Origin: Evansella sp. LMS18
GTDB taxonomy: Bacteria > Bacillota > Bacilli > Bacillales > Salisediminibacteriaceae
Assembly: GCF_024362785.1 (NCBI RefSeq)
Contig: NZ_CP093301.1
Coordinates: forward strand, 3,720,001-3,784,000
Length of the DNA stretch: 64,000 nt
Direction of reading: 5' to 3'
The position numbers and the translations under genes were made by a program. The notes under the pieces were generated by a model that worked only from the letters and a program-made list of their open reading frames with translations, had not been told where the DNA came from and made no database searches. This document shows, in pieces, positions 1-64,000 of this stretch (position 1 is the stretch's first letter; each line of letters starts with the position of its first letter).

Positions 1-7
1 TTTTCAT
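1..7 (-). CDS. 5' end of an unidentified gene, running off the window
   Basis: Only the start codon (ATG at 7-5) and four further bases are present. A strong GAGGAGG ribosome binding site lies 8 bases upstream, and a sigma-54 promoter lies about 35 bases further up, so this is very likely a real start. Product unknown. It is probably the target of the activator encoded at 150-1562. Confidence 0.6.
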
Positions 8-51
8 TTCTAACTTCCTCCTCGTTTTACGGTTTCTCGCATACTTAGTAA

Positions 52-68
52 TGCAAGTTTTATGCCAA
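52..68 (-). promoter_or_regulatory. sigma-54 (SigL) -24/-12 promoter
   Basis: On the minus strand the sequence reads TTGGCAT, five bases, then TTGCA. The invariant GG (66-65) and GC (54-53) are separated by exactly 10 bases, as the -24/-12 class requires. Transcription would start near base 41 and give a leader of about 35 bases before the ATG at base 7. It sits directly downstream of a sigma-54 activator gene, as expected for a dedicated regulator-target pair. Confidence 0.8.
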
Positions 69-120
69 AGAGGGGAAAGGTTGGTACATAAGGATTTTAT
101 GAGGAGGGAAGTGGTAAATA

Positions 121-150
121 AAAAAGAAAGTGCCGAAAAATCAGCACTTT
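121..150 (-). terminator. terminator of the activator gene, also a candidate enhancer site
   Basis: A 10-bp inverted repeat with one mismatch (127-136 against 141-150, AAAA loop) is followed on the minus strand by a T-rich run (126-119), which fits a Rho-independent terminator for the activator gene ending at 150. The same arms contain the palindrome TGCCGA-N4-TCAGCA, repeated at 1598-1613. Its centre is about 97 bases upstream of the predicted sigma-54 start, a normal distance for an upstream activating sequence. Confidence 0.65.
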
Positions 151-1562
151 TACTCTATATCATATTTTGCTATTTTATATTGCAGTGTCTGCCGGGGTAT
201 TTTTAATAGTTTTGCAGCTTTATTTACATTGCCGTTAACATCGTTCAGTTTCTCTGTTATCAGCTTTTTCTCTAACAGTTCAAGGGTTTCCTTTAATCCT
301 GAGCCCTCAGTCTCAAAGAAATTTTTCCGGGGGGTACTATTGCTTTGGTATTTCAGCAGTTCTGCAGGCAGATCTTCAAGCCTGATGGTCTTCCCCTCTA
401 CAAGGTTCATGGCTGACTCAATACAGTGCTTCAGCTCCCTGACATTGCCCGGCCAGCTGTATGCTTTCATAGTTCTCATGGCCTCTTCGTTGACACCTTC
501 TATGCATTTACTGAACTGTGCATTGTAAAACCTGATAAAAGCCGGGATAAGAACGTCCAGGTCATCCATCCTTTCTTTCAGCGGGGGCAGTGAGAGAGAG
601 GCCACTTTTAACCGATAGAAAAGATCTTTACGAAGCACGTTTTTCTCCAGCAGTTTTTCAGGAGGCTCATTTGTCGCAGCGAGTACCCTGACATTTGTTT
701 TAACGCTTTTATTAGAACCAACTCTTCTTATGACGCCGTCTTCCAGCACCCGCAGCAGTTTAGCCTGCAGGTCATAAGGAAGGGTGTGGATCTCATCTAA
801 AAACAATGTTCCTGTATGGGCCAGTTCAAACAGGCCTTCCTTGTCTTCTGAACCTGTAAAGCTGCCTTTTACAGTACCAAATAAGGTGCTTTCCAGCAGG
901 GAAGGGGGGATAGCAGCACAGTTCTGGGAGATAAAAGGCCCATGGCTCCTTGGAGAGCTGTGATGAATACTTTGCACAAGAAGTTCTTTTCCTGTACCGG
1001 TTTCCCCGTACACAAATACAGGGGAAGACGTTTTCGCTATTTTTTCAGCTTTCCGGATCACTTCTGTCATTGAAGCATTCCTTGTGAGAATATCCGTAAA
1101 ACGGTATAAGACCTGGTTATCGCTTACATTTTCGGCCTTTACTTTTCGTCGGTCATTTTCTGTCTGTACTTCGATAAGCATGTTTGACAGCTTTTTAATT
1201 CTGGAATAATCTTTAGCAATCTCTACTGCACCTGCTATTTTATTATCAGCCATGACGGGAATGGTTGTATTGATTGTATCTATCAGCTCTCCCTTCATGT
1301 TCCTGTACGACTGAGGCTGATTATAAATAGGAAGCCCCGATTTGATCACCTGAAGTAATGTGGACGTCTGGTGGGAAAGGGAAGGAAAGACCTCCAGTAA
1401 AGGTTTTCCGATGACCTCCCGGCTCGACAGCCCATCGTGCCCCGCAGCGGTCTCATTATAATAAATCGTAATTCCGTTCTTATCCACTACGTGGATGCCT
1501 TCGTCAATACTTTCCAAAATTGCCTTTAACATTTCTGTAGTATCTTTATCTGATGCAAACAT
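150..1562 (-). CDS. sigma-54-dependent transcriptional activator (PAS, AAA+, Fis-type HTH; RocR-like)
   Basis: A 470-residue enhancer-binding protein. An N-terminal PAS-like sensor (about 10-120) is followed by a sigma-54 interaction AAA+ domain with Walker A GETGTGKE (186-193) and Walker B GTLFLDE (251-257), and a C-terminal Fis-type helix-turn-helix (about 445-466). This architecture is that of RocR, AcoR or BkdR-class activators, which use ATP to open sigma-54 promoters. The sigma-54-contacting loop, normally GAFTGA, reads GSFTGS (233-238); threonine and both glycines are kept but both alanines are serine. The start has a GGAGGG site just upstream. A matching sigma-54 promoter lies 80 bases beyond the stop. 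The inducing ligand cannot be read from the sequence; the RocR likeness does not prove arginine control. Confidence 0.9.
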   Translation of the reverse strand: MFASDKDTTEMLKAILESIDEGIHVVDKNGITIYYNETAAGHDGLSSREVIGKPLLEVFPSLSHQTSTLLQVIKSGLPIYNQPQSYRNMKGELIDTINTTIPVMADNKIAGAVEIAKDYSRIKKLSNMLIEVQTENDRRKVKAENVSDNQVLYRFTDILTRNASMTEVIRKAEKIAKTSSPVFVYGETGTGKELLVQSIHHSSPRSHGPFISQNCAAIPPSLLESTLFGTVKGSFTGSEDKEGLFELAHTGTLFLDEIHTLPYDLQAKLLRVLEDGVIRRVGSNKSVKTNVRVLAATNEPPEKLLEKNVLRKDLFYRLKVASLSLPPLKERMDDLDVLIPAFIRFYNAQFSKCIEGVNEEAMRTMKAYSWPGNVRELKHCIESAMNLVEGKTIRLEDLPAELLKYQSNSTPRKNFFETEGSGLKETLELLEKKLITEKLNDVNGNVNKAAKLLKIPRQTLQYKIAKYDIE

Positions 1563-1597
1563 ACACCCTCCTGGTTAATGCCGGAAATCCATCTAAG

Positions 1598-1613
1598 TGC
1601 CGAATTTTCAGCA
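1598..1613. promoter_or_regulatory. palindromic operator, candidate autoregulatory site of the activator
   Basis: The palindrome TGCCGA-ATTT-TCAGCA has the same half-sites, with the same 4-base spacing, as the palindrome at 131-146. It lies between the activator's predicted promoter and its start codon, just past the predicted transcription start, which would suit repression of its own gene. The function is inferred from sequence identity and position. Confidence 0.5.
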
Positions 1614-1624
1614 TATTCAATCTT

Positions 1625-1653
1625 ATCATATAGTTTTAATAGAGAAGAGGCAA
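1625..1653 (-). promoter_or_regulatory. SigA-type promoter of the activator gene
   Basis: On the minus strand TTGCCT (1653-1648), a 17-base spacer and TATGAT (1630-1625) fit a vegetative promoter. The palindrome at 1598-1613 begins 11 bases downstream of the -10 box. Confidence 0.5.
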
Positions 1654-1898
1654 TGCCTGTTTTAGGGGAAATGATAATAGAAAGGCTGAAGTAAGGTGAT
1701 ATTCAGTCCTCAGACGAGGATTACTTGGGAAATCAGTGCGGCAGCTTAAAACTGCTCTTCAGAATGTATGTGTTGTAATATCATGGAGTCATCAGACCGA
1801 TTATAGGGAAGGGGTGGCAGGCGGGGGAAACAGCGCTCCTTATGGAATTTGGCATTCTGGAACGGTTCGTCAGCATATATTTCAATTTCTCCAAGGAT

Positions 1899-1947
1899 AA
1901 AAGAAAAGAGGGGCCGCCAAAAGCGCGGCTTTCAGGGCACCCTCTAT
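1899..1947 (-). terminator. terminator of acsA
   Basis: On the minus strand an AGAGGG...CCCTCT hairpin with further pairing inside (GCC/GGC) is followed by TTTTCTTTT, 15-60 bases after the acsA stop codon. Confidence 0.6.
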
Positions 1948-1960
1948 TGTGTAGTTATTG

Positions 1961-3673
1961 TCAGTCTTCCATAGTGGATAAATCGCCGGCAGGCTGTCCC
2001 AGTTCCCACGCTTTCAGGACACGGCGCATGATTTTCCCGCTTCGTGTTTTTGGCAATTTCTCTTTATACTCAATTTCTTTCGGCACAGCATGAGCGGAAA
2101 GTTCTGTCTTAATAAACTTTTGTATCTCCTCTTTTAATTCCTCACTATATTCGTAACCTTCCCTTAAAGAAATAAACGCCTTAATAATCTCGCCCCTGAC
2201 TTCATCCGGTTTTCCAATTACTCCTGCTTCTGCAACTGCAGGGTGTTCAACAAGCTTGCTTTCAATTTCAAACGGGCCGACCCTTTCGCCGGATGTGTTT
2301 ATAACATCATCATTACGTCCCTGGAACCAGAAATACCCTTCTTTGTCTCTATATGCTGTATCACCTGAAACATACCAGCCTGGGATGGAAAAATACTCGT
2401 CATACTTCGGCTGGTTGTTCCACACTTTTCTCATCATGGACGGCCAGCCGGCTTTAATGGCAAGATTCCCCATCTGGAAAGGCGGCAGTTCATTTCCCTT
2501 ATCGTCTATTATCGCTGCTTCAATACCAGGCAGAGGTTTCCCCATTGATCCTGGCTTTATCGGTTCAGATAAGTAGTTGCAAATGAGTAATGCTCCCGTT
2601 TCAGTCATCCACCACGTATCATGAATCCTCAGTTTGAATGTGTCATATCCCCATCTGACAACTTCCGGGTTCAGCGGTTCGCCAACACTGAGTATGTGCC
2701 TAAGCGAGGATAGATTATAGTTTTCAACTTTATCAGCACCTGCTGACATAAGCATGCGAAAGGCAGTAGGGGCGCTGTACCATACGGTAACTTTGTATTT
2801 TTCCAGCGTACTGTACCAATCGTCAGGGGAGAATCGCCCCCCTCTGACCACATTCGTAACACCGTTCAGCCAGGGCCCGAAAATACCGTAAGAAGTACCG
2901 GTTACCCATCCTGGATCAGCGGTACACCAGTAAACATCGTCCTCCTGGAAGTCCATGACCCACTTGGCGGACTGGTACTGCTGAATCATAGCATTGTGCA
3001 CATGATAAACGCCTTTTGGTTTGCCTGTAGAACCTGATGTGTAATGAAGAATCATCCCATCCTCCAGGTCAAGCCATTCTATAGCTGTATCATCCGCCGG
3101 AGATGCCTGCATTTCCTCATTTAAAGAAACGAACCCTTTGTCCTGGGGGGCAGCACCTCCTGCAATAATGATGGTTTCCAGGTCCGGAAGTTCCTTGTAG
3201 GGAACTCTTGAAAGGAGATCAGGTGTGGTCACCAGTACTTTCGCTCCGCTGTCTTCCAGCCGGCTTCTTACAGCTTCCTTCATGAACGCTTCGAAAAGGG
3301 GGCCAACTACTGCGCCAGCTTTTATAGCGCCAAGCAGGGAGGTATAGAGTTCCGGGGTGCGGGGCATGAAGATGAAAACTCTGTCTCCCTTAGTTACACC
3401 CAGCCTCCTGTACATGTGTGCAGCCTGATTTGTCAGTTCCTTTAATTGAGAAAATGTATAAGTTTCCTCTCTTGTCTGATCGGAATACAAAAGTGCTGCT
3501 TTGTTTCCATTTCCCTCGTCTACATGCCGGTCAATAGCTTCATAAGCCATGTTTACTTTACCTGTCCGTGACCATGAAAATTTTTCTTTTACCTGGTCCC
3601 AGTCAAAATCACTCCGTGTTTTTTCGTAGTTTTGCAAGTTGTAATGTCCTTCTTTTGGCTTCAATGCTTGCAT
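1961..3673 (-). CDS. acsA: acetyl-CoA synthetase
   Basis: AMP-forming acetate-CoA ligase, 570 residues, which makes acetyl-CoA from acetate, ATP and CoA in the cytoplasm. It shows the adenylation P-loop TSGSTGKPKG (about residue 210), the WWMTETG core motif, the YVSGDTA/GRNDD hinge, and a C-terminal KTRSGKIMRR whose second lysine is the acetylation-controlled catalytic lysine in B. subtilis AcsA. The reading frame is open for 8 more codons upstream, but the ATG at 3673 has a GGAGGTG site 5 bases before it and aligns with the family N-terminus, so it is the start used here. AcsA would feed acetate carbon to the glyoxylate enzymes encoded at 40.3-43.2 kb. No clear catabolite (cre) site was seen at its promoter. 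Confidence 0.96.
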   Translation of the reverse strand: MQALKPKEGHYNLQNYEKTRSDFDWDQVKEKFSWSRTGKVNMAYEAIDRHVDEGNGNKAALLYSDQTREETYTFSQLKELTNQAAHMYRRLGVTKGDRVFIFMPRTPELYTSLLGAIKAGAVVGPLFEAFMKEAVRSRLEDSGAKVLVTTPDLLSRVPYKELPDLETIIIAGGAAPQDKGFVSLNEEMQASPADDTAIEWLDLEDGMILHYTSGSTGKPKGVYHVHNAMIQQYQSAKWVMDFQEDDVYWCTADPGWVTGTSYGIFGPWLNGVTNVVRGGRFSPDDWYSTLEKYKVTVWYSAPTAFRMLMSAGADKVENYNLSSLRHILSVGEPLNPEVVRWGYDTFKLRIHDTWWMTETGALLICNYLSEPIKPGSMGKPLPGIEAAIIDDKGNELPPFQMGNLAIKAGWPSMMRKVWNNQPKYDEYFSIPGWYVSGDTAYRDKEGYFWFQGRNDDVINTSGERVGPFEIESKLVEHPAVAEAGVIGKPDEVRGEIIKAFISLREGYEYSEELKEEIQKFIKTELSAHAVPKEIEYKEKLPKTRSGKIMRRVLKAWELGQPAGDLSTMED

Positions 3674-3715
3674 ATAAACACCTCCAAGAATATTCAAAAC
3701 TACAAATCTAACTTT

Positions 3716-3744
3716 ATCATAAACACAAAATTCAGAAAGTTCAA
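3716..3744 (-). promoter_or_regulatory. promoter of acsA
   Basis: On the minus strand TTGAAC (3744-3739), a 17-base spacer and TATGAT (3721-3716). It lies 42 bases above the acsA start codon. Confidence 0.5.
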
Positions 3745-3778
3745 TTTAAATAAATTGATACTGTTAAATTAGTGGTCT

Positions 3779-4138
3779 AATTAACAAAATAGTTGGGGCA
3801 ATCAACGAAATTGATGGTTTAATCAACGAAAAGCGACGTTCAATCAACGAAATTGGGGGTTCAATCAGCGAACGGGAATTCAATGAACGAAATTGGGTGT
3901 TTAATCAACGAAAAGCGACGTTCAATCAACAAAATTGGGGGTTCAATCAGCGAACGGGAATTCAATGAACGAAATCGGGTGTTTAATCAACGAAAAGCGA
4001 CGTTCAATCAACGAAATTGGGGGTTCAATCAGCGAACGGGAATTCAATGAACGAAATCGGGTGTTTAATCAATGAAAAGCTGCGTTCAATCAACGAAATT
4101 GATGGCTCAATAAACGAAAACGCAATCAATCATTGAAA
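3779..4138. repeat. tandem array of 21-bp units (AATCAACGAAA...)
   Basis: About seventeen head-to-tail units begin with AATCAACGAAA or a near variant. Most are 21 bp and some are 19 bp. Four successive units (21+21+19+21) form an 82-bp higher-order repeat present about three times with very few changes. Units at the edges are more degenerate. The array sits between acsA and a small membrane-protein gene and has no convincing start site. It differs from CRISPR because there are no unique spacers. Confidence 0.95.
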
Positions 4139-4297
4139 CTAAATTCCCCCGTTTTTTTATCATGCTGGTCCTGAGGTTCCATTCACAACATAAAGAAAGC
4201 AGAATTTTTGCTTTTTATTTGCTGTTAATTGTATGGTAAGGGAAGAGGAACCTGGAAACTTTACTTGATATGTCAGTCATTAAGGGGGTAACTCACA

Positions 4298-4456
4298 ATG
4301 GAACTGCTTGTATGGGCGGTTGTCATTTTAATAGGGATCCTGCTCATCAGGTTTCTGTGGACAGTTATCAAACTGGCTGCTTTTGGCGGCCTTGTACTTT
4401 TAATCATTTATTTCGTACACTCTATGGTGGAAACCGCTGCTTTGTTTTCCCTGTAG
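4298..4456 (+). CDS. small membrane protein, 52 residues
   Basis: A short frame with an AAGGGGG ribosome binding site 9 bases before its ATG. The product is almost entirely hydrophobic, with one or two membrane segments (about 3-21 and 25-45). No family was recognised. It lies 68 bases upstream of fumC on the same strand and could share its transcript. Confidence 0.65.
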   Translation: MELLVWAVVILIGILLIRFLWTVIKLAAFGGLVLLIIYFVHSMVETAALFSL

Positions 4457-4524
4457 TTGTTTAACTGTGGAGAGCGGCAGGGTAAATATATTAACTGGAC
4501 TACATATTAAAGGAGGCTGTTTTG

Positions 4525-5913
4525 ATGGAAACGAGAAAAGAAAAAGATACACTCGGCGAAATTAATGTCCCGGCGGATAAATGGTGGGGGGCGCAGACAC
4601 AGCGAAGCCTTGAAAACTTTAAAATAGGCACGGAAAAAATGCCCCGGGAAGTAGTGGAAGCTTTCAGTATCCTGAAAGAAGCTGCAGCTGCTGCGAATAA
4701 ACGGCTTGGTAAGCTGGAGGAAGAAAAAGCGGATATGATCGGTGAAGTTTGCCGTGAGATTCGTGATGAAGAAAATTTCGAGCATTTTCCGTTAGTAGTG
4801 TGGCAGACCGGGAGCGGAACCCAGTCAAACATGAACATGAATGAAGTGGTGGCATTCCGTGCGAATGAGAAATTCCGGGATCAGGGAAAGGAAACGAGAA
4901 TACACCCGAACGATGATGTAAACCGGTCCCAAAGCTCCAATGATACTTTTCCAACAGCTATGCACATAGCTGCTTTATCAAGTCTTGAAGAAAGACTTCT
5001 TCCTTCTCTTCAGAGGCTGAAAGAAACAATCAGCAGTAAAAAACAGGAGTTTGAAGGAATAATAAAAATCGGACGTACTCATCTTCAGGATGCTACACCT
5101 CTTACCCTTGGCCAGGAATTCAGCGGCTGGGAGTATATGCTGGAAAAAAGTGAAGAAATGGTTAAAGAATCAGCGGAACATTTAAGGTCTCTGGCGATCG
5201 GCGGGACAGCAGTTGGTACAGGAATCAACGCACACCGGGACTTCGGGGATTACACAGCTGAAGAAATCAGCAGGATTACTGGCAGGGAATTTACTTCTTC
5301 CTCCAACAAATTCCATGCTTTAACAAGCCATGATGAAATTACTTACGCCCATGGAGCTTTAAAAGCACTTGCGGCTGACTTAATGAAAGTTGCCAACGAT
5401 GTGAGATGGCTTGCCAGCGGTCCTCGTTCAGGTATAGGGGAAATCACCATTCCGGCGAATGAGCCTGGAAGTTCCATTATGCCTGGTAAAGTTAACCCGA
5501 CTCAAAGTGAGGCGCTAACAATGGTGGCTTCGCAGATTTTCGGGAATGATGCGACAATCGGTTTTGCTGCAAGCCAGGGGAATTTTGAACTTAATGTCTT
5601 TAAGCCGGTGATTATCTACAACTTCCTTCAGTCAGTTAGGCTGTTAAGTGACGGAATGGACTCCTTCAATGAAAAGTGCATGGTTGGAGTGGAAGCAAAT
5701 GAAGAGGTTATCGGGGAACATGTAAGAAATTCCTTGATGCTCGTTACAGCATTAAATCCGCATATTGGCTATGAAAAAGCAGCGGAAATTGCTAAAAAAG
5801 CATTTAATGATGATTCCACATTAAAAGAGGCGGCACTGTCACTCGGGTACCTGTCGGAAGAAGAGTTTGACGAGTATGTAAACCCTGAAAAGATGGTCAG
5901 CCCTTCAGAATAG
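4525..5913 (+). CDS. fumC: class II fumarate hydratase
   Basis: Converts fumarate and water to L-malate in the TCA cycle; a cytoplasmic homotetramer in characterised relatives. 462 residues, the usual length. It carries the substrate-binding GSGTQSNMN motif (about 96-104), the SSNDTFPTA stretch, [10 protein letters not shown] with the catalytic histidine, and the mobile SS loop signature [10 protein letters not shown] with serines at 316 and 317. A TTG directly before the ATG is also in frame, but the AGGAGG site is 8 bases from the ATG at 4525. A terminator follows at once, so it is monocistronic or the end of a short unit with the small membrane gene. Confidence 0.97.
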
Positions 5914-5921
5914 CTCCTGCG

Positions 5922-5951
5922 GCCCCTTTGCTTAGGCAGAAGGGGCTTTTC
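5922..5951 (+). terminator. terminator of fumC
   Basis: GCCCCTT (5922-5928) pairs with AAGGGGC (5940-5946), followed by TTTT. Confidence 0.8.
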
Positions 5952-6050
5952 TTACACTTTAAGAAAGTATAACGGCAAAAATTAAACAAGTTTATTAATG
6001 GTTCGGAGTATGCTATTGTTGTAAAAAACTATAGAGCACGGAGGAAAACT

Positions 6051-6971
6051 ATGAAAATTTTTGATCTTCATTGTGATGTATTATTAAGGCTCTGGGAAGA
6101 CAGAGGCCGGTCTTTTACAGATCATCCGGACTTGGATGCAAGCTATAAAAGGCTGTTAAAAGGTAACGTAAATTTACAGCTCTTTGCTGTTTTTCTGGAG
6201 CCGGAACTGCCCAGCGATTTGAAATTCCAGTATGCTCTTGAGCAAATTGATCTATTTCATCAGGAAGTCGTAGGAAAACATGATAATGTTAAGAAAATAC
6301 ATAACTGGAGCGATATCCGCCAGCTCAAGGACGGAGAAATTGGCGCGGTACTTTCTCTTGAAGGGGCAGATGCCTTTGGAAACGACCTGATGAAACTTCG
6401 CACGCTCTATCAGCTCGGGGTAAAATCTCTTGGACTCACATGGAATAATGCTAATTTGTGTGCTGACGGAGCAGGGGAGCCAAGAGGAGCGGGACTTACA
6501 CAGCTTGGTTTTGAGGTAGTGAAGCTTAACAATGAATACGGAGTATGGACCGACGTTTCCCATTTATCACAGTTTGGTTTCTGGGATGTGATTGAAACTG
6601 CTGCGTATCCAATAGCTTCCCACTCCAACTCAATGGCTATTTGCAACCATCCCCGTAACTTAACAGACGAACAGGCAAAGGCTTTATTCAGTAAAGGGGG
6701 CTTTATCGGGCTCGTTTTCACTCCGCCATTTATTACAGGAGGAGATAAAGCGGACTTTAATGACTTAATCCGGCATATAGAACATTTCTGTGAGCTTGGG
6801 GGTAAGGAGCATCTTGCCTTTGGTTCTGACTTTGATGGTATTACCAAATATGTGAATAATCTGGAACACGCAGGGCAGTACCAGAACCTGATTAATGAAT
6901 TATTAAAAAGGTACAGTGAAGAAACTGTAAAGGGATTCGCATACGAAAATATACTGAAGAGGCTGCCTTAA
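6051..6971 (+). CDS. membrane-dipeptidase family (peptidase M19) protein
   Basis: A 306-residue zinc dipeptidase of the renal-dipeptidase/M19 amidohydrolase family. It keeps the metal-binding DLHCD start (5-9), an SLEGAD segment containing the bridging glutamate, SHSN (histidine ligand) followed by NHPRN, and GSDFDG near the C-terminus, as in characterised M19 enzymes that cleave dipeptides. There is no signal peptide, so it should be cytoplasmic, as in most Bacillus relatives. The start has a GGAGG site 6 bases upstream. It appears to be a single-gene unit with no obvious pathway partner. Confidence 0.93.
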   Translation: MKIFDLHCDVLLRLWEDRGRSFTDHPDLDASYKRLLKGNVNLQLFAVFLEPELPSDLKFQYALEQIDLFHQEVVGKHDNVKKIHNWSDIRQLKDGEIGAVLSLEGADAFGNDLMKLRTLYQLGVKSLGLTWNNANLCADGAGEPRGAGLTQLGFEVVKLNNEYGVWTDVSHLSQFGFWDVIETAAYPIASHSNSMAICNHPRNLTDEQAKALFSKGGFIGLVFTPPFITGGDKADFNDLIRHIEHFCELGGKEHLAFGSDFDGITKYVNNLEHAGQYQNLINELLKRYSEETVKGFAYENILKRLP

Positions 6972-7029
6972 AGATAAGTGCAGGCGCCCTGTTGCAAATA
7001 GCACAAGCAAAGCTTTCCCATGCAAAAGA

Positions 7030-7062
7030 AAAAAGGACCGGCCTGATTGTCATGGCTGGTCC
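7030..7062 (-). terminator. terminator overlapping the stop of the small cysteine protein gene
   Basis: GGACCGGCC and GGCTGGTCC form a 9-bp stem (one G-T pair) that includes the TGA stop at 7052-7050. On the minus strand it is followed by TTTTTTCTTTT. Confidence 0.7.
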
Positions 7063-7220
7063 TTCCTGTCTATAGGTTTATAATACCCGCAACGCTGTAT
7101 ACACTTATAAGCCAGGAATGCATCAATTGTATAGGACCCATCGTCATTTGTTTTCACAGTTTCCCATGCATCTTCTACTAACAATCCGCCGCATTCAGGG
7201 CATATTTTATTTTCTGGCAA
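7050..7220 (-). CDS. small protein with CPEC and CIQRC cysteine pairs, possible zinc ribbon
   Basis: A 56-residue frame from a TTG start with a strong AAGGAGG site 8 bases upstream. It contains CPEC (7-10) and CIQRC (40-44), spaced as two metal-binding knuckles, suggesting a zinc-ribbon fold. A terminator overlaps its stop codon. It lies on the opposite strand between a dipeptidase and a kinase gene. No family is recognised; metal binding is inferred from cysteine spacing alone. Confidence 0.7.
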   Translation of the reverse strand: MPENKICPECGGLLVEDAWETVKTNDDGSYTIDAFLAYKCIQRCGYYKPIDRKDQP

Positions 7221-7330
7221 GATAGCAGCCTCCTTTTCCTGGGATTAATTTCATTATAAAACCAGGAGGTACATGCTGCAAAATCTCTTTGGGTCTTCTT
7301 CCTTTTTACGATAATTTCAGGGGTGATATT

Positions 7331-8194
7331 ATGGAAAACGTCATAAGAAAAGCAATTGAATCCATGGGGGATAAGGACCGGATATTAAATATTAAAAAAT
7401 TGTCTGGTGGAGACATCAACGAAGCTTTCTATGTGGAAACAGAGAAAAAGCCTTATTTTCTTAAATTTAACAGAAATGTAACGGCGGAATTTTTTCAAAG
7501 TGAAAAAGACGGCCTCCTGGAGCTGCAAACAAAAGGAGGAGTAAACGTTCCGGAAGTGTACGGGTTATTTGAAGGTATGGGATATAACGGACTTATTCTT
7601 GAATGGATTGAGGAGAGACCGCAAACCAATATACAGTCATTGCTTGGAGAAGCTGTTGCACGTCTGCATGGAGTTGCTGCTGAACGTTTCGGTTTCCGTT
7701 CAGACACATTCATAGGGGAAATGAAACAAGAAAACGGCTGGTGGGAAAACTGGGTTGATTATTACCGGGAAAGACGTCTTGCTCCTCAGCTGGAACAGGC
7801 AGCTGCCAAAGGTCTTCTCCGGGATAAACGAAGAAACGGGGCAGAATATATTGCAGCTAATCTTGAAAAATGGATACCAGCACAACCTGTACCTGCACTT
7901 CTTCATGGCGATCTCTGGTCAGGTAACTGGATGTCGCGCTTTAATGGGGAACCTGTATTTATCGACCCTTCTGTATTTTACGGCCACAATGAGATGGAAA
8001 TAGCTTTTACAGAATTGTTTGGAGGGTTTTCAACGGAGTTTTATGAAGCGTATTCCTGCAGTAAACCATTGGATTCGGAGTATGATACCAGGAAGGAGCT
8101 GTATCAGCTGTTTTATCTGCTCGTTCATCTGAATAGTTTTGGCGAGATTTACGGACGGCATGTTGACAGAGTGATCCAGAAATATACTGGCTGA
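7331..8194 (+). CDS. fructosamine/ketosamine-3-kinase family protein
   Basis: A 287-residue protein-kinase-like phosphotransferase of the fructosamine-3-kinase family. It shows the N-terminal GGDINEAF nucleotide-binding stretch, PYFLKFN with the ATP-binding lysine, the catalytic HGDLWSGN loop, and the metal-binding IDPSVFYGHNEMEIA motif. Family members phosphorylate ketoamines on glycated proteins or free Amadori compounds, which then fall apart, giving deglycation. The frame is open upstream, but the ATG at 7331 follows an AGGGGTGA site and fits the family N-terminus. Substrate not determinable. Confidence 0.9.
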   Translation: MENVIRKAIESMGDKDRILNIKKLSGGDINEAFYVETEKKPYFLKFNRNVTAEFFQSEKDGLLELQTKGGVNVPEVYGLFEGMGYNGLILEWIEERPQTNIQSLLGEAVARLHGVAAERFGFRSDTFIGEMKQENGWWENWVDYYRERRLAPQLEQAAAKGLLRDKRRNGAEYIAANLEKWIPAQPVPALLHGDLWSGNWMSRFNGEPVFIDPSVFYGHNEMEIAFTELFGGFSTEFYEAYSCSKPLDSEYDTRKELYQLFYLLVHLNSFGEIYGRHVDRVIQKYTG

Positions 8195-8300
8195 TAAGAC
8201 TGTGTTCCTGATTAAATACTTATGAAATTAAGCGCTTCGAAAGAAAAATAATCATATATCTGTTAAAATATCTGGAAACAGGAGTGAAGGAGGTTTTTTT

Positions 8301-8843
8301 ATGTCAGGCGATTCGTTACAGAAAGCTACATTTGCAGGAGGATGCTTCTGGTGCATGGTATCCCCCTTTGATGAACAGCCGGGAATACACCAGGTTGTTT
8401 CCGGTTATACAGGAGGACATACAGAAAATCCGACATATGAAGAAGTTTGTTCCAATACAACAGGGCATCTTGAGGCAGTGGAAATTACATTCAACCCTGA
8501 AATATTTTCTTATGACAGGCTTCTGGAACTGTTCTGGGCACAGATTGATCCTACAGATCCAGGCGGGCAGTTCCACGATCGCGGAGAATCTTATCAGACA
8601 GCGATTTTCTGCCATAATCAGGAACAGAGAGAAAAAGCCGAAGCTTCAAAAAAGGCTCTGGAAGAGAGCGGCCGCTTCATTAAACCTATAGTGACAGAAA
8701 TCCGGGAAGCATCTGTTTTTTATCCTGCGGAGCAGTACCATCAGGATTATCACCGGAAAAATCCTCTCCATTACAAAGCATATCGTAAGGGGAGCGGCAG
8801 GGAAGACTTTATTAATAAAAACTGGAGTGATGTAAATGGCTAA
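8301..8843 (+). CDS. msrA: peptide-methionine (S)-S-oxide reductase
   Basis: Reduces the S epimer of methionine sulfoxide in oxidised proteins. 180 residues with the GGCFWC signature; Cys15 is the catalytic cysteine, and the later [13 protein letters not shown] and [13 protein letters not shown] blocks are typical. A GGAGG site lies 8 bases before the ATG. It overlaps msrB by 8 bases, so the two epimer-specific reductases are translationally coupled, as in B. subtilis. Confidence 0.97.
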
Positions 8844-9270
8844 AAATAAAGATGAACTTAAAAAGAAACTGACTCCTATCCAGTTTGAGGTTACACAAAA
8901 TGATGCTACAGAGCAGCCGTTTAATAATGAATACTGGGACTTTTTTGAAGAAGGTCTATACGTGGATGTTGTTTCAGGGGAGCCATTGTTCAGCTCTCGT
9001 GAGAAATTCCATTCAACATGCGGATGGCCAAGCTTTTTCAAGCCTTTAGAGGAAGAAAACATTGTGGAAAAAGACGATTTCACCCATTTTATGGTACGGA
9101 CTGAAGTAAGGAGCAGGGAAGGGGATTCCCATTTAGGGCACGTTTTTAATGACGGTCCGGAACCGACAGGACTGAGGTATTGTATTAACTCGGCCTCAAT
9201 CAGGTTCATCCCGAAAGATAAACTTGATGAAGAAGGCTACGGCCAGTATAAATCGATTTTTGGAGAATAG
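8836..9270 (+). CDS. msrB: peptide-methionine (R)-S-oxide reductase
   Basis: Reduces the R epimer of methionine sulfoxide, complementing MsrA. 144 residues with the CGWPSF block, the [13 protein letters not shown] block and RYCINSA, in which Cys116 is catalytic. The two CxxC pairs that bind zinc in many MsrB enzymes are absent (the first is replaced by VSGEPLF), so this is the zinc-free type. The start overlaps the end of msrA. Confidence 0.97.
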
Positions 9271-9281
9271 CATTTAAATGA

Positions 9282-9516
9282 AAGAGGCTGGGACATAACT
9301 AAAGTGTTTAAATGAAAATACGAACAATATATCACTTTAGCGGAGGAAATATACGTAGACTCCTTCGGGAGCAAAGGCAACGGTGAGACCCCGCAGTGCG
9401 AAGCACGAGGAGGCTCACCAGCCGCCCGAGGAAAGCGAAGTGTATTTCCGTAGCGGTATTTTTATCCTTGTTCGGATTCTCAATCCATCAACCACTTTTG
9501 TCCAAGCCTCATTTTT
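9282..9516. repeat. structured palindromic intergenic element (family 3, copy 1)
   Basis: About 235 bp with inverted ends (GAGGCTGGGACA at 9285-9296 against TGTCCAAGCCTC at 9499-9510) enclosing a G+C-rich core of nested inverted repeats. The core carries GACTCCTTCGGGAGC, GGTGAG...CTCACC and AGACCCCGCAG, then a GAAGTGTATTTCC arm pairing with GGAAATATAC. A related core lies at 48778-48905. It has no coding capacity and looks like a MITE- or REP-type mobile repeat between two convergent genes. Confidence 0.8.
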
Positions 9517-9596
9517 GATTCAGGAGGGTCTTGCAGTCCCTGGGTGATGTCAGTCTGACCATCGGGGTACCGCTAGAGATGCACTCCCTGACATAA

Positions 9597-11279
9597 TTAA
9601 ATCCTGACCCTGTTAAACGCCGCGGCAACCTCATTTTTTCTCGGCAAAGCTAAATCTCCAGGATGCTGGTCTTTAAATGGCGAAACAGCCTCCAGCCCCT
9701 TTTCCTCGATTTCCCTGTACAGTTGGTCGATGGACCGAATCATTTCCTCAGGTCCGGTTTCTGTTATTATCTTTTTAATCATCAAGGCGATTGCTCTCGT
9801 CTGGCTTTCATCTGTCAGCTGCTCTACAGCGTTCAATGAAAGCTTGTTTTTTCCAATCAGAATGGTGTGAAGCCCTTTGCTGTCAACTTTTCCTTTCCTG
9901 TCCAGGGAAGCAGCGATTTTATGCCTTACAGCAGGCCTTAACATCAGGCTGCCAATAGCGTCTTTTGATTCTATTACCCGCCCGCTTTTTAATTGCCCGG
10001 CAATTTCCTTCGCTTCCCCCGTCCGGTCGTACGGGAGATACTCGTCCATGGCGATGACATGGTCAGCAGCCTCAAAATAATCACCAGATCCGCCTATTAC
10101 GAGAATGGTAGATACACCTTTTTCCGTATATAACTGTCTTACACGGTCGATAAATGGAGTAATTGGTTCTTTCTCCTTTTTTATGAGTTTCTGCATCCGT
10201 GCATCTCTGATCATAAAATTGGTGGCACTTGTATCTTCATCAATCAGGAGGACGCTCGATCTCATTTCCAGGGCTTCGATAATATTTGCTGCCTGGGAGG
10301 TGCTTCCGCTGGCGTCCGGGCTTGAAAATTTAACAGTATCTTTATTGAACGGAAGCTGGTTTATGAACGGCGAGATATTTACATTTTGTATTGACCGTCC
10401 GTCTTCCGCTCTGATTTTCATCGCGCTTTCATCGGTAATTACATATTCCCTGCCGTCTTCTCGTTCATGATTATATACTCCTTTCTCAATTGCCTGAAGA
10501 AGGGTGCTTTTGCCGTGGTATCCACCGCCTGTTATGACTGTAATTCCTTCAGGCACTCCCATTCCGGTTAGTTCCCCGCCTGTGGACAGAGGGATAGTCA
10601 CTGCGTACTCTTCCGGAGTTCTGAATGGTATTACTGTTTTATCCCGCATAGGTTTATCGCTTACTCCACTGATCCTCGGGAGTACAGCCCCGTTACCAAC
10701 AAAACAAATAAGCTGGTTTTCTTTTATGTACTTACGGATATCATTTTGTTCATCAGATAAACTAATAATTCGGCGAAGCTTCTCCCGGTCATACTTTCTG
10801 ATTGTTGTTTCAATGACAGAAGGAATGAATTGTTTTAAAAGGTTCGCCGCCTGTTTTCCCATGACTGTTCTGCCCCGGGCAGGAAGCCCAACTGACAGCC
10901 GGAATTCAATACCCCTTTCAGATATTCTTACCGCCGTTCTGTCCAGCATCTGCTGTCCGGGAGTATCTATAAGTACAAGACCACTCTTACCGGTCCCTTT
11001 AACCGGGTTGGGAAGGTTTTGGATATTTTGGCTCGTTACTTTTGCGAAAAAATGTTCAAAAGCTGTTTTCCTGTGTTTTCTGTCAAAATGACTCTTATTA
11101 AAATCTGTTTCAGAAAACGGGACAAATACTCTTATTCTTGAGGGGCTTGCAAAAGGATCTCCTTGTACATAATCAATATGCAGCTTGAAAAAAGCGCCTG
11201 TGTAACTGCCTGTTATAGATTTTAGCGCCTTATATCCTTTTCCATCCAGTTTCATAAGATGATTTTCCAGTTTATTCAT
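9597..11279 (-). CDS. predicted ATPase of the ABC class (COG3044-like)
   Basis: 560 residues. The central Walker A is GGGYHGKSTLL and Walker B is SSVLLIDEDTSATNFMIRD; the flanking regions match the family of stand-alone ABC-class ATPases, which have no membrane domain and no established biochemical role. The frame is open 26 codons further upstream, but the ATG at 11279 has an AGAGGTGA site and starts the conserved MNKLENHL segment. It is divergent from the carboxypeptidase gene, with about 165 bases between their starts. Function unknown. Confidence 0.85.
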   Translation of the reverse strand: MNKLENHLMKLDGKGYKALKSITGSYTGAFFKLHIDYVQGDPFASPSRIRVFVPFSETDFNKSHFDRKHRKTAFEHFFAKVTSQNIQNLPNPVKGTGKSGLVLIDTPGQQMLDRTAVRISERGIEFRLSVGLPARGRTVMGKQAANLLKQFIPSVIETTIRKYDREKLRRIISLSDEQNDIRKYIKENQLICFVGNGAVLPRISGVSDKPMRDKTVIPFRTPEEYAVTIPLSTGGELTGMGVPEGITVITGGGYHGKSTLLQAIEKGVYNHEREDGREYVITDESAMKIRAEDGRSIQNVNISPFINQLPFNKDTVKFSSPDASGSTSQAANIIEALEMRSSVLLIDEDTSATNFMIRDARMQKLIKKEKEPITPFIDRVRQLYTEKGVSTILVIGGSGDYFEAADHVIAMDEYLPYDRTGEAKEIAGQLKSGRVIESKDAIGSLMLRPAVRHKIAASLDRKGKVDSKGLHTILIGKNKLSLNAVEQLTDESQTRAIALMIKKIITETGPEEMIRSIDQLYREIEEKGLEAVSPFKDQHPGDLALPRKNEVAAAFNRVRI

Positions 11280-11443
11280 GTTCTTGTCACCTCTTCTGTT
11301 AAAGATAAACTGTTCAATGAAATTTCCATCTGAACGGTTAGAAAAATATGTTATCAAAATATTTTAAAAAATATATTGTTTTTTACAGTAAAGGGCCTTA
11401 TAGTTAGGGCTAAAGTACCTCCTATTAAAAAGGAATGAAAAAC

Positions 11444-12610
11444 ATGAGGATGGCGCTTTCTTTTGTAATAAAGATAATGATTATCTTTTTTGTTTCTCTT
11501 TTTGTTCTCATTCAGCCGGTGGGAGCTGTGGCTTCCCAAAGAAAATCGGTCCCTGATTTTTTCAGTGAGGCTGTAGTAATAATTGATAGTAACACGGGTC
11601 AGGTTCTTTTTCAAAAAAACGGCGGAAAGCAGATGTACCCCGCGAGTATTACGAAAATAATCACTGCAATAATTGCTCTGGAAACAAACGACCCTGATGA
11701 ACTGGTTACAGTAAGCAATAAGGCGGTGCATGCAGAGGGAACGAGAGTGTATTTGCTGGAAGGGGAAGAAATGGCACTTGGCCAGCTCTTACAGGGACTG
11801 ATGATTTCATCAGGTAATGATGCGGCAATTGCTATTGCGGAGCACGTAGACGGTTCTGTCGAAGCATTTGCTGACAGGATGAACCGTTTTGCAGAAGAGA
11901 AAGCTGGCACTACCCGCTCCTCCTTCTCAAACCCTCACGGGCTCTTTGAGGAAGAGCATATTACTACAGCAGCTGATATGGCAAAAATCAGTGCGTACGC
12001 GATGAAAAACGAGGCTTTTCGGGAGCTTGTTTCTACAGAATATATTGACTGGACCGGAGAAGGCTGGGAAACCCGTCTTTATAATCACCACCCACTGCTC
12101 CGGTCAGAGGAAGAAGTAATCGGCATTAAAAACGGGTTTGTCACTATGGCCGGATATACTTTATCCACAGCAGTTGAAAGAGACGGGACAGAGATTATTA
12201 TCGTCTCCCTGAAGGCACCTTCAAAGGAGCACGCCCGTCTTGATGCACTTGCGGCTGCCGAGTATGCGTTAAGCGGCTATGAAACAAGGTATATTAGCTT
12301 TGAAAATGAACCATACTTGCGGGATTACATTTTTCCGGAGTCAATCTCTGTCACCGTGAGGAAAGGGGAAGAGGTTAGCTGGAATGTTTCTTCTGATCGC
12401 GGAATTGTCTCCGTTTACGGAGAGGATGATCGGGAAATTATGAAAGTAGACCTTGAGGAAAGAAAAATGGTGGAACTTCCCTGGTTCAGCATTGACGGCC
12501 CTTTTACTGAAATGGAAAAAGAGGAAGAGTCAAGGTTAAGAATACTGCTGGACTGGTTTATAATCACTGGGTTTCCACTGGTCTTCACAAACGAAATAAC
12601 ACAGCCATAA
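11444..12610 (+). CDS. D-alanyl-D-alanine carboxypeptidase (peptidase S11, DacF/PBP5-like)
   Basis: Removes the terminal D-alanine of peptidoglycan pentapeptides outside the membrane. It has an N-terminal hydrophobic signal segment, SITK (catalytic Ser68 and Lys71), SGN (123-125), and KNG at 229-231 in place of the usual KTG. The catalytic domain is followed by a beta-rich region and a hydrophobic stretch near the C-terminus that may attach it to the membrane. An ATG three codons upstream (11435) directly abuts the AAGGA site, so 11444 (9-base spacing) is preferred. The related DacF acts in sporulation; the role here is unproven. Confidence 0.9.
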   Translation: MRMALSFVIKIMIIFFVSLFVLIQPVGAVASQRKSVPDFFSEAVVIIDSNTGQVLFQKNGGKQMYPASITKIITAIIALETNDPDELVTVSNKAVHAEGTRVYLLEGEEMALGQLLQGLMISSGNDAAIAIAEHVDGSVEAFADRMNRFAEEKAGTTRSSFSNPHGLFEEEHITTAADMAKISAYAMKNEAFRELVSTEYIDWTGEGWETRLYNHHPLLRSEEEVIGIKNGFVTMAGYTLSTAVERDGTEIIIVSLKAPSKEHARLDALAAAEYALSGYETRYISFENEPYLRDYIFPESISVTVRKGEEVSWNVSSDRGIVSVYGEDDREIMKVDLEERKMVELPWFSIDGPFTEMEKEEESRLRILLDWFIITGFPLVFTNEITQP

Positions 12611-12845
12611 GTGAAGTTAATTCCAGATTTTCCTCATTAATAGAAAACTTATCTTATAATGTTATTTTGTTGTTCCATTTGCGCTTCAGACGGACGCATT
12701 CTGAGGGCACGGCTTCAACTGATTTTTGCCGGCTGAAGCCGTCAATAACGGATTTTCAGCTTCTCATGCTTTTCCCGCCAGTGTCGCCGTCTTACGCTGC
12801 AATCGAAAAGTAATGTCCATGCCTATATATGAAATTCATTATGCA
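12611..12845 (+). mobile_element. MITE-like element, family 1 copy A
   Basis: This ~235 bp stretch matches copies at 26100-26333, 26334-26584 and (inverted) 60863-61109. The most conserved part runs from a TTGTTGTTCCATTTGCGCTT block through CGGCTTCAACT, CCGGCTGAA and CCCGCCAG to TCGCCGTCTTACGCTGCAAT. It starts directly after the carboxypeptidase stop codon. It has no reading frame of its own and would fold into a long imperfect hairpin. Mobility is inferred from copy number. Confidence 0.85.
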
Positions 12846-12960
12846 AGGAAAATAAATCTCTGCCGTCCGTTTTATTTGCGCACCGTAGATGGTAAAATCA
12901 CTTAAAAGGCAGTTTAATAATATACTATATTAAACAAAAACCGGTGAGGGGGAAAGTAGT

Positions 12961-14142
12961 ATGAAATGGGCCAGCCGTCTGCTTAAAAATATATTTCTTC
13001 TCGGCTCATTGCTGACCGCTTCCTTATTTGTACTGATTGCCATTTCAGTCTATTTATGGCAGACAACTGATGAAGGAAGGCTGCCTGCAAAAACTGCAGT
13101 CGTGCTTCATGCTATTAATAATAACCTCGTTAATCTGGATATAAATATCCGTGTCCCGCAAATTGTTTCAGGAGGGAGCGGCGGAGGGGGAAATCCCCTC
13201 CTCAGGGAGGACCTTTATATTCCTGTGCAGGATGATGTCCAGATACCTGTAAGAGTGTACAGGCCTCAGGGGGAGGGACCTTTTCCGATCGTCATGTATT
13301 ACCATGGTGGAGCTTTCATGCAAGGCTTTGGTGATATAGATTCCCATGACAATATTGTACGTTCATTAGCTGCCAGGACACAGAGTGTCGTTGTTGCGGT
13401 TGGATACAGAGTGGCGCCGGAACATGTTTTTCCTGCTGCAGTGGAGGACAGCTATGCCGCGATTAACTGGGCCGTGGAAAATGCTGAAACCTTTAACGGG
13501 AATGCTGACAGGTTAAGTGTGGCTGGTGACAGCGCAGGTGGAAACCTGGCAACGGTGATGACACTCATGGCGAGAGACAGGAATGGTCCTGAGATTACTT
13601 CCCAGGTTCTCCTTTACCCGTTAACAACCTTCCAGGACGTTCCTCTGGAATCCCGGGATATATACGACAGCGGCTATTATTTGTTATCCAGATCGGTGAT
13701 GTACCGGGCTAGAGACTTATACACCCCGGAAGAGACGATGTGGGGAAGTCCGTATACATCCCCTCTGCAGGCTGAAGATTTGAGTGGCCTTCCCCCTGCG
13801 CTGGTGATAACCGCGGAATTCGACCCGTTAAGGGATGAAGGGGAAGCTTATGCTGAGAGGCTGGCTCAATCAGGAGTGCCAGTGAGGGCCACCAGATACA
13901 GAGGAGTAATGCATGGATTTGTTTCCTTCTATGAAGTGATGCAGAGCGGCCAGTATGGTCTCCAGGAAGCAGCGAGCTTCCTTCGCCACGCCCATGATGA
14001 TTCGCTGCAGGTAACAGACCCGTTTCAGCTGCAGGTGAGACAGCCGCCGCAGGGCTTCGACAGGGTCAGGGACCAGACGGAAGCATTTGCGATAGCTGCA
14101 TACCTTCTTGGAAGAACAGGAGCTAATTTTATAAATCAGTAA
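12961..14142 (+). CDS. membrane-anchored alpha/beta hydrolase (hormone-sensitive lipase family)
   Basis: 393 residues. One N-terminal membrane segment (about 9-33) is followed by a linker rich in glycine and an esterase domain. The oxyanion-hole HGGAF begins at His115, the nucleophile elbow GDSAGG has Ser191, and the acid and base are in AEFDPLRDEG and GVMHGF. These are the hallmarks of the HSL (family IV) carboxylesterases. The domain probably faces outward. The substrate cannot be predicted beyond short- to medium-chain esters as a family tendency. The start follows a GAGGGGG site, and a terminator follows the gene. Confidence 0.9.
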   Translation: MKWASRLLKNIFLLGSLLTASLFVLIAISVYLWQTTDEGRLPAKTAVVLHAINNNLVNLDINIRVPQIVSGGSGGGGNPLLREDLYIPVQDDVQIPVRVYRPQGEGPFPIVMYYHGGAFMQGFGDIDSHDNIVRSLAARTQSVVVAVGYRVAPEHVFPAAVEDSYAAINWAVENAETFNGNADRLSVAGDSAGGNLATVMTLMARDRNGPEITSQVLLYPLTTFQDVPLESRDIYDSGYYLLSRSVMYRARDLYTPEETMWGSPYTSPLQAEDLSGLPPALVITAEFDPLRDEGEAYAERLAQSGVPVRATRYRGVMHGFVSFYEVMQSGQYGLQEAASFLRHAHDDSLQVTDPFQLQVRQPPQGFDRVRDQTEAFAIAAYLLGRTGANFINQ

Positions 14143-14151
14143 AAGGCACAG

Positions 14152-14171
14152 AGCGGGACTTCCCGCTTTTT
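14152..14171 (+). terminator. terminator of the esterase gene
   Basis: AGCGGGA pairs with TCCCGCT across a 2-base gap, followed by TTTT. Confidence 0.75.
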
Positions 14172-14261
14172 GTCTGTCTGGAAACAGCGGCTGGCAGGAG
14201 GAGCCAAAGCCTGGCAGCATCCCGGCTGAAGGAAGCACCCTCTGCAGAAGGAGAGAAATCA

Positions 14262-14771
14262 ATGGATGAAAAAACACCTTTATTTGTAAAAATCATTGCA
14301 ATGCTTCAGATACTGTTAGTAGCCGTTTATTTTATATATTATATGTATATCGGTATACAGTGGGGATTTACGGAGAGGATACTTCTTGATCTTATATCAG
14401 ATAGTGTCTATCTGCTTCTTATTGTATCTTCTGTTGGTTTACTGATGAAGAAAACCTGGAGCTGGTGGTTAACAATAATCCTTCACAGTAAACTCTTCCT
14501 TGCTAACGCGATTGCTATGGCAGTAGTTATTTTAAACATAATGGCAGGAACAATAGCAGAAACACTGCAGCTGAATCTATTTATTGCTGATATTATACTT
14601 CTGGTCCTGTTCCTGGCTATGATCAGCCTTTTTTCCAGCCGTTATGTACGCAGATTGTTCAATGTAGAATACTCAGGCACAAAACTTTTGTTTTTGGTTG
14701 CAATAAGTGCAATAATTCTTTATATGATTTATTTTATAATTATGATTTTAAGCATAGACTGGTTTTTGTAA
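14262..14771 (+). CDS. integral membrane protein of unknown function
   Basis: 169 residues with four or five predicted membrane segments (about 8-28, 42-60, 68-95, 103-123, 142-165) and short charged loops. No family recognised. An AAGGAGAG site lies 7 bases before the ATG. The aminotransferase gene patA starts 24 bases after its stop, so the two may be co-transcribed. Confidence 0.75.
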   Translation: MDEKTPLFVKIIAMLQILLVAVYFIYYMYIGIQWGFTERILLDLISDSVYLLLIVSSVGLLMKKTWSWWLTIILHSKLFLANAIAMAVVILNIMAGTIAETLQLNLFIADIILLVLFLAMISLFSSRYVRRLFNVEYSGTKLLFLVAISAIILYMIYFIIMILSIDWFL

Positions 14772-14795
14772 ACAGACAGAAAAGGCAGGTATATT

Positions 14796-15962
14796 ATGGA
14801 ACACTTAATAAATTCTAAAGTCAGAAATATAGAAATATCCGGTATAAGGCAGTTTTTTAACAGGGTCGCCCAGGTTCCCGACGCGGTACAGCTCACCTTG
14901 GGGCAGCCCGACTTCCATACCCCTGACCATATCAAAGAGGCCGCCAAACAGGCTATTGATGAAAACAGAACCGGCTATACAAAGAATGCCGGTGAAGAGG
15001 AGCTTCTTAAAGCAGCTGCCCATTTTATGGAATCAAAATACAGCCTCTCCTACGACTGGGACAGTGAAATTATCACCACAGCAGGGGCTTCCCAGGCGAT
15101 TGATATTGCTATGCGGACAATTCTGGAAGAAGGTTCCGAAGTAATTATTCCTGCACCTGTTTATCCCGCTTATGCTCCCATTGTTTCTTTATGCGGAGGA
15201 AACCCCGTATTTGTCGATACGTCAGAATCTGGATTTGTGATAACAAGCGAGCAAATAGAAGCTAATCTGACAGCGAATACGAAAGCGGTCATCCTGCCCT
15301 ACCCTTCAAACCCGACAGGTGCAGTCCTTACATACAGCCAGGCTGAAACGCTGGCATCCTTTTTAGCTGATAAAGAGCTGTTCGTCATTTCCGACGAAAT
15401 TTATTCGGAGCTTAACTACGGTCAGGAGCATATTTCTATCGCTTCTTTCCCACATATGAAAGAAAAGACTATCGTTATTAATGGGGTTTCCAAATCACAT
15501 TCCATGACAGGGTGGAGGATTGGTTTTGCCCTTGCTCCTGCCTATGTCGTTAAACATATGTTAAAAGTGCACCAGTATAATATAACTTGTGCCTCTTCTG
15601 TGTCTCAGCGTGCCGCACTGGAAGCCCTTAAAAATGGCGCGGAAGACCCGGTGTATATGAAACAGGAATACATGAAGCGAAGAGACTTTGTAATCAGCAG
15701 GCTTAAAGATATGGGAATGAAAGTGAATGAACCTTCCGGAGCTTTTTACGTTTTCCCGTCGGTCAGTGAATCAGGGCTTGGTTCTTTTGAATTTGCTGTG
15801 AGGCTGCTTGAGGAAGAAAAACTTGCTGTTGTGCCGGGAAATGCTTTTTCTTCTTACGGCGAAGGTTATATCAGATTGTCTTATGCCTACAGAATGGAGG
15901 AGCTTGAAGAGGCACTGAACAGGCTGGAACGATTCTGGAACAAAGTACAGGAAGGTGAGTGA
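14796..15962 (+). CDS. patA: PLP-dependent aminotransferase A
   Basis: 388 residues, closely resembling B. subtilis PatA along its length. Fold-type I features are clear: LGQPDF near the start, PYPSNPTG, SDEIYSEL, and SKSHSMTGWRIG with the PLP-binding Lys233. PatA-type enzymes transaminate amino acids such as N-acetyl-diaminopimelate precursors or other 2-oxo acids; the substrate is uncertain. Its stop codon lies one base before the ATG of the following HMCES-type gene, implying co-translation. Confidence 0.93.
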   Translation: MEHLINSKVRNIEISGIRQFFNRVAQVPDAVQLTLGQPDFHTPDHIKEAAKQAIDENRTGYTKNAGEEELLKAAAHFMESKYSLSYDWDSEIITTAGASQAIDIAMRTILEEGSEVIIPAPVYPAYAPIVSLCGGNPVFVDTSESGFVITSEQIEANLTANTKAVILPYPSNPTGAVLTYSQAETLASFLADKELFVISDEIYSELNYGQEHISIASFPHMKEKTIVINGVSKSHSMTGWRIGFALAPAYVVKHMLKVHQYNITCASSVSQRAALEALKNGAEDPVYMKQEYMKRRDFVISRLKDMGMKVNEPSGAFYVFPSVSESGLGSFEFAVRLLEEEKLAVVPGNAFSSYGEGYIRLSYAYRMEELEEALNRLERFWNKVQEGE

Positions 15963-15963
15963 A

Positions 15964-16617
15964 ATGTGCGGACGTTTTACCCTGTATGCAGACCCTGACT
16001 TTCTCGCTGGCTATTTCAATCTGGAAAACAAAGAAGACTTACAGATGGAAGCCAGCTATAATATAGCACCTGGCCAGTTTGTTTTCGCTGTGGTTAGAGG
16101 GAAAATAAGCTACAGAGGCGGTTTGATAAAGTGGGGGCTCATTCCATCGTGGAGTGCTGCTCCTTCTTCACGTTATAAAATGATTAATGCACGGTCAGAA
16201 ACCGTTCATGAAAAACCCGCTTTCAAACATCTCATAGAAAAAAGGCGGTGTGTGATCCCAGCGGATGGATTTTATGAATGGAAGCAGGAGGAGGGGGAAA
16301 AGCAGCCGTATTATATCAAGATGGCGAATGATACCCCTGTTCTGTTTGCCGGGCTGTGGGACCGGTGGAAAAGCGATGATGGGGAGTCCCTCACCACCTG
16401 TACCATACTCACTACAAGGCCAAATGAATTAATGGTTTCTCTCCATGACAGGATGCCGGTTATTCTTCAGGAAGACAAGTGGCAGGATTGGGTCGCTGGC
16501 AGAGAGGCAAGCCACTTTTTCGACCCTTTTCCCTCGGAACTGATGACAGCGTATCCTGTGGCAGCAGAGGTGAATAATCCGCGAAATGATTCCCCGTCCT
16601 GTATTCAGGCCATGTAA
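15964..16617 (+). CDS. SRAP/HMCES-family abasic-site-processing protein (YedK-like)
   Basis: 217 residues. After removal of Met1, the exposed Cys2 of MCGRFT forms a protective thiazolidine crosslink with abasic sites in single-stranded DNA in characterised relatives. The other active-site groups are in place: Asn in the INARSET motif, Glu105 in DGFYEWK, and His161 in LHDRMP. An in-frame GTG three codons upstream exists, but catalysis needs the cysteine at position 2, which fixes the start at 15964. The AAGGTGA site overlaps the patA stop. Coupling to an aminotransferase has no obvious functional logic. Confidence 0.95.
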   Translation: MCGRFTLYADPDFLAGYFNLENKEDLQMEASYNIAPGQFVFAVVRGKISYRGGLIKWGLIPSWSAAPSSRYKMINARSETVHEKPAFKHLIEKRRCVIPADGFYEWKQEEGEKQPYYIKMANDTPVLFAGLWDRWKSDDGESLTTCTILTTRPNELMVSLHDRMPVILQEDKWQDWVAGREASHFFDPFPSELMTAYPVAAEVNNPRNDSPSCIQAM

Positions 16618-16759
16618 GCAGGAATGAATCTCAAAATCAAGGGTCGCCAAAACAAGAGTATTTATTTGCTGTTCAGCATGTAAATTTCACGATTGCCGGC
16701 AAAAAAACAGGGAATATGAATATTTGAATAGAAAATTTTAAAAAATTGATGAATTTCTT

Positions 16760-16788
16760 TTGAGTAAAAATTCCTATAGTGATAAAAT
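16760..16788 (+). promoter_or_regulatory. promoter of odhAB
   Basis: TTGAGT (16760-16765), a 17-base spacer and TAAAAT (16783-16788), about 90 bases before the odhA start. Confidence 0.5.
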
Positions 16789-16793
16789 ATCTA

Positions 16794-16807
16794 TGGAAGC
16801 GTTTAAA
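16794..16807 (+). promoter_or_regulatory. weak candidate cre (CcpA) site over the odhAB transcription start
   Basis: TGGAAGCGTTTAAA resembles the B. subtilis cre consensus TGWAARCGYTWNCW with two mismatches. It begins six bases after the -10 box, where CcpA binding would block transcription. The match is imperfect, so confidence is low. Confidence 0.35.
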
Positions 16808-16877
16808 CTGTTTACATAGTGATTAATAAGAAAAAACTATTTCGTGTTCAAAAGAGAACAATGGAGGGTTACGGGCA

Positions 16878-19730
16878 ATGAGTAACAGTGGAATTCGTTT
16901 TGACCAGGGGTGGAGCCAGTTTTACGGACCAAACCTGGGTTATATGCTGGAGTTATACGAGGATTACAGGGAAAATCCTGAATCAGTCAGTGAAGAGCTG
17001 AGTATCTTTTTCGAAAAATGGGGAGCTCCTTCCTTATCAGAAGACAAAACAGGAGAGACATCATCTTCTCCTGCTTCGGGATATTCTGAAGATAGTATTT
17101 TCAGTGCCGCTAATGCTATTAAACTTGCGGAAGCTATCCGCAGAAATGGTCATCTGTTAGCGGATATATCTCCTCTTGAAGAAGACAGAGGCGACGAATC
17201 GTTCGAATATGAAGACTATGATCTCACCGAAGATGCGTTGAGAAGACTGCCTGCAAAACTTCTCGCCCCTCACGCACCTGCGCATGTGAAAGATGGTTTG
17301 GATGCGATCAAGCATCTGAGAAAAGTTTATACAAGTACAATGGCATTTGAATTCAATCAGGTGCACGATATAGAGGAACGCTACTGGCTGCTGAAAATGG
17401 TGGAATCGGGAGAGTACAAGCCTGACTTTACTCCGGAGACAAAAATAGAGGTCCTTGAGCGTCTGAACAAGGTGGAAGGCTTTGAGCATTTTCTGCACAA
17501 AACATTTGTCGGACAGAAGCGCTTTTCCATAGAAGGCCTTGATGCTATGGTGCCGCTGCTCGATGATCTTGTGAGGGAATCCTGCCAGGACGGCATGGAA
17601 AATATCATGATTGGCATGGCCCACAGAGGACGCCTGAATGTCCTGGCTCATGTGCTTGGCAAACCATACGAAGCAATCTTTTCAGAATTCCATGATGCGC
17701 CAAACAAGGAACTCGTTCCGTCGGAAGGTTCAATCGGCATTAACTATGGCTGGACTGGGGACGTAAAATATCATCTGGGTGCTGACCGTGAAATCAAAGG
17801 TGAGACTGCTCAGGCGACAGTTACACTGGCCAATAACCCGAGTCATCTGGAATTCGTCAATCCGGTTGTTGAAGGGTTCGCAAGAGCAGCACAGGACGAC
17901 CGGACAGAGCCTGGATACCCTAAACAGGACCAGAGAAAAGCTATGGCTGTCCTTATCCATGGCGACGCTGCGTTCCCGGGGCAGGGAGTGGTTGCCGAAA
18001 CCCTTAACCTTAGTAAGCTACGAGGATATGCAACTGGAGGAACCGTCCATCTCATTGCCAATAATATGATCGGTTTTACGACAACGAGCTCAGATTCCAG
18101 GTCAACGACATATGCCAGCGACCTGGCAAAAGGATATGAAGTGCCTGTTATCCACGTAAATGCGGATGATCCGGAAGCATGTGTGGCTGCGGCTCATTTA
18201 GCTTATTTGTACAGAAGGAAGTTCAGAAAGGATATTGTTATCGACCTGATTGGTTACCGCAGGTTCGGCCATAACGAAATGGATGAGCCTCTAGCGACAC
18301 AGCCGAAGCTGTATAAGAAAATCAAGAAGCATCCTACTGTTTACAACTTGTACGGACAGCAGCTTGTTGAGGAAAACATAATCAGCAGCAATGAGATTGA
18401 TGAACGAAGACAATCCTTCCTTAAGGACCTTGAAGGGCAGTTTGAAGAAGTAAAGAAAAAGAAAAAGTCGGAAGTTGACGATGAAATGCAGCCTCCTGAG
18501 TATGTACGAAACACACTTGGAGGAATTGAGACAAAGGTGGATTCGGACGTACTTGCCAGAATAAATAAGGAGTTACTGGAATTCCCGGAGGAGTTCAACG
18601 TATTTCCTAAACTTGAGAAAATACTTAAAAGAAGGCTTCATGCTTTTGATGAAGGGGGCAAAATCGACTGGGCACTTGCTGAGACGCTGTCCCTTGCAAG
18701 TATTATAAATGACGGTACGCCTATCCGGATGACAGGGCAGGATACGGAAAGAGGAACGTTCTCACAAAGGCATATAGTACTCCATGACCATGAAACAGAC
18801 AAAATTTATTCGCCATTGCATACAATGCCTTCCGCTAAAGCATCATTCGCGGTGTTTAACAGCCCGCTTTCCGAGATGGCCTGTGTCGGCTTCGAATACG
18901 GTTATAATGTACATGCACCTGAAACCCTCACTATCTGGGAAGCACAATATGGGGACTTCTCCAATGGGGCACAGGTGATGTTTGACCAGTTCATTTCCGC
19001 CGGAAGAGCAAAATGGGGTCAGAAATCAGGTCTTGTTCTCCTCCTGCCTCACGGGTATGAAGGCCAGGGACCTGAGCATTCCAGCGGCCGTGTGGAAAGG
19101 TTCCTGCAGCTTGCTGCCGAGAATAACTGGCATGTTGCCAACTTAACAAAGGCAAGTCAGTACTTCCATATTCTCAGACGACAGGCAGAGTTACTTGGAA
19201 AAGATGAAGTGAGGCCGCTCGTTATTATGACACCGAAGAGCCTGCTTAGAAATGAAAGAGTTGCTTCTTCCGTAGCAGATCTTTCAGAAGGGAAGTTCCA
19301 GCCTGTAGTAATGCAGCCTGGCCTGGGAGAAGAAAAAGAAAAAATAAAGCGAATTGTTTTCTGCTCAGGAAAAATAGCTGTTGATCTTGAGGAAGCACTT
19401 GAAGAATACGGAAATCCTGACTGGCTTCATATAGCACGTGTGGAAGAACTATATCCGTTCCCGACAGAACAAGTACAAAAAATTCAGCAGGAATACCCGA
19501 ACGTGGAAGAGTGGGTCTGGGTCCAGGAGGAACCGCGAAATATGGGTCCATGGCACTACGCCCTTCCTTATCTCCGTGATATCGGAGGCGATGACATGCC
19601 ATTGAGGTATATTGGCCGCCGCCGCCGCTCAAGTACTGCTGAAGGAGATCCTAAAACACATAAAAAAGAACAGCAACGCATTATAAATGAAGCTCTGACT
19701 CGAAACAGTGAAGGGAGAGACGGGAAATGA
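16878..19730 (+). CDS. odhA: 2-oxoglutarate dehydrogenase E1 component
   Basis: Thiamine-diphosphate-dependent decarboxylase of the 2-oxoglutarate dehydrogenase complex (TCA cycle). 950 residues, the usual length. It carries the N-terminal E2-binding segment, [12 protein letters not shown], the ThDP-binding GDAAFPGQG...NN motif (about 362-390), the HNEMDEP block, and the E1 signature near [12 protein letters not shown]. The start follows a GGAGGG site. odhB overlaps its stop by 4 bases (ATGA), indicating translational coupling and balanced subunit synthesis. Confidence 0.98.
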
Positions 19731-21001
19731 TAGAAATAAAAGTTCCTGAATTAGCAGAATCCGTTACAGAAGGCACGGTAGCAGAATGGCTTAAGCAGCC
19801 AGGTGACTACGTGGAAAAAGGGGAAGACCTCGTAGAGCTTGAAACAGATAAAGTAAATGTGGAAATTTCAGCCGAAGAAGCTGGTGTACTGAAGGAAACA
19901 CTTGCAGAAGCAGGGGATACTGTAAAAGTAGGCGATGTGATTGCAAAAATTGATGCATCAGGAGAAGGGAGCGGTGACGCTTCCTCCGGTTCAGCAGAAG
20001 AAAAACCTGCAGATAAAGGTGAAACATCTGCAGAGGCGCAGGATACTGGAAGTGAAGCCCGGGAGGAACAGCAGGAAGAAACTTCCGGCCAGCAATCCCG
20101 TCCAATCGCATCTCCAGCAGCACGAAAGCTTGCGAGAGAAAAAGGAATCGACCTGAACGAGATTTCTTCAAGGGATCCTCTTGGAAGAGTCAGGAAAGAG
20201 GACGTCCTGGAGCATGAGGCAGGCCAGCAGAAAAAAGCTGAACCTAAGCAGGAAAAGCCAAAGGCTCAACAGTCAGAGGCACCTAAAGATAATCCAGCAA
20301 AACCAGTTGAAAGAATCCGCATGTCACGCCGCCGCCAGACAATCGCTAAACGCCTTGTTGAAGCGCAGCAGACAGCAGCCATGCTGACAACGTTTAACGA
20401 AGTGGACATGACAAACCTTATGGACCTTCGTAAACGCAGAAAAGATAAGTTCCTCGACAAAAACGGGGTTAAGCTTGGATTTATGTCATTCTTCACTAAA
20501 GCGGTAGTAGGGGCGTTAAAACAGTATCCTTACGTAAACGCAGAGATACAAGGTGATGAACTCGTTCTGAAGAAGTTCTATGATATTGGTGTGGCAGTGT
20601 CCACCGAAGAAGGTCTTGTTGTTCCGGTACTCAGGGATGCAGACAGACTGGACTTCGCAGGTATTGAACGTGAAATCGGCAACCTGGCTAAAAAAGCCCA
20701 CGACAAAAAACTTGGATTAAACGACTTGCAGGGCGGAACGTTCACTATCACAAATGGAGGAGTATTTGGTTCCCTGTTCTCCACTCCTATCCTGAACACT
20801 CCACAGGTAGGTATCCTTGGAATGCATACTGTACAGATGCGCCCTGTCGCAATCGACAATGAGCGTTTTGAAAATCGCCCGATGATGTATATTGCTCTGT
20901 CATATGACCATCGTGTGATTGACGGAAAAGACGCTGTTGGATTCCTGGTTAAAGTAAAAGAATTAATAGAAGACCCTGAGTCCCTGTTGCTGGAAGGTTA
21001 A
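19727..21001 (+). CDS. odhB: dihydrolipoyl succinyltransferase, E2 of 2-oxoglutarate dehydrogenase
   Basis: 424 residues. An N-terminal lipoyl domain with ETDKVNVE (lipoyl-Lys42) is followed by an acidic, Ala/Glu-rich linker, the peripheral subunit-binding domain (about 124-160, [15 protein letters not shown]), a second charged linker and the catalytic domain ending in [12 protein letters not shown] with catalytic His395. It transfers the succinyl group to CoA and forms the core of the complex. No E3 gene is present nearby; E3 is normally shared with pyruvate dehydrogenase. Confidence 0.98.
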
Positions 21002-21090
21002 TAGTAGACGTTCATACAAAAGGCTGTAAATGAAACCAGTGGGTTACGTTTTATGGAGCATCGCTTAAAAACAGTAGTTATATATAAAAA

Positions 21091-21124
21091 AAGAGAAACT
21101 CGCCAAATGGCGAGTTCTTTTTTT
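21091..21124. terminator. terminator of odhAB, bidirectional in shape
   Basis: AACTCGCC (21097-21104) pairs with GGCGAGTT (21109-21116) across AAAT, followed by CTTTTTTT and preceded by an A-run. Confidence 0.85.
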
Positions 21125-21204
21125 GGAATATAGAACTTAATTTAGGTTGGAAATAACAGACGAAGCTGCTTGAACTGATACGGCTGACTTATTTAACCAG
21201 CATT

Positions 21205-21400
21205 AGTAAAATAAACGGAGATTTTCCGTTTATAAGAGATTAGTGCTAGTTTCGGGTGAATATAAGGGAAGGTTTTCCGCTTATACAAAGAAAAGTCTCC
21301 CATTTTCGTCCTTTTTGAGTTAATAGGGGGAATTTGTCCGTTTATTTATGCGTGTTTTAATAAATATTAGGAACTAACCGGAATTTCTCCGTCTAATGAA
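21205..21400. repeat. degenerate array of TAAACGGA-TTTTCCGTTTAT palindromes
   Basis: Four units of about 25 bp begin near 21211, 21261, 21321 and 21375. Each is an imperfect palindrome around GGA..TTTCCG flanked by TAA/TTA, and they are spaced 50-60 bp apart. The same unit recurs at 46853-47042. In the remaining 170 bases before the HD-domain gene there is only a 15-bp direct repeat (GCTCAAGGGATGAAT, two copies). No gene was seen in 21125-21568. Confidence 0.7.
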
Positions 21401-21568
21401 GCCAGGGGAGGCAACCGCTCAGCTCAAGGGATGAATAATCCATCATTCAGGAATCCAACTGGTGAATTTTCTATGCTCAAGGGATGAATCCCCCTCCAGG
21501 ATCTATCTTTCCTGGCAATCAGATGAACAAGTGGAGAAATCCATTCAGATGTTCCCCCTTAAAATAGT

Positions 21569-22141
21569 TTAATCAGGAAAAACAGTCTCAATCTGTTTTT
21601 TCAGTTCCAGAAAGAAAGGAGGCTCATCAGTATTTTCAACCAGTGCCTCATAAAGGCTTTCATAATACCACTTTTGTTTATCCCTGCCTTTTTTGAAAGA
21701 TTCCCACATACTTTCTCCGGCAATCTCCATGCTCTCTTCCATTGATATGAGATTATGAAGCTTATCAGCACAAATAACATATTTTAACGAAAGAGAAGCT
21801 TTGCCGGCCTTGTTAATCGTTTCTGTTTTTCTTTCAGTCCAGCTTTTCTTTTTATCTGCTTCGGAGGCCCCTCTGACAAGCTCGGTTATGTCCTTGCCAA
21901 ATTGGTGTTCAATCTCAGCGAGTTCAATTTCTGTGTCTTCCCATACATCGTGGAGTATTACGGCACAGGTTATGTTTGTTTTCATCTCGGCAGGGAAGTC
22001 TGCTTCAGTCAGGAAGGGCTGGGCGAACAGTGCAGCAGTAACAGGGTGGGTGACATAAGGTAAATCCGAAGTTTTTCTGACCTGGCCAGCATGAGCTTCT
22101 GATGCAAAAGCAACTGCTTTATGGATTACCATAAAGTCCAA
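21569..22141 (-). CDS. HD-domain hydrolase, small alarmone hydrolase (MESH1/RelA-hydrolase)-like
   Basis: 190 residues, a single HD domain with the metal ligands of RelA/SpoT-type hydrolases: His in THPV (32), HD (64-65) and the ED pair of HDVWEDT (68-69), with a later KYVICADKLHNL motif. Relatives remove the 3' pyrophosphate of (p)ppGpp, but other HD proteins have other substrates, so the alarmone role is inferred. A GTG three codons upstream is in frame; the TTG at 22141 is preferred because AAGGAGG lies 8 bases before it. Confidence 0.8.
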   Translation of the reverse strand: MDFMVIHKAVAFASEAHAGQVRKTSDLPYVTHPVTAALFAQPFLTEADFPAEMKTNITCAVILHDVWEDTEIELAEIEHQFGKDITELVRGASEADKKKSWTERKTETINKAGKASLSLKYVICADKLHNLISMEESMEIAGESMWESFKKGRDKQKWYYESLYEALVENTDEPPFFLELKKQIETVFPD

Positions 22142-22216
22142 ATAATCCACCTCCTTCTCCTTTTAAAGTGTAGTCAGTATTCTCAATTATGATAACATAG
22201 CATTGTAAAAAGAAAA

Positions 22217-22246
22217 AAAGCGCCTGGTGCAAAGGCGCTTTAAAAA
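22217..22246 (-). terminator. terminator downstream of the YjcZ-type gene
   Basis: AAAGCGCCT (22217-22225) pairs with AGGCGCTTT (22233-22241). On the minus strand it is followed by a T-rich run. It lies between the YjcZ-type gene and the HD gene. Confidence 0.75.
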
Positions 22247-22268
22247 GAAGGGAAGCTGGAAAAGCCGT

Positions 22269-22388
22269 CTAGAATCGTACTACTGCTGCTCCGATAATAA
22301 CGAGCAGTATGAACAGGACAAGTACTAAAGCAAAACCGGATCCATAGCTATATCCTGGTTTACAATAACCGTAGTGGTAGTAACTCAT
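22269..22388 (-). CDS. YjcZ-family sporulation-type small protein
   Basis: A 39-residue peptide. A tyrosine/glycine-rich N-terminus with one cysteine precedes a single hydrophobic helix (about 19-37). This is the pattern of the short YjcZ-like proteins of Bacillus, several of which are made during sporulation. The ATG has an AAAGGGGGTGG site 7 bases upstream. No function is established for the family. Confidence 0.85.
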   Translation of the reverse strand: MSYYHYGYCKPGYSYGSGFALVLVLFILLVIIGAAVVRF

Positions 22389-22667
22389 CTGTAGCCACCC
22401 CCTTTCAATAAGGGTTAATACAGAGTATGTAATAGAGCGCAGCTTGTATAGTTATTAAACTAGCATCAATGGGAATTGATTGAAAAGTTGATAGATGGAT
22501 AACTACATTTAAATATGTGTAGAATGAACTGCTTATTTTACAGTAATGGAGTAGAGGAATAGTAAAGGATTATGAACTCATAGTGAGTTCTGGATAAAGA
22601 AACATGCTTAAGGAGCGTATGATCAGGTAATATAATAATATATAAGTAAAAAAGGAGCCGCCAATCT

Positions 22668-23339
22668 ATGCCGAAAAAATTATTAATCAAACTTGCACTA
22701 TTTGCAGCGATAATATTACTGCTGCTCTGGATAAATCAGTCCTACCTTAGATTACATCCTGAAGAAATTCAGGAAAGAATGCTTTCCCTTGGCTGGTGGG
22801 CTCCATTTGTGTTCATATTAATTTTTGCTCTCCGGCCCTTTGTTTTATTTCCTGCTTCCATCCTCGCTATAGCAGGGGGACTGTCATTCGGACCGTTCCT
22901 GGGGCCGCTTGTGACTTATATTGGATCTTTATCAGGAGCAGCATTGTCGTTCCTGGCTGTCAGAAAAGCAGGGAAGTCAGTAGTCCAGCGGAACTGGAAA
23001 GGAAAAGGGGAAAAGATTCAGCGGAGAATTGAAAAAAACGGTTTTTTCTATATTCTGGCGCTGAGATTGATCCCGGTTATAAATTTTGACTTTGTAAGTT
23101 ATTTATCCGGGCTTTCCCGGGTACGATTCAGTAAATATATAGGTGCTACGATGGTGGGAATTATTCCTGGTACTCTCGCTTTTAATCTGCTCGGAGCCAC
23201 CTTTGCTGATTTGGAGTGGCCATTGATTCTGCTAACAGCTCTTATGTTTATTATTGCTTTTACAGTACCAGTCATCATAAGAAAACGTATGGAGAAGAAA
23301 AACGTTCCGATTGACCTTCTGCCGGACGAACAGCTTTGA
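22668..23339 (+). CDS. TVP38/TMEM64 (VTT/DedA-superfamily) membrane protein
   Basis: 223 residues with about six membrane segments. The conserved central VTT region is visible as FALRPFVLFPASILAIAGGLSFGPFLG and LRLIPVINFDFVSYLSGLSRVRFSKY, followed by GIIPGTLAFNLLGA. Relatives include B. subtilis YtxB/YdjX-type proteins; some superfamily members are lipid scramblases or transporters, but the substrate here is unknown. A good AAGGAG site precedes the ATG, and a bidirectional terminator separates it from the convergent gene. Confidence 0.88.
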   Translation: MPKKLLIKLALFAAIILLLLWINQSYLRLHPEEIQERMLSLGWWAPFVFILIFALRPFVLFPASILAIAGGLSFGPFLGPLVTYIGSLSGAALSFLAVRKAGKSVVQRNWKGKGEKIQRRIEKNGFFYILALRLIPVINFDFVSYLSGLSRVRFSKYIGATMVGIIPGTLAFNLLGATFADLEWPLILLTALMFIIAFTVPVIIRKRMEKKNVPIDLLPDEQL

Positions 23340-23375
23340 TTTTCACTCAGTAAAAAGAAACGCAGGCAAAATCAA

Positions 23376-23411
23376 TAAACGAGCAGGCAGTTTGCCGGCT
23401 CGTTTATTTTT
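23376..23411. terminator. bidirectional terminator between convergent genes
   Basis: TAAACGAGC (23376-23384) pairs with GCTCGTTTA (23398-23406), flanked by A- and T-rich runs. It serves the TVP38 gene (+) and the gene ending at 23404 (-). Confidence 0.8.
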
Positions 23412-23721
23412 GTTTATAAAGTGAATAGCCAACCATAAGAAAGGAGAGCACGATAAGGTACAAAAGGGAAAACCAGATCCAGCTCATTCCCTGTAATATC
23501 GGCAGAGCGACAGAGAGCCCTCCATTTACAATGATGAGCGGGTAAAACCATTCACGCCTCAGTTTTGGGAGAAAGATAAAAAAGGCTGCTATGCTAACCA
23601 CCACTGTAAAGGTAACAGCCATAAAAAAAGGATATTGGCGGACCGCTTCTGCCGAGTAAAACAAATATGACGTTCCTCCAAGCAACAGTAAGGAAAAAAC
23701 TAAATAATCTTTATTTTCCAT
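23404..23721 (-). CDS. small integral membrane protein
   Basis: 105 residues with about four predicted membrane segments (8-22, 32-52, 59-75, 80-100). Not recognised. An AAAGGAG site lies 8 bases before the ATG, supporting expression. It is convergent with the TVP38 gene and not obviously coupled to any neighbour. Confidence 0.75.
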   Translation of the reverse strand: MENKDYLVFSLLLLGGTSYLFYSAEAVRQYPFFMAVTFTVVVSIAAFFIFLPKLRREWFYPLIIVNGGLSVALPILQGMSWIWFSLLYLIVLSFLMVGYSLYKQK

Positions 23722-23747
23722 AGGCAGCTCCTTTCCCTGAGACGTGG

Positions 23748-23911
23748 TTTTATCCCGATGAAATCGTCCATAAAACTCTCACCACAAAACCTGAGTTCAA
23801 CCGATGATGTTTAGGTGGGAGATAACGGACGGACGCTAACATCCCGATTGTTTCAACTAATAATCCGTGGGGGATGAACAAAACCCCCACGGATTGAAGG
23901 TTCACTTTATC
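23748..23911 (+). repeat. repeat family 2, copy 1 (~165 bp)
   Basis: Near-copy of 43558-43714. The pair shares TATCCCGATGAAA, GATAACGGACG..CTAACATCCCGATTG, and a CCGTGGGGGATGAACAAAA..CCCCACGG hairpin ending in GATTGAAGGTTCACTTTAT. It occupies almost the whole gap upstream of the next gene's stop. No reading frame. Confidence 0.85.
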
Positions 23912-23917
23912 CTGTAA

Positions 23918-24886
23918 CTAGTGTGTTTTGGCTGCTGTTACAGCAGTTTTTTCTTCGCCGGTTATAACCGGCTTTTTGCTGTATCTTGTTTTCCTGTATG
24001 AAACCCATCGGCTTGCAGTAAACATAATCAGAGCAATCCAGATAATTGAATAGGCAGCAAGATGAACAGCGGTGAAGGTTTCTCCGTACAAAAAGATTCC
24101 TAACAGCAGCATCATCGTAGGGGCAACGTACTGAAGGAAGCCCATAAGAGACAAAGGAATTCTTTTAGCACCGGCACCGAATAAGAGAAGCGGAACAGCA
24201 GTTGCTGCACCAGCGCCGGCTAAAAGCCAGAAAGTCGCTGTATCACCTGCATAAAACACTGCTGATGATAAACCGTGCTGAATGATCAGGAAGCCGGCTG
24301 CAAGAGGTATCATTATCAGCGTTTCAAGGGCCACCCCGTTTAGTGCGCCAACCTGTACGATTTTTTTAGTTAACCCATACAGGCCGAAACTGAATGCCAG
24401 CCCCAAGGCGACATATGGAAAAGAGCCGGATGCCGCTGTCAGTATAGTGACTGCCACGCCAGCCAAAATCACGGAAACCCATTGAACTTTCAAGAGCCGT
24501 TCCTTAAGGAAAATAACACCGAGGAGCACGCTCACCAGGGGATTTATATAATAACCAAGGCTTGCTTCTACAACCCGTTCATTTGCCACTGACCATATAT
24601 AAATATACCAGTTACCTGTAATTAATACAGCTGCGGCAGTCACTCCTGCAATCAGCCGGGGCTGCTTAAGTATTTTCTTCCATTCATTTATGAAACCTTT
24701 TCCTTTGCCCATAAGCAACAGCAACAGGGCAACGAATACAAGGGACCAGATAATTCTGTGCGCCAGGACTTCTTCCGACGGAACATGGTCCAGCAGCTTC
24801 CAGTATAACGGAAGGAGACCCCATATTATGTAAGCTCCAGCCCCGGAAAGTATCCCTAATTTTAAAGCGCTGTTTTCATTGTTCAT
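23918..24886 (-). CDS. rarD: RarD-type EamA-superfamily transporter
   Basis: 322 residues with ten predicted membrane segments in two five-helix halves. The N-terminus (ILSGAGAYIIWGLLPLYWK) and central EASLGYYINPLVSVLLGVIFLKERL are typical of RarD, a permease of the drug/metabolite transporter superfamily with no firmly established substrate. GGAG precedes the ATG by 8 bases. Confidence 0.9.
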   Translation of the reverse strand: MNNENSALKLGILSGAGAYIIWGLLPLYWKLLDHVPSEEVLAHRIIWSLVFVALLLLLMGKGKGFINEWKKILKQPRLIAGVTAAAVLITGNWYIYIWSVANERVVEASLGYYINPLVSVLLGVIFLKERLLKVQWVSVILAGVAVTILTAASGSFPYVALGLAFSFGLYGLTKKIVQVGALNGVALETLIMIPLAAGFLIIQHGLSSAVFYAGDTATFWLLAGAGAATAVPLLLFGAGAKRIPLSLMGFLQYVAPTMMLLLGIFLYGETFTAVHLAAYSIIWIALIMFTASRWVSYRKTRYSKKPVITGEEKTAVTAAKTH

Positions 24887-24999
24887 CCTGCATTCTCCAT
24901 TCTAGATAAATAGGAAACTATCAATTTCCTTTTCCGGATATAAGTTTATCCGGCCAGACACCTTCAGTAAGTTAATAACAGAGTTAATTATTAACGAAA

Positions 25000-25035
25000 A
25001 AAGAACAGGCTTTCCAGTTTTTACTGGTCAGCCTG
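25000..25035 (-). terminator. terminator of the phosphotransferase gene
   Basis: CAGGCTGACCAGT and ACTGGAAAGCCTG form an imperfect stem with an AAAA loop, followed on the minus strand by TTCTTTTTT. It overlaps the stop codon. Confidence 0.75.
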
Positions 25036-26074
25036 AAGGCATCCTTTTTCCCCGCTCTTCCATTGCCTGATTATATATTTTATCATAAGGAAGGTTAACG
25101 ACGGGAGATTCCCTGACAATTCGCTCCCTGATTTTCTGTAAAACTTCTTTTCTTTGCTCAGTAAGATCTTCCGGTTCCCATTCATGGTGGAGAATTCCAT
25201 ATAAATCACAGTCTCTCAGCCGGAGAAACAGATGGATTTTTTCGATTTCTTCGACAGGGAGATGGTTTTCCGATAAATACCCTTTCAAAAAGGCAGTGAA
25301 AAATTGTTCGCTGAATGCTGTGCGTTCTTCTGTTGTCCCGTCAAACATCCAGACAGAATAATATAAAGGCATTGCAAGGTCGTGTATGAAATAATGGTAG
25401 GAGCAATCGTCAAAGTCGAAAATCCAGAGCCGGGTGTTATCATAAAAGAAATTCCCTGAATGGAGATCTGTGTGTGTAAGACCGTATACGTTGTTTGTCT
25501 TAGGCAACGCAGAAATCAGGCTGATTAATTCGTACGTTTTATTTCTCACATCAGGGTCTTCTGGCATAAAATCAGCAAACAGTTTGCTGGACATTTCCAT
25601 ATAATCTTCTCTCAGAGCCGGCAGGTAGGGTGATGGCTTATATTTACCTGTCAGCCTGTGAAGCTCGCCCACAGCCTTACCCCAGTCGAAGAAAAGTTGA
25701 AGATTATTCCTGTTTTCCTGGATTTTCACTGCCTGGCCTTGAGCTTTTTCAAACATACTGACAAAGAAAGATGTGCCTTCTGTTTTAATCTCCTCCATAA
25801 GCTTCCCGTTCATTGATGGAAGGGGGCCGCATACTGCTGCGCCTTCGTTTTTTAAATAACGGAGCCAGTCCATTTCAGCTTCAATTTGCTCTCCTGAACG
25901 GTGGCTGGAGTGGCAGAATCTTAATATGGTTTCCTGATTATTTTTATTGCGTACACCGTAGATGAAATTTTCAAAACCTGCAAGCTCAGTTAAAGTTACC
26001 TTATCAGCTGAGAATAACTCGGCGCCTTTATGGAGTATCTCATCGGTAAAAAATTGTTTCGCTTCTTTTTTCAT
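25028..26074 (-). CDS. aminoglycoside-phosphotransferase-fold kinase
   Basis: 348 residues with the APH/choline-kinase fold. The catalytic loop is THTDLHSGNFFYD and the metal-binding motif is IFDFDDC, with an N-terminal FENFIYGV nucleotide-binding strand. Such Bacillus enzymes phosphorylate small alcohols such as homoserine, but the substrate is not predictable. The frame is open for 19 more codons, up to 26131. That extension lies inside the MITE-like copy B and has no ribosome binding site, so the ATG at 26074, after a GGGG-rich stretch, is taken as the start. The element lies only 25 bases upstream, so it may have displaced the original promoter. Confidence 0.85.
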   Translation of the reverse strand: MKKEAKQFFTDEILHKGAELFSADKVTLTELAGFENFIYGVRNKNNQETILRFCHSSHRSGEQIEAEMDWLRYLKNEGAAVCGPLPSMNGKLMEEIKTEGTSFFVSMFEKAQGQAVKIQENRNNLQLFFDWGKAVGELHRLTGKYKPSPYLPALREDYMEMSSKLFADFMPEDPDVRNKTYELISLISALPKTNNVYGLTHTDLHSGNFFYDNTRLWIFDFDDCSYHYFIHDLAMPLYYSVWMFDGTTEERTAFSEQFFTAFLKGYLSENHLPVEEIEKIHLFLRLRDCDLYGILHHEWEPEDLTEQRKEVLQKIRERIVRESPVVNLPYDKIYNQAMEERGKRMPSG

Positions 26075-26099
26075 CAGCCCCACTGTCCCTTCATTAAAT

Positions 26100-26333
26100 G
26101 AATCAATTTCAAGTTTCAAGATTTTCATCATTCATACGAACATTATCTTAAAATGTTACTTTGTTGTTCCATTTGCGCTTCAGACGGACGCGTTCTGCGG
26201 GCACGGCTTCAACTAATTTTTCCCGGCTGAACGCCGACAAAAATGGATTTTCAGCTCGCGCTTTTCCCGCCAGAGTCGCCGTCTTACGCTGCAATCGAAA
26301 AGTATGATCGGCTTTTTTAATCAAATCATATTT
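26100..26333 (+). mobile_element. MITE-like element, family 1 copy B (tandem with C)
   Basis: First of two tandem copies with an exact 234-bp period. Its left end (GAATCAATTTCA, 26100) lies 25 bases upstream of the kinase start. It is nearly identical to copy C through the conserved 160-bp core (26142-26305). Confidence 0.9.
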
Positions 26334-26584
26334 GAATCAATTTCAAAATTAAGGATTTTCATCTTTAAAACGAACGTTACCTTAAGGTGTTACTTTGTTG
26401 TTCCATTTGCGCTTCAGACGGACGCGTTCTGCGGGCACGGCTTCAACTAATTTTTCCCGGCTGAACGCCGTCAAAAATGGATTTTCAGCTCGCGCTTTTC
26501 CCGCCAGAGTCGCCGTCTTACGCTGCAATCGAAAAGTAAGTTCGTCTTTTTTTATCCAAAGACTATATATGAAATCATTCAAAT
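26334..26584 (+). mobile_element. MITE-like element, family 1 copy C (tandem with B)
   Basis: The most complete copy, about 250 bp. The left end GAATCAATTTCA and the right end TGAAATCATTCAAA resemble short terminal inverted repeats. Copies B and C share a junction at 26320-26340 and probably arose by tandem duplication. It ends 10 bases from the stop of the ArAE exporter gene. Confidence 0.9.
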
Positions 26585-26594
26585 GTATAATAAG

Positions 26595-27680
26595 TTAAAT
26601 TTCCCCGTCATGGGCCCAATTTCCTTTTCTTTTTAAATTTTTGCTGTACTGCTGATGTAATTCTTCCAGCGTATCGTGGATGGAAAGCAGTTCATAGAAT
26701 ATGACCGTTTTGGCATGGAAGTGATGGAAATATTCCCCGCTTTTTTTCTGCCCTGCAGTAAAGTCATATTTCAAATATTGATCGACCTCATTAATAGTAT
26801 GATAGTAGCTATCTGAAAAGTCCTCTTCCAGGTTTCTGAAATAGTAAGCCATAAAATCGGCTGTATTAATTAATAGCTCCTTTTCGTAATCGTTAAAACC
26901 AGCTTTAGGGTCAACATGTACATACTGGAGATTCCCAAGATGGAGAACAGCTCTCTGCAGAATATGGAGCTGTTTTTCCAGGCCTGAGAGATTCCTGTAA
27001 TCACTGTAACGGAAACGGTGGTACTTCCATTCTTTTTTCTGAAAAATAATTAGTTCCTCTGTTCTGTCAATATTCTTCCTTAATTTGCTGTAGTCTTTCT
27101 TTTGTGGTTCGCTGTGCTGAATATGTTCTTCGTCAGTAAAGCGAGTCACTGTTTTTTTAAGCAAATCGGCAAGCTCCTGTTTATGGATCTTTATCCTTTC
27201 TGAGACAGTCCCAGTATAATCGGGAGGCAGAAGCAGAAGATTTATCACCGTGGATACTGTAAGACCGATTGTTGTTGTTCCAAGCCTCGTGAGAAAGGCA
27301 AGAAAAAAGTGGTCATGTACGTCTGGTATCATCGCAACTGAAGTGAGTGCAGCTACGAGTGTCCCTTGTTCCAGACGAAGTTTCTGGCAAATATAGATAG
27401 TAAGTGTTGCCGCCAGGGCAAATGTCAGCGGCGAAGGACCGAGCACTGACACAAAAAAGACGGCCAGGGCTGCCCCAATCGCTGAGGCAGGAAAACGGAC
27501 AAGTCCCTTTTTTATAGAATCGGAAGCGGTGGGCTCGAGTGTAACGATTGCTGTAATAACCGCAAATACAGCTGGAAACCCAAGTGCATTGCAAACAGCG
27601 GCAGTGAGGAAAACCGCAACTCCGGTTTTCAGCACCCGGTGCCCAATCCATTTGTTCGTAAAATTCTTAAGGAAGAGCAT
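26595..27680 (-). CDS. aromatic acid exporter family protein (ArAE_1/DUF939-like)
   Basis: 361 residues. The N-terminal half holds about five or six membrane segments with the PTASDSIKKGLVRFPASAIGAALA region typical of ArAE_1. The C-terminal half (about 165-350) is a charged, helical cytoplasmic domain, as in Bacillus YqjA-like members. Related exporters remove aromatic carboxylic acids; the actual substrate is unknown. AGGTGAT precedes the ATG. It is divergent from addB. Confidence 0.87.
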   Translation of the reverse strand: MLFLKNFTNKWIGHRVLKTGVAVFLTAAVCNALGFPAVFAVITAIVTLEPTASDSIKKGLVRFPASAIGAALAVFFVSVLGPSPLTFALAATLTIYICQKLRLEQGTLVAALTSVAMIPDVHDHFFLAFLTRLGTTTIGLTVSTVINLLLLPPDYTGTVSERIKIHKQELADLLKKTVTRFTDEEHIQHSEPQKKDYSKLRKNIDRTEELIIFQKKEWKYHRFRYSDYRNLSGLEKQLHILQRAVLHLGNLQYVHVDPKAGFNDYEKELLINTADFMAYYFRNLEEDFSDSYYHTINEVDQYLKYDFTAGQKKSGEYFHHFHAKTVIFYELLSIHDTLEELHQQYSKNLKRKGNWAHDGEI

Positions 27681-27983
27681 TAATTATCACCTGGTTCCAT
27701 ATTACTTCTTCAGTAGTTTAGTCAGTGTATTTATTGGAAAGTCATATTGGATTGTCAACCCATTGTTCTTTTAATATGAAGCTATTTTCTACTAAGAGTA
27801 TACCATTCTCTTAAACTACATCTCTAAAGTAAAATAAGTTATAATAGGAACTGGAAACATTTGTTCTCTTATTTCTCTGTAAACTTATTTATTCAGCACA
27901 ATTTTTACTTTAAAATAGAATACAGACATACAACCAGGAGGCCGCTGGACGTACCGGCCAAGTTGACGGAAGAGGTGATCAAT
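27681..27983. other. intergenic region upstream of addB
   Basis: About 300 bases between divergent genes. A TATAAT sequence at 27840-27845 on the plus strand is a possible -10 box for the addB operon, but no convincing -35 was seen at the right distance. No gene or repeat was recognised. Confidence 0.4.
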
Positions 27984-30900
27984 ATGTCAGTGACGTTATA
28001 TCTGGGCCGAGCGGGCACTGGGAAAACAACAGCGATTATTAATGAAATCTGTGAAAAATCAATCTCGGAGCCAACAGGCAGGCCAATTATATATCTCGTG
28101 CCTGAACAAATGACTTTCCAGTCTGAAATGGCACTTGTCAATACGAAGCAAAAAGGGATGACAAGGGCACAGGTTCTTAGTTTTTCCCGGCTTGCGCTGA
28201 GAGTCCTGCAGGAAACAGGCGGTATATCCCGTTATTTCATAGAGCGGACAGGAATACATATGCTGCTGCGGAAAATTATCGAAAGAAAAAAAGATAGCTT
28301 CAGGGTGTTCTCAAAAGCTACTGATACGAACGGTTTTATCGATCAGCTGGAACAAATGCTTTCCGAGCTGAAAAAGTACGACATTTCCCTGGAAACACTG
28401 AACGAAAATTACGAGCATTTGAAAAGCAAAGAAAACAAACGCCCCCAGGAATTTGTCCTGGAAGAAAAACTTCACGATATGCATATTATTTTCAGTATGC
28501 TTGAACAGGAACTGGCCGGCAAATATCTTGGTTCAGAGGACTATTTAAGCCTCCTGGCTGAACAAATCCATAAATCGGAATACATTCGCGAAGCGGAAAT
28601 TTATATAGACGGTTTCCATAGTTTCACACCTCTGGAGCTGAAGGTTTTTGAACAGCTTATTATCCATAGCAGGGGAGTGGTCACCGCCCTTACGCTGGAT
28701 AGGAATTATGAGTCCGGAGAGATACTGAACGAGCTTGATTTATTTTTCGAAACAGCAGGAACCTGCCAGGTGATCAAACAAATCTGTAAAGTGAATGACA
28801 CTGAGATCACCGAGCCAGTAATGTTTTTCGAAACAAAACGATTTAAAACCCCGGCGCTCGCCCATCTGGAAAAATATAATGAGGTCCGTCCTCCTGTACA
28901 AAGAGAAGACAGTGAAGGAATCCATTTAATTGCCGCAGTAAATCAGCGTAGCGAGGTTGAGGGGGTTGCCAGGGAGATTCTCCAGCTCGTCAGGGATAGA
29001 TCATACCGTTACAATGACATCGTTATCCTCCTCAGGAATATGACCGACTACATGGACCTACTGGAAACCATATTCGAAGACTATGAGATACCTTTGTTCA
29101 TGGATAAAAAAAGATCGATGCTCAATCATCCGGTCATTGAATTTATTCGTTCCTCGCTTGATATCATTCATGGGCACTGGCGTTATGAAGCGGTCTTTCG
29201 CTGCCTGAAAACAGACCTTCTTTATTCTTCCGAAGAAGACACTTCCAGTATGAGAGAGAGGGTTGACCAGCTTGAAAATTATGTCCTTTCCTATGGCATC
29301 CAGGGTTCGCGCTGGTACGGCAAGGAGCCATGGACATACAGAAGGATACGGACGACCGCAGAGGACGACAGGGGTAAAACAGAGGCGGAGAATGCATTCG
29401 AACAGGAGATAAATCTGCTGAGAGAACAGCTTACGGCTCCGCTTATCGTCCTGGAAAAAAGGATGAAACGGGCGAAATCAATTCAGGAAAGATGCGAAGT
29501 GCTGTACAAATTTCTGGACGAAAATAACATTCCTGAAAAACTGGAGCGGATGAGGGATAACGCCACCGAATCGAACGATCTGCAGAGTGCGCGGGAGCAT
29601 GACCAAGTCTGGTCTGCTGTCATCGATCTTCTTGATCAGATGGTGGAAATGGCCGGGGAGGAAAAAGTCTCCTTCGATTTATTCCGGAATATGCTTGATA
29701 CTGGCCTTGAAAGTATGGAGTTCTCCATAATCCCTCCTGCTATCGACCAGGTGATCGTGGCGGATATGTCACGTTCCCGTGTTTCCAATGTCCGTTGTGC
29801 GTTTATTATGGGTGTGAACGAAGGCGTCATTCCGGCGAAACCTGAAGAAGGAGGAATAATTGCTGAAGACGAGCGGGAATTTCTCCAGAGCGAAGGGATG
29901 AACCTTGCTCCAGGCAGTACAAGCCAGCTTCTGAACGAATCATTTTTAATTTATCTGGCCCAGTCCACGCCATCGGAATGTCTGTACTTTACCTATCCTC
30001 TTGCAGATACAGAGGGGAAGAGCATGCAGCCTTCCATTATCTTAAGAAGGCTCACAGATACTTTCCCGAAACTGGAGGAAAAGCTGTGGCTTCATGAACC
30101 TACGGATATGACAGAAGAGGAGCAGCTTCATTTTATCAGCAGTCCGGTGCGGACGTTATCCTATTTAAGCTATCAGCTGCAATCATGGAAAAAAGGCTAC
30201 CCTGTACCTGAATTCTGGTGGGATGTGTATAACTGGTATGCCGAAAAGAATGAATGGGAAAGACCGTTAAACCAGGTGATTGAAAGCCTTTATTATAAAA
30301 ATGAAGCGAAACAGCTGCCAAAAGAGACAAGCCAGGAACTATATGGAACCCATATCCTTACGAGTGTTTCAAGGATGGAACAGCATCAGCAATGCCCTTA
30401 CGCCCAGTTTGTTAATTACGGCCTGAAGCTGAGAGACAGAGAAACATACAAACTGGAGGCCCCTGATGTTGGTACGCTGTTCCACGCGGCTTTAAAAGAA
30501 ATGGCAGACTTTCTCAGAAAACAGGGACGGGATTTTTCCAATCTGACGAAAGGCGAGTCCAAAAAGCTTGCTAAACGAATCGTCGCTGAGCTCGCTCCGA
30601 AAATACAGCGGGAGATTCTGCTCAGTTCCAACAAGTACAACTATATTAAACAGAAACTTGAGGAAGTTGTGGCGAGAGCTTCAGCAGTTCTTGCGGAGCA
30701 ATCCAGAGCCTCCGGATTTTCACCGGTAGGCCTTGAAGTAGCATTCGGTCCTGGCCAGGAGCTGCCGCCATTAACGTTTAACTTAGGGAATGGCTGTACG
30801 ATGGAACTGGTAGGAAGGATCGACCGAGTTGATAAAACCGAGGACAGCTCCAAGGGCCTCCTTCTCAGAGTGATAGATTATAAATCCAGTAAAAAAGATA

Positions 30901-31502
30901 TCCGGCTTATGGATGTTTATTACGGACTTGCGTTACAAATGCTTATCTATCTTGATGTGATTGTCAGCTTTTCGGAACAATGGCTTGGCGCTGAAGCAAG
31001 TCCTGCGGGTGTGCTTTATTTCCATGTGCATAACCCCCTCGTTCAGTCGAACGAAACCCTGACTGCCGATCAGATTGAGGAGGCGCTGTTTAAAGAATTC
31101 AAGATGAAAGGCCTCCTGTCCGCTGACCCGGACATAGTGAGGATGATGGATTATGAGATAGGGGACAGTGGAGGAAGATCGAAAATCATCCCTGCCGGCC
31201 TGAAGAAGAACGGGGAATTTTACGCAGGTTCTTCAGTAATCTCTGAAAACGATTATTCTGCATTAAGAAATTATTTGAGAAATAAAGTTTCGGAAATAGG
31301 CAGATCAATTACTGATGGGATAATAGATATTACACCAGTAAAGGAAAAACAGAAAAATGCCTGCACATTCTGTTCATACCGTTCATTGTGCCAGTTCGAT
31401 CCGTCCATTGAAACGAATGAATTCCGCAGGCTTCCAAAGCTGGAAACAGATGAAATACTTGAAAAGATGCGAAGAGAAGGAGGGGAAAATGATGAAGGTT
31501 AG
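27984..31502 (+). CDS. addB: ATP-dependent helicase/nuclease subunit B
   Basis: 1172 residues. The helicase-like N-terminus has Walker A GRAGTGKT (8-15), and the C-terminal RecB-type nuclease domain has IDYKSS (about 962). Four cysteines, one in QQCPYAQF (about 803) and three in CTFCSYRSLC (1127, 1130, 1136), match the iron-sulfur cluster of B. subtilis AddB. AddAB unwinds and trims double-strand-break ends until it meets a Chi site, then loads RecA. The frame is open 41 codons upstream, but the ATG at 27984 with its AGAGGTGA site starts the conserved N-terminus. First gene of addB-addA-sbcD-sbcC. Confidence 0.97.
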   Translation: MSVTLYLGRAGTGKTTAIINEICEKSISEPTGRPIIYLVPEQMTFQSEMALVNTKQKGMTRAQVLSFSRLALRVLQETGGISRYFIERTGIHMLLRKIIERKKDSFRVFSKATDTNGFIDQLEQMLSELKKYDISLETLNENYEHLKSKENKRPQEFVLEEKLHDMHIIFSMLEQELAGKYLGSEDYLSLLAEQIHKSEYIREAEIYIDGFHSFTPLELKVFEQLIIHSRGVVTALTLDRNYESGEILNELDLFFETAGTCQVIKQICKVNDTEITEPVMFFETKRFKTPALAHLEKYNEVRPPVQREDSEGIHLIAAVNQRSEVEGVAREILQLVRDRSYRYNDIVILLRNMTDYMDLLETIFEDYEIPLFMDKKRSMLNHPVIEFIRSSLDIIHGHWRYEAVFRCLKTDLLYSSEEDTSSMRERVDQLENYVLSYGIQGSRWYGKEPWTYRRIRTTAEDDRGKTEAENAFEQEINLLREQLTAPLIVLEKRMKRAKSIQERCEVLYKFLDENNIPEKLERMRDNATESNDLQSAREHDQVWSAVIDLLDQMVEMAGEEKVSFDLFRNMLDTGLESMEFSIIPPAIDQVIVADMSRSRVSNVRCAFIMGVNEGVIPAKPEEGGIIAEDEREFLQSEGMNLAPGSTSQLLNESFLIYLAQSTPSECLYFTYPLADTEGKSMQPSIILRRLTDTFPKLEEKLWLHEPTDMTEEEQLHFISSPVRTLSYLSYQLQSWKKGYPVPEFWWDVYNWYAEKNEWERPLNQVIESLYYKNEAKQLPKETSQELYGTHILTSVSRMEQHQQCPYAQFVNYGLKLRDRETYKLEAPDVGTLFHAALKEMADFLRKQGRDFSNLTKGESKKLAKRIVAELAPKIQREILLSSNKYNYIKQKLEEVVARASAVLAEQSRASGFSPVGLEVAFGPGQELPPLTFNLGNGCTMELVGRIDRVDKTEDSSKGLLLRVIDYKSSKKDIRLMDVYYGLALQMLIYLDVIVSFSEQWLGAEASPAGVLYFHVHNPLVQSNETLTADQIEEALFKEFKMKGLLSADPDIVRMMDYEIGDSGGRSKIIPAGLKKNGEFYAGSSVISENDYSALRNYLRNKVSEIGRSITDGIIDITPVKEKQKNACTFCSYRSLCQFDPSIETNEFRRLPKLETDEILEKMRREGGENDEG

Positions 31503-34500
31503 TCCTAAGCCGGCAGATGTCACCTGGACAGATGACCAGTGGAAAGCGATTGATGCACGAGGGAACAACATCCTTGTAGCGGCAGCGGCAGGGAGCGGTA
31601 AAACGGCGGTACTGGTGGAAAGAATCATCCGTAAAGTCATCAGCGTGGACAATCCTGTTGACGTGGACAGGATGCTTATCGTCACGTTCACAAACGCTGC
31701 TGCTGCTGAGATGAGAAGCCGGATCGGGGAAGCTCTTGAGAAGGAACTGAAGAAAAATCCCGCTTCCCTTCACTTGAGGCGCCAGCTGTCCCTTCTTAAC
31801 AGAGCTAATATATCGACCCTTCATTCCTTCTGTATGAAGGTGATTCGCCAGCATTATTACGAAGTGGAAACAGACCCTAACTTCCGTATTGTGGATGATG
31901 CGGAAGGAGAGCTCATCAGAGAAGAAATTATTGACGAGCTATTTGAGGAAGAGTACGGAAAAGAAGACAACACCGAGTTTTATAATGTGGTAGACAGATA
32001 CAGCGGTGACCGAAGTGATGATGCACTCCGGTCACTTGTAAGGAGGCTGTATGACTTTTCCAGGTCCCACCCGGACCCTGGAGAGTGGCTTGATGAAATG
32101 GTACGGATTTATGACCTGGAAGACGCTGAAACGATAGATGACCTGCCGTGGACAAGAGAACTGCTGGAGGATGTAAAGCTTCAGCTGTCAGGGGCCCTGT
32201 CCTGGATTAATAAAGGGATCGAGCTTGCTTCTCTGGCCGATGGACCTGCTAAATATATGGAGAATCTTACAGAGGATAAGGGGTATGTGGAACAAATTGT
32301 CCACGCCGCTAAGTGGGAGGATGTCTATTATGCTTTTCAGCGAGGCGGGTTCGGGCGCCTGAAGTCCATCTCCAAAAAAGACGAAGTAGATGAAGTGTTA
32401 AAGGATAGAGTGAAAGGGCTCAGAGACCAGGCGAAAAAACAGGTGGAGGCAGTAAAACAGGATTTATTCCTTAAATCACCGGATACGATGGTGGACGAGC
32501 TTAAAGGGATGGCGCCGTCTGTTGCCACACTCGTGAGGCTCGTAAAAGAGTTTGGCAGAAGATATGGATCAGCTAAAAAAGAAAAAGCGCTGCTGGATTT
32601 CAATGACCTTGAACATCTCTGTCTTGAAGTACTTGGGAAAAAAGCGCCTGAAAAAGGGACATGGCAGCCTACGAGGACAGCTGTGGAATTTCAGGAACAT
32701 TTTGAAGAAGTGCTCACAGACGAATACCAGGATACAAACTTTGTGCAGGAAACCATTCTCTCTTTGCTGTCCACCGGCAAAAACCGGTTTATGGTAGGAG
32801 ATGTAAAGCAGAGTATATATCGTTTCCGCCTTGCGGAGCCTTCTTTGTTTTTAAATAAATATAAGATGTATCAAAAAGAAGGGGAAAGCGACGGCTGGAG
32901 GATTGATCTTGCGAAAAACTTCCGGAGCCGCTGCGAAATCCTTGATGCGACAAACTATGTATTCCGCCAGATAATGGACGAGGCTGTAGGTGAGATTTCC
33001 TATGTCGAAGATGCGGAGCTCCGGCACGGGAACATGGATTATCCGGATCAGGAGGGTCTGGAAACGGAACTCTCGATTATTAACAAAGGAACTCCTCTCA
33101 AAGTGAAAGAACCAGGGGATGAACAGGTGGAACTGGAGGAGGACCTGGAGACCTCCCAGATGGAAACGCGTTTTATTATTGAAAAAATAAAGCAGCTAAT
33201 CCAGTCCCAGTACCCGGTATATGATAAAAATCTGAAGCGGACACGACCTGTGACATACAGGGACATTGTAATATTAATGAGATCCATGCCCTGGGCGGCA
33301 ACGATGATGGATGAATGTAAAAAAGAAGGCATACCTGTGTACGCTGATTTATCCACCGGTTATTTTGAAGCTGTGGAAGTACAGGTGATGATGTCCCTTC
33401 TGAAAGTAATCGATAATCCGTACCAGGACATCCCTCTCGCTTCTGTCCTCAGGTCTCCTATGTATAATTTTGATGACAGGGAACTTGCCCATATCAGGAT
33501 TATGGAAAAGGGTAAGTCTTATTATGAAGCACTGAAGACAACTGCTTCCGAATCTCCAGATTTGAACATAAGGGACAAAGCGTCTCATTTTCTGGACAGG
33601 CTCGAGAGCTGGCGGACAAAGGCGAGATCCGGCGCACTCTCTGATTTAATCTGGGAGCTTTACAGGGAAACAGGCTATTTCAGCTATGTCGGCGGAATGC
33701 CCGGTGGAAAACAGCGCCAGGCGAATCTGCGGGCTCTCTATGACAGAGCGAGAGCTTACGAGTCCACATCTTTCAGAGGACTGTTCCGCTTTCTGAGATT
33801 TATTGAACGGATGCAGGACAGGGGCGACGACCTGGGAGCAGCCAGAGCCCTTGGAGAGCAGGAAGATGTGGTCAGGATCATGACCATCCATAAAAGTAAA
33901 GGGCTGGAGTTTCCCGTTGTTTTTGTTGCAGGGATGAATAAAAAGTTTAACATGAGAGATTTGCATTCCTCTTATCTTCTCCATAAAGATTTAGGCTTCG
34001 GGTCAAAATTTATTGATCCTGAACTGAGGGTAGCTTATCCAACCCTCCCGCAGCTGGCAATTAAAAAAAGGATGCATCTGGAAAGCCTTGCTGAGGAAAT
34101 GCGTGTGTTGTATGTAGCTTTAACCAGGGCAAAGGAAAAACTTTACCTTGTAGGAACGGTTAACGAAGCGGAAAAGTCCCTGGAGAAATGGAAAGAGTTT
34201 CTCCCTGAACCGGAATGGCTGCTGCCAGCTGTCGACAGGCAGAAAGGCAGCTCATACCTGGACTGGGTAGGCCCTGCCGTATTAAGGCACCGCTCGGCCC
34301 GGGAGATATATGCTGGAGAAGACGGGGAACTGGCTGCTTCAGGCTCAGACGTATACAACGACGTTTCAAAGTGGGCGGTGCAGATCATTGAACAGGAAGA
34401 TTTCCAGAAGACAGGGGAAGAAATGCCAGATGATGAAAGCAGCATGGAATGGTACCTGAGAAAACAGATGCCTGTCCCTGATGAATCGGAAAAAAGGGAA

Positions 34501-35232
34501 CTTGTTGATAAACGCCTGCAATGGCAATATAGCTACCTGGATTCTTCCGTTCACCGCTCGAAACAGACGGTGAGTGAGGTGAAGCGGGAAAGAGCGGATG
34601 AGTACACAGATACTGCGCTTGTAAAAGGATTCAAATCGGAATATGCGGAACGTCCGAAGTTCCTTCAAAAGAAGACACTTAGTCCTGCAGAAAAAGGAAC
34701 TGTGATGCATGCGGTTATGCAGCATATTTCCCTCGCCAGCCAGCCGGCAAAGGAAGATGTGGAAAAAAAGGTTTTCATGATGGTGGAAAATGAACTGCTG
34801 ACTAAGGAGCAGGCAGAGTCTGTTGATAGTGAAAAAATCAGCTATTTCTTTACTACTGACCTGGGACAACAGCTGCTCCAGGCTGAATGGGTGAAAAGAG
34901 AAATTCCGTTTAATCTTGGGATGCCTGCTTCACAAGTTTATTCCGGATGGGATCAAAAGCATGAGGATAACATACTGATTCAGGGGATTGTTGACTGTGT
35001 TTTTCGTGACAAAGATGGAAAGCTCGTACTGATAGATTACAAAACTGACAAAATTGAAGGCCGGTTTAATGGAGGCTTTGAAGAAGCACTTCCATTATTA
35101 AAAGAACGCTACGCAGTACAGGTAAAGCTCTATACAGAAGCACTTGAACAAATCTGGGGTGAACAGGTAAGCCAGGTTTGCCTCTATTTTTTTGACAGCG
35201 GAAAAGCGATATCTATGAAAAAAGGGGAGTAA
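31489..35232 (+). CDS. addA: ATP-dependent helicase/nuclease subunit A
   Basis: 1247 residues. A UvrD/Rep-type 3'-5' helicase with Walker A AAAGSGKT (about 31-38), DEYQDT (motif II), VGDVKQSIYRFR (motif III) and IHKSKGLEFPVV (motif V), followed by a RecB-type nuclease domain with GIVDCVF and LIDYKTDK (about 1166-1187). Two adjacent ATGs (31489, 31492) follow AAGGAGG at spacings of 5 and 8; either may be used. The start overlaps the end of addB by 14 bases. The upstream in-frame extension lies inside addB and is not counted. Confidence 0.97.
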   Translation: MMKVSPKPADVTWTDDQWKAIDARGNNILVAAAAGSGKTAVLVERIIRKVISVDNPVDVDRMLIVTFTNAAAAEMRSRIGEALEKELKKNPASLHLRRQLSLLNRANISTLHSFCMKVIRQHYYEVETDPNFRIVDDAEGELIREEIIDELFEEEYGKEDNTEFYNVVDRYSGDRSDDALRSLVRRLYDFSRSHPDPGEWLDEMVRIYDLEDAETIDDLPWTRELLEDVKLQLSGALSWINKGIELASLADGPAKYMENLTEDKGYVEQIVHAAKWEDVYYAFQRGGFGRLKSISKKDEVDEVLKDRVKGLRDQAKKQVEAVKQDLFLKSPDTMVDELKGMAPSVATLVRLVKEFGRRYGSAKKEKALLDFNDLEHLCLEVLGKKAPEKGTWQPTRTAVEFQEHFEEVLTDEYQDTNFVQETILSLLSTGKNRFMVGDVKQSIYRFRLAEPSLFLNKYKMYQKEGESDGWRIDLAKNFRSRCEILDATNYVFRQIMDEAVGEISYVEDAELRHGNMDYPDQEGLETELSIINKGTPLKVKEPGDEQVELEEDLETSQMETRFIIEKIKQLIQSQYPVYDKNLKRTRPVTYRDIVILMRSMPWAATMMDECKKEGIPVYADLSTGYFEAVEVQVMMSLLKVIDNPYQDIPLASVLRSPMYNFDDRELAHIRIMEKGKSYYEALKTTASESPDLNIRDKASHFLDRLESWRTKARSGALSDLIWELYRETGYFSYVGGMPGGKQRQANLRALYDRARAYESTSFRGLFRFLRFIERMQDRGDDLGAARALGEQEDVVRIMTIHKSKGLEFPVVFVAGMNKKFNMRDLHSSYLLHKDLGFGSKFIDPELRVAYPTLPQLAIKKRMHLESLAEEMRVLYVALTRAKEKLYLVGTVNEAEKSLEKWKEFLPEPEWLLPAVDRQKGSSYLDWVGPAVLRHRSAREIYAGEDGELAASGSDVYNDVSKWAVQIIEQEDFQKTGEEMPDDESSMEWYLRKQMPVPDESEKRELVDKRLQWQYSYLDSSVHRSKQTVSEVKRERADEYTDTALVKGFKSEYAERPKFLQKKTLSPAEKGTVMHAVMQHISLASQPAKEDVEKKVFMMVENELLTKEQAESVDSEKISYFFTTDLGQQLLQAEWVKREIPFNLGMPASQVYSGWDQKHEDNILIQGIVDCVFRDKDGKLVLIDYKTDKIEGRFNGGFEEALPLLKERYAVQVKLYTEALEQIWGEQVSQVCLYFFDSGKAISMKKGE

Positions 35233-35235
35233 GTA

Positions 35236-36402
35236 ATGAGATTGCTGCATACAGCCGACTGGCATCTCGGCAGGACACTGGAAGGAAGAGACCGGCACCC
35301 TGAGCATGAAGCATTTCTGGAAGAGCTTCAGCAGATCGTGAAAGATGAAAATATAGACGCCGTCCTTTTGGCAGGAGATGTTTTTGATTCTGTTAACCCT
35401 CCAGCCAAATCGGAGGAATTGTTTTATGAATCCATGGCCCGTCTTACTGCAGGAGGTGATATTCCGGTTGCAGTAATAGCGGGAAATCACGATCACCCTG
35501 ACAGGCTTGGGGCTGCACGTTCGCTCATCAAAAAACAGAATATCTCTGTGCTTGGTTATCCTTCCGAAGAAAAAATGAGGATTTATGTACCGAGGCAGGA
35601 CCAGTTTCTTAATATCGCTGCCCTTCCGTACCCTTCAGAATCAAGGCTCAAGGAAAGCTTCGTGGAGGAAGGGGATGAAGAGGGGCTGAGAGATGCATAT
35701 GACGTGCGGATCCAAAAGATTTTTGAGGAGCTTACGAAAGACTTTACAGATAAAGAAGTAAACGTGGCAATGAGCCATCTTTTTGTTGCCGGAGGAAGCA
35801 GCACGGAATCAGAACGGCCCATTGAAGTAGGCGGCGCCTATACAATAAGAGGGGTCAGCCTGCCGGGAAATGTTCAGTATACAGCGCTTGGCCACCTGCA
35901 TCGTCCGCAGAATATAAAACACTCTAAAAAGCCTGCCAGGTACTCCGGCTCTCCCCTTGCCCTTAGTTTTTCAGAAGCAGGCTATGCCAAATCTGTTACT
36001 GTGGTGGACGTCAATCCTGGTGAGGAAGCTGTGACAGAAGAAATATTTTTAAGCGCTGGGAAACCTCTTGTAAGGTGGAGAGCAACCGAAGGGCTAAAAG
36101 AGGTTCTCACATGGATGGAAGAGAAAAGAGACGCTGATGCATGGATTGAGCTGGAAGTCCATATGGACAAGTCTCCTTCTATGGAAATGATTCACCAGAT
36201 GAAAAAAGATTATCCTGGTCTGCTGACAATCCGGCCTGTCTTTCCGGAAGAGCAGGAAAAAGCGGAGGAAGGCAGAACAAAGCAGCTTCCTGTGGATGAG
36301 ATGTTCCGAAGGTTTTATTCCAGGCAGACCGGGGGAGCAATACCTGATGAAAAACTAACCGCGTTATTTTTAGAGCTCGTCAATGAGGAGGAGACAGAAT
36401 GA
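35236..36402 (+). CDS. sbcD: exonuclease SbcD, nuclease subunit
   Basis: 388 residues, the Mre11-type metallophosphoesterase of SbcCD. The metal-binding motifs are DWHLG (9-13), AGDVFDS, GNHDH, and ALGHLHRPQ. With SbcC it opens hairpins and trims protein-blocked DNA ends. It starts 3 bases after the addA stop and overlaps sbcC by 4 bases (ATGA). Confidence 0.97.
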   Translation: MRLLHTADWHLGRTLEGRDRHPEHEAFLEELQQIVKDENIDAVLLAGDVFDSVNPPAKSEELFYESMARLTAGGDIPVAVIAGNHDHPDRLGAARSLIKKQNISVLGYPSEEKMRIYVPRQDQFLNIAALPYPSESRLKESFVEEGDEEGLRDAYDVRIQKIFEELTKDFTDKEVNVAMSHLFVAGGSSTESERPIEVGGAYTIRGVSLPGNVQYTALGHLHRPQNIKHSKKPARYSGSPLALSFSEAGYAKSVTVVDVNPGEEAVTEEIFLSAGKPLVRWRATEGLKEVLTWMEEKRDADAWIELEVHMDKSPSMEMIHQMKKDYPGLLTIRPVFPEEQEKAEEGRTKQLPVDEMFRRFYSRQTGGAIPDEKLTALFLELVNEEETE

Positions 36403-39400
36403 AGCCGTTAAAACTTACTGTCAAAGGACTGCACAGCTTCAGGGAAAAACAGACGGTAGATTTCGGTACTCTGTGCGAAGGTGGAGTTTTTGGCATATTC
36501 GGTCCCACCGGCAGCGGAAAATCTTCCTTGCTTGATGCTATGACACTGGCACTCTATGGAAAAGTGGAGCGGGCCGCGAACAATACTACCGGGATTATGA
36601 ACCATGCCGAAGACACGCTTGCTGTATCGTTCACTTTCCAGCTGGGCCACGGCTCAAGGGCCAGAAGCTACGAAGTGGAACGGACTTTTAAAAGAGCGGG
36701 AGAAACAACTATAAGATCGGCAACGTGCAGGTTTCTTGATGTGACTGGGGATCCGGTTGTAATTGCGGATAAGGCCGGGGACGTAACACGGGCTGTGGAA
36801 GAGCTCCTCGGGCTGTCCATCGACGACTTTACAAGAGCCGTAGTCCTGCCTCAGGGTAAATTTTCCGAGTTTCTTTCTCTGAAAGGGAGCGAGAGAAGGC
36901 AAATGCTCCAGCGTCTTTTTAACCTGGAGAAATACGGGGACGAGCTGATTAAAAAACTGAAAAGCCGGCTTATGAACACAAAGCATAACAAAGAGCTCAT
37001 AGAGAAAGAACAGCTCGGCCTTGGAGAAGCATCCCGTGAAATGCTGGAACAGGCAGTGAAGAAAGTACAGGAAATTGAGGAACATATTGAAGAGGAAAAA
37101 AAGAAAAGGCTTCATCTGGAAGAGAAGTATCAGGAAGAAAAGGAAATTTTAAAGCTTCAGAAAGAGGCGGAGGAAGCGGAAAAAGGGCTGGCTTCCCTTG
37201 GCAATGAGGCGGAGCAGATTCAGGAGGCTGAACGTTCTTTAAAGGAGGCACAGGAAGCCGCAAACCTCCTTCCATATCTCAGGGAAAAAGAGGAAGGTCT
37301 GGCAGCCAGCAGGGAAGCAGAACTTCAAAGAAAAGCCGCCATTGAAAATCTGGAAGCAGTGAAGGAAAGAAAAGAAAAAGCGGAGACTGACTGGGAAAAA
37401 TGGAAAAACGAAAAGCTTGCCCAGGAAACGCCTGCAAAGCTGAAGCTGGAGGAATTGAAGCGGGCGGAGGAAGAACAATCTGCCCTTGCTGAGGAAGAAA
37501 AAGAAATACGTTCAGCAAAAACGGAAGCGGAAAACCTGAAAGAGCAGCTTACTGCTCTGGAGGACAAGTTTGAAAAAGCAGTCAAAGATAAATCAAGGTA
37601 TGAAGATGCGAGGAAAACACTTAAGGAAGAGCTGGAGTCACTGGAAACTCCGGAAGGAAAAAGAAAGTATCTTTTTGCAGCGGTTGATGAAAAAAGAAAC
37701 ATCCAGCAGGCCATTTCCTCTATGGAAGAATTAAAGCAGGATCTGGAAAAGCTGCAGCATAAGGAAAAGAAGAGTGCGGAAGAACTGAAAGAATCTGAAC
37801 AGTCGCTTGGCCAGCTGAGAGATAAGCTCTCTCAAATTTTCAGCCAGGTCTTCCAATGGTATGAGAGAATCGCAGAAGAAGAAAGAGAAATCCAGCGTTC
37901 CGTCATATTTCTGGAAGAAGAAAAACGGAGTCTGGAAAGGAAACACCGCCATCTTCTTGCAAAATCACTTCGTGAGAACTTAACAGAGGGAGAGCCATGT
38001 CCTGTTTGTGGTTCTGTTGACCACAATGTTTCTCATGAGTATATGGAGACGGAATCTGAAGAAAACGGACTATCTGAAATGATAGATTTCCTTATCACGG
38101 ATATGAATGGGGAAGAGAGAGAAATTCAGCTTTATAAATGGAAGCTGGAAGAAAACTCCGCCAAGCTGAAAGATTTCGTCAGTGAAAGTGAAGCCGCAGC
38201 TGCTGAAGAGCAGTCAGAACCATCGATTAAAAATTTCAAAGAAATACCTGCTGCAGACTGGAAAGCACAGTGGGAGGCCGGCAAAAAAAGACTGAGTAAA
38301 GAAAAAGAAGCGGTCTCAAGACTTTTACAGAGTATAACAGCCTATTTAAAGCAATATGAGCAAATCAAAGAGAGCATGAACGAGAAAACTTATACTCACA
38401 CAGGCTTCGGGGAGCGAATAAAAGAGCTGTCCGAAAAACTTGCTGAATATAAGCGGCAATACGAGGAACAGGTAAAACAGTGGAATGAAAAATATACAGA
38501 CCTTAGTTTTGACACAGCAGATGCGGAACTGGAGAAGCTGTATGAACTGGAAGAAAAGGCTGCTAAACACAGAGAAAGAATCGAAAACAGCACGCCATTC
38601 ATAGATAAAAAACAAAGAGAAATAGAAGAGATTAAAGAAGAGATTAACAGATGCAAAGTGAAACAGTCTTCTGTCACCTCAGATATATCCCATAAGGAAA
38701 AAAGCATTGCTGAGAAAAAGAAGCGAATATATGAAGTTACTGATGGAGAACAACCAGCTGTCCTGATTAACAGCCTCAATGAAAAATTGAAGAAAATTAC
38801 CGAAGCGTATGACCAGACGGAAGAAAGACTTAAAAGGGAACAGGAAGCTCTCAGGAACTCGGAGGAAAAGAGAGCTAAGGCTGCAGAAGCATCTCTCCAG
38901 GCAGAAGCAAGGCTTGAGAGGGCTGAAAAAAACTGGTCCGAACAGCTTGGCAAAACGAACTTTGCCACTGAGGAAAGTGTCCTTGCGGCAAGTTTGCCGG
39001 ATAAAAAGCAGAACGAGCTGGCCGAAGTTATTGAAAAATACAGAAACGATAAGAGGAAGCTGGAGATTCAGCTGGATCACTCCCTGAAACAGCTTTCCGG
39101 GCGTGCTGTCACGGAAGAAGAGGTTAACAAAACGGCAGAACAGCTGCAGGAGTCTGTAAACAGGCTGAACGATCTTCAGGCAGAGAGTGGCGGTGCCGGT
39201 GAGGCTCTAAAGGAAATAGAAAAACGTGTTGCCCGTTTTGAGGAGCTGGAAAAGAAACGGGAAAAACTTGTTTCTGAATTTGAACAGCTTTCTGCCCTGG
39301 ATCATGTATTCCGGGGAAAAGCATTCGTGGAATTTCTTGCAGAAGAACAGCTTGTCCAGGTGAGCCGGCACGCCTCAGAAAGACTTCACTCACTAACGAG

Positions 39401-39788
39401 AGGCAGGTATGCGATTGAAGTGGATTCTTCCGGAGGGTTTGTGATAAGGGATGATGCCAATGGCGGTATCCGCAGGCCTGTTACAACCTTGTCAGGCGGG
39501 GAAACCTTCTTAACGTCACTGGCCCTTGCATTGTCATTATCCGCCTCCATTCAGCTTAAAGGAGAACATCCACTTGAGTTCTTCTTCCTGGATGAAGGTT
39601 TCGGGACATTAGACCAGGAACTTCTGGATACTGTTATAACAGCACTGGAAAGCCTGCGGACAACCCATTTATCCGTAGGAGTTATCAGCCATGTGCCTGA
39701 ACTGAGAGAAAGGTTGCCGAGAAAGCTTGTCGTGAGTGCTGCAGAACCTGGAGGGACAGGCAGTACAGTGAAAATAGAATCGATGTAA
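36399..39788 (+). CDS. sbcC: exonuclease SbcC, SMC-like ATPase subunit
   Basis: 1129 residues, Rad50-type. The N-terminal Walker A is GPTGSGKSS (about 35-43). Two long coiled-coil arms rich in Glu/Lys flank the zinc-hook CPVCG (about 533-537). The C-terminal half carries the ABC signature LSGGE (about 1030) and Walker B FFLDEGFGTLD. Last gene of the operon, with a terminator 6 bases after its stop. Confidence 0.97.
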   Translation: MKPLKLTVKGLHSFREKQTVDFGTLCEGGVFGIFGPTGSGKSSLLDAMTLALYGKVERAANNTTGIMNHAEDTLAVSFTFQLGHGSRARSYEVERTFKRAGETTIRSATCRFLDVTGDPVVIADKAGDVTRAVEELLGLSIDDFTRAVVLPQGKFSEFLSLKGSERRQMLQRLFNLEKYGDELIKKLKSRLMNTKHNKELIEKEQLGLGEASREMLEQAVKKVQEIEEHIEEEKKKRLHLEEKYQEEKEILKLQKEAEEAEKGLASLGNEAEQIQEAERSLKEAQEAANLLPYLREKEEGLAASREAELQRKAAIENLEAVKERKEKAETDWEKWKNEKLAQETPAKLKLEELKRAEEEQSALAEEEKEIRSAKTEAENLKEQLTALEDKFEKAVKDKSRYEDARKTLKEELESLETPEGKRKYLFAAVDEKRNIQQAISSMEELKQDLEKLQHKEKKSAEELKESEQSLGQLRDKLSQIFSQVFQWYERIAEEEREIQRSVIFLEEEKRSLERKHRHLLAKSLRENLTEGEPCPVCGSVDHNVSHEYMETESEENGLSEMIDFLITDMNGEEREIQLYKWKLEENSAKLKDFVSESEAAAAEEQSEPSIKNFKEIPAADWKAQWEAGKKRLSKEKEAVSRLLQSITAYLKQYEQIKESMNEKTYTHTGFGERIKELSEKLAEYKRQYEEQVKQWNEKYTDLSFDTADAELEKLYELEEKAAKHRERIENSTPFIDKKQREIEEIKEEINRCKVKQSSVTSDISHKEKSIAEKKKRIYEVTDGEQPAVLINSLNEKLKKITEAYDQTEERLKREQEALRNSEEKRAKAAEASLQAEARLERAEKNWSEQLGKTNFATEESVLAASLPDKKQNELAEVIEKYRNDKRKLEIQLDHSLKQLSGRAVTEEEVNKTAEQLQESVNRLNDLQAESGGAGEALKEIEKRVARFEELEKKREKLVSEFEQLSALDHVFRGKAFVEFLAEEQLVQVSRHASERLHSLTRGRYAIEVDSSGGFVIRDDANGGIRRPVTTLSGGETFLTSLALALSLSASIQLKGEHPLEFFFLDEGFGTLDQELLDTVITALESLRTTHLSVGVISHVPELRERLPRKLVVSAAEPGGTGSTVKIESM

Positions 39789-39793
39789 CTTGA

Positions 39794-39823
39794 AGAGGCT
39801 GGGAAAACCAGCCTCTTTTTTTG
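39794..39823 (+). terminator. terminator of the addBA-sbcDC operon
   Basis: GAGGCTGG (39795-39802) pairs with CCAGCCTC (39808-39815), followed by TTTTTTT. Confidence 0.9.
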
Positions 39824-40081
39824 TACATTCAAAAAATCTGACAGTTTGTTCAGACGGATGCAGCAGCTTTAAGGAAGAGACAGAAGCCTGCTTCTCCATT
39901 CTGTATTAAGACAGAGGCTGCCAGATGATATCCTAACGAGGCATTCACTGGCATGCAGGCTCCACCCCCTTAATTAATTGAAAAAGCAGCAGCAAGCACG
40001 GGCTATTAGGTATAGCTCGGTATTTCAGAAACTCTTTTAAGCCCAAATTTAATAAATTTTAAAAAAAATTAGAATTTAGTA

Positions 40082-40111
40082 TTGACGCCTTTTCGCTTAC
40101 TGTTATACAAT
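40082..40111 (+). promoter_or_regulatory. promoter of the glyoxylate-shunt operon
   Basis: TTGACG (40082-40087), an 18-base spacer and TACAAT (40106-40111) form a good SigA-type promoter 45 bases before the miniprotein start. The rest of 39824-40081 holds no gene. Confidence 0.65.
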
Positions 40112-40124
40112 ACAAAATATAAAG

Positions 40125-40135
40125 AATACTGTATT
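40125..40135. promoter_or_regulatory. palindromic candidate operator (AATACTGTATT)
   Basis: A perfect 11-bp palindrome lies 13 bases past the -10 box, between the promoter and the miniprotein ribosome binding site. Its position suits a repressor. No regulator is assigned. Confidence 0.4.
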
Positions 40136-40155
40136 ATAACAAAGGCGGTGAAAAC

Positions 40156-40323
40156 ATGAACTGTGAAAAATGCCATGGTAATGGGGAAATTACCTGCTAT
40201 AAGTGTCAGGGTCATTCATTGAGCTATTATTCTGCATCACACGCTGAGGAACATTGTGGTAACTGTAATGGTACAGGAGAAGTTCATTGCACACACTGTT
40301 ATGGAAAAGGAATTATTGATTAG
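40156..40323 (+). CDS. 55-residue DnaJ-type cysteine-rich zinc-finger miniprotein
   Basis: Four Cxx C-type knuckles: CEKCHGNG (3-10), CYKCQGHS (14-21), CGNCNGTG (34-41) and CTHCYGKG (45-52). This is the CxxCxGxG pattern of the DnaJ cysteine-rich region, which folds around two zinc ions, but here with no J domain or substrate-binding domain. Codons, a start site (GGCGGTG 8 bases before ATG) and position support a real gene. It is the first gene after the promoter and is followed 24 bases later by malate synthase, so it should be co-transcribed with aceB and aceA. Stand-alone proteins of this kind are seen in Bacillus relatives, but no function is known to me. Confidence 0.85.
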   Translation: MNCEKCHGNGEITCYKCQGHSLSYYSASHAEEHCGNCNGTGEVHCTHCYGKGIID

Positions 40324-40347
40324 CGAAAAAGTTTAGGAGTGATAACT

Positions 40348-41958
40348 TTGAAACTAACTAAAAAATTCTCTGTGCAAGGTCCAATGAGTGAAACTGCGAA
40401 GAGAATACTCACGGAGGAGGCATGTTGTTTCATTCAGTGCCTCCATGAGAGATTTGAATCAAAAAGGCAGGAATTGCTGCAGAAAAGAAAAGCAAAGCAG
40501 GAGCTTATTGATCAGGGGAATTTGCCTCACTTTTCCGCAGAAACAGAACATATCAGAAAAGGTGACTGGAAGGTTAAACCTGTTCCGGAAGATATTCAGG
40601 ACCGGAGAGTCGAAATTACCGGTCCTGCGGGAAGCCGTAAAATGGTAATTAACGCTCTCAATTCTGGAGCAAAAGTTTTTATGGCGGACTTCGAAGATGC
40701 TAATTCTCCTTCCTGGGAAAATTGTATCAACGGGCAGATGAATATGTATGATGCTGTCAGAAGACAGATTGATTTTACAGCGGAAAACGGAAAAGAATAC
40801 AAGCTTACAGACAAGCCGGCAGTATTATTTGTCAGGCCGAGGGGCTGGCATCTTACAGAGAAACATTTCCTTGTCAACGGTGAACCTGTCTCAGCATCGC
40901 TTTTCGATTTCGGATTATATTTTTTCCATAATGCGAATGAGCTGGTTTACAGAGGAACAGCACCTTATTTTTATCTCCCTAAAATGGAATACCATGAAGA
41001 AGCGGCACTATGGAACGAAGTATTCCTGTTTGCCCAGAAAAGGTACGGGTTCCCAAAAGGAACCATCAAAGCGACCGTACTTATTGAGACGCTAACAGGA
41101 GCATTTGAAGCTGATGAAATTCTGCACGAATTGCAGGATCATAGTGCGGGGCTGAACTGTGGCAGATGGGACTATATTTTCAGTTACATCAAGAAACTGA
41201 GAAACCATGAAAACTTTCTCCTGCCTGATCGTTCAAAGGTGACCATGACCGTGAATTTCATGAGAGCTTATTCCCTGTATGTTATTAAAACATGCCATAA
41301 GCGTGGAGCGCACGCAATCGGCGGGATGGCTGCACAGATTCCTGTAAAAAACGATGAAGAAAAAAACAGGCAGGCCGTTAAAAAAGTGCAGGAAGATAAA
41401 GAAAGAGAAGTGAAAGACGGGCACGATGGCACATGGGTCGCACACCCTGCGTTAGTCCCGACTGCACTGGATGTATTTAATGAGTTTATGCCTGAAAAAA
41501 ACCAGTTGTCCAAACAGCTGGATAATGTTGCGATAACGGCCGAAGACCTTCTCGCTGTACCAGAGGGGGAGATAACAGAAGAAGGCCTTCGCTCGAATAT
41601 ATCAGTTGGAATACAGTATGTGGAAGCCTGGCTCAGAGGCCATGGGGCTGTTCCAATTAACGATCTCATGGAGGATGCAGCTACTGCGGAAATATCGCGA
41701 ACTCAGGTGTGGCAGTGGATATTCCATCGAGAAGGCATTTTAAACGATGGGCGGAACATCAGCCTGGAGCTGGTGGAAACATTCATAGAAGAAGAAATGG
41801 AGAAGCTTAAATCACAGCTGGGTGAAGACCTGTTCAGTAAGGGTAAATTTGCGCAAGCTGAAAAACTATTTTACGAGATGGTAAGCAAACAGGAATTTGA
41901 AGAATTCTTAACAATAAATGCATACGAATTCCTACTAACAAAAAAGGAGCTGGTATAA
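40348..41958 (+). CDS. aceB: malate synthase A
   Basis: Condenses glyoxylate and acetyl-CoA to malate, the second step of the glyoxylate bypass. 536 residues with the family blocks GSRKMVINALNSGAKVFMADFEDA, RPRGWHL, ETLTGAFEADEILHEL and MTVNFMRAYS. The start used is the TTG at 40348, 8 bases after AGGAG (40335-40339); an in-frame GTG at 40339 overlaps that site and is less likely. aceA starts at the next base after its stop. Confidence 0.96.
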   Translation: MKLTKKFSVQGPMSETAKRILTEEACCFIQCLHERFESKRQELLQKRKAKQELIDQGNLPHFSAETEHIRKGDWKVKPVPEDIQDRRVEITGPAGSRKMVINALNSGAKVFMADFEDANSPSWENCINGQMNMYDAVRRQIDFTAENGKEYKLTDKPAVLFVRPRGWHLTEKHFLVNGEPVSASLFDFGLYFFHNANELVYRGTAPYFYLPKMEYHEEAALWNEVFLFAQKRYGFPKGTIKATVLIETLTGAFEADEILHELQDHSAGLNCGRWDYIFSYIKKLRNHENFLLPDRSKVTMTVNFMRAYSLYVIKTCHKRGAHAIGGMAAQIPVKNDEEKNRQAVKKVQEDKEREVKDGHDGTWVAHPALVPTALDVFNEFMPEKNQLSKQLDNVAITAEDLLAVPEGEITEEGLRSNISVGIQYVEAWLRGHGAVPINDLMEDAATAEISRTQVWQWIFHREGILNDGRNISLELVETFIEEEMEKLKSQLGEDLFSKGKFAQAEKLFYEMVSKQEFEEFLTINAYEFLLTKKELV

Positions 41959-43236
41959 ATGAACAGAGCAGAGGCAATTAAGGAATTAGAACAGAGCTGG
42001 TTATCAGAAAGATGGGCGGGAGTGGAACGTCCTTATACAGGAGAGGATGTAGTTAAGCTAAGAGGATCTTTGAAGGTTGAACATACACTTGCACGCCGCG
42101 GAGCTGAAAAACTTTGGGGAAAAGTAAACGGTGACAGCTATGTAAAAGCACTTGGAGCACTTACAGGCAACCAGGCAGTTCAGCAGGTAAAGGCAGGCCT
42201 TGAAGCGATTTATTTAAGCGGCTGGCAAGTTGCTGCGGATGCGAACCTGGCGGGGCAGATGTACCCTGACCAGAGTTTATATCCCGCCAACAGTGTGCCT
42301 CACGTAGTAAAAAGGATTAACCAGGCGCTTCAGCGTGCTGACCAGATTGAATACAGCGAAGGCTACGAAGGAAGAGACTGGTTTGTGCCAATCGTGGCAG
42401 ACGCGGAAGCAGGTTTCGGGGGGCATCTTAACGTATTTGAACTGATGAAAGGCATGATTGAGTCCGGAGCTGCAGGAGTTCACTTTGAAGATCAGCTGTC
42501 CTCTGAGAAAAAATGTGGACATCTTGGCGGAAAAGTATTACTTCCTACACAGCAGGCTGTTGGAAACCTGGTATCCGCCCGATTAGCAGCAGATGTAATG
42601 GGTGTTCCTACAGTAATCATCGCACGTACTGATGCGAATGCCGCAAACTTGATTACGAGCGACATCGATGAATACGATCATGAGTTCATCACTGGCGAAA
42701 GAACATCGGAAGGTTTTTACCGTACGAGAGAAGGACTCGACCAGGCAATCCACCGCGGGCTCGCCTATGCTCCTTATGCTGATATGATCTGGTGTGAAAC
42801 TTCTGAACCAGACCTTGAAGAAGCAAGGCGGTTTGCTGAAGCGATTCATGCAAAATACCCAGGGAAGCTTCTCGCATATAACTGCTCCCCATCCTTCAAC
42901 TGGAAGAAGAAACTGGATGATGAGACAATTGCGAAATTCCAGGATGAACTGGGCAAAATGGGTTATAAATTCCAGTTTGTTACTCTTGCCGGCTTCCACG
43001 CCCTTAACCACAGCATGTTCCAGCTGGCTAAAGGTTATAAAGAGAGCGGAATGGCAGCATATTCTCAGCTCCAGCAGGCAGAGTTCGCCAGTGAACAGGA
43101 TGGTTACACAGCTACAAAGCATCAGCGTGAAGTAGGAACAGGTTATTTCGATAATGTTGCAACAGTTATTTCCGGAGGGAAATCATCAACAACAGCTCTC
43201 GCTGGTTCCACAGAAGCAGAGCAGTTTACAACCTGA
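41959..43236 (+). CDS. aceA: isocitrate lyase
   Basis: Cleaves isocitrate to glyoxylate and succinate, the entry step of the glyoxylate bypass. 425 residues with the catalytic signature KKCGHLGGK (Cys186), [14 protein letters not shown]-type metal-binding segment ([10 protein letters not shown]) and [15 protein letters not shown] lies 11 bases before the ATG. With AcsA (1.9 kb) and AceB it allows growth on acetate or fatty acids. It is the last gene of the operon. Confidence 0.97.
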
Positions 43237-43297
43237 TAAAAAAATTAGGTGAATTGGTTCCTGTTATCAGGACAGCGATTATAGTAAAGAGAATTCT

Positions 43298-43340
43298 AAA
43301 CAGCCTTAGCTCTATATTCCATAGAACTAAGGCTGTTTTA
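43298..43340 (+). terminator. terminator of the aceBA operon
   Basis: AAACAGCCTTAG (43298-43309) pairs perfectly with CTAAGGCTGTTT (43327-43338). Confidence 0.8.
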
Positions 43341-43557
43341 GCGTTATGGTATTTTATAGCGAATGTACTTATTCGCGGATGCAAGGAACTGCTGCCATTT
43401 CCTGGAGCGGTTTTTTTTACATAAAACGGCATGAGCATCCGTTGCACCTATTTTTAAGGATTCTCATTCCGCTATCACATTAAATTCCTTTTATTTAAGA
43501 AGTTATAGGATCCTCGTTCCGTTATTTCCCTGTTCCTCACTGAAAACTCCATAATTT

Positions 43558-43714
43558 TTTATCCCGATGAAACCGTCCGTAAAACTCCCACCTCAAACCA
43601 TGAGTTGAACCGGTGAGGTTAAGGAGGGGATAACGGACGCTAACATCCCGATTGGTTCAACTAACAATCAGTGGGGGATGAACAAAATCTCCACTGATTG
43701 AAGGTTCACTTTAT
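43558..43714 (+). repeat. repeat family 2, copy 2 (~157 bp)
   Basis: Near-copy of 23748-23911 in the same orientation, ending with CAGTGGGGGATGAACAAAA, CCACTGATTG and AAGGTTCACTTTAT. Confidence 0.85.
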
Positions 43715-43949
43715 GCTGAGAGCAGGGGAACCGTTCTGTTTTTATTTTTGAAAAGTGACCGCTGTTAATTTGAGAAATCTAACAAAGTATCTAATATACT
43801 GTGATTCTCATACTAATAACAAAAAAAGTTCAAAAAGTTGTAACAAAATGGTGAAAAAAATATGACTTTTCCAATCAAATTGTACACTTTTTCACTGAAA
43901 AAAATTATAATCAAGATGGGGAAATCAGCAACAGGGGGGAGTAATAATA

Positions 43950-44288
43950 ATGATATATCACATTTTGACAGCAGAAGAATGGGAAGCAGCGTTGAAAGAA
44001 GAGCAGTACTGGCCTGAATCTGTTGACGTAGAAGGTTACATTCACTGTTTTACAGACAAGCAGTTAAAAACGGCAGATGGGAGTTCCTATCCGTCAGGCA
44101 AGGAGCTCGTACTGCTTAAGATTGATTCGGCAAAGCTTGAAAACCTTGTTATATTTGAGGATCTGAACGAATCGGGAACAATGTATCCGCATGTTTACGG
44201 ATATTTAAACCTTGATGCTGTTGTGTCTGTAACACAGATTGCTAACGATGATACAGCTGATCTGACAAAGTATATAAAAGAAGCATAA
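43950..44288 (+). CDS. DUF952-family protein
   Basis: 112 residues beginning MIYHILT and containing the YIHCF motif and PHVYGYLNLDAV, which match the DUF952 family. Structural relatives resemble RNA 2'-phosphotransferase/ADP-ribosyl-binding folds, but no activity is established. A GGGGGGAG site precedes the ATG by 10 bases. It has its own terminator. Confidence 0.85.
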   Translation: MIYHILTAEEWEAALKEEQYWPESVDVEGYIHCFTDKQLKTADGSSYPSGKELVLLKIDSAKLENLVIFEDLNESGTMYPHVYGYLNLDAVVSVTQIANDDTADLTKYIKEA

Positions 44289-44326
44289 GAAAGAGACTTA
44301 CAAGACAGTTTTTTTCAAGGGTATAA

Positions 44327-44365
44327 GGTTCCGGATTATCAGTGGATAACCTGGAACTTTTTTTG
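44327..44365 (+). terminator. terminator of the DUF952 gene
   Basis: GGTTCC.GGATTATC pairs imperfectly with GATAACC.GGAAC, followed by TTTTTTT. Confidence 0.7.
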
Positions 44366-44437
44366 CACCAAACAATTAAGGTAGCAACCCCTGAGATTAT
44401 TTATATTAAGGTGCTTTAACTTTATATATAAAGAGAA

Positions 44438-44473
44438 ATGGCTCTCACCATCTGTGAGAGCCATCTTCTTTTT
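44438..44473 (-). terminator. terminator of the ABC-F gene
   Basis: ATGGCTCTCAC (44438-44448) pairs with GTGAGAGCCAT (44454-44464). It lies 18-54 bases past the ABC-F stop on the minus strand. Confidence 0.7.
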
Positions 44474-44491
44474 ATTTGTCCCAGCCACTTC

Positions 44492-46087
<1,596 letters not shown>

Positions 46088-46226
46088 TTAATATTCATCC
46101 TCTGCTAAATAAAGTCTAAGAAATTATAACATGAGAACTGGAAAAAAACGAGGTTTCTATTTTTCACAGCTAATCTTTCCATGACATATACATATATATG
46201 GATTGCCCAGAGAAAGGAGAGGCATT

Positions 46227-46652
46227 ATGTATTCAGGAGGAAGCAATAAGGAAGAATTAAATAAATTTATAAGAGACTTGGAAAAAGCGATAAATGGGGA
46301 ATACAGTGCTATCGAGTGTTACGAAAGAATGGCGGACCAGGCTTCAAATGAAAAAGAAAGAAATCAGATACTGGAGATCAGAAGGGACGAAATTAAACAT
46401 TTTGAGCAATTTCTCATGCTCTATACCGCTATTACAGGACGTTCTCATCCACCTGTAGTAACCGAAGAGTGTCCGGGCAATTACCGCCTTGCACTTTTAG
46501 CGGCATTCGAGGATGAACAGAATACAGTGGACTTATACAATAAAATGGCTGACAGAGCACCTGACTCTTCCACACGCCGAATGTTCCGCCGGGCGGCGTT
46601 GGATGAGCAGCATCATGCAGTATGGTTCCTGTCTTATTTAACGGTGAGGTAA
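46227..46652 (+). CDS. ferritin-like domain protein (rubrerythrin-type)
   Basis: 141 residues. Four-helix bundle with two ExxH-type iron-ligand repeats: EYSAIECYERMA with DEIKH, and EDEQNTVDLYNKMA with DEQHH. This suggests a di-iron site and a peroxide or iron role, but there is no rubredoxin domain. The ATG at 46227 has AAAGGAGAGG 6 bases upstream; the frame is open eight codons earlier, without a site. Related short proteins occur in sporulating Bacillus. Confidence 0.85.
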   Translation: MYSGGSNKEELNKFIRDLEKAINGEYSAIECYERMADQASNEKERNQILEIRRDEIKHFEQFLMLYTAITGRSHPPVVTEECPGNYRLALLAAFEDEQNTVDLYNKMADRAPDSSTRRMFRRAALDEQHHAVWFLSYLTVR

Positions 46653-46708
46653 AGCAAGAACATACAATAAAGGGTTCTGTTACCGGGTGTTTTTTTATCA
46701 GAAGAGAC

Positions 46709-46745
46709 AAGAAAAGGCGTATGAACTGGCATACGTCTTTTCTTT
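46709..46745 (+). terminator. terminator of the ferritin-like gene
   Basis: AAGAAAAGGCGTATG (46709-46723) pairs with CATACGTCTTTTCTT (one mismatch), giving a stem of about 15 bp. Confidence 0.75.
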
Positions 46746-46852
46746 ATTAATCTTAATTAACTGGTTGGTAAAAAGCTGCTGATTCATGCATCCATAATCA
46801 AGTGGATTTGCACTTATCGGTTGGTGGTCAAGTAAAGAAGCCGATTTCAGAA

Positions 46853-47042
46853 ATAGACGGAAAAATCCCGCTTAATTCGTATTTCTTATTAAAAAACGTT
46901 TAAATAGACGGAAAGATTCCGGCTATTATCTCGAATAATTGGAAAATGGATGATTTTGCTTCTCATAACCGGAAAACCTCCCCTTATATTACCCTGAAAC
47001 GAGCTCCAGTCTGCATATAAACGGAAAATCTCCGGTTACTTT
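46853..47042. repeat. second degenerate array of ACGGAAAATCTCCG palindromes
   Basis: Five units begin near 46853, 46904, 46935, 46965 and 47017, each resembling ATAAACGGAAAATCTCCG. Spacings are 30-52 bases. It is the same unit as at 21205-21400. The region 46746-47247 holds no gene apart from the leader of the next one. Confidence 0.7.
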
Positions 47043-47247
47043 ATTTTCGCTGAGTACTTATTTATAGACAAGATATATTATTAAAATGGGAGTTAGCTAG
47101 CAGGCAATTTATTTAAATTATGAAGTTTTGGATCCCGGATTGGTAAGCACTTCCTCATGGTTATTTCACCCTCACAGGTTTAATGTTCAAGAAAACAGGT
47201 TATTTCATACGAGGGTGTATTGTTTAGATAATGAAAGAGGAGACAGC

Positions 47248-48258
47248 ATGACTACTCAAAATGACGCAGTAAAATTAATTATAGAGAAACCCGATATAAT
47301 CAGCAACAACCTTACGTCCGCCGGGGTAGTAGACAGCTCGGATAAACTACTTACAGTAATGAAACTAAACGATAAATTCAGCAGGGCAGTTTATGTCCTC
47401 GTACATTACAGCAGCTTAACGGATGAGCTAGCCGGCAAAATTATCAGGAAGGCTGGTAGTCTCCTCCGGAAGGACAAAAATACTGCGAGGGTATTAGTTG
47501 TTCTGAAAACTATTCCTGCCGAATACAAAGAGGCGCTAACTGATTCAAAGCTTGAGTGGATAGAACTGGCAGAGGAGAAAATAGTTAACCAGAGGAAAAG
47601 GGAAGGAAAAACTGCGAAGGATCTCCCTGTTGAAACATATGAATCCGGGGGGAATCACACTAAAGAAGACAGCATTAGGCAGGAAGCGGTAAATGATACA
47701 GTGAGAGCTTTTTGTGAGTGGCTGTTAAGCAAAGACCTTAACGCTTCCTGGAGAGAGTTTACACTTCTCGTCTCAGACCAAATCGAAGCAGGGGACAGTA
47801 CGGAAAATGCCCTTCCTGGAAAACAGCGGCATTTCCAGTTATACAGGAATCAATTTTTAGCTTACGAAGGGAAATTAATGACGGAATATAAAAAGCACGA
47901 AAATACAGACGGTTATTCCTCTTTTTTGACTGTTCATTTAGCAAACCAGACAAAGCCAGGAGAGGATTTTAACGTTAATGAAGAAACAGAAGGGGTTTCT
48001 GTAGAGCTGAATAAATACGTTAACGAAAATACCGGAGAACTAGATATCGAGGATAAGGGATGGCAGACATGCCTTCCGGAACAGGACGTGAAAAAAATAG
48101 CGATGATTATGAATCGCTGGAAGCTTGGCGTTAATATAACTTTCCGTCCGGATCCCGGAAACGAGGGCACATCCTTGCAATTAATGATTAAACAGATGAT
48201 CAGCCTTAGTCTTCTTATACAGGCTGCTAAAGGAAAAGTATCTTATGTGATGAAATAA
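47248..48258 (+). CDS. protein of unknown function, 336 residues
   Basis: Not recognised. Hydrophilic, without a signal peptide or membrane segment. The N-terminal part (about 50-125) looks like an alpha/beta fold, with the strand VLVVLKTIPAEY and the helix/strand LTDSKLEWIELAEE, faintly recalling the C-terminal core of NucS-like nucleases. A charged linker (about 125-160) leads to a helical C-terminal part. The ATG at 47248 follows GAGGAGACAGC. It lies alone between a repeat array and an IS remnant, which suggests accessory DNA. Confidence 0.75.
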   Translation: MTTQNDAVKLIIEKPDIISNNLTSAGVVDSSDKLLTVMKLNDKFSRAVYVLVHYSSLTDELAGKIIRKAGSLLRKDKNTARVLVVLKTIPAEYKEALTDSKLEWIELAEEKIVNQRKREGKTAKDLPVETYESGGNHTKEDSIRQEAVNDTVRAFCEWLLSKDLNASWREFTLLVSDQIEAGDSTENALPGKQRHFQLYRNQFLAYEGKLMTEYKKHENTDGYSSFLTVHLANQTKPGEDFNVNEETEGVSVELNKYVNENTGELDIEDKGWQTCLPEQDVKKIAMIMNRWKLGVNITFRPDPGNEGTSLQLMIKQMISLSLLIQAAKGKVSYVMK

Positions 48259-48259
48259 A

Positions 48260-48320
48260 AGAAGGGGCTGTCCCAAAAGGTCGCTAAATTGCGACCTTTA
48301 AAGGACAGCCTCTTTTTTGT
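48260..48320 (+). terminator. long terminator hairpin, also a possible IS end
   Basis: GGCTGTCC pairs with GGACAGCC and, inside, AAAGGTCGC with GCGACCTTT, followed by CTCTTTTTT. The outer sequence GGGGCTGTCCCAAAAGG resembles, in inverted form, the hairpin at 48941-48983. Confidence 0.8.
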
Positions 48321-48359
48321 AAAGCTGTTTTTGGTTGATTTTCGAGAGTCGAAGGCCTC

Positions 48360-48689
48360 TTACCCTGCCTTTGGCTCTCTTTTTATTTCTTTTTGTTCCT
48401 TCAACCTCAGATGTGTTTCCCATTTTAGAAAGTTATGGGCAATACAAAGAAGACCCCATTCCATTTTCTGGGTATAGGCATAGAGGATAATTTTTAACAT
48501 CATTTTCGGATGATAAGGAGGACGTCCGCCCCCGTCATAACACCGATAGAGAATATTCTCATCGAGTTCTTCCACGGCTCGATTGACAATGCGACAAACG
48601 TGATGGGTTGGGATTTCTACTTCAAGATCCATTGGTAAATACAGCTGATCCATGTTATAATCTTGGAAAGAAATATGATCATGTTTCAT
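48360..48689 (-). pseudogene. IS1182-type transposase, internally deleted
   Basis: 109 residues. Residues 1-75 match the N-terminus of IS1182-family transposases (YNMDQLYLPMDLE, RCYDGGGRPPYHPKMML, YAYTQK), and residues 76-109 (MEWGLLCIAHNFLKW...) match the extreme C-terminus. The central catalytic DDE core, about 400 residues, is missing in frame. The start retains an intact AGGAGG site and a promoter. It cannot be an active transposase. Full-length copies elsewhere in the genome are likely. Confidence 0.85.
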
Positions 48690-48758
48690 AAAGAAATCGC
48701 CTCCTGGTATGGTTTTGGTGTGGTGCTTTAATTATACCAAATGGGGCGATTTCTTTAT
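48688..48758 (-). promoter_or_regulatory. transposase promoter within an RBS-masking inverted repeat
   Basis: The 14-bp arms ATAAAGAAATCGCC (48688-48701) and GGCGATTTCTTTAT (48745-48758) are perfectly inverted. The inner arm borders AGGAGG and overlaps the start codon. An extended -10 (TGGTATAAT, -10 at 48736-48731) lies between the arms. Native transcripts would lack the outer arm, but read-through transcripts would fold and hide the start site, as in several IS elements. Confidence 0.65.
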
Positions 48759-48777
48759 TTTTCAATTTTATTAAAAT

Positions 48778-48905
48778 AGCTGGAAAGAGCGGCAGGCGGC
48801 GACTCCCGCGGGAAAAGCAACGGCTGAAGACCCCGCAGGGCGTTTTTCCCGAGGAGGCTGAGGCGTTGCCCGGGGAACGCGTCCGCCGAGAGCGATGCGA
48901 GCGAA
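48778..48905. repeat. G+C-rich palindromic element (family 3, copy 2)
   Basis: Nested inverted repeats with GGCGACTCCCGCGGGAAAAG, AGACCCCGCAGGGCG and CCCGAGGAGGCTGAGGCG. It aligns in order with the core of 9282-9516 and, more loosely, with family 1 (compare GGAACGCGTCCGCC and GAACGTGTCCGTC). No coding capacity. Confidence 0.75.
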
Positions 48906-48940
48906 CCAATTACATTTACTTCAATTAATTGGTTATAAAG

Positions 48941-48983
48941 AAAGAGGGTGTCCCAAAAGCTAGGCTTTTGGGACACCCTCTTT
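48941..48983 (-). terminator. terminator of pepF with a 20-bp stem
   Basis: AAAGAGGGTGTCCCAAAAGC pairs with the inverse sequence ending in GACACCCTCTTT around a TA centre. It lies just past the pepF stop and could also be the second terminal repeat of the IS-derived element. Confidence 0.75.
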
Positions 48984-48990
48984 CTGAATT

Positions 48991-50796
48991 TTACTCATAA
49001 CTGCTTTCGAGTTCGTCCACGAGGGAGCCTATATACTCAATGGCTGTACGGATAGCATCTGGTTTGGACATGTCAACTCCGGCATGCTGCATTAACTCAA
49101 GAGGATCTTTTGTTCCTCCCGCTTTAAGCACTTCAAGCCAGCGGTCGATAACGGGCTGTCCTTCCTCCTCCATAAGCTTATAAACCGCCGTGGAAGCTGT
49201 TAAGCCGGCCGAATAAGTATAAGGGTAAAGTCCCATATAATAATGGGGCTGCCTCATCCATGTAAGCCCTGCATCCTTGTCGACAGCGACAGCATCTCCC
49301 CAGAAGCCTTCCAGTACCTCCTGTTTAATCCCTGTGAGTGTAGAAGCGGTATGCGGCTTTCCTTGTTCCGCGTGCTCATATACTCTTCGCTGGAATTCTC
49401 CTTCGAGAAGATGTGTAACAAAATTGTGATAGTATGTGCCAAGGAACTGTAAGATGACCCAGCGTTTCATTCGCTGGTCGTCCGTAGCCTTCAGCAAGTG
49501 GTTTCCAAGGATAAGTTCATTCATCGTAGAAGGAGCTTCCACGAAATAAGTGGATGGACGGGTATCTCCTATCCGCTGGTTTTTGTTTGCGAGATAAAAA
49601 TGCCCTGCATGGCCAAGCTCATGAGCCAGTATAAAGGCGCCCCGCATTGTATCTTTCCATGTCATAAGAATAAAAGGATGGGACCCATAAGGGCTTGAAC
49701 AAAATGCCCCGGTCATTTTCCCGGTATTATCTGCACGGTCAACCCACCCTTCTGTCAGGCCTTTCTTCATTATCTCATGGTACTCCGGGCCCATAACCTC
49801 AAGTGCTTCGAGTATGATATCGGACACTTTTTCATAAGAAGTTTCCGGCTGGAATTCAGGGTCAAGAGGTGCTTTCAGGTCACAAAATTTCATTTCATCC
49901 AGGCCGAGCACTTTTTTCTTTAACCGGGCAAATTTCTGCATATGAGGTGCCAGTTCATTATAGATAATGTTCAGCTGGTTATCATACATTTCCGTACTTA
50001 CTTTTTGCGGCTGCAGCAGCATTTCGGTAACTGAATTATAATTTCTCACTTTTGACAGGGCTACTTGTTTTTTTACTTCAGTAGCGTATACAGCGGCATA
50101 TGTATTTTCGTACTGTTTTAATGTTTTTACAAAAGATTGGTATGCATTGCGGCGCTCTTCCGTGTCCGGGGACAGTTCGTACTGGTCTTCGAATAAAGCG
50201 AATGACAGTGCCTTTTCTTCTCCGCCGGTCCCAGTGAATGGGTCGAATACCATATCTGATGATTTGCTTGTGGAGTATATTTTATAAGGTGCTTCTGTAA
50301 CTTCTCCTAAAGCCGCAAGAACTTCTTCCGTTTCCGGTGAAAGAGCGTGAGGCTTTTTCTCAAGGATTCTTTCTAATGGTATGCGGTACAGCTCAAGTTC
50401 AGATTCTTCATTAAAAAATAAATGTATCTGTCCCTCAGGCAATGCAAGTATTTCAGACTCGATAAAAGCCAAAGCAGTATTGATTTTTGTCATTGATGCA
50501 CTCATGATTGCGAAGTCGGCCTGTGATTCGGGATTGGAACCGTCTTCTGCCAGTTTCAGACTGGCATAAGTGGCAAGCAGGACTACTTTTTCCATCAGCT
50601 TTTCCTGAGCCTGCAGGCATTGCAGAAGGTTAGCTGCGGAATCACCAAGTGTCCCTTTATATTTAGTAACCTGGGAGACAAAGCTCTCTGCTTCTTCCAG
50701 TTCTTTCACCCATACTTCTTTTGAAGCAAACAGGTCTTCCGTTCTCCAGGTTTCTTCTTTCGTTACTTCTTCTCTTTTAGTCAACGTTTTTGTCAT
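48991..50796 (-). CDS. pepF: oligoendopeptidase F
   Basis: 601 residues, M3 family zinc metallopeptidase that cleaves oligopeptides in the cytoplasm. The zinc motif is AHELGHAGH (HExxH), and the family C-terminal blocks VEAPSTMNE and LEGEFQRRVYEHAE are present. Typical length. A GAGGAGTG site precedes the ATG. Relatives are implicated in signal-peptide turnover and sporulation-related peptide processing. Confidence 0.95.
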   Translation of the reverse strand: MTKTLTKREEVTKEETWRTEDLFASKEVWVKELEEAESFVSQVTKYKGTLGDSAANLLQCLQAQEKLMEKVVLLATYASLKLAEDGSNPESQADFAIMSASMTKINTALAFIESEILALPEGQIHLFFNEESELELYRIPLERILEKKPHALSPETEEVLAALGEVTEAPYKIYSTSKSSDMVFDPFTGTGGEEKALSFALFEDQYELSPDTEERRNAYQSFVKTLKQYENTYAAVYATEVKKQVALSKVRNYNSVTEMLLQPQKVSTEMYDNQLNIIYNELAPHMQKFARLKKKVLGLDEMKFCDLKAPLDPEFQPETSYEKVSDIILEALEVMGPEYHEIMKKGLTEGWVDRADNTGKMTGAFCSSPYGSHPFILMTWKDTMRGAFILAHELGHAGHFYLANKNQRIGDTRPSTYFVEAPSTMNELILGNHLLKATDDQRMKRWVILQFLGTYYHNFVTHLLEGEFQRRVYEHAEQGKPHTASTLTGIKQEVLEGFWGDAVAVDKDAGLTWMRQPHYYMGLYPYTYSAGLTASTAVYKLMEEEGQPVIDRWLEVLKAGGTKDPLELMQHAGVDMSKPDAIRTAIEYIGSLVDELESSYE

Positions 50797-50822
50797 GTGT
50801 TCACTCCTCTAAAAAATGGCAT

Positions 50823-50848
50823 ATAATTCCCGAATTATCCCAATTATA
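50823..50848 (-). promoter_or_regulatory. pepF -10 region with palindromic candidate operator
   Basis: On the minus strand TATAAT (50848-50843) is followed five bases later by the inverted repeat ATAATTC-GG-GAATTAT (50838-50823). No good -35 box. The palindrome covers the likely transcription start. Confidence 0.4.
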
Positions 50849-50929
50849 CTACATAAAATGAAAGAGTAATATCACTTTTCTGAAATTAAATTTTATCGTT
50901 AAAAGTAATGGGTCTTTTGTAATGGGACG

Positions 50930-50971
50930 AAAAAATGTCAGCGTCTGCTAAAAGAAGGCAGACGGCTGACA
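50930..50971 (-). terminator. terminator of the polytopic membrane protein gene
   Basis: TGTCAGC.GTCTGC and GCAGAC.GCTGACA form an imperfect stem, followed on the minus strand by ATTTTTTCG. Confidence 0.75.
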
Positions 50972-51083
50972 TAGAATTTTTGAATCTTAAAATTGGTTCC
51001 TTCCTGAGCAAGCTGGGGCAACGCCCGCAGGACAAGAGCTTTTTGAAGCTGAAATTAACAACAAAGTTTAACAGAGCATTTGT

Positions 51084-52622
51084 TCAGGAAGCAAAAACTG
51101 CCCACAGAATGCCTGCCAGTCCGGCAATAGCCATAAAATAGACTGGCTTTACGGGCATATTCCCATCGTTCTCCATCGCTTTACCAAACATGAAGAATAC
51201 TAATGGATGAACGAGGAATGGCATAGAGAAAATAAACGGAATAAGCAGTGCGGCCTCTGGTCCGAACATTTCTCCCTGTATAGCAGCAAACAGCCCAAAG
51301 TGGGAAATAGCGCTCGTCTGGGCCATGGCTGCATAATCCATAGACATATTACTGAAACCGAGAAGGAAGAGTCCGCCGAAAACAGCACAAATCTGCCATC
51401 CGAAAGAAAACGCCATGAGGGCATTCACCTCGTTCCGGTCTCTGCCCTCTGCTCTCCTTAACTGCAGCAAAGCGAATATGGTGAGGGCAATGCCGATCAG
51501 GACAAGTATTAGTGTTGGCCAGAACCACAGGCCGCCACGTTCAGCGCTGATTGCAAGAATAGAGAATACAAAAATATGGCCAAAAAACGGAATATTAATC
51601 ATGATAGGCGCTCTTCTGGCCGCCGTTTTACCAAAATCACCTGCAGTACACGCTCCTGTCAAACCTGAATGGGACAGCGATCCAGCCATTCCCGGCGCAA
51701 GATTCCTTACGTTTATTGAGCGGCCAAAATACATAAGCAGTGCAATTCCTCCGAACATCCAGAATAATTGCCCGAAAAATCCATAGGAAATGACCGAGTT
51801 CATTCCTTCGATGGAGAAGGCTTCTCCTATTCTAGATCCTCCAATCAGGAAATTTCCCGCAAGCACGATTGGAATACCACCGAACAATAAGGCACGTATT
51901 GTGGGACCGAAAGCCCATTTATAAAAAATCGCCCCAAGTGCTGCAGCTATCATCATGGCAAAAAAGATCTGGGGCAGTGCTATTACTGGACGTATAAATG
52001 CAGCTGCCTGAAAAGAAAGGTAAAGAACGAGCAAAACTGCCCCCATTTCGGCCAGGCCTTTTCGCATATACAAATGTTTGTTTTTTATTTTGGCTTTATT
52101 GTCAATGAGGATTATTGCCCCAGCCAGTCCAATATAGGCAATAAGTGGGTAATAACCGCTTAGCATGGTTCCTCCGTCACCGCTGAATAAAAAACGGGAT
52201 AAACCTTCGATGCCGAGAAGGAGGAAGAACGACCTTAATATAAAGATAAATTGGGTCCGGCTTGTTCCCAGCACTGTTTCCTCATCAGAAGGAACCATTA
52301 AATCGTCGGGAGGGGTCTCCTTATTCCCAAGTATCTTTCTAAGCTCCTGACCGCCTACAAAAAAGGAAACGGTCAAGGCAATAATTGTTGTGTTAGCCAT
52401 AAGACTTACGAAGGGAAATTCAGTAAGCCCTGGCGTTCCCACATCGCTGTGGACGAGTATGTAACCCATCGATAAACCGAAAATAACAATGATAAGTATT
52501 GGGGAATATCGAGTTCCCGCTACGATAGTCCTTGATATGAGGACCATAGGAATGAGAAATAAAAAGATAATCCAGAATTGATTCAAGAGTTGAAGATTAG
52601 TTATTTGTTCAGTAATGTCCAT
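51084..52622 (-). CDS. polytopic membrane protein, possible solute transporter
   Basis: 512 residues with about twelve predicted membrane segments and a short hydrophilic loop at about 105-125. A glycine-rich region (GMAGSLSHSGLTGACTAGDFGKTAARR) could line a substrate path. The layout recalls sodium/solute symporters such as GltS, but there is no clear signature, so the substrate and family are not assigned. AAAGGAG lies 11 bases before the ATG. Confidence 0.8.
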   Translation of the reverse strand: MDITEQITNLQLLNQFWIIFLFLIPMVLISRTIVAGTRYSPILIIVIFGLSMGYILVHSDVGTPGLTEFPFVSLMANTTIIALTVSFFVGGQELRKILGNKETPPDDLMVPSDEETVLGTSRTQFIFILRSFFLLLGIEGLSRFLFSGDGGTMLSGYYPLIAYIGLAGAIILIDNKAKIKNKHLYMRKGLAEMGAVLLVLYLSFQAAAFIRPVIALPQIFFAMMIAAALGAIFYKWAFGPTIRALLFGGIPIVLAGNFLIGGSRIGEAFSIEGMNSVISYGFFGQLFWMFGGIALLMYFGRSINVRNLAPGMAGSLSHSGLTGACTAGDFGKTAARRAPIMINIPFFGHIFVFSILAISAERGGLWFWPTLILVLIGIALTIFALLQLRRAEGRDRNEVNALMAFSFGWQICAVFGGLFLLGFSNMSMDYAAMAQTSAISHFGLFAAIQGEMFGPEAALLIPFIFSMPFLVHPLVFFMFGKAMENDGNMPVKPVYFMAIAGLAGILWAVFAS

Positions 52623-52789
52623 AAGTAAATTTACTCCTTTATTAGTAAGGTCACAGGCTGTGATACTTAATCCGCCTGTTCTAAGCTGTCTTTTTTATGA
52701 TGAATACAGAGACACCAGTACAAGGGTGAAACAGAATGGGGGAACCGGCCCAAGTAATAACTATAACCGATTATGGACTTGCAGTGTGA

Positions 52790-52957
52790 ATGAAAGATGA
52801 CAATTATTTGGCGTTTACTAAACTTCTTTCTGACAGCGAAAAGGACCATAGTCGGTATTATTCCCATAAAGAGCAGTTTTACTGTGGTTTTATTGTTAAG
52901 GAGGAGCGAACATCCGGCTGGTTTTCTGAAAACCAACTAAGGGAAACATTAACATAA
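52790..52957 (+). CDS. possible small gene, 55 residues
   Basis: An open frame beginning ATG AAA GAT, with a mixed hydrophilic composition (LLSDSEKDHSRYYSHKEQF) unlike random sequence. No ribosome binding site precedes it, so it may be unexpressed or the tail of an older gene. The remainder of 52623-53047 shows nothing recognisable. Confidence 0.25.
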   Translation: MKDDNYLAFTKLLSDSEKDHSRYYSHKEQFYCGFIVKEERTSGWFSENQLRETLT

Positions 52958-53047
52958 AGACGATAGGCATTTCGAACTTGTTGCCCCCTTACCCAGAGAG
53001 CCTGAATGAAGGCATAAAATAATTATTTTTACGGATGTGATGAAAAT

Positions 53048-53938
53048 ATGTATAAGAAAGCCTTAATACTATACAACGATCAGGCAGGCCAGAACGAGGC
53101 TATTAAGAACCTGGAAATCATAATTAACATTTTTGCCCCGGAAATTCCTGAAATCATTCTCCGGAGAACAGAAAAAAAGGGAGACGGAGAAAGGATTTGC
53201 AGGGAAGAGGGGGAATCAGTTGACCTGGTATGTATACTTGGGGGGGATGGTACCGTTCATGAATGTATTAACGGACTGGCTGAACTGGAAAGGCCCCCAC
53301 ATGCAGCCGTTCTTCCTGGAGGTACATGTAACGATTTTCTCCGGTCCCTCGGAGTCCCGCAGAACATGAAGCAGGCAGCCCAGGCAGTGTTCAGTGGAAA
53401 GGTGGAGGCGGTAGATGTTGTAAAAGTGAATGAGAGATGGTTTACAAACTTCTTAGGCATTGGATTAATTACCGAAACATCCAAGAATATAAACGATAAT
53501 CTAAAGGAAGTGTTCGGGAAAATCAGCTATTTTATCAGTGCTTTACAAACCATGAACACTATTGAACCATTTCCGTTTAAACTTACCACGGACAATCATA
53601 TTATTGAGGACGAGGGAGTAATGATTCTCGTTGCTAACGGCCGTTTTATCGGAACAAGCGAGCTTCCCGCTTCCGGCATTTCACTGCAGGATGGGATGCT
53701 TGATGTGTTTATTTTAAAGCAGGCTGGCATCCCCCTTGTGAGGAGCGTGCTTCAGACAAAAGGTCTGAGTGAATGGAACCCTGACCCAGCGGAATTTGAG
53801 TATATAAGAACATCAAGTCTCTCCCTGGAAACTTCAGTTCCTGCTAAAATAGATATGGATGGAGAAATTTATATGGAAACCCCCGTCAGAATTGAACTGG
53901 CCAGGAAACTTCCATTTGTTACAGGAGAGAATTTCTGA
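53048..53938 (+). CDS. diacylglycerol/lipid kinase family protein (DagK/YegS-like)
   Basis: 296 residues. The ATP-binding GGDGT (65-69), PGGTCNDF and a central FLGIGLITETS segment identify the DagK catalytic fold, which phosphorylates diacylglycerol or related lipids at the membrane face. Several paralogues exist in Bacillus, so the exact lipid substrate is uncertain. The ribosome binding site is weak (GTGATG). Confidence 0.9.
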   Translation: MYKKALILYNDQAGQNEAIKNLEIIINIFAPEIPEIILRRTEKKGDGERICREEGESVDLVCILGGDGTVHECINGLAELERPPHAAVLPGGTCNDFLRSLGVPQNMKQAAQAVFSGKVEAVDVVKVNERWFTNFLGIGLITETSKNINDNLKEVFGKISYFISALQTMNTIEPFPFKLTTDNHIIEDEGVMILVANGRFIGTSELPASGISLQDGMLDVFILKQAGIPLVRSVLQTKGLSEWNPDPAEFEYIRTSSLSLETSVPAKIDMDGEIYMETPVRIELARKLPFVTGENF

Positions 53939-54061
53939 GCTTAATTATTGGATGGTTAAACGGTGCAAAAGTGAGAAGTGGCTTTTAAAATATACAGACA
54001 TATACTGGCTGTATGGCCCTTACTGAACTCCTGGTAATTTTTTGGGGAAAAGGAGATGAAG

Positions 54062-54958
54062 ATGTCACATATTAATGTTTTTGTATACGGGACGTTAAGA
54101 ACAGGTGAAAAATATTCACATCTGTTGAAAGATGCAGTTCGGACAGCTTCCCAGGCATGGATAAACGCCAGCCTGTATGATACACGCTGTGGTTATCCTG
54201 CTCTCGAAGCACACCCGGAGGATATTGCTTACGGAGAATTATACCTTGTGACTACTGAAGAACTTGCAATGCTCGATTTGCTGGAAGGCTATGAAGAGGG
54301 GCGGAGGGAGAATCTCTTTTTCAGAGAAAAAACAGTGGTTAATACGGATAACGGAATCCGGGAGGCCTATGTCTACTATTTAGATCCTGAGAACAACGAT
54401 ATGAGAAAGGAAAAAATCAGTTCAGGGGACTGGAAGCTGCATAATTGGCTGAAACAGCAGCCGGAAAGGCTGTTTTATTTTGCATATGGTTCCTGTATGG
54501 ATGATGAAAGAATCACCTCTGATGGAGCGGCAGAACATTTTAACAAAGATGTGCTTTGCGGAAAGCTCAGCGGTTATTCTCTATGTTACTCTATTTCGTC
54601 TAAAGATGGAGGCCGTGCGGATATTAGAGAAGGAGAAGGTTCGGTGGAAGGTATTCTGTATACTGTGAGAAAAGCAGCTGTGGAATATCTTTTTCGCCGG
54701 GAAGGAGTACGGGCAGGAAGGTACCGTCCAGCCTTTGTGAATGTAGAGGCAGATGGCAGGACAATTAAAAACGTGCTTACTTTTTCAGTAATTGAAAAAA
54801 AAGATGATAGGAGGCCGCCTGATCATTATGCACTCGAAATATTACGGGGAGCGAAAGGGAGAGTTTCACATGGGTATTATGCCAATTTGAAACGTCAGAT
54901 GGAAATGCTGGGTGTGGATACAGAAAAACTGGAAAAGAAAATATTGAATAATTACTGA
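54062..54958 (+). CDS. double-domain gamma-glutamylcyclotransferase-fold protein
   Basis: 298 residues with two GGCT-like domains. The first (about 1-125) has FVYGTLRTGEKYSHLL and ends in AYVYYLDP; the second (about 140-298) has FAYGSCMDDERI, a second copy of the YGS substrate loop, and a GEGSVEGILY segment. Single-domain members cyclise gamma-glutamyl compounds to 5-oxoproline, or trim gamma-glutamyl-protected intermediates as in BtrG. The start at 54062 is six bases after AGGAG; an ATG at 54056 abuts that site. The fusion is unusual; whether both sites are active is unknown. Confidence 0.85.
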   Translation: MSHINVFVYGTLRTGEKYSHLLKDAVRTASQAWINASLYDTRCGYPALEAHPEDIAYGELYLVTTEELAMLDLLEGYEEGRRENLFFREKTVVNTDNGIREAYVYYLDPENNDMRKEKISSGDWKLHNWLKQQPERLFYFAYGSCMDDERITSDGAAEHFNKDVLCGKLSGYSLCYSISSKDGGRADIREGEGSVEGILYTVRKAAVEYLFRREGVRAGRYRPAFVNVEADGRTIKNVLTFSVIEKKDDRRPPDHYALEILRGAKGRVSHGYYANLKRQMEMLGVDTEKLEKKILNNY

Positions 54959-55002
54959 TGGAATAACAGAAGGGAGGATTCGTCGTAAAAGTACAGTATT
55001 AA

Positions 55003-55035
55003 TGAAGTGTGTTCTCAGATTAACGAACACACTTC
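55003..55035. terminator. hairpin between convergent genes
   Basis: GAAGTGTGTTC pairs with GAACACACTTC with a 10-base loop; only weakly T-rich afterwards. Likely a shared terminator. Confidence 0.55.
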
Positions 55036-55555
55036 AGTTTCTTTCCCAGTAAATTTTGCCTTTTTTTTGTGTTTCATCAACTTCAACATAAAAATCATGT
55101 TTATTATAAAAATGCACAAGACGGTTCAGATGTCCCCAGTCCCGTTCAGCGATAACACCGGTAATGAACTGGATATTATGTTCCCGTGCATGCTCCTGGA
55201 GGAACTTCATCCCTACACTGCCAAGCCCCTTATTTTCTTCTCCGCGAATATCATCAATATGAATCTCTGAATCTCCCGTGTAAGAAGCCTGAATGGAAAA
55301 ATCCCAATGCCCCTGATAAGGTGTTTCGCAATCATGTATGTTAATTTTACACACATGCTTATCTTCCACTGCATAAACGATGACCCATTTCTCTTCTTTA
55401 GTCATTTCAATGCCGAGTACTTTACCCCGCTTTGATATTTCCTTCATATTCTCCTGCATTCGGAATACCTGATATTCGAGATTTTCAATTTCTTCTATTA
55501 ATTCTTCTTTCGACTTTTCTTCCTTTTTGACAAATGCCGAAGATACAGTAAGCAT
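55034..55555 (-). CDS. GNAT-family N-acetyltransferase with N-terminal coiled coil
   Basis: 173 residues. A charged helix (about 10-45) precedes an acetyltransferase domain with an acetyl-CoA-binding segment resembling motif A (RGEENKGLGSVGM) and a final YNKHDFYVEV strand. The substrate is unknown. The frame extends 16 codons further, but the ATG at 55555 is 7 bases after AAGGAG. Confidence 0.8.
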   Translation of the reverse strand: MLTVSSAFVKKEEKSKEELIEEIENLEYQVFRMQENMKEISKRGKVLGIEMTKEEKWVIVYAVEDKHVCKINIHDCETPYQGHWDFSIQASYTGDSEIHIDDIRGEENKGLGSVGMKFLQEHAREHNIQFITGVIAERDWGHLNRLVHFYNKHDFYVEVDETQKKGKIYWERN

Positions 55556-55704
55556 AGTCATTCTCCTTTCATAATAAGTTAGCTGCAGAGGAATATTACC
55601 CACAAATTATGCATTTTACTAGATTTGACCTCTGGTTTCAAGGGGATATCAATAAATATAAGCCTGCTGGAAAATAAAACTACCATAATACTTGCTTCTT
55701 AAAG

Positions 55705-55730
55705 GTTTAACAAGCAGCGGAAAATGGTAT
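55705..55730 (+). promoter_or_regulatory. SigB-type general-stress promoter
   Basis: GTTTAA (55705-55710), a 14-base spacer and TGGTAT (55725-55730) fit the sigma-B consensus GTTTAA-N12-15-GGGTAT. It lies 100 bases above the YflT-like gene. Confidence 0.7.
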
Positions 55731-55829
55731 ATATTCTCTAAGTGATTGTTTCCATAAGGAAATAACACACTATGAAAAGCCGCAAACAAATACGTTTGTT
55801 AATCTATTAAGCAACAGGAGGTATTACGT

Positions 55830-56177
55830 ATGGATCTAGTACACAAAGAATTTCAAAACGACCAGGATGCCATTCAGGCAATCGAAGCACTGAAAACAAA
55901 AGGTGTGGACGAAGATAACATTTATGTAATTACTCATGACAGCGACCGCACGAGCCGTGTAGCTGATGAAGCGGACGCAAGCACTGTTGATATGTCAGAC
56001 CAGGGTCTGTCAACTACTGTTAAAAACGTATTCCGCAGCAAAGGCGATGAACTGAGAGCGAAATTCAAAGAGCTTGGATTTTCTCAGGATGAAGCGGAAA
56101 ACCTTGAAGAAAAGCTTGATGAAGGAAAAGTTGTCGTAGCTGTAACAGACACAAATGACAACACAATCTTTCAGTAA
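55830..56177 (+). CDS. general stress protein of the YflT/GSP17M family
   Basis: 115 residues, strongly acidic. The N-terminal alpha/beta core (VHKEFQNDQDAIQAIEALKTKGV...IYVITHD) and the C-terminal EGKVVVAV strand match the heat-stress-induced YflT family. These proteins have no known activity and are SigB-dependent in B. subtilis, in line with the promoter seen here. AGGAGG precedes the ATG by 7 bases. Its terminator is the insertion point of the group II intron. Confidence 0.88.
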   Translation: MDLVHKEFQNDQDAIQAIEALKTKGVDEDNIYVITHDSDRTSRVADEADASTVDMSDQGLSTTVKNVFRSKGDELRAKFKELGFSQDEAENLEEKLDEGKVVVAVTDTNDNTIFQ

Positions 56178-56193
56178 AAAATAGTGTTTATTA

Positions 56194-56230
56194 ATGAAGC
56201 AGCTGTCTAAGCTGCTTCATTTTTTTCTTT
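56194..56230 (+). terminator. terminator of the YflT-like gene and intron target
   Basis: ATGAAGCAGC (56194-56203) pairs with GCTGCTTCAT (56211-56220), followed by TTTTTTTC. The intron begins 3-16 bases later. Confidence 0.85.
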
Positions 56231-56764
56231 AGGGCGTGCCCAGCACGCTATTAATTGCTTACTGGTGAAAGTCCAGTCTGAGTAAGTGCCAAGACGCTCA
56301 GTAGCTGACAGGCAACTGGTGGAGAAATCCTAAGGTTGAAGCCCTGTGACAAAGTAACTCCACTTGGAGTGCGAGCAACTTAACAGGTTGTAACATAAAG
56401 TGAATCTTGCAGCCTCGTCAATTAAAACCCTCTTCGGAGGAACAAGGGAAGTCGAGCCTCTCTTAAATGGGCGAAGACCACGGAAGGTGTGTAGAACTTG
56501 GAGGGCAGCACCGAAGTATCCCTCGGGGTATGGAGAGCGACATGTTAAGACAGTAGTTAATGGAACTGGGGATACCCTCCTCGGTCACTTCAAAAGAAGT
56601 AAAACAGACACCTATAAGCCACCGGTGAAATGGTTGACGGACTGAGAGGGAGTCGGAGGGGGTCATAGTACCAATGATGGCAATGACAACACAACATTGT
56701 CTAGGGAAGGACGGCACAAGCCAATACCCTACTTCGTTCATATGTTCAAAGGAGGTAAGAGTCA

Positions 56765-58066
56765 GTGAATGCCAGGAAAACGGCTAACTACGCCAATAAT
56801 GCAAAAGCTCAAGAACTCTGGAAAACATTATACCTTTGTGCCAAGGAAAGTGATACTCGTCGGTTTCATGCACTATATGATAAGATTTATCGCCCAGATA
56901 TCTTATGGGATGCATGGCAACGTGTGAAACGGAGAAAAGGAAGTGGAGGTGTAGATGAACAAACCTTGGAAGATATCATGACTCATGGCGAGAAGAACTT
57001 TCTCAATGAGCTGTACTTGGAATTAAAAGAGAAGAGATATCATCCGCAACCAGTTCTTCGAACCTACATTCCTAAAGGTGATGGTAAGAAACAAAGACCA
57101 TTAGGAATCCCAACAATTAAGGACCGAGTAGTTCAAATGGCAACAAAGCTTGTGATTGAACCAATATTTGAGGCTGACTTCCAGGAATGTTCCTATGGCT
57201 TTCGCCCAAAACGGAATGCTCATCAAGCTATCGCTAAAATACGTAAAGAGAGCAAGAAATCCTATTGGGTATTAGACGTCGATATCCAAGGTTTCTTTGA
57301 CAATATCAATCAAGATAAGTTAATGAAACTTCTGGAACAGCGTATCAGCGATAGAAGAGTGCTGAAACTCATTCGAAAATGGCTAAAGGCTGGAATTATG
57401 GAAGAAGGGAAGCTCAGAAACTCCATAACGGGTACACCGCAAGGTGGGGTTATCTCACCACTTCTTGCGAACATCTATCTGAATACGATGGACAAGTTAT
57501 GGGAGAAGAGATTCAGTCATTTAGGTAAACTTATTCGTTATGCGGATGACTTTGTGGTCATCTGTAGGACGAAACAAGAGGCACTAGAAAGTGCACAAGT
57601 TATTAAGGCCATTATGAATAAGCTTGACCTTACTATTAACAAGGACAAGTCGAGGTTGGTCAATATATGGGATGACACTGAAGGATTTGATTTTCTTGGA
57701 CTACATCATCGGAAATTCCCAATCCGTAAGAAAGGTGGACGTACATTCTATATCTTGAATCACGTGCCATCTAAGAAAGCCATGCAAAAGATGCGAACGA
57801 AAATCAAGGACTACACAGAACCACGGCATAAACTCCATAAGGACATTCGGGATATAGTAAAGGGATTGAACCGAAAGCTTCAAGGCTTCAAAAACTATTA
57901 TCAGATATCACCAATGGGGAAGAAGTGGTTAAATCGCATCGACTGGTATGTATTAACTCGCCTTAATCTGTTTAATAACAAGAAAAGGAATAGACGAAAT
58001 AAACATACGAAATTCAAAGATACTGCGGAAGAAGTTAAATACTTTTTAGTGAAATTGGCAAGTTAA
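56765..58066 (+). CDS. ltrA: group II intron reverse transcriptase/maturase
   Basis: 433 residues. The RT palm has YADD (259-262), with RPLGIPTIKDRVVQMA, YGFRPKRNAHQA, DVDIQGFFDNI, and GTPQGGVISPLLANIYL in order. A thumb/maturase X domain follows. There is no C-terminal DNA-binding or endonuclease domain, typical of class C enzymes, which are thought to use nascent DNA as primer. A GTG start with AAAGGAGG 10 bases upstream. Probably active. Confidence 0.95.
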   Translation: MNARKTANYANNAKAQELWKTLYLCAKESDTRRFHALYDKIYRPDILWDAWQRVKRRKGSGGVDEQTLEDIMTHGEKNFLNELYLELKEKRYHPQPVLRTYIPKGDGKKQRPLGIPTIKDRVVQMATKLVIEPIFEADFQECSYGFRPKRNAHQAIAKIRKESKKSYWVLDVDIQGFFDNINQDKLMKLLEQRISDRRVLKLIRKWLKAGIMEEGKLRNSITGTPQGGVISPLLANIYLNTMDKLWEKRFSHLGKLIRYADDFVVICRTKQEALESAQVIKAIMNKLDLTINKDKSRLVNIWDDTEGFDFLGLHHRKFPIRKKGGRTFYILNHVPSKKAMQKMRTKIKDYTEPRHKLHKDIRDIVKGLNRKLQGFKNYYQISPMGKKWLNRIDWYVLTRLNLFNNKKRNRRNKHTKFKDTAEEVKYFLVKLAS

Positions 58067-58097
58067 CGCCGTAAAGCCAAAGGAAGAAGAACGTCGG

Positions 58098-58131
58098 AAA
58101 GCCGTATGAGGGAAAACTTCACGTACGGTTT
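58098..58131 (+). ncRNA. group II intron domain V
   Basis: A 34-base hairpin with paired AAAGCCGT/ACGGTTT arms, the catalytic AGC triad and a GAAA loop, 32 bases after the RT stop. Confidence 0.85.
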
Positions 58132-58305
58132 GATGAGGGGGAGCTGAAAGTAAAGAAGATAGCCGTAAGGCTATCTTCTAGAAATCAGTTCTCTACTCTA
58201 CAAGTGAAGGGAACTCGATGTGATAATATGAATACCTTGTAAAAAGAACAAATAACTGTAATAATTCATAGTAATATTATTGGAATTAAGAAGAGGTGGA
58301 GGAAA

Positions 58306-58725
58306 ATGAAAGAAGTACCTGTTACATTAGTAAGGGCTAACCAGACGATGCTTGTCTGTTTAACTGCCCTTGCAATCTTATTACAGAGCATATGGATTGC
58401 TGGTCTGGCACTGGCTATGGTTATTTCTTCCCTGGTTTTCGGTCCAAAAGGGAATATTGCATTTCGGATTGCCAGAGCAATGACAAAGAAAGATCTCTCA
58501 AAAGACGATACGGAAGCGGCTGTTTTACAGAGGTTTAACCAGACGATAGCTGCTACTTTATTAGCTGCAGGATTGCTTGTCCTTCTTATCACAGGCCACT
58601 GGGCAGGCTGGCTGTTCATCGGCATGGTGACCATTGCTGCTTCTGTTGCCTTAATGGGTTTTTGCGTCGGGTGTTTTCTGTATTACCAGTTTAGAAAAAT
58701 CACATATGAGGCGAAAAATAAATAA
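58306..58725 (+). CDS. DUF4395 membrane protein
   Basis: 139 residues with four membrane segments. The N-terminal VRANQTMLV and C-terminal GFCVGCFLYYQ motif match DUF4395, whose members contain a conserved cysteine pair and are thought to occur with thiol or sulfur-trafficking proteins. No function established. AGGTGGAGG precedes the ATG. Confidence 0.85.
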   Translation: MKEVPVTLVRANQTMLVCLTALAILLQSIWIAGLALAMVISSLVFGPKGNIAFRIARAMTKKDLSKDDTEAAVLQRFNQTIAATLLAAGLLVLLITGHWAGWLFIGMVTIAASVALMGFCVGCFLYYQFRKITYEAKNK

Positions 58726-58736
58726 TGTCTTTAACT

Positions 58737-58795
58737 GACGAGGGTGTCCCGCAGGTCGCTAATTTTGGCCCTTTAGGGGATGCTTTTTTTTGCAC
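58737..58795 (+). terminator. terminator with sequence related to the IS-derived hairpins
   Basis: GAGGGTGTCCCGCAGGTCGC, a partly paired middle and GGGGATGC followed by TTTTTTTT. It resembles the hairpin at 48260-48320. Confidence 0.6.
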
Positions 58796-58905
58796 TTTAA
58801 GAAAGAAACTATACAATTTTTAGCGGTGAATACACCAGGATTAGTAAAATAGAAACAAGGGGATTTATAATAACAAAGAAGTTAATATACAAAACAGGTG
58901 ATACT

Positions 58906-59868
58906 ATGGAATCTTATTCAGGATTTAACTACGGAAATGCTGAGGAAGCTCAGCTTTCTGAAGAGAAATTAGCAGAAATGAACCAAAAGCTTGAACAGGA
59001 AGAAGCAAAAACTTGCATTGTTTACCGAAACGGAAGAATCATACACGAGTATTATAAACACGCAAGTCTTCGGAATGAATTACAGATAGTAAATTCTGTC
59101 ACGAAAAGTGTATTATCCCTCGTGACTGGAATCGCTGCAGACAAAGGATTCATAGCCAGTACAGAAACTCTTTTGTCAGAATATTTCCCTGAACTTTCAG
59201 ATGATATGGACGGAAAAGGAAATATTACTTTAAAGCAGGTACTGACGATGACTACGGGAATTGACTTACCAGGAAATAAAGAAATGCTTCAGTCAGAAGA
59301 CTGGCTTAAATTTATTTGGAGCCGTTCTCTGAGAAATGAGCCAGGGACAAAAATGCATTACAGCTCAGCAGATTCCCATATCCTCAGTGCGGTCATAAGA
59401 AAGGCTGCAGGAAAGGATGCTTCAGAGATTGCAGAGGAATACCTGTTTTCTCCCCTTGGTATAAAAGATTTCCAATGGAAGAGGGACCCAGCCGGTCTTC
59501 CTGTCGGCGGCTGGGGATTGAAGCTGAGGAGTATAGACATGCTAAAAATAGGTATCCTTGCACTCAATCACGGAAAGTGGAAGGAAAGAAAGCTCGTGAG
59601 TGAGCGGTGGATGGGCGACGCAGTAAAGCCCCATGCTCCATCAAAGGCGCCTGGCCAGCATTATGGGTATCACTGGTGGATCAGCAAATCCCCTGGTGGG
59701 AATCTCCCTTCCTTTTTTTATGCTGCCGGAAGAGGGGGACAGTATATTTTTATCGTGCCGGAGTATGACTTAATTACTGTATTTACCGGTAATTATTCAG
59801 GAGAAAAAGAAAGCATCAGGCCGTATCAGCTGTTTATTCAGCATATCTTAAGAACTGTAAAAGAATAG
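58906..59868 (+). CDS. beta-lactamase-fold serine hydrolase
   Basis: 320 residues of the class C beta-lactamase/D,D-peptidase superfamily. The catalytic SVTK has Ser64 and Lys67, HYSSADSH provides the YxN-like motif, and GRGGQ stands for the HxG strand motif. No signal peptide, so it is probably a cytoplasmic esterase or peptidase and not a drug-resistance enzyme. The substrate is unknown. An AGGTGAT site precedes the ATG. Confidence 0.85.
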   Translation: MESYSGFNYGNAEEAQLSEEKLAEMNQKLEQEEAKTCIVYRNGRIIHEYYKHASLRNELQIVNSVTKSVLSLVTGIAADKGFIASTETLLSEYFPELSDDMDGKGNITLKQVLTMTTGIDLPGNKEMLQSEDWLKFIWSRSLRNEPGTKMHYSSADSHILSAVIRKAAGKDASEIAEEYLFSPLGIKDFQWKRDPAGLPVGGWGLKLRSIDMLKIGILALNHGKWKERKLVSERWMGDAVKPHAPSKAPGQHYGYHWWISKSPGGNLPSFFYAAGRGGQYIFIVPEYDLITVFTGNYSGEKESIRPYQLFIQHILRTVKE

Positions 59869-60104
59869 AGAGATACAGAACAAAAGGCCGGCTGCTGATT
59901 TTATCTTAATGAGCTTTCCATCAGCAACAGCAAGACAAGTCAGTTGCTGTATTGGGTCAAAACAGGGGAGTTTTTCATAAAGAAAAATTCCTCAAAATGT
60001 TTTCATATTAGAATATTTCACATACCGTAATTTGAACTTAAAATTTTAATATATCAAAAAATTCAGCTACAATGATAAAAAACCACGAAAGAAAGGTGGA
60101 TAAC

Positions 60105-60845
60105 ATGCTCAGCGAAACGAAAGAGAAAGCAGAGCTGACGGCCCAAATTATTGCCGAACAGAAAAACACGGTAATCCTTACCGGTGCAGGGATGTCAACG
60201 GAGAGCGGGGTGCCTGATTTTCGTTCTGAGTCCGGCTGGTGGAGGAAAATAGATCCGTTAACTATTGCGACAGCTGAAGCTGTTGAAGAAAATTATACTT
60301 TATTTCATGAATTTTACAGTAACAGGTTATCAGCTTTATCAGATTGCCGACCTCATGAAGGGCATTATTGCCTGGAAAGATGGGAGAAAACAGGCCTGGT
60401 GAAGCTTGTAGCCACACAAAATGTTGATGGGTTTCACCAGGAGGCTGGCTTAGTAAACGTGGAAGAACTTCATGGTTCCATACAGAGATTCAGATGCCAT
60501 AACTGCGGGGTGGAAGCAGCAAAAGAAAAATTCATGAAAAAATCAGCCTGCGCATCCTGTGGCGGAAAACTTCGTCCAAATGTCGTCCTGTTCGGTGAAA
60601 TGCTTCCTGAAACTGCCTGGAAACGAAGTATGGAGTTAGTGGAAAAAGCTGAATTGGTTTTGGTGGTCGGCACCAGTTTACAAGTTTATCCTGTAAATCA
60701 GCTTCCGGCGTTAACCAGGGGGAAAACTGCCATTATTAACAGGGACGAAACTTTTGCGGAGACTGATTTTGACCTGGCGATGAAAGGAAGTGCAAAAGAA
60801 GTTTTGCTGTACATGGATAATTACTTGAAGAATGCGGGGTTTTAG
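60105..60845 (+). CDS. NAD-dependent protein deacylase (sirtuin)
   Basis: 246 residues, SIR2 fold. NAD-binding GAGMSTESGVPDFR (about 27-40), TQNVDGFH, catalytic His123 in LHGS, and a four-cysteine zinc site (131, 134, 149, 152). It removes acetyl or other acyl groups from lysines and may oppose acetylation of AcsA, whose target lysine is present at 1.9 kb; that link is inference. The frame is open upstream, but the ATG at 60105 has the AAAGGTGG site. Confidence 0.93.
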   Translation: MLSETKEKAELTAQIIAEQKNTVILTGAGMSTESGVPDFRSESGWWRKIDPLTIATAEAVEENYTLFHEFYSNRLSALSDCRPHEGHYCLERWEKTGLVKLVATQNVDGFHQEAGLVNVEELHGSIQRFRCHNCGVEAAKEKFMKKSACASCGGKLRPNVVLFGEMLPETAWKRSMELVEKAELVLVVGTSLQVYPVNQLPALTRGKTAIINRDETFAETDFDLAMKGSAKEVLLYMDNYLKNAGF

Positions 60846-60862
60846 GGAGAATCATTTCCTGT

Positions 60863-61109
60863 TTGAATGAATTTCAGATAAGACTTTGCATAAAAAAAGA
60901 AGAACATACTTTCGATTGCAGCGAAAGACGGCGACTCTGGAAGGAAAAGCATGGGAAGCTGAAAATTCATTTTTGCCGGCGTTCAGCCGTCAAAAATTAG
61001 TTGAAGCCGTGCCCGCAGAACGTGTCCGTCTGTAATTGAATTCGAACAACAAAGTAACATTTTAAGATAATGTTCTTATTAATGATAAAAATCTTGAGTT
61101 AAGAAATTG
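60863..61109 (-). mobile_element. MITE-like element, family 1 copy D (inverted)
   Basis: About 247 bp on the opposite strand to copies A-C. It preserves the core from CTTTCGATTGCAGC to GAACAACAAAGTAACATTTT and the flanks on both sides, including the TTAAGATAATGTTC and AAATTGTT ends. Confidence 0.88.
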
Positions 61110-61208
61110 TTTCGTATGTCTGCTAATTTATTTCTTTTTTTATACATGTAATTGCTTCGGAGTTGCACACTAGTAAGGAAATTTATAAAAACTCCGGAGG
61201 TAATTGTA

Positions 61209-61835
61209 ATGGTTAAGAAGACATTAACGGTTTTTTGTGTATTGCTGTTCATACTCCCAATGATGGGTCACGCCCAGAACATCCAAACGTTCAATGAACC
61301 ACCATTCGAACATTATAAAGTATCGAGGGGAGATACATTTTGGTTCATTGGCCAGAGATATAATGTGGATTACAGGGAATTAATGAGGCTTAACCCTGAT
61401 ATCGACCCCCTCAATATGCAAATCGGTGAAGTAATCAGACTGAAGCCTTCTGCAGAACATCACACACAATTTGAAGACCAGGTAGTAGAGATAGTTAACA
61501 GGCACAGAGCTAATAATGGACTAAGCCCTTTGCAGCACAGGGCGGACCTGAAAAATGTAGCTCACAGAAAAGCAGAAGATATGATTAACTCTGATTATTT
61601 TTCCCATAACAGCCCTAATTACGGTTCGCCGTTTGACATGCTGCAAACCTATGGGATTAATTATTCAGCAGCGGCTGAAAATATAGCAAAAGGCCAGACA
61701 ACACCAGAACAGGTAATGAACTCGTGGATGAATTCTCCGGGACACAGGCAAAATATTCTGAATGGTCAGTTTGACTCAATCGGAGTAGGCTTTTACCAGG
61801 GTGCGTGGGTGCAGTTGTTTATAAAAGGAAGATAA
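61209..61835 (+). CDS. secreted LysM and CAP-domain protein
   Basis: 208 residues. A signal peptide (about 1-22, ending GHAQ) precedes a LysM motif (about 33-80, HYKVSRGDTFWFIGQRYNV) that binds peptidoglycan, and a CAP/SCP domain (about 90-208) with VVEIVNRHRANNGL, HNSPNYGSPFDML, GENIA-like (AENIAKG) and SWMNSPGHRQNIL. Bacillus relatives include YkwD. Extracellular or wall-bound; activity unknown. A GGAGGT site lies before the ATG. Confidence 0.92.
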   Translation: MVKKTLTVFCVLLFILPMMGHAQNIQTFNEPPFEHYKVSRGDTFWFIGQRYNVDYRELMRLNPDIDPLNMQIGEVIRLKPSAEHHTQFEDQVVEIVNRHRANNGLSPLQHRADLKNVAHRKAEDMINSDYFSHNSPNYGSPFDMLQTYGINYSAAAENIAKGQTTPEQVMNSWMNSPGHRQNILNGQFDSIGVGFYQGAWVQLFIKGR

Positions 61836-61837
61836 TT

Positions 61838-61871
61838 ACACAAAAAGAGGCCGACTGGCCTCTTTTTGTGT
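61838..61871. terminator. bidirectional terminator between convergent genes
   Basis: A perfect 15-bp stem ACACAAAAAGAGGCC (61838-61852) with its inverse (61857-61871) and a GACT loop; its arms give T-runs on both strands. Confidence 0.9.
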
Positions 61872-61875
61872 ACGC

Positions 61876-62925
61876 TTATATACTCTCAATTTTAATATGA
61901 TGTTTTGCCGCAGCATTGTACCCATATCCTTTTTTGTTCCAAAAAGGAGTCATTGGCTGCTGCCTTCCTTTTGAATCCTTCGCTATTGAATAAATCGTAT
62001 ATTCACCAGGTTTTTCTGCCTTCCATAAATGCCTCCAGGGAACCCAGGCGTATTTATTGCCGGTTCTGCCAAGCTCAGCCTCTGACCATGTTTTACCTTT
62101 ATCAGTACTCACCTGAACACTTCGAATGGTGCCTTCACCAGACCACGCCAGCCCTTGAATATAATGAGAACCAGGTGAAAGGATAGAATAATTCTGGGGC
62201 TTCTGGATGATTGATTTTACATTAATGGTTGTTACAGGAAAAGAGGGCATCTCCGCTTCATTTGCAGGGTAATAAACATAATCTTCTGTCTGGAAACGGC
62301 CTTCAAATTCTTGATCGACCACAGTTATATTTGTAAGCCATTTAACGGAAGCCATCCCATACCACTGTGGCACAATGAGTCGAAGCGGGCCTCCATTTTT
62401 AAACGGAATTGGTCTCCCTTCATATTGAAAGGCGATAATAGTATCTTCATGGAGAGCCTTTTTTATAGGGAGGCTCCGGGCAAACGGTTCTGAAATCTTG
62501 CCGGAATCGGCCCCTGTAAAGACAATCTCTTTCGCAGTGTTTTTAAGGGCGGTGTACTCCAGTAAAAGACGCAGTGGAACGCCTCTCCATCTCCCATGAC
62601 TCACTGCTCCGTTTTTCCATTGCTCGCCATAAACCCCAGGCTCGAAAAAAGAACGTCCGTTACCTGCACATTCAAGAGTGAAATAAATATCTTTCTGAGG
62701 CAGCCGCAGCAGGTTTTCAAAAGTAATAAACAGTGGCTGCAGCACGTCCCCGCTGATTTGTACACTGCCGGGTGTTTTCGTAAAAGGAGGATAAGGAAAG
62801 TGGTTTCTTTTGAATAGATATGGCTCACTTGTTGTGTACTCCTTCAGAAAGTGTATTGGAGATTCCTGATTTTCAGGGGCCAGGCCCCTTGTTGTTAAAT
62901 AAGGTCTGCTCACTCGTCTGTCCAT
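61876..62925 (-). CDS. sulfite-oxidase-fold molybdenum-cofactor protein
   Basis: 349 residues, Moco-binding oxidoreductase domain followed by a C-terminal dimerisation domain. The molybdenum-ligand cysteine is Cys86 in TLECAGNGRS. The GVPLRLLLE and GGPLRLIVP blocks are typical. There is no signal peptide, heme domain or Tat motif, so it should be cytoplasmic; the electron acceptor is unknown. An AAAGGAGG site precedes the ATG. It is divergent from the membrane gene at 63115. Confidence 0.9.
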   Translation of the reverse strand: MDRRVSRPYLTTRGLAPENQESPIHFLKEYTTSEPYLFKRNHFPYPPFTKTPGSVQISGDVLQPLFITFENLLRLPQKDIYFTLECAGNGRSFFEPGVYGEQWKNGAVSHGRWRGVPLRLLLEYTALKNTAKEIVFTGADSGKISEPFARSLPIKKALHEDTIIAFQYEGRPIPFKNGGPLRLIVPQWYGMASVKWLTNITVVDQEFEGRFQTEDYVYYPANEAEMPSFPVTTINVKSIIQKPQNYSILSPGSHYIQGLAWSGEGTIRSVQVSTDKGKTWSEAELGRTGNKYAWVPWRHLWKAEKPGEYTIYSIAKDSKGRQQPMTPFWNKKGYGYNAAAKHHIKIESI

Positions 62926-63114
62926 GTTCTGCCTCCTTTATTGATCGTTCAAATTTCTTTCTGGCAGCCTAAACTGTATTGATTGGAAAGTTGTAATTTA
63001 GACTTTCTCATCCTGCTGTGATGTTTCTGTGAACTCAGGCCAGGAAAAACATAGTTTCTTTCTTACTGAACAAAATAACGAGAAAGCCTTTAATTTAACT
63101 TCCTGGAGGTTTAT

Positions 63115-64000
63115 ATGAAAAAACTTATTGTTTCTTTTATGGCAGGAGCGGTTCTCCTGTTAACTCCTGCATTAGTGAGCGGACATGTGAAATGGTTTAC
63201 AGAGACAGAACCTGTTAAGGAACCTATCGAAGAGATTATTAGTCCATTTTTCATTTTTGCTGCACTGTTTACAGCAGTTGTTCTGTCAGTTCTGCCTCAA
63301 ATACTCCCAAGGCTTATGAATGTGGAGCCTGTGAGAAAGCTGGATAAAAAACTGGAGGCAATGAGGCCATATACCTTTCCGATCTTAAGGTACGGAACAG
63401 CTGCCGCTTTGATTATTCAGGTCCTTACGGGAGGCTTATTTGCTCCTGAACTGGCGTATGAAACAGTGCTTGTTCCGTTACTGACATGGGCTGCGGTTGG
63501 CGCTTTAATTATCCCCCACCGTTTCGCAGTAAGAATCGGAGCCGTTATCGTTCTATGTCTGTTTTTAAATAAAGTTTTTCAATATGGCATTTTTCATATG
63601 CTTGATTACGCTTTTTATCTCGCTGTAATCTTCGTGCTGTTTATGGCCGGTACGAAATATGAAAAATGGGGATTCCCTCTGCTGTATCTGGTTACCGGAC
63701 TGTCTTTATGCTGGGTTGCGGTCGAAAAGTGGGTTTACCCGGGCATGGCTGAAGATATAATCTTGTCACACGGAGTTCCTACTTTTGGCTTTGCCGCTGA
63801 TACTTTTGTAAGTCTAAGTGCTTTTATTGAATTTGTCGTAGGATATTTGCTTGTTGTAGGAATACTAAACCGGCTGCTTGCCTTCGTATTGACTGGGATA
63901 TTTATGATGACTACAACATTATTTGGTTTTGTGGAAATCGTTGGCCATTTTATGATCCATATAATATTGGTGACATTTATTATTGAAGGTGTTTCATTTT
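63115..64000 (+). CDS. polytopic membrane protein, cut by the window end
   Basis: At least 295 residues, stop not reached. It opens with a signal-like helix ending in SGHVKWF, followed by about seven more hydrophobic segments and loops with ILRYGTAAALIIQ and VAVEKWVYP; the general look is DoxX-like, but this is tentative. GGAGG lies 5 bases before the ATG. Confidence 0.75.
   Translation, partial: MKKLIVSFMAGAVLLLTPALVSGHVKWFTETEPVKEPIEEIISPFFIFAALFTAVVLSVLPQILPRLMNVEPVRKLDKKLEAMRPYTFPILRYGTAAALIIQVLTGGLFAPELAYETVLVPLLTWAAVGALIIPHRFAVRIGAVIVLCLFLNKVFQYGIFHMLDYAFYLAVIFVLFMAGTKYEKWGFPLLYLVTGLSLCWVAVEKWVYPGMAEDIILSHGVPTFGFAADTFVSLSAFIEFVVGYLLVVGILNRLLAFVLTGIFMMTTTLFGFVEIVGHFMIHIILVTFIIEGVSF

Follow-up and report, generated by a model that had tools for sequence, protein, structure and literature searches.

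A predicted KamR operator upstream of kamA and kamR that also forms the core of the kamR terminator stem in Evansella sp. LMS18

In this study, we analyzed a 64,000-nucleotide stretch of Evansella sp. LMS18 DNA (the window), in which a 16-bp palindrome lies on each side of a regulator gene. The palindrome, TGCCGAAWWTTCGGCA, is very likely the operator of the sigma-54-dependent activator KamR, where it would act as the enhancer of kamA and in self-repression of kamR, and in this lineage it also forms the stem of the kamR terminator. From sequence comparison, it very probably binds KamR, the switch protein of lysine breakdown. The predicted operator precedes kamR in many families across the class. 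It also precedes the sigma-54 promoter of kamA in numerous genera of the order to which the window belongs, as well as in a single family from elsewhere.

Materials and Methods

Among the 397 genomes searched in the order, 151 carried KamR homologues (E ≤ 1e-115). The order sample, from which many close relatives were left out, comprised 122 loci from 121 genomes: 17 from a first homologue search, 25 from a second and 80 picked by hand (79 from the second search, 1 from the first). Ten loci with no kamA in the fetched stretch were excluded from kamA counts. A scan of a genome collection with the protein gave nine loci, two of them in Evansella, which were kept out of all counts. The sample from outside the order consisted of 66 loci (26 returned by the search and 40 picked by hand, some with partial protein matches) out of 116 matching genomes by tally; there, the kamA count was restricted to the 30 loci with a sigma-54 score of at least 10. 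Related species are not independent observations, and draws by genus or family were used where stated.

Results

Features of the locus are given in Table 1. The gene starting at base 7, whose identification the first-pass annotation had called for, continues beyond the window edge and has a product of 474 aa (ORF L005:12584-14008, read in flanking DNA), which we take to be lysine 2,3-aminomutase (KamA) by recognition of the protein. The name also rests on the arrangement of the two genes, which matches kamR-kamA as given in the excerpted text of PMC4428206. Since the gene is kamA, the activator gene upstream of it in the same orientation encodes the counterpart of Bacillus thuringiensis KamR. 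The protein, 95% identical to KamR of Evansella clarkii, has the domains of a bEBP, namely an AAA+ sigma-54 interaction domain (PF00158, 211.4 bits, E 8.8e-63) and a C-terminal Fis-type HTH (PF02954, 45.9 bits), and its gene adjoins a kamA with a -12/-24 promoter, as expected of KamR. A GAFTGA loop is present, but only as the variant GSFTGS; relatives mostly carry GSYTGA or GSFTGA and rarely the textbook GAFTGA. Such variants of the loop are presumably functional. To the left of the window, a yodT-yodS-yodR-yodP-like gene set converges on kamA (L005:8195-12099; genome 3714194-3718098). These genes putatively encode an aminotransferase, two CoA-transferase subunits and an acetyltransferase, and they are probably the rest of the lysine pathway. 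A PucR-like regulator gene adjoins the set, and inspection by eye revealed neither a KamR site nor a -12/-24 promoter upstream of it.

Table 1. Positions of predicted features at the kamR-kamA locus (window coordinates).
Feature	Position	Strand	Remarks
kamA first codons	1..7	-	gene begins at base 7 and continues beyond the window edge
kamA sigma-54 promoter TTGGCATAAAACTTGCA	52..68	-	from sequence; strong -24/-12 match in relatives
intrinsic terminator of kamR	117..150	-	10-bp stem 127-150, TTTT loop, tail CTTTTTTATT
palindrome TGCYGA-N4-TCRGCA	131..146	.	predicted KamR enhancer (UAS) of kamA and terminator stem core
kamR	150..1562	-	470 aa, PAS-AAA+(sigma-54)-HTH_8 activator; ATG at 1562
HTH_8 DNA-binding domain	162..287	-	residues 426-467, contains IPRQTLQYK
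O2, second, weaker palindrome	1579..1594	.	4 mismatches; centre 19 bp from O1
O1, first palindrome of predicted autoregulatory operator	1598..1613	.	just downstream of candidate kamR -10
candidate sigma-A promoter of kamR, TTGCCT-17-TATGAT	1625..1653	-	9/12 matches

The two copies of the palindrome, TGCCGAAAAATCAGCA at 131-146 and TGCCGAATTTTCAGCA at 1598-1613, are present on either side of kamR, as the first-pass annotation reported, and follow the pattern TGCYGA-N4-TCRGCA. Each is an imperfect dyad, with C opposite A at one position, so that the earlier term "palindrome" needs this qualification. With one mismatch allowed, the window holds 3 matches (0.53 expected from shuffles). The whole 4.9-Mb genome contains 5 exact sites and none of the reversed-pattern control. 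The third exact site resembles the terminator of an unrelated gene and is overlapped by no ORF of at least 40 aa, and the last two lie within reading frames of 315 and 116 aa. Given a background of only three sites in 4.9 Mb, chance is very unlikely to have put two of them 1.5 kb or less apart around a single regulator gene. When the 14 consensus sigma-54 promoters of the genome were inspected, a full match within 250 bp upstream was found only at kamA. At the other 13, the best candidates are those of L162 (2 mismatches, centred 18 bp from the promoter), L163 (3, at 17 bp) and L165 (3, at 115 bp), the rest having more, and use of the palindrome by these promoters was therefore rejected. The earlier annotation had named frequent occurrence of the palindrome without sigma-54 promoters as evidence against its proposal; in this genome, the palindrome is not common in that way. 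Across 35 genomes of the family, 68 exact sites were tallied (0 to 6 per genome; reversed control, 19), 15 of them at kamR. Exact matches therefore also occur away from kamR (~53 vs. 19 for the reversed control), and some of these are perhaps terminators or further KamR sites.

The centre of the first copy lies 70 bp upstream of the first base of the kamA promoter and ~97 bp from the inferred start, in agreement with the earlier estimate. In the order sample, kamA lies downstream of kamR in the same direction at 112 of 122 loci, and a strong sigma-54 promoter (score at least 10 of 11) precedes it at all 112. In the 200 bp that precede this promoter, the palindrome with at most one mismatch was found at 45/112 loci, compared with 1/1120 dinucleotide shuffles and 1/488 pieces from inside kamR. 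At two mismatches, the count rose to 68/112 against 18/1120 shuffles and 28/488 kamR-internal pieces, a control that is not negligible. The best site has at least three mismatches at 44/112 loci, and 55/112 have no site with at most one mismatch (first base T or C) in the same 200 bp; in several genera, the predicted enhancer is thus either degenerate, located elsewhere or different.

Where the palindrome is present, its position relative to kamR varies, from the final codons of the gene, through overlap with the stop codon, to a place well away from it, and a T-run may or may not follow. Among the 8 sites listed for genera g18 and g50, 7 share a centre 71 bp from the promoter, while their starts are 26 nt or 13 nt ahead of the end of the kamR stop codon or 19 nt beyond it. 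At locus L022, the site is 184 nt past the stop, without a T-run. At six loci (L055, L059, L060, L063, L072 and L124), the TAA stop codon of kamR falls in the 4-base loop of the putative operator, so that a single 16-bp stretch contains the end of the coding sequence, the predicted enhancer and the hairpin. Distances from site to promoter cluster near 48, 57-61, 69-71, 77-82, 89-94, 101-105 and 111-116 bp, with a thin tail to 184 bp. The period is about 11 bp (one site per genus, 28 sites: R 0.57, p 0.0002), and it persists when only distinct distances are counted (p 0.0003-0.0007). Measured from the kamR stop, the same 28 sites show no such phasing (p 0.49); the position of the site follows the promoter rather than the end of kamR. 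With one site per family (16), the median p was 0.075, and 36% of draws fell below 0.05. Outside the order, a strong sigma-54 promoter is accompanied by a kamA site at 27 of 30 loci, all 27 of them in family f68, and only 3 of these sites are followed by a T-run. The site is absent from both strong sigma-54 loci of family f73 (L229 and L238). Outside-order distances cluster on their own (R 0.52-0.72), and the phase of the order predicts them only at periods of at least 11 bp (p 0.46 at 10.5, 0.14 at 10.8, 0.039 at 11.0 and 0.011 at 11.2). A dyad conserved upstream of the promoter and helically phased with it, although more weakly per family, has properties expected of a UAS. An enhancer that acts by looping is consequently suggested with moderate strength by the phasing and with high strength by the conservation.

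The first copy had also been described as the stem of the activator gene's terminator, and the hairpin bears this out. Its 10-bp stem begins at the third base of the kamR stop codon, has the palindrome as its core and is followed by a T-run, and the RNA fold has a free energy of -14.5 kcal/mol (z -3.95). As in intrinsic terminators generally, a G+C-containing stem precedes the T-run, and the stem is kept by compensatory change. By a strict test, the kamA site lies in a terminator-like hairpin at 35 of the 57 loci with a site and not at the remaining 22; when only a T-run and closeness to the stop are required, the count is 41/57. At these 41 T-run loci (22 genera), pairing at the three positions that flank the putative operator amounts to 52.2 of 66, vs. 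35.1 when partners are re-dealt. The corresponding figures are 11.6/24 vs. 10.7 at the other 16 loci (8 genera) and 27/81 vs. 34 at the 27 loci of f68. Because flank covariation accompanies the T-run and is seen nowhere else, one sequence appears to be under two separable constraints: the operator letters would serve a protein, and flank pairing and T-run would serve RNA. Arm positions 4 and 5 are each unpaired in 10 of 41 terminator-like sites, which suggests that the arms are held by letter rather than by pairing, a weak point being that the sites were chosen for their arm letters.

An alternative is that the first copy is a terminator only and resembles the second because such stems are a common terminator style of these genomes. 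The hairpin is indeed a good terminator, similar stems exist elsewhere (a hairpin at genome position 382297 and one in L174), and across the family more exact sites lie away from kamR than the reversed control yields. However, among 203 terminator-like hairpins in a 464-kb sample, only that of kamR and one of the 202 others match the palindrome, a count by which coincidence of terminator style was rejected. Relatives keep the palindrome where no T-run follows, where it is part of the coding region or where the stop is distant, and its distances to the sigma-54 promoter form clusters. We therefore consider a terminator-only role very unlikely and favor an operator that is also a terminator stem. 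The terminator hairpin of kamR is real, and transcription of the gene presumably ends there.

The second copy, as the earlier annotation had it, lies between a promoter of the activator gene and its start codon. The sigma-A-like candidate at 1653-1625 is a weak promoter call, since 8 matches of this quality (9/12) occur in the 4 kb scanned vs. 6.4 in shuffles, and a TATGAT-like -10 is found at the same place in several orthologs. The copy is where it was placed, but it is not single, because a weaker palindrome (O2) lies beside it, and the tandem is conserved in relatives. With at most one mismatch, the palindrome is present upstream of kamR at 61/122 loci (shuffles, 0/1220), with at most two at 94/122 (13/1220), and outside the order with at most one at 46 of 66 loci (simple shuffles, 0/650). 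At the 93 loci whose first site has at most two mismatches, a second palindrome (at most four) is spaced 19-23 bp away in 90 and 21-22 bp in 75, centre to centre, or about two helical turns. A second palindrome with at most three mismatches occurs at 75/93 of these loci, compared with 12/465 shuffles. When one rule was applied at both places, a partner with at most three mismatches was found at 62 of 72 kamR sites and at 2 of 57 kamA sites, so a tandem arrangement is not general at kamA. Four loci, L075, L078 and L084 (g83) and L079 (g73), have the tandem before kamR and no good palindrome within 200 bp of the kamA promoter.

We also considered whether the element before kamR is an RNA leader hairpin that controls translation or elongation of kamR rather than a DNA operator. 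In favor of this, the element folds (-10.6 kcal/mol, z -1.87) and would be part of the transcript, provided that the proposed promoter is correct. In 91 tandem elements from 34 genera, however, no significant covariation of arms or flanks was found within O1, within O2 or between them, and thus no covarying helix precedes kamR. No Rfam family matched positions 1-2000 at the gathering score, the best of four weak matches (E 0.12) lying elsewhere, at 114-226. On these two grounds, an RNA leader was rejected. The same letters also recur ahead of the promoter of kamA, in DNA that its transcript does not include, and the tandem spacing of about two helical turns likewise speaks against a leader hairpin, which we regard as highly improbable. 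The absence of covariation makes DNA, not RNA, the likely target of this element. The pair at 1579-1613 lies just behind the candidate -10, a position suggesting that KamR represses kamR, and a tandem operator in this place fits self-repression.

A third possibility is that another regulator, such as a lysine or nitrogen sensor, binds the palindrome and controls both kamR and kamA, given that KamR as the binder is itself a prediction from sequence. In 14 loci from other orders (L214-L227), KamR kin keep the PRQT(L/M)QY(K/R) helix, and 8 of the 14 have a TGCYGA palindrome upstream (at most one mismatch), while kamA is ~1 kb away or was not found in the stretch; these KamR kin may control other genes through the same operator. 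A site that follows kamR without kamA in the fetched stretch argues against a different regulator, as does the lack of a full match at the other 13 consensus sigma-54 promoters. In addition, the excerpted text of PMC4428206 reports that KamR is needed for activation of kamA in B. thuringiensis. We give a different binder very little credence and retain KamR as the protein most likely to recognize the palindrome.

Discussion

Zhang et al. (2014) is said to be the primary paper on KamR and kamA of B. thuringiensis. In strain HD73, according to the part of PMC4428206 available, KamR activates kamA through a -12/-24 promoter and is required for transcription of this gene. The locus described here resembles that system in having a PAS-type sigma-54 activator gene upstream of kamA in the same direction and a -12/-24 kamA promoter, and differs in that the same excerpt mentions neither a binding site for KamR nor autoregulation nor an overlap with a terminator (PMC4428206). 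The B. thuringiensis kamA promoter sequence as printed was found in none of the 397 genomes searched.

Several elements of the proposed arrangement have precedents. To our knowledge, the enhancer of Bacillus subtilis RocR is a plain enhancer and not a terminator stem. It resembles the site at 131-146 in sitting in an intergenic region behind a gene: located between rocG and rocABC, it serves sigma-54 promoters on both sides, as summarized in the available part of PMC4941409. The same excerpt describes SoxR of B. thuringiensis, a single binding site of which activates sigma-54 promoters and represses the regulator's own gene (PMC4941409). SoxR thus provides an experimental precedent for a site shared by activation and self-repression, but its site is an A/T-rich 11-bp inverted repeat, and no terminator role is mentioned in that excerpt (PMC4941409). 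GabR of B. thuringiensis, like KamR, is a PAS-AAA+-HTH activator, and it binds an inverted repeat near a sigma-54 promoter; in contrast to what we propose for KamR, it does not bind its own promoter, and the word "terminator" does not occur in the paper (PMC4279683). Lysine 2,3-aminomutase is named among the sigma-54-regulated genes of Bacilli in the available part of PMC12316311, and PMC6615313 gave no hits for lysine or terminator. Our literature search, largely of openly available papers, gave no match for a KamR binding site or an operator located within a terminator. The circuit is therefore of an already known kind. New, as far as the literature searched shows, are the predicted KamR operator, its putative single vs. 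tandem use and the apparently recurrent merging of the enhancer and the terminator that ends the gene of its own activator.

The first-pass annotation proposed that one family of sites serves activation, autoregulation and termination. Comparative evidence supports this view through enrichment of the palindrome at both places, helical clustering of its distances to the promoter and covarying pairs in the stem. In the mechanism that we envisage, a KamR dimer bound at 131-146 would act as the enhancer and loop to the sigma-54 RNA polymerase at 52-68, whereas KamR bound to the tandem pair behind the candidate promoter would repress kamR. In this lineage, the same DNA, together with a few complementary flanking bases and a T-run, makes up the terminator hairpin of kamR, as its sequence, fold and covariation show. 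The dyad of a dimer's site yields an RNA hairpin for free, and this lineage appears to have based its terminator on it.

The analysis supplies a predicted binding sequence for KamR, and none was found in the literature searched. It also offers a case in which one short sequence would satisfy fixed letters for a protein as well as pairing and a T-run for RNA. Because related lineages seem to keep the protein constraint only, they constitute natural controls, and the cost or benefit of merging an enhancer with a terminator is directly testable. A caution for annotation is that a terminator stem, once labeled as such, can conceal an enhancer. More tentatively, termination and enhancer occupancy could be coupled, with polymerase that finishes kamR displacing KamR and bound KamR acting as a roadblock that aids termination; we think this conceivable but rather doubtful. 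If it were true, kamR transcription and kamA activation would oppose each other at one 16-bp site, and the feedback would be missing in lineages without the T-run. In genome G012 (L025 / L146), the match to kamR ends at residue 347 and kamA lies ~2.2 kb further on; kamR is nevertheless still preceded by a tandem site, and kamA by a terminator-like palindrome.
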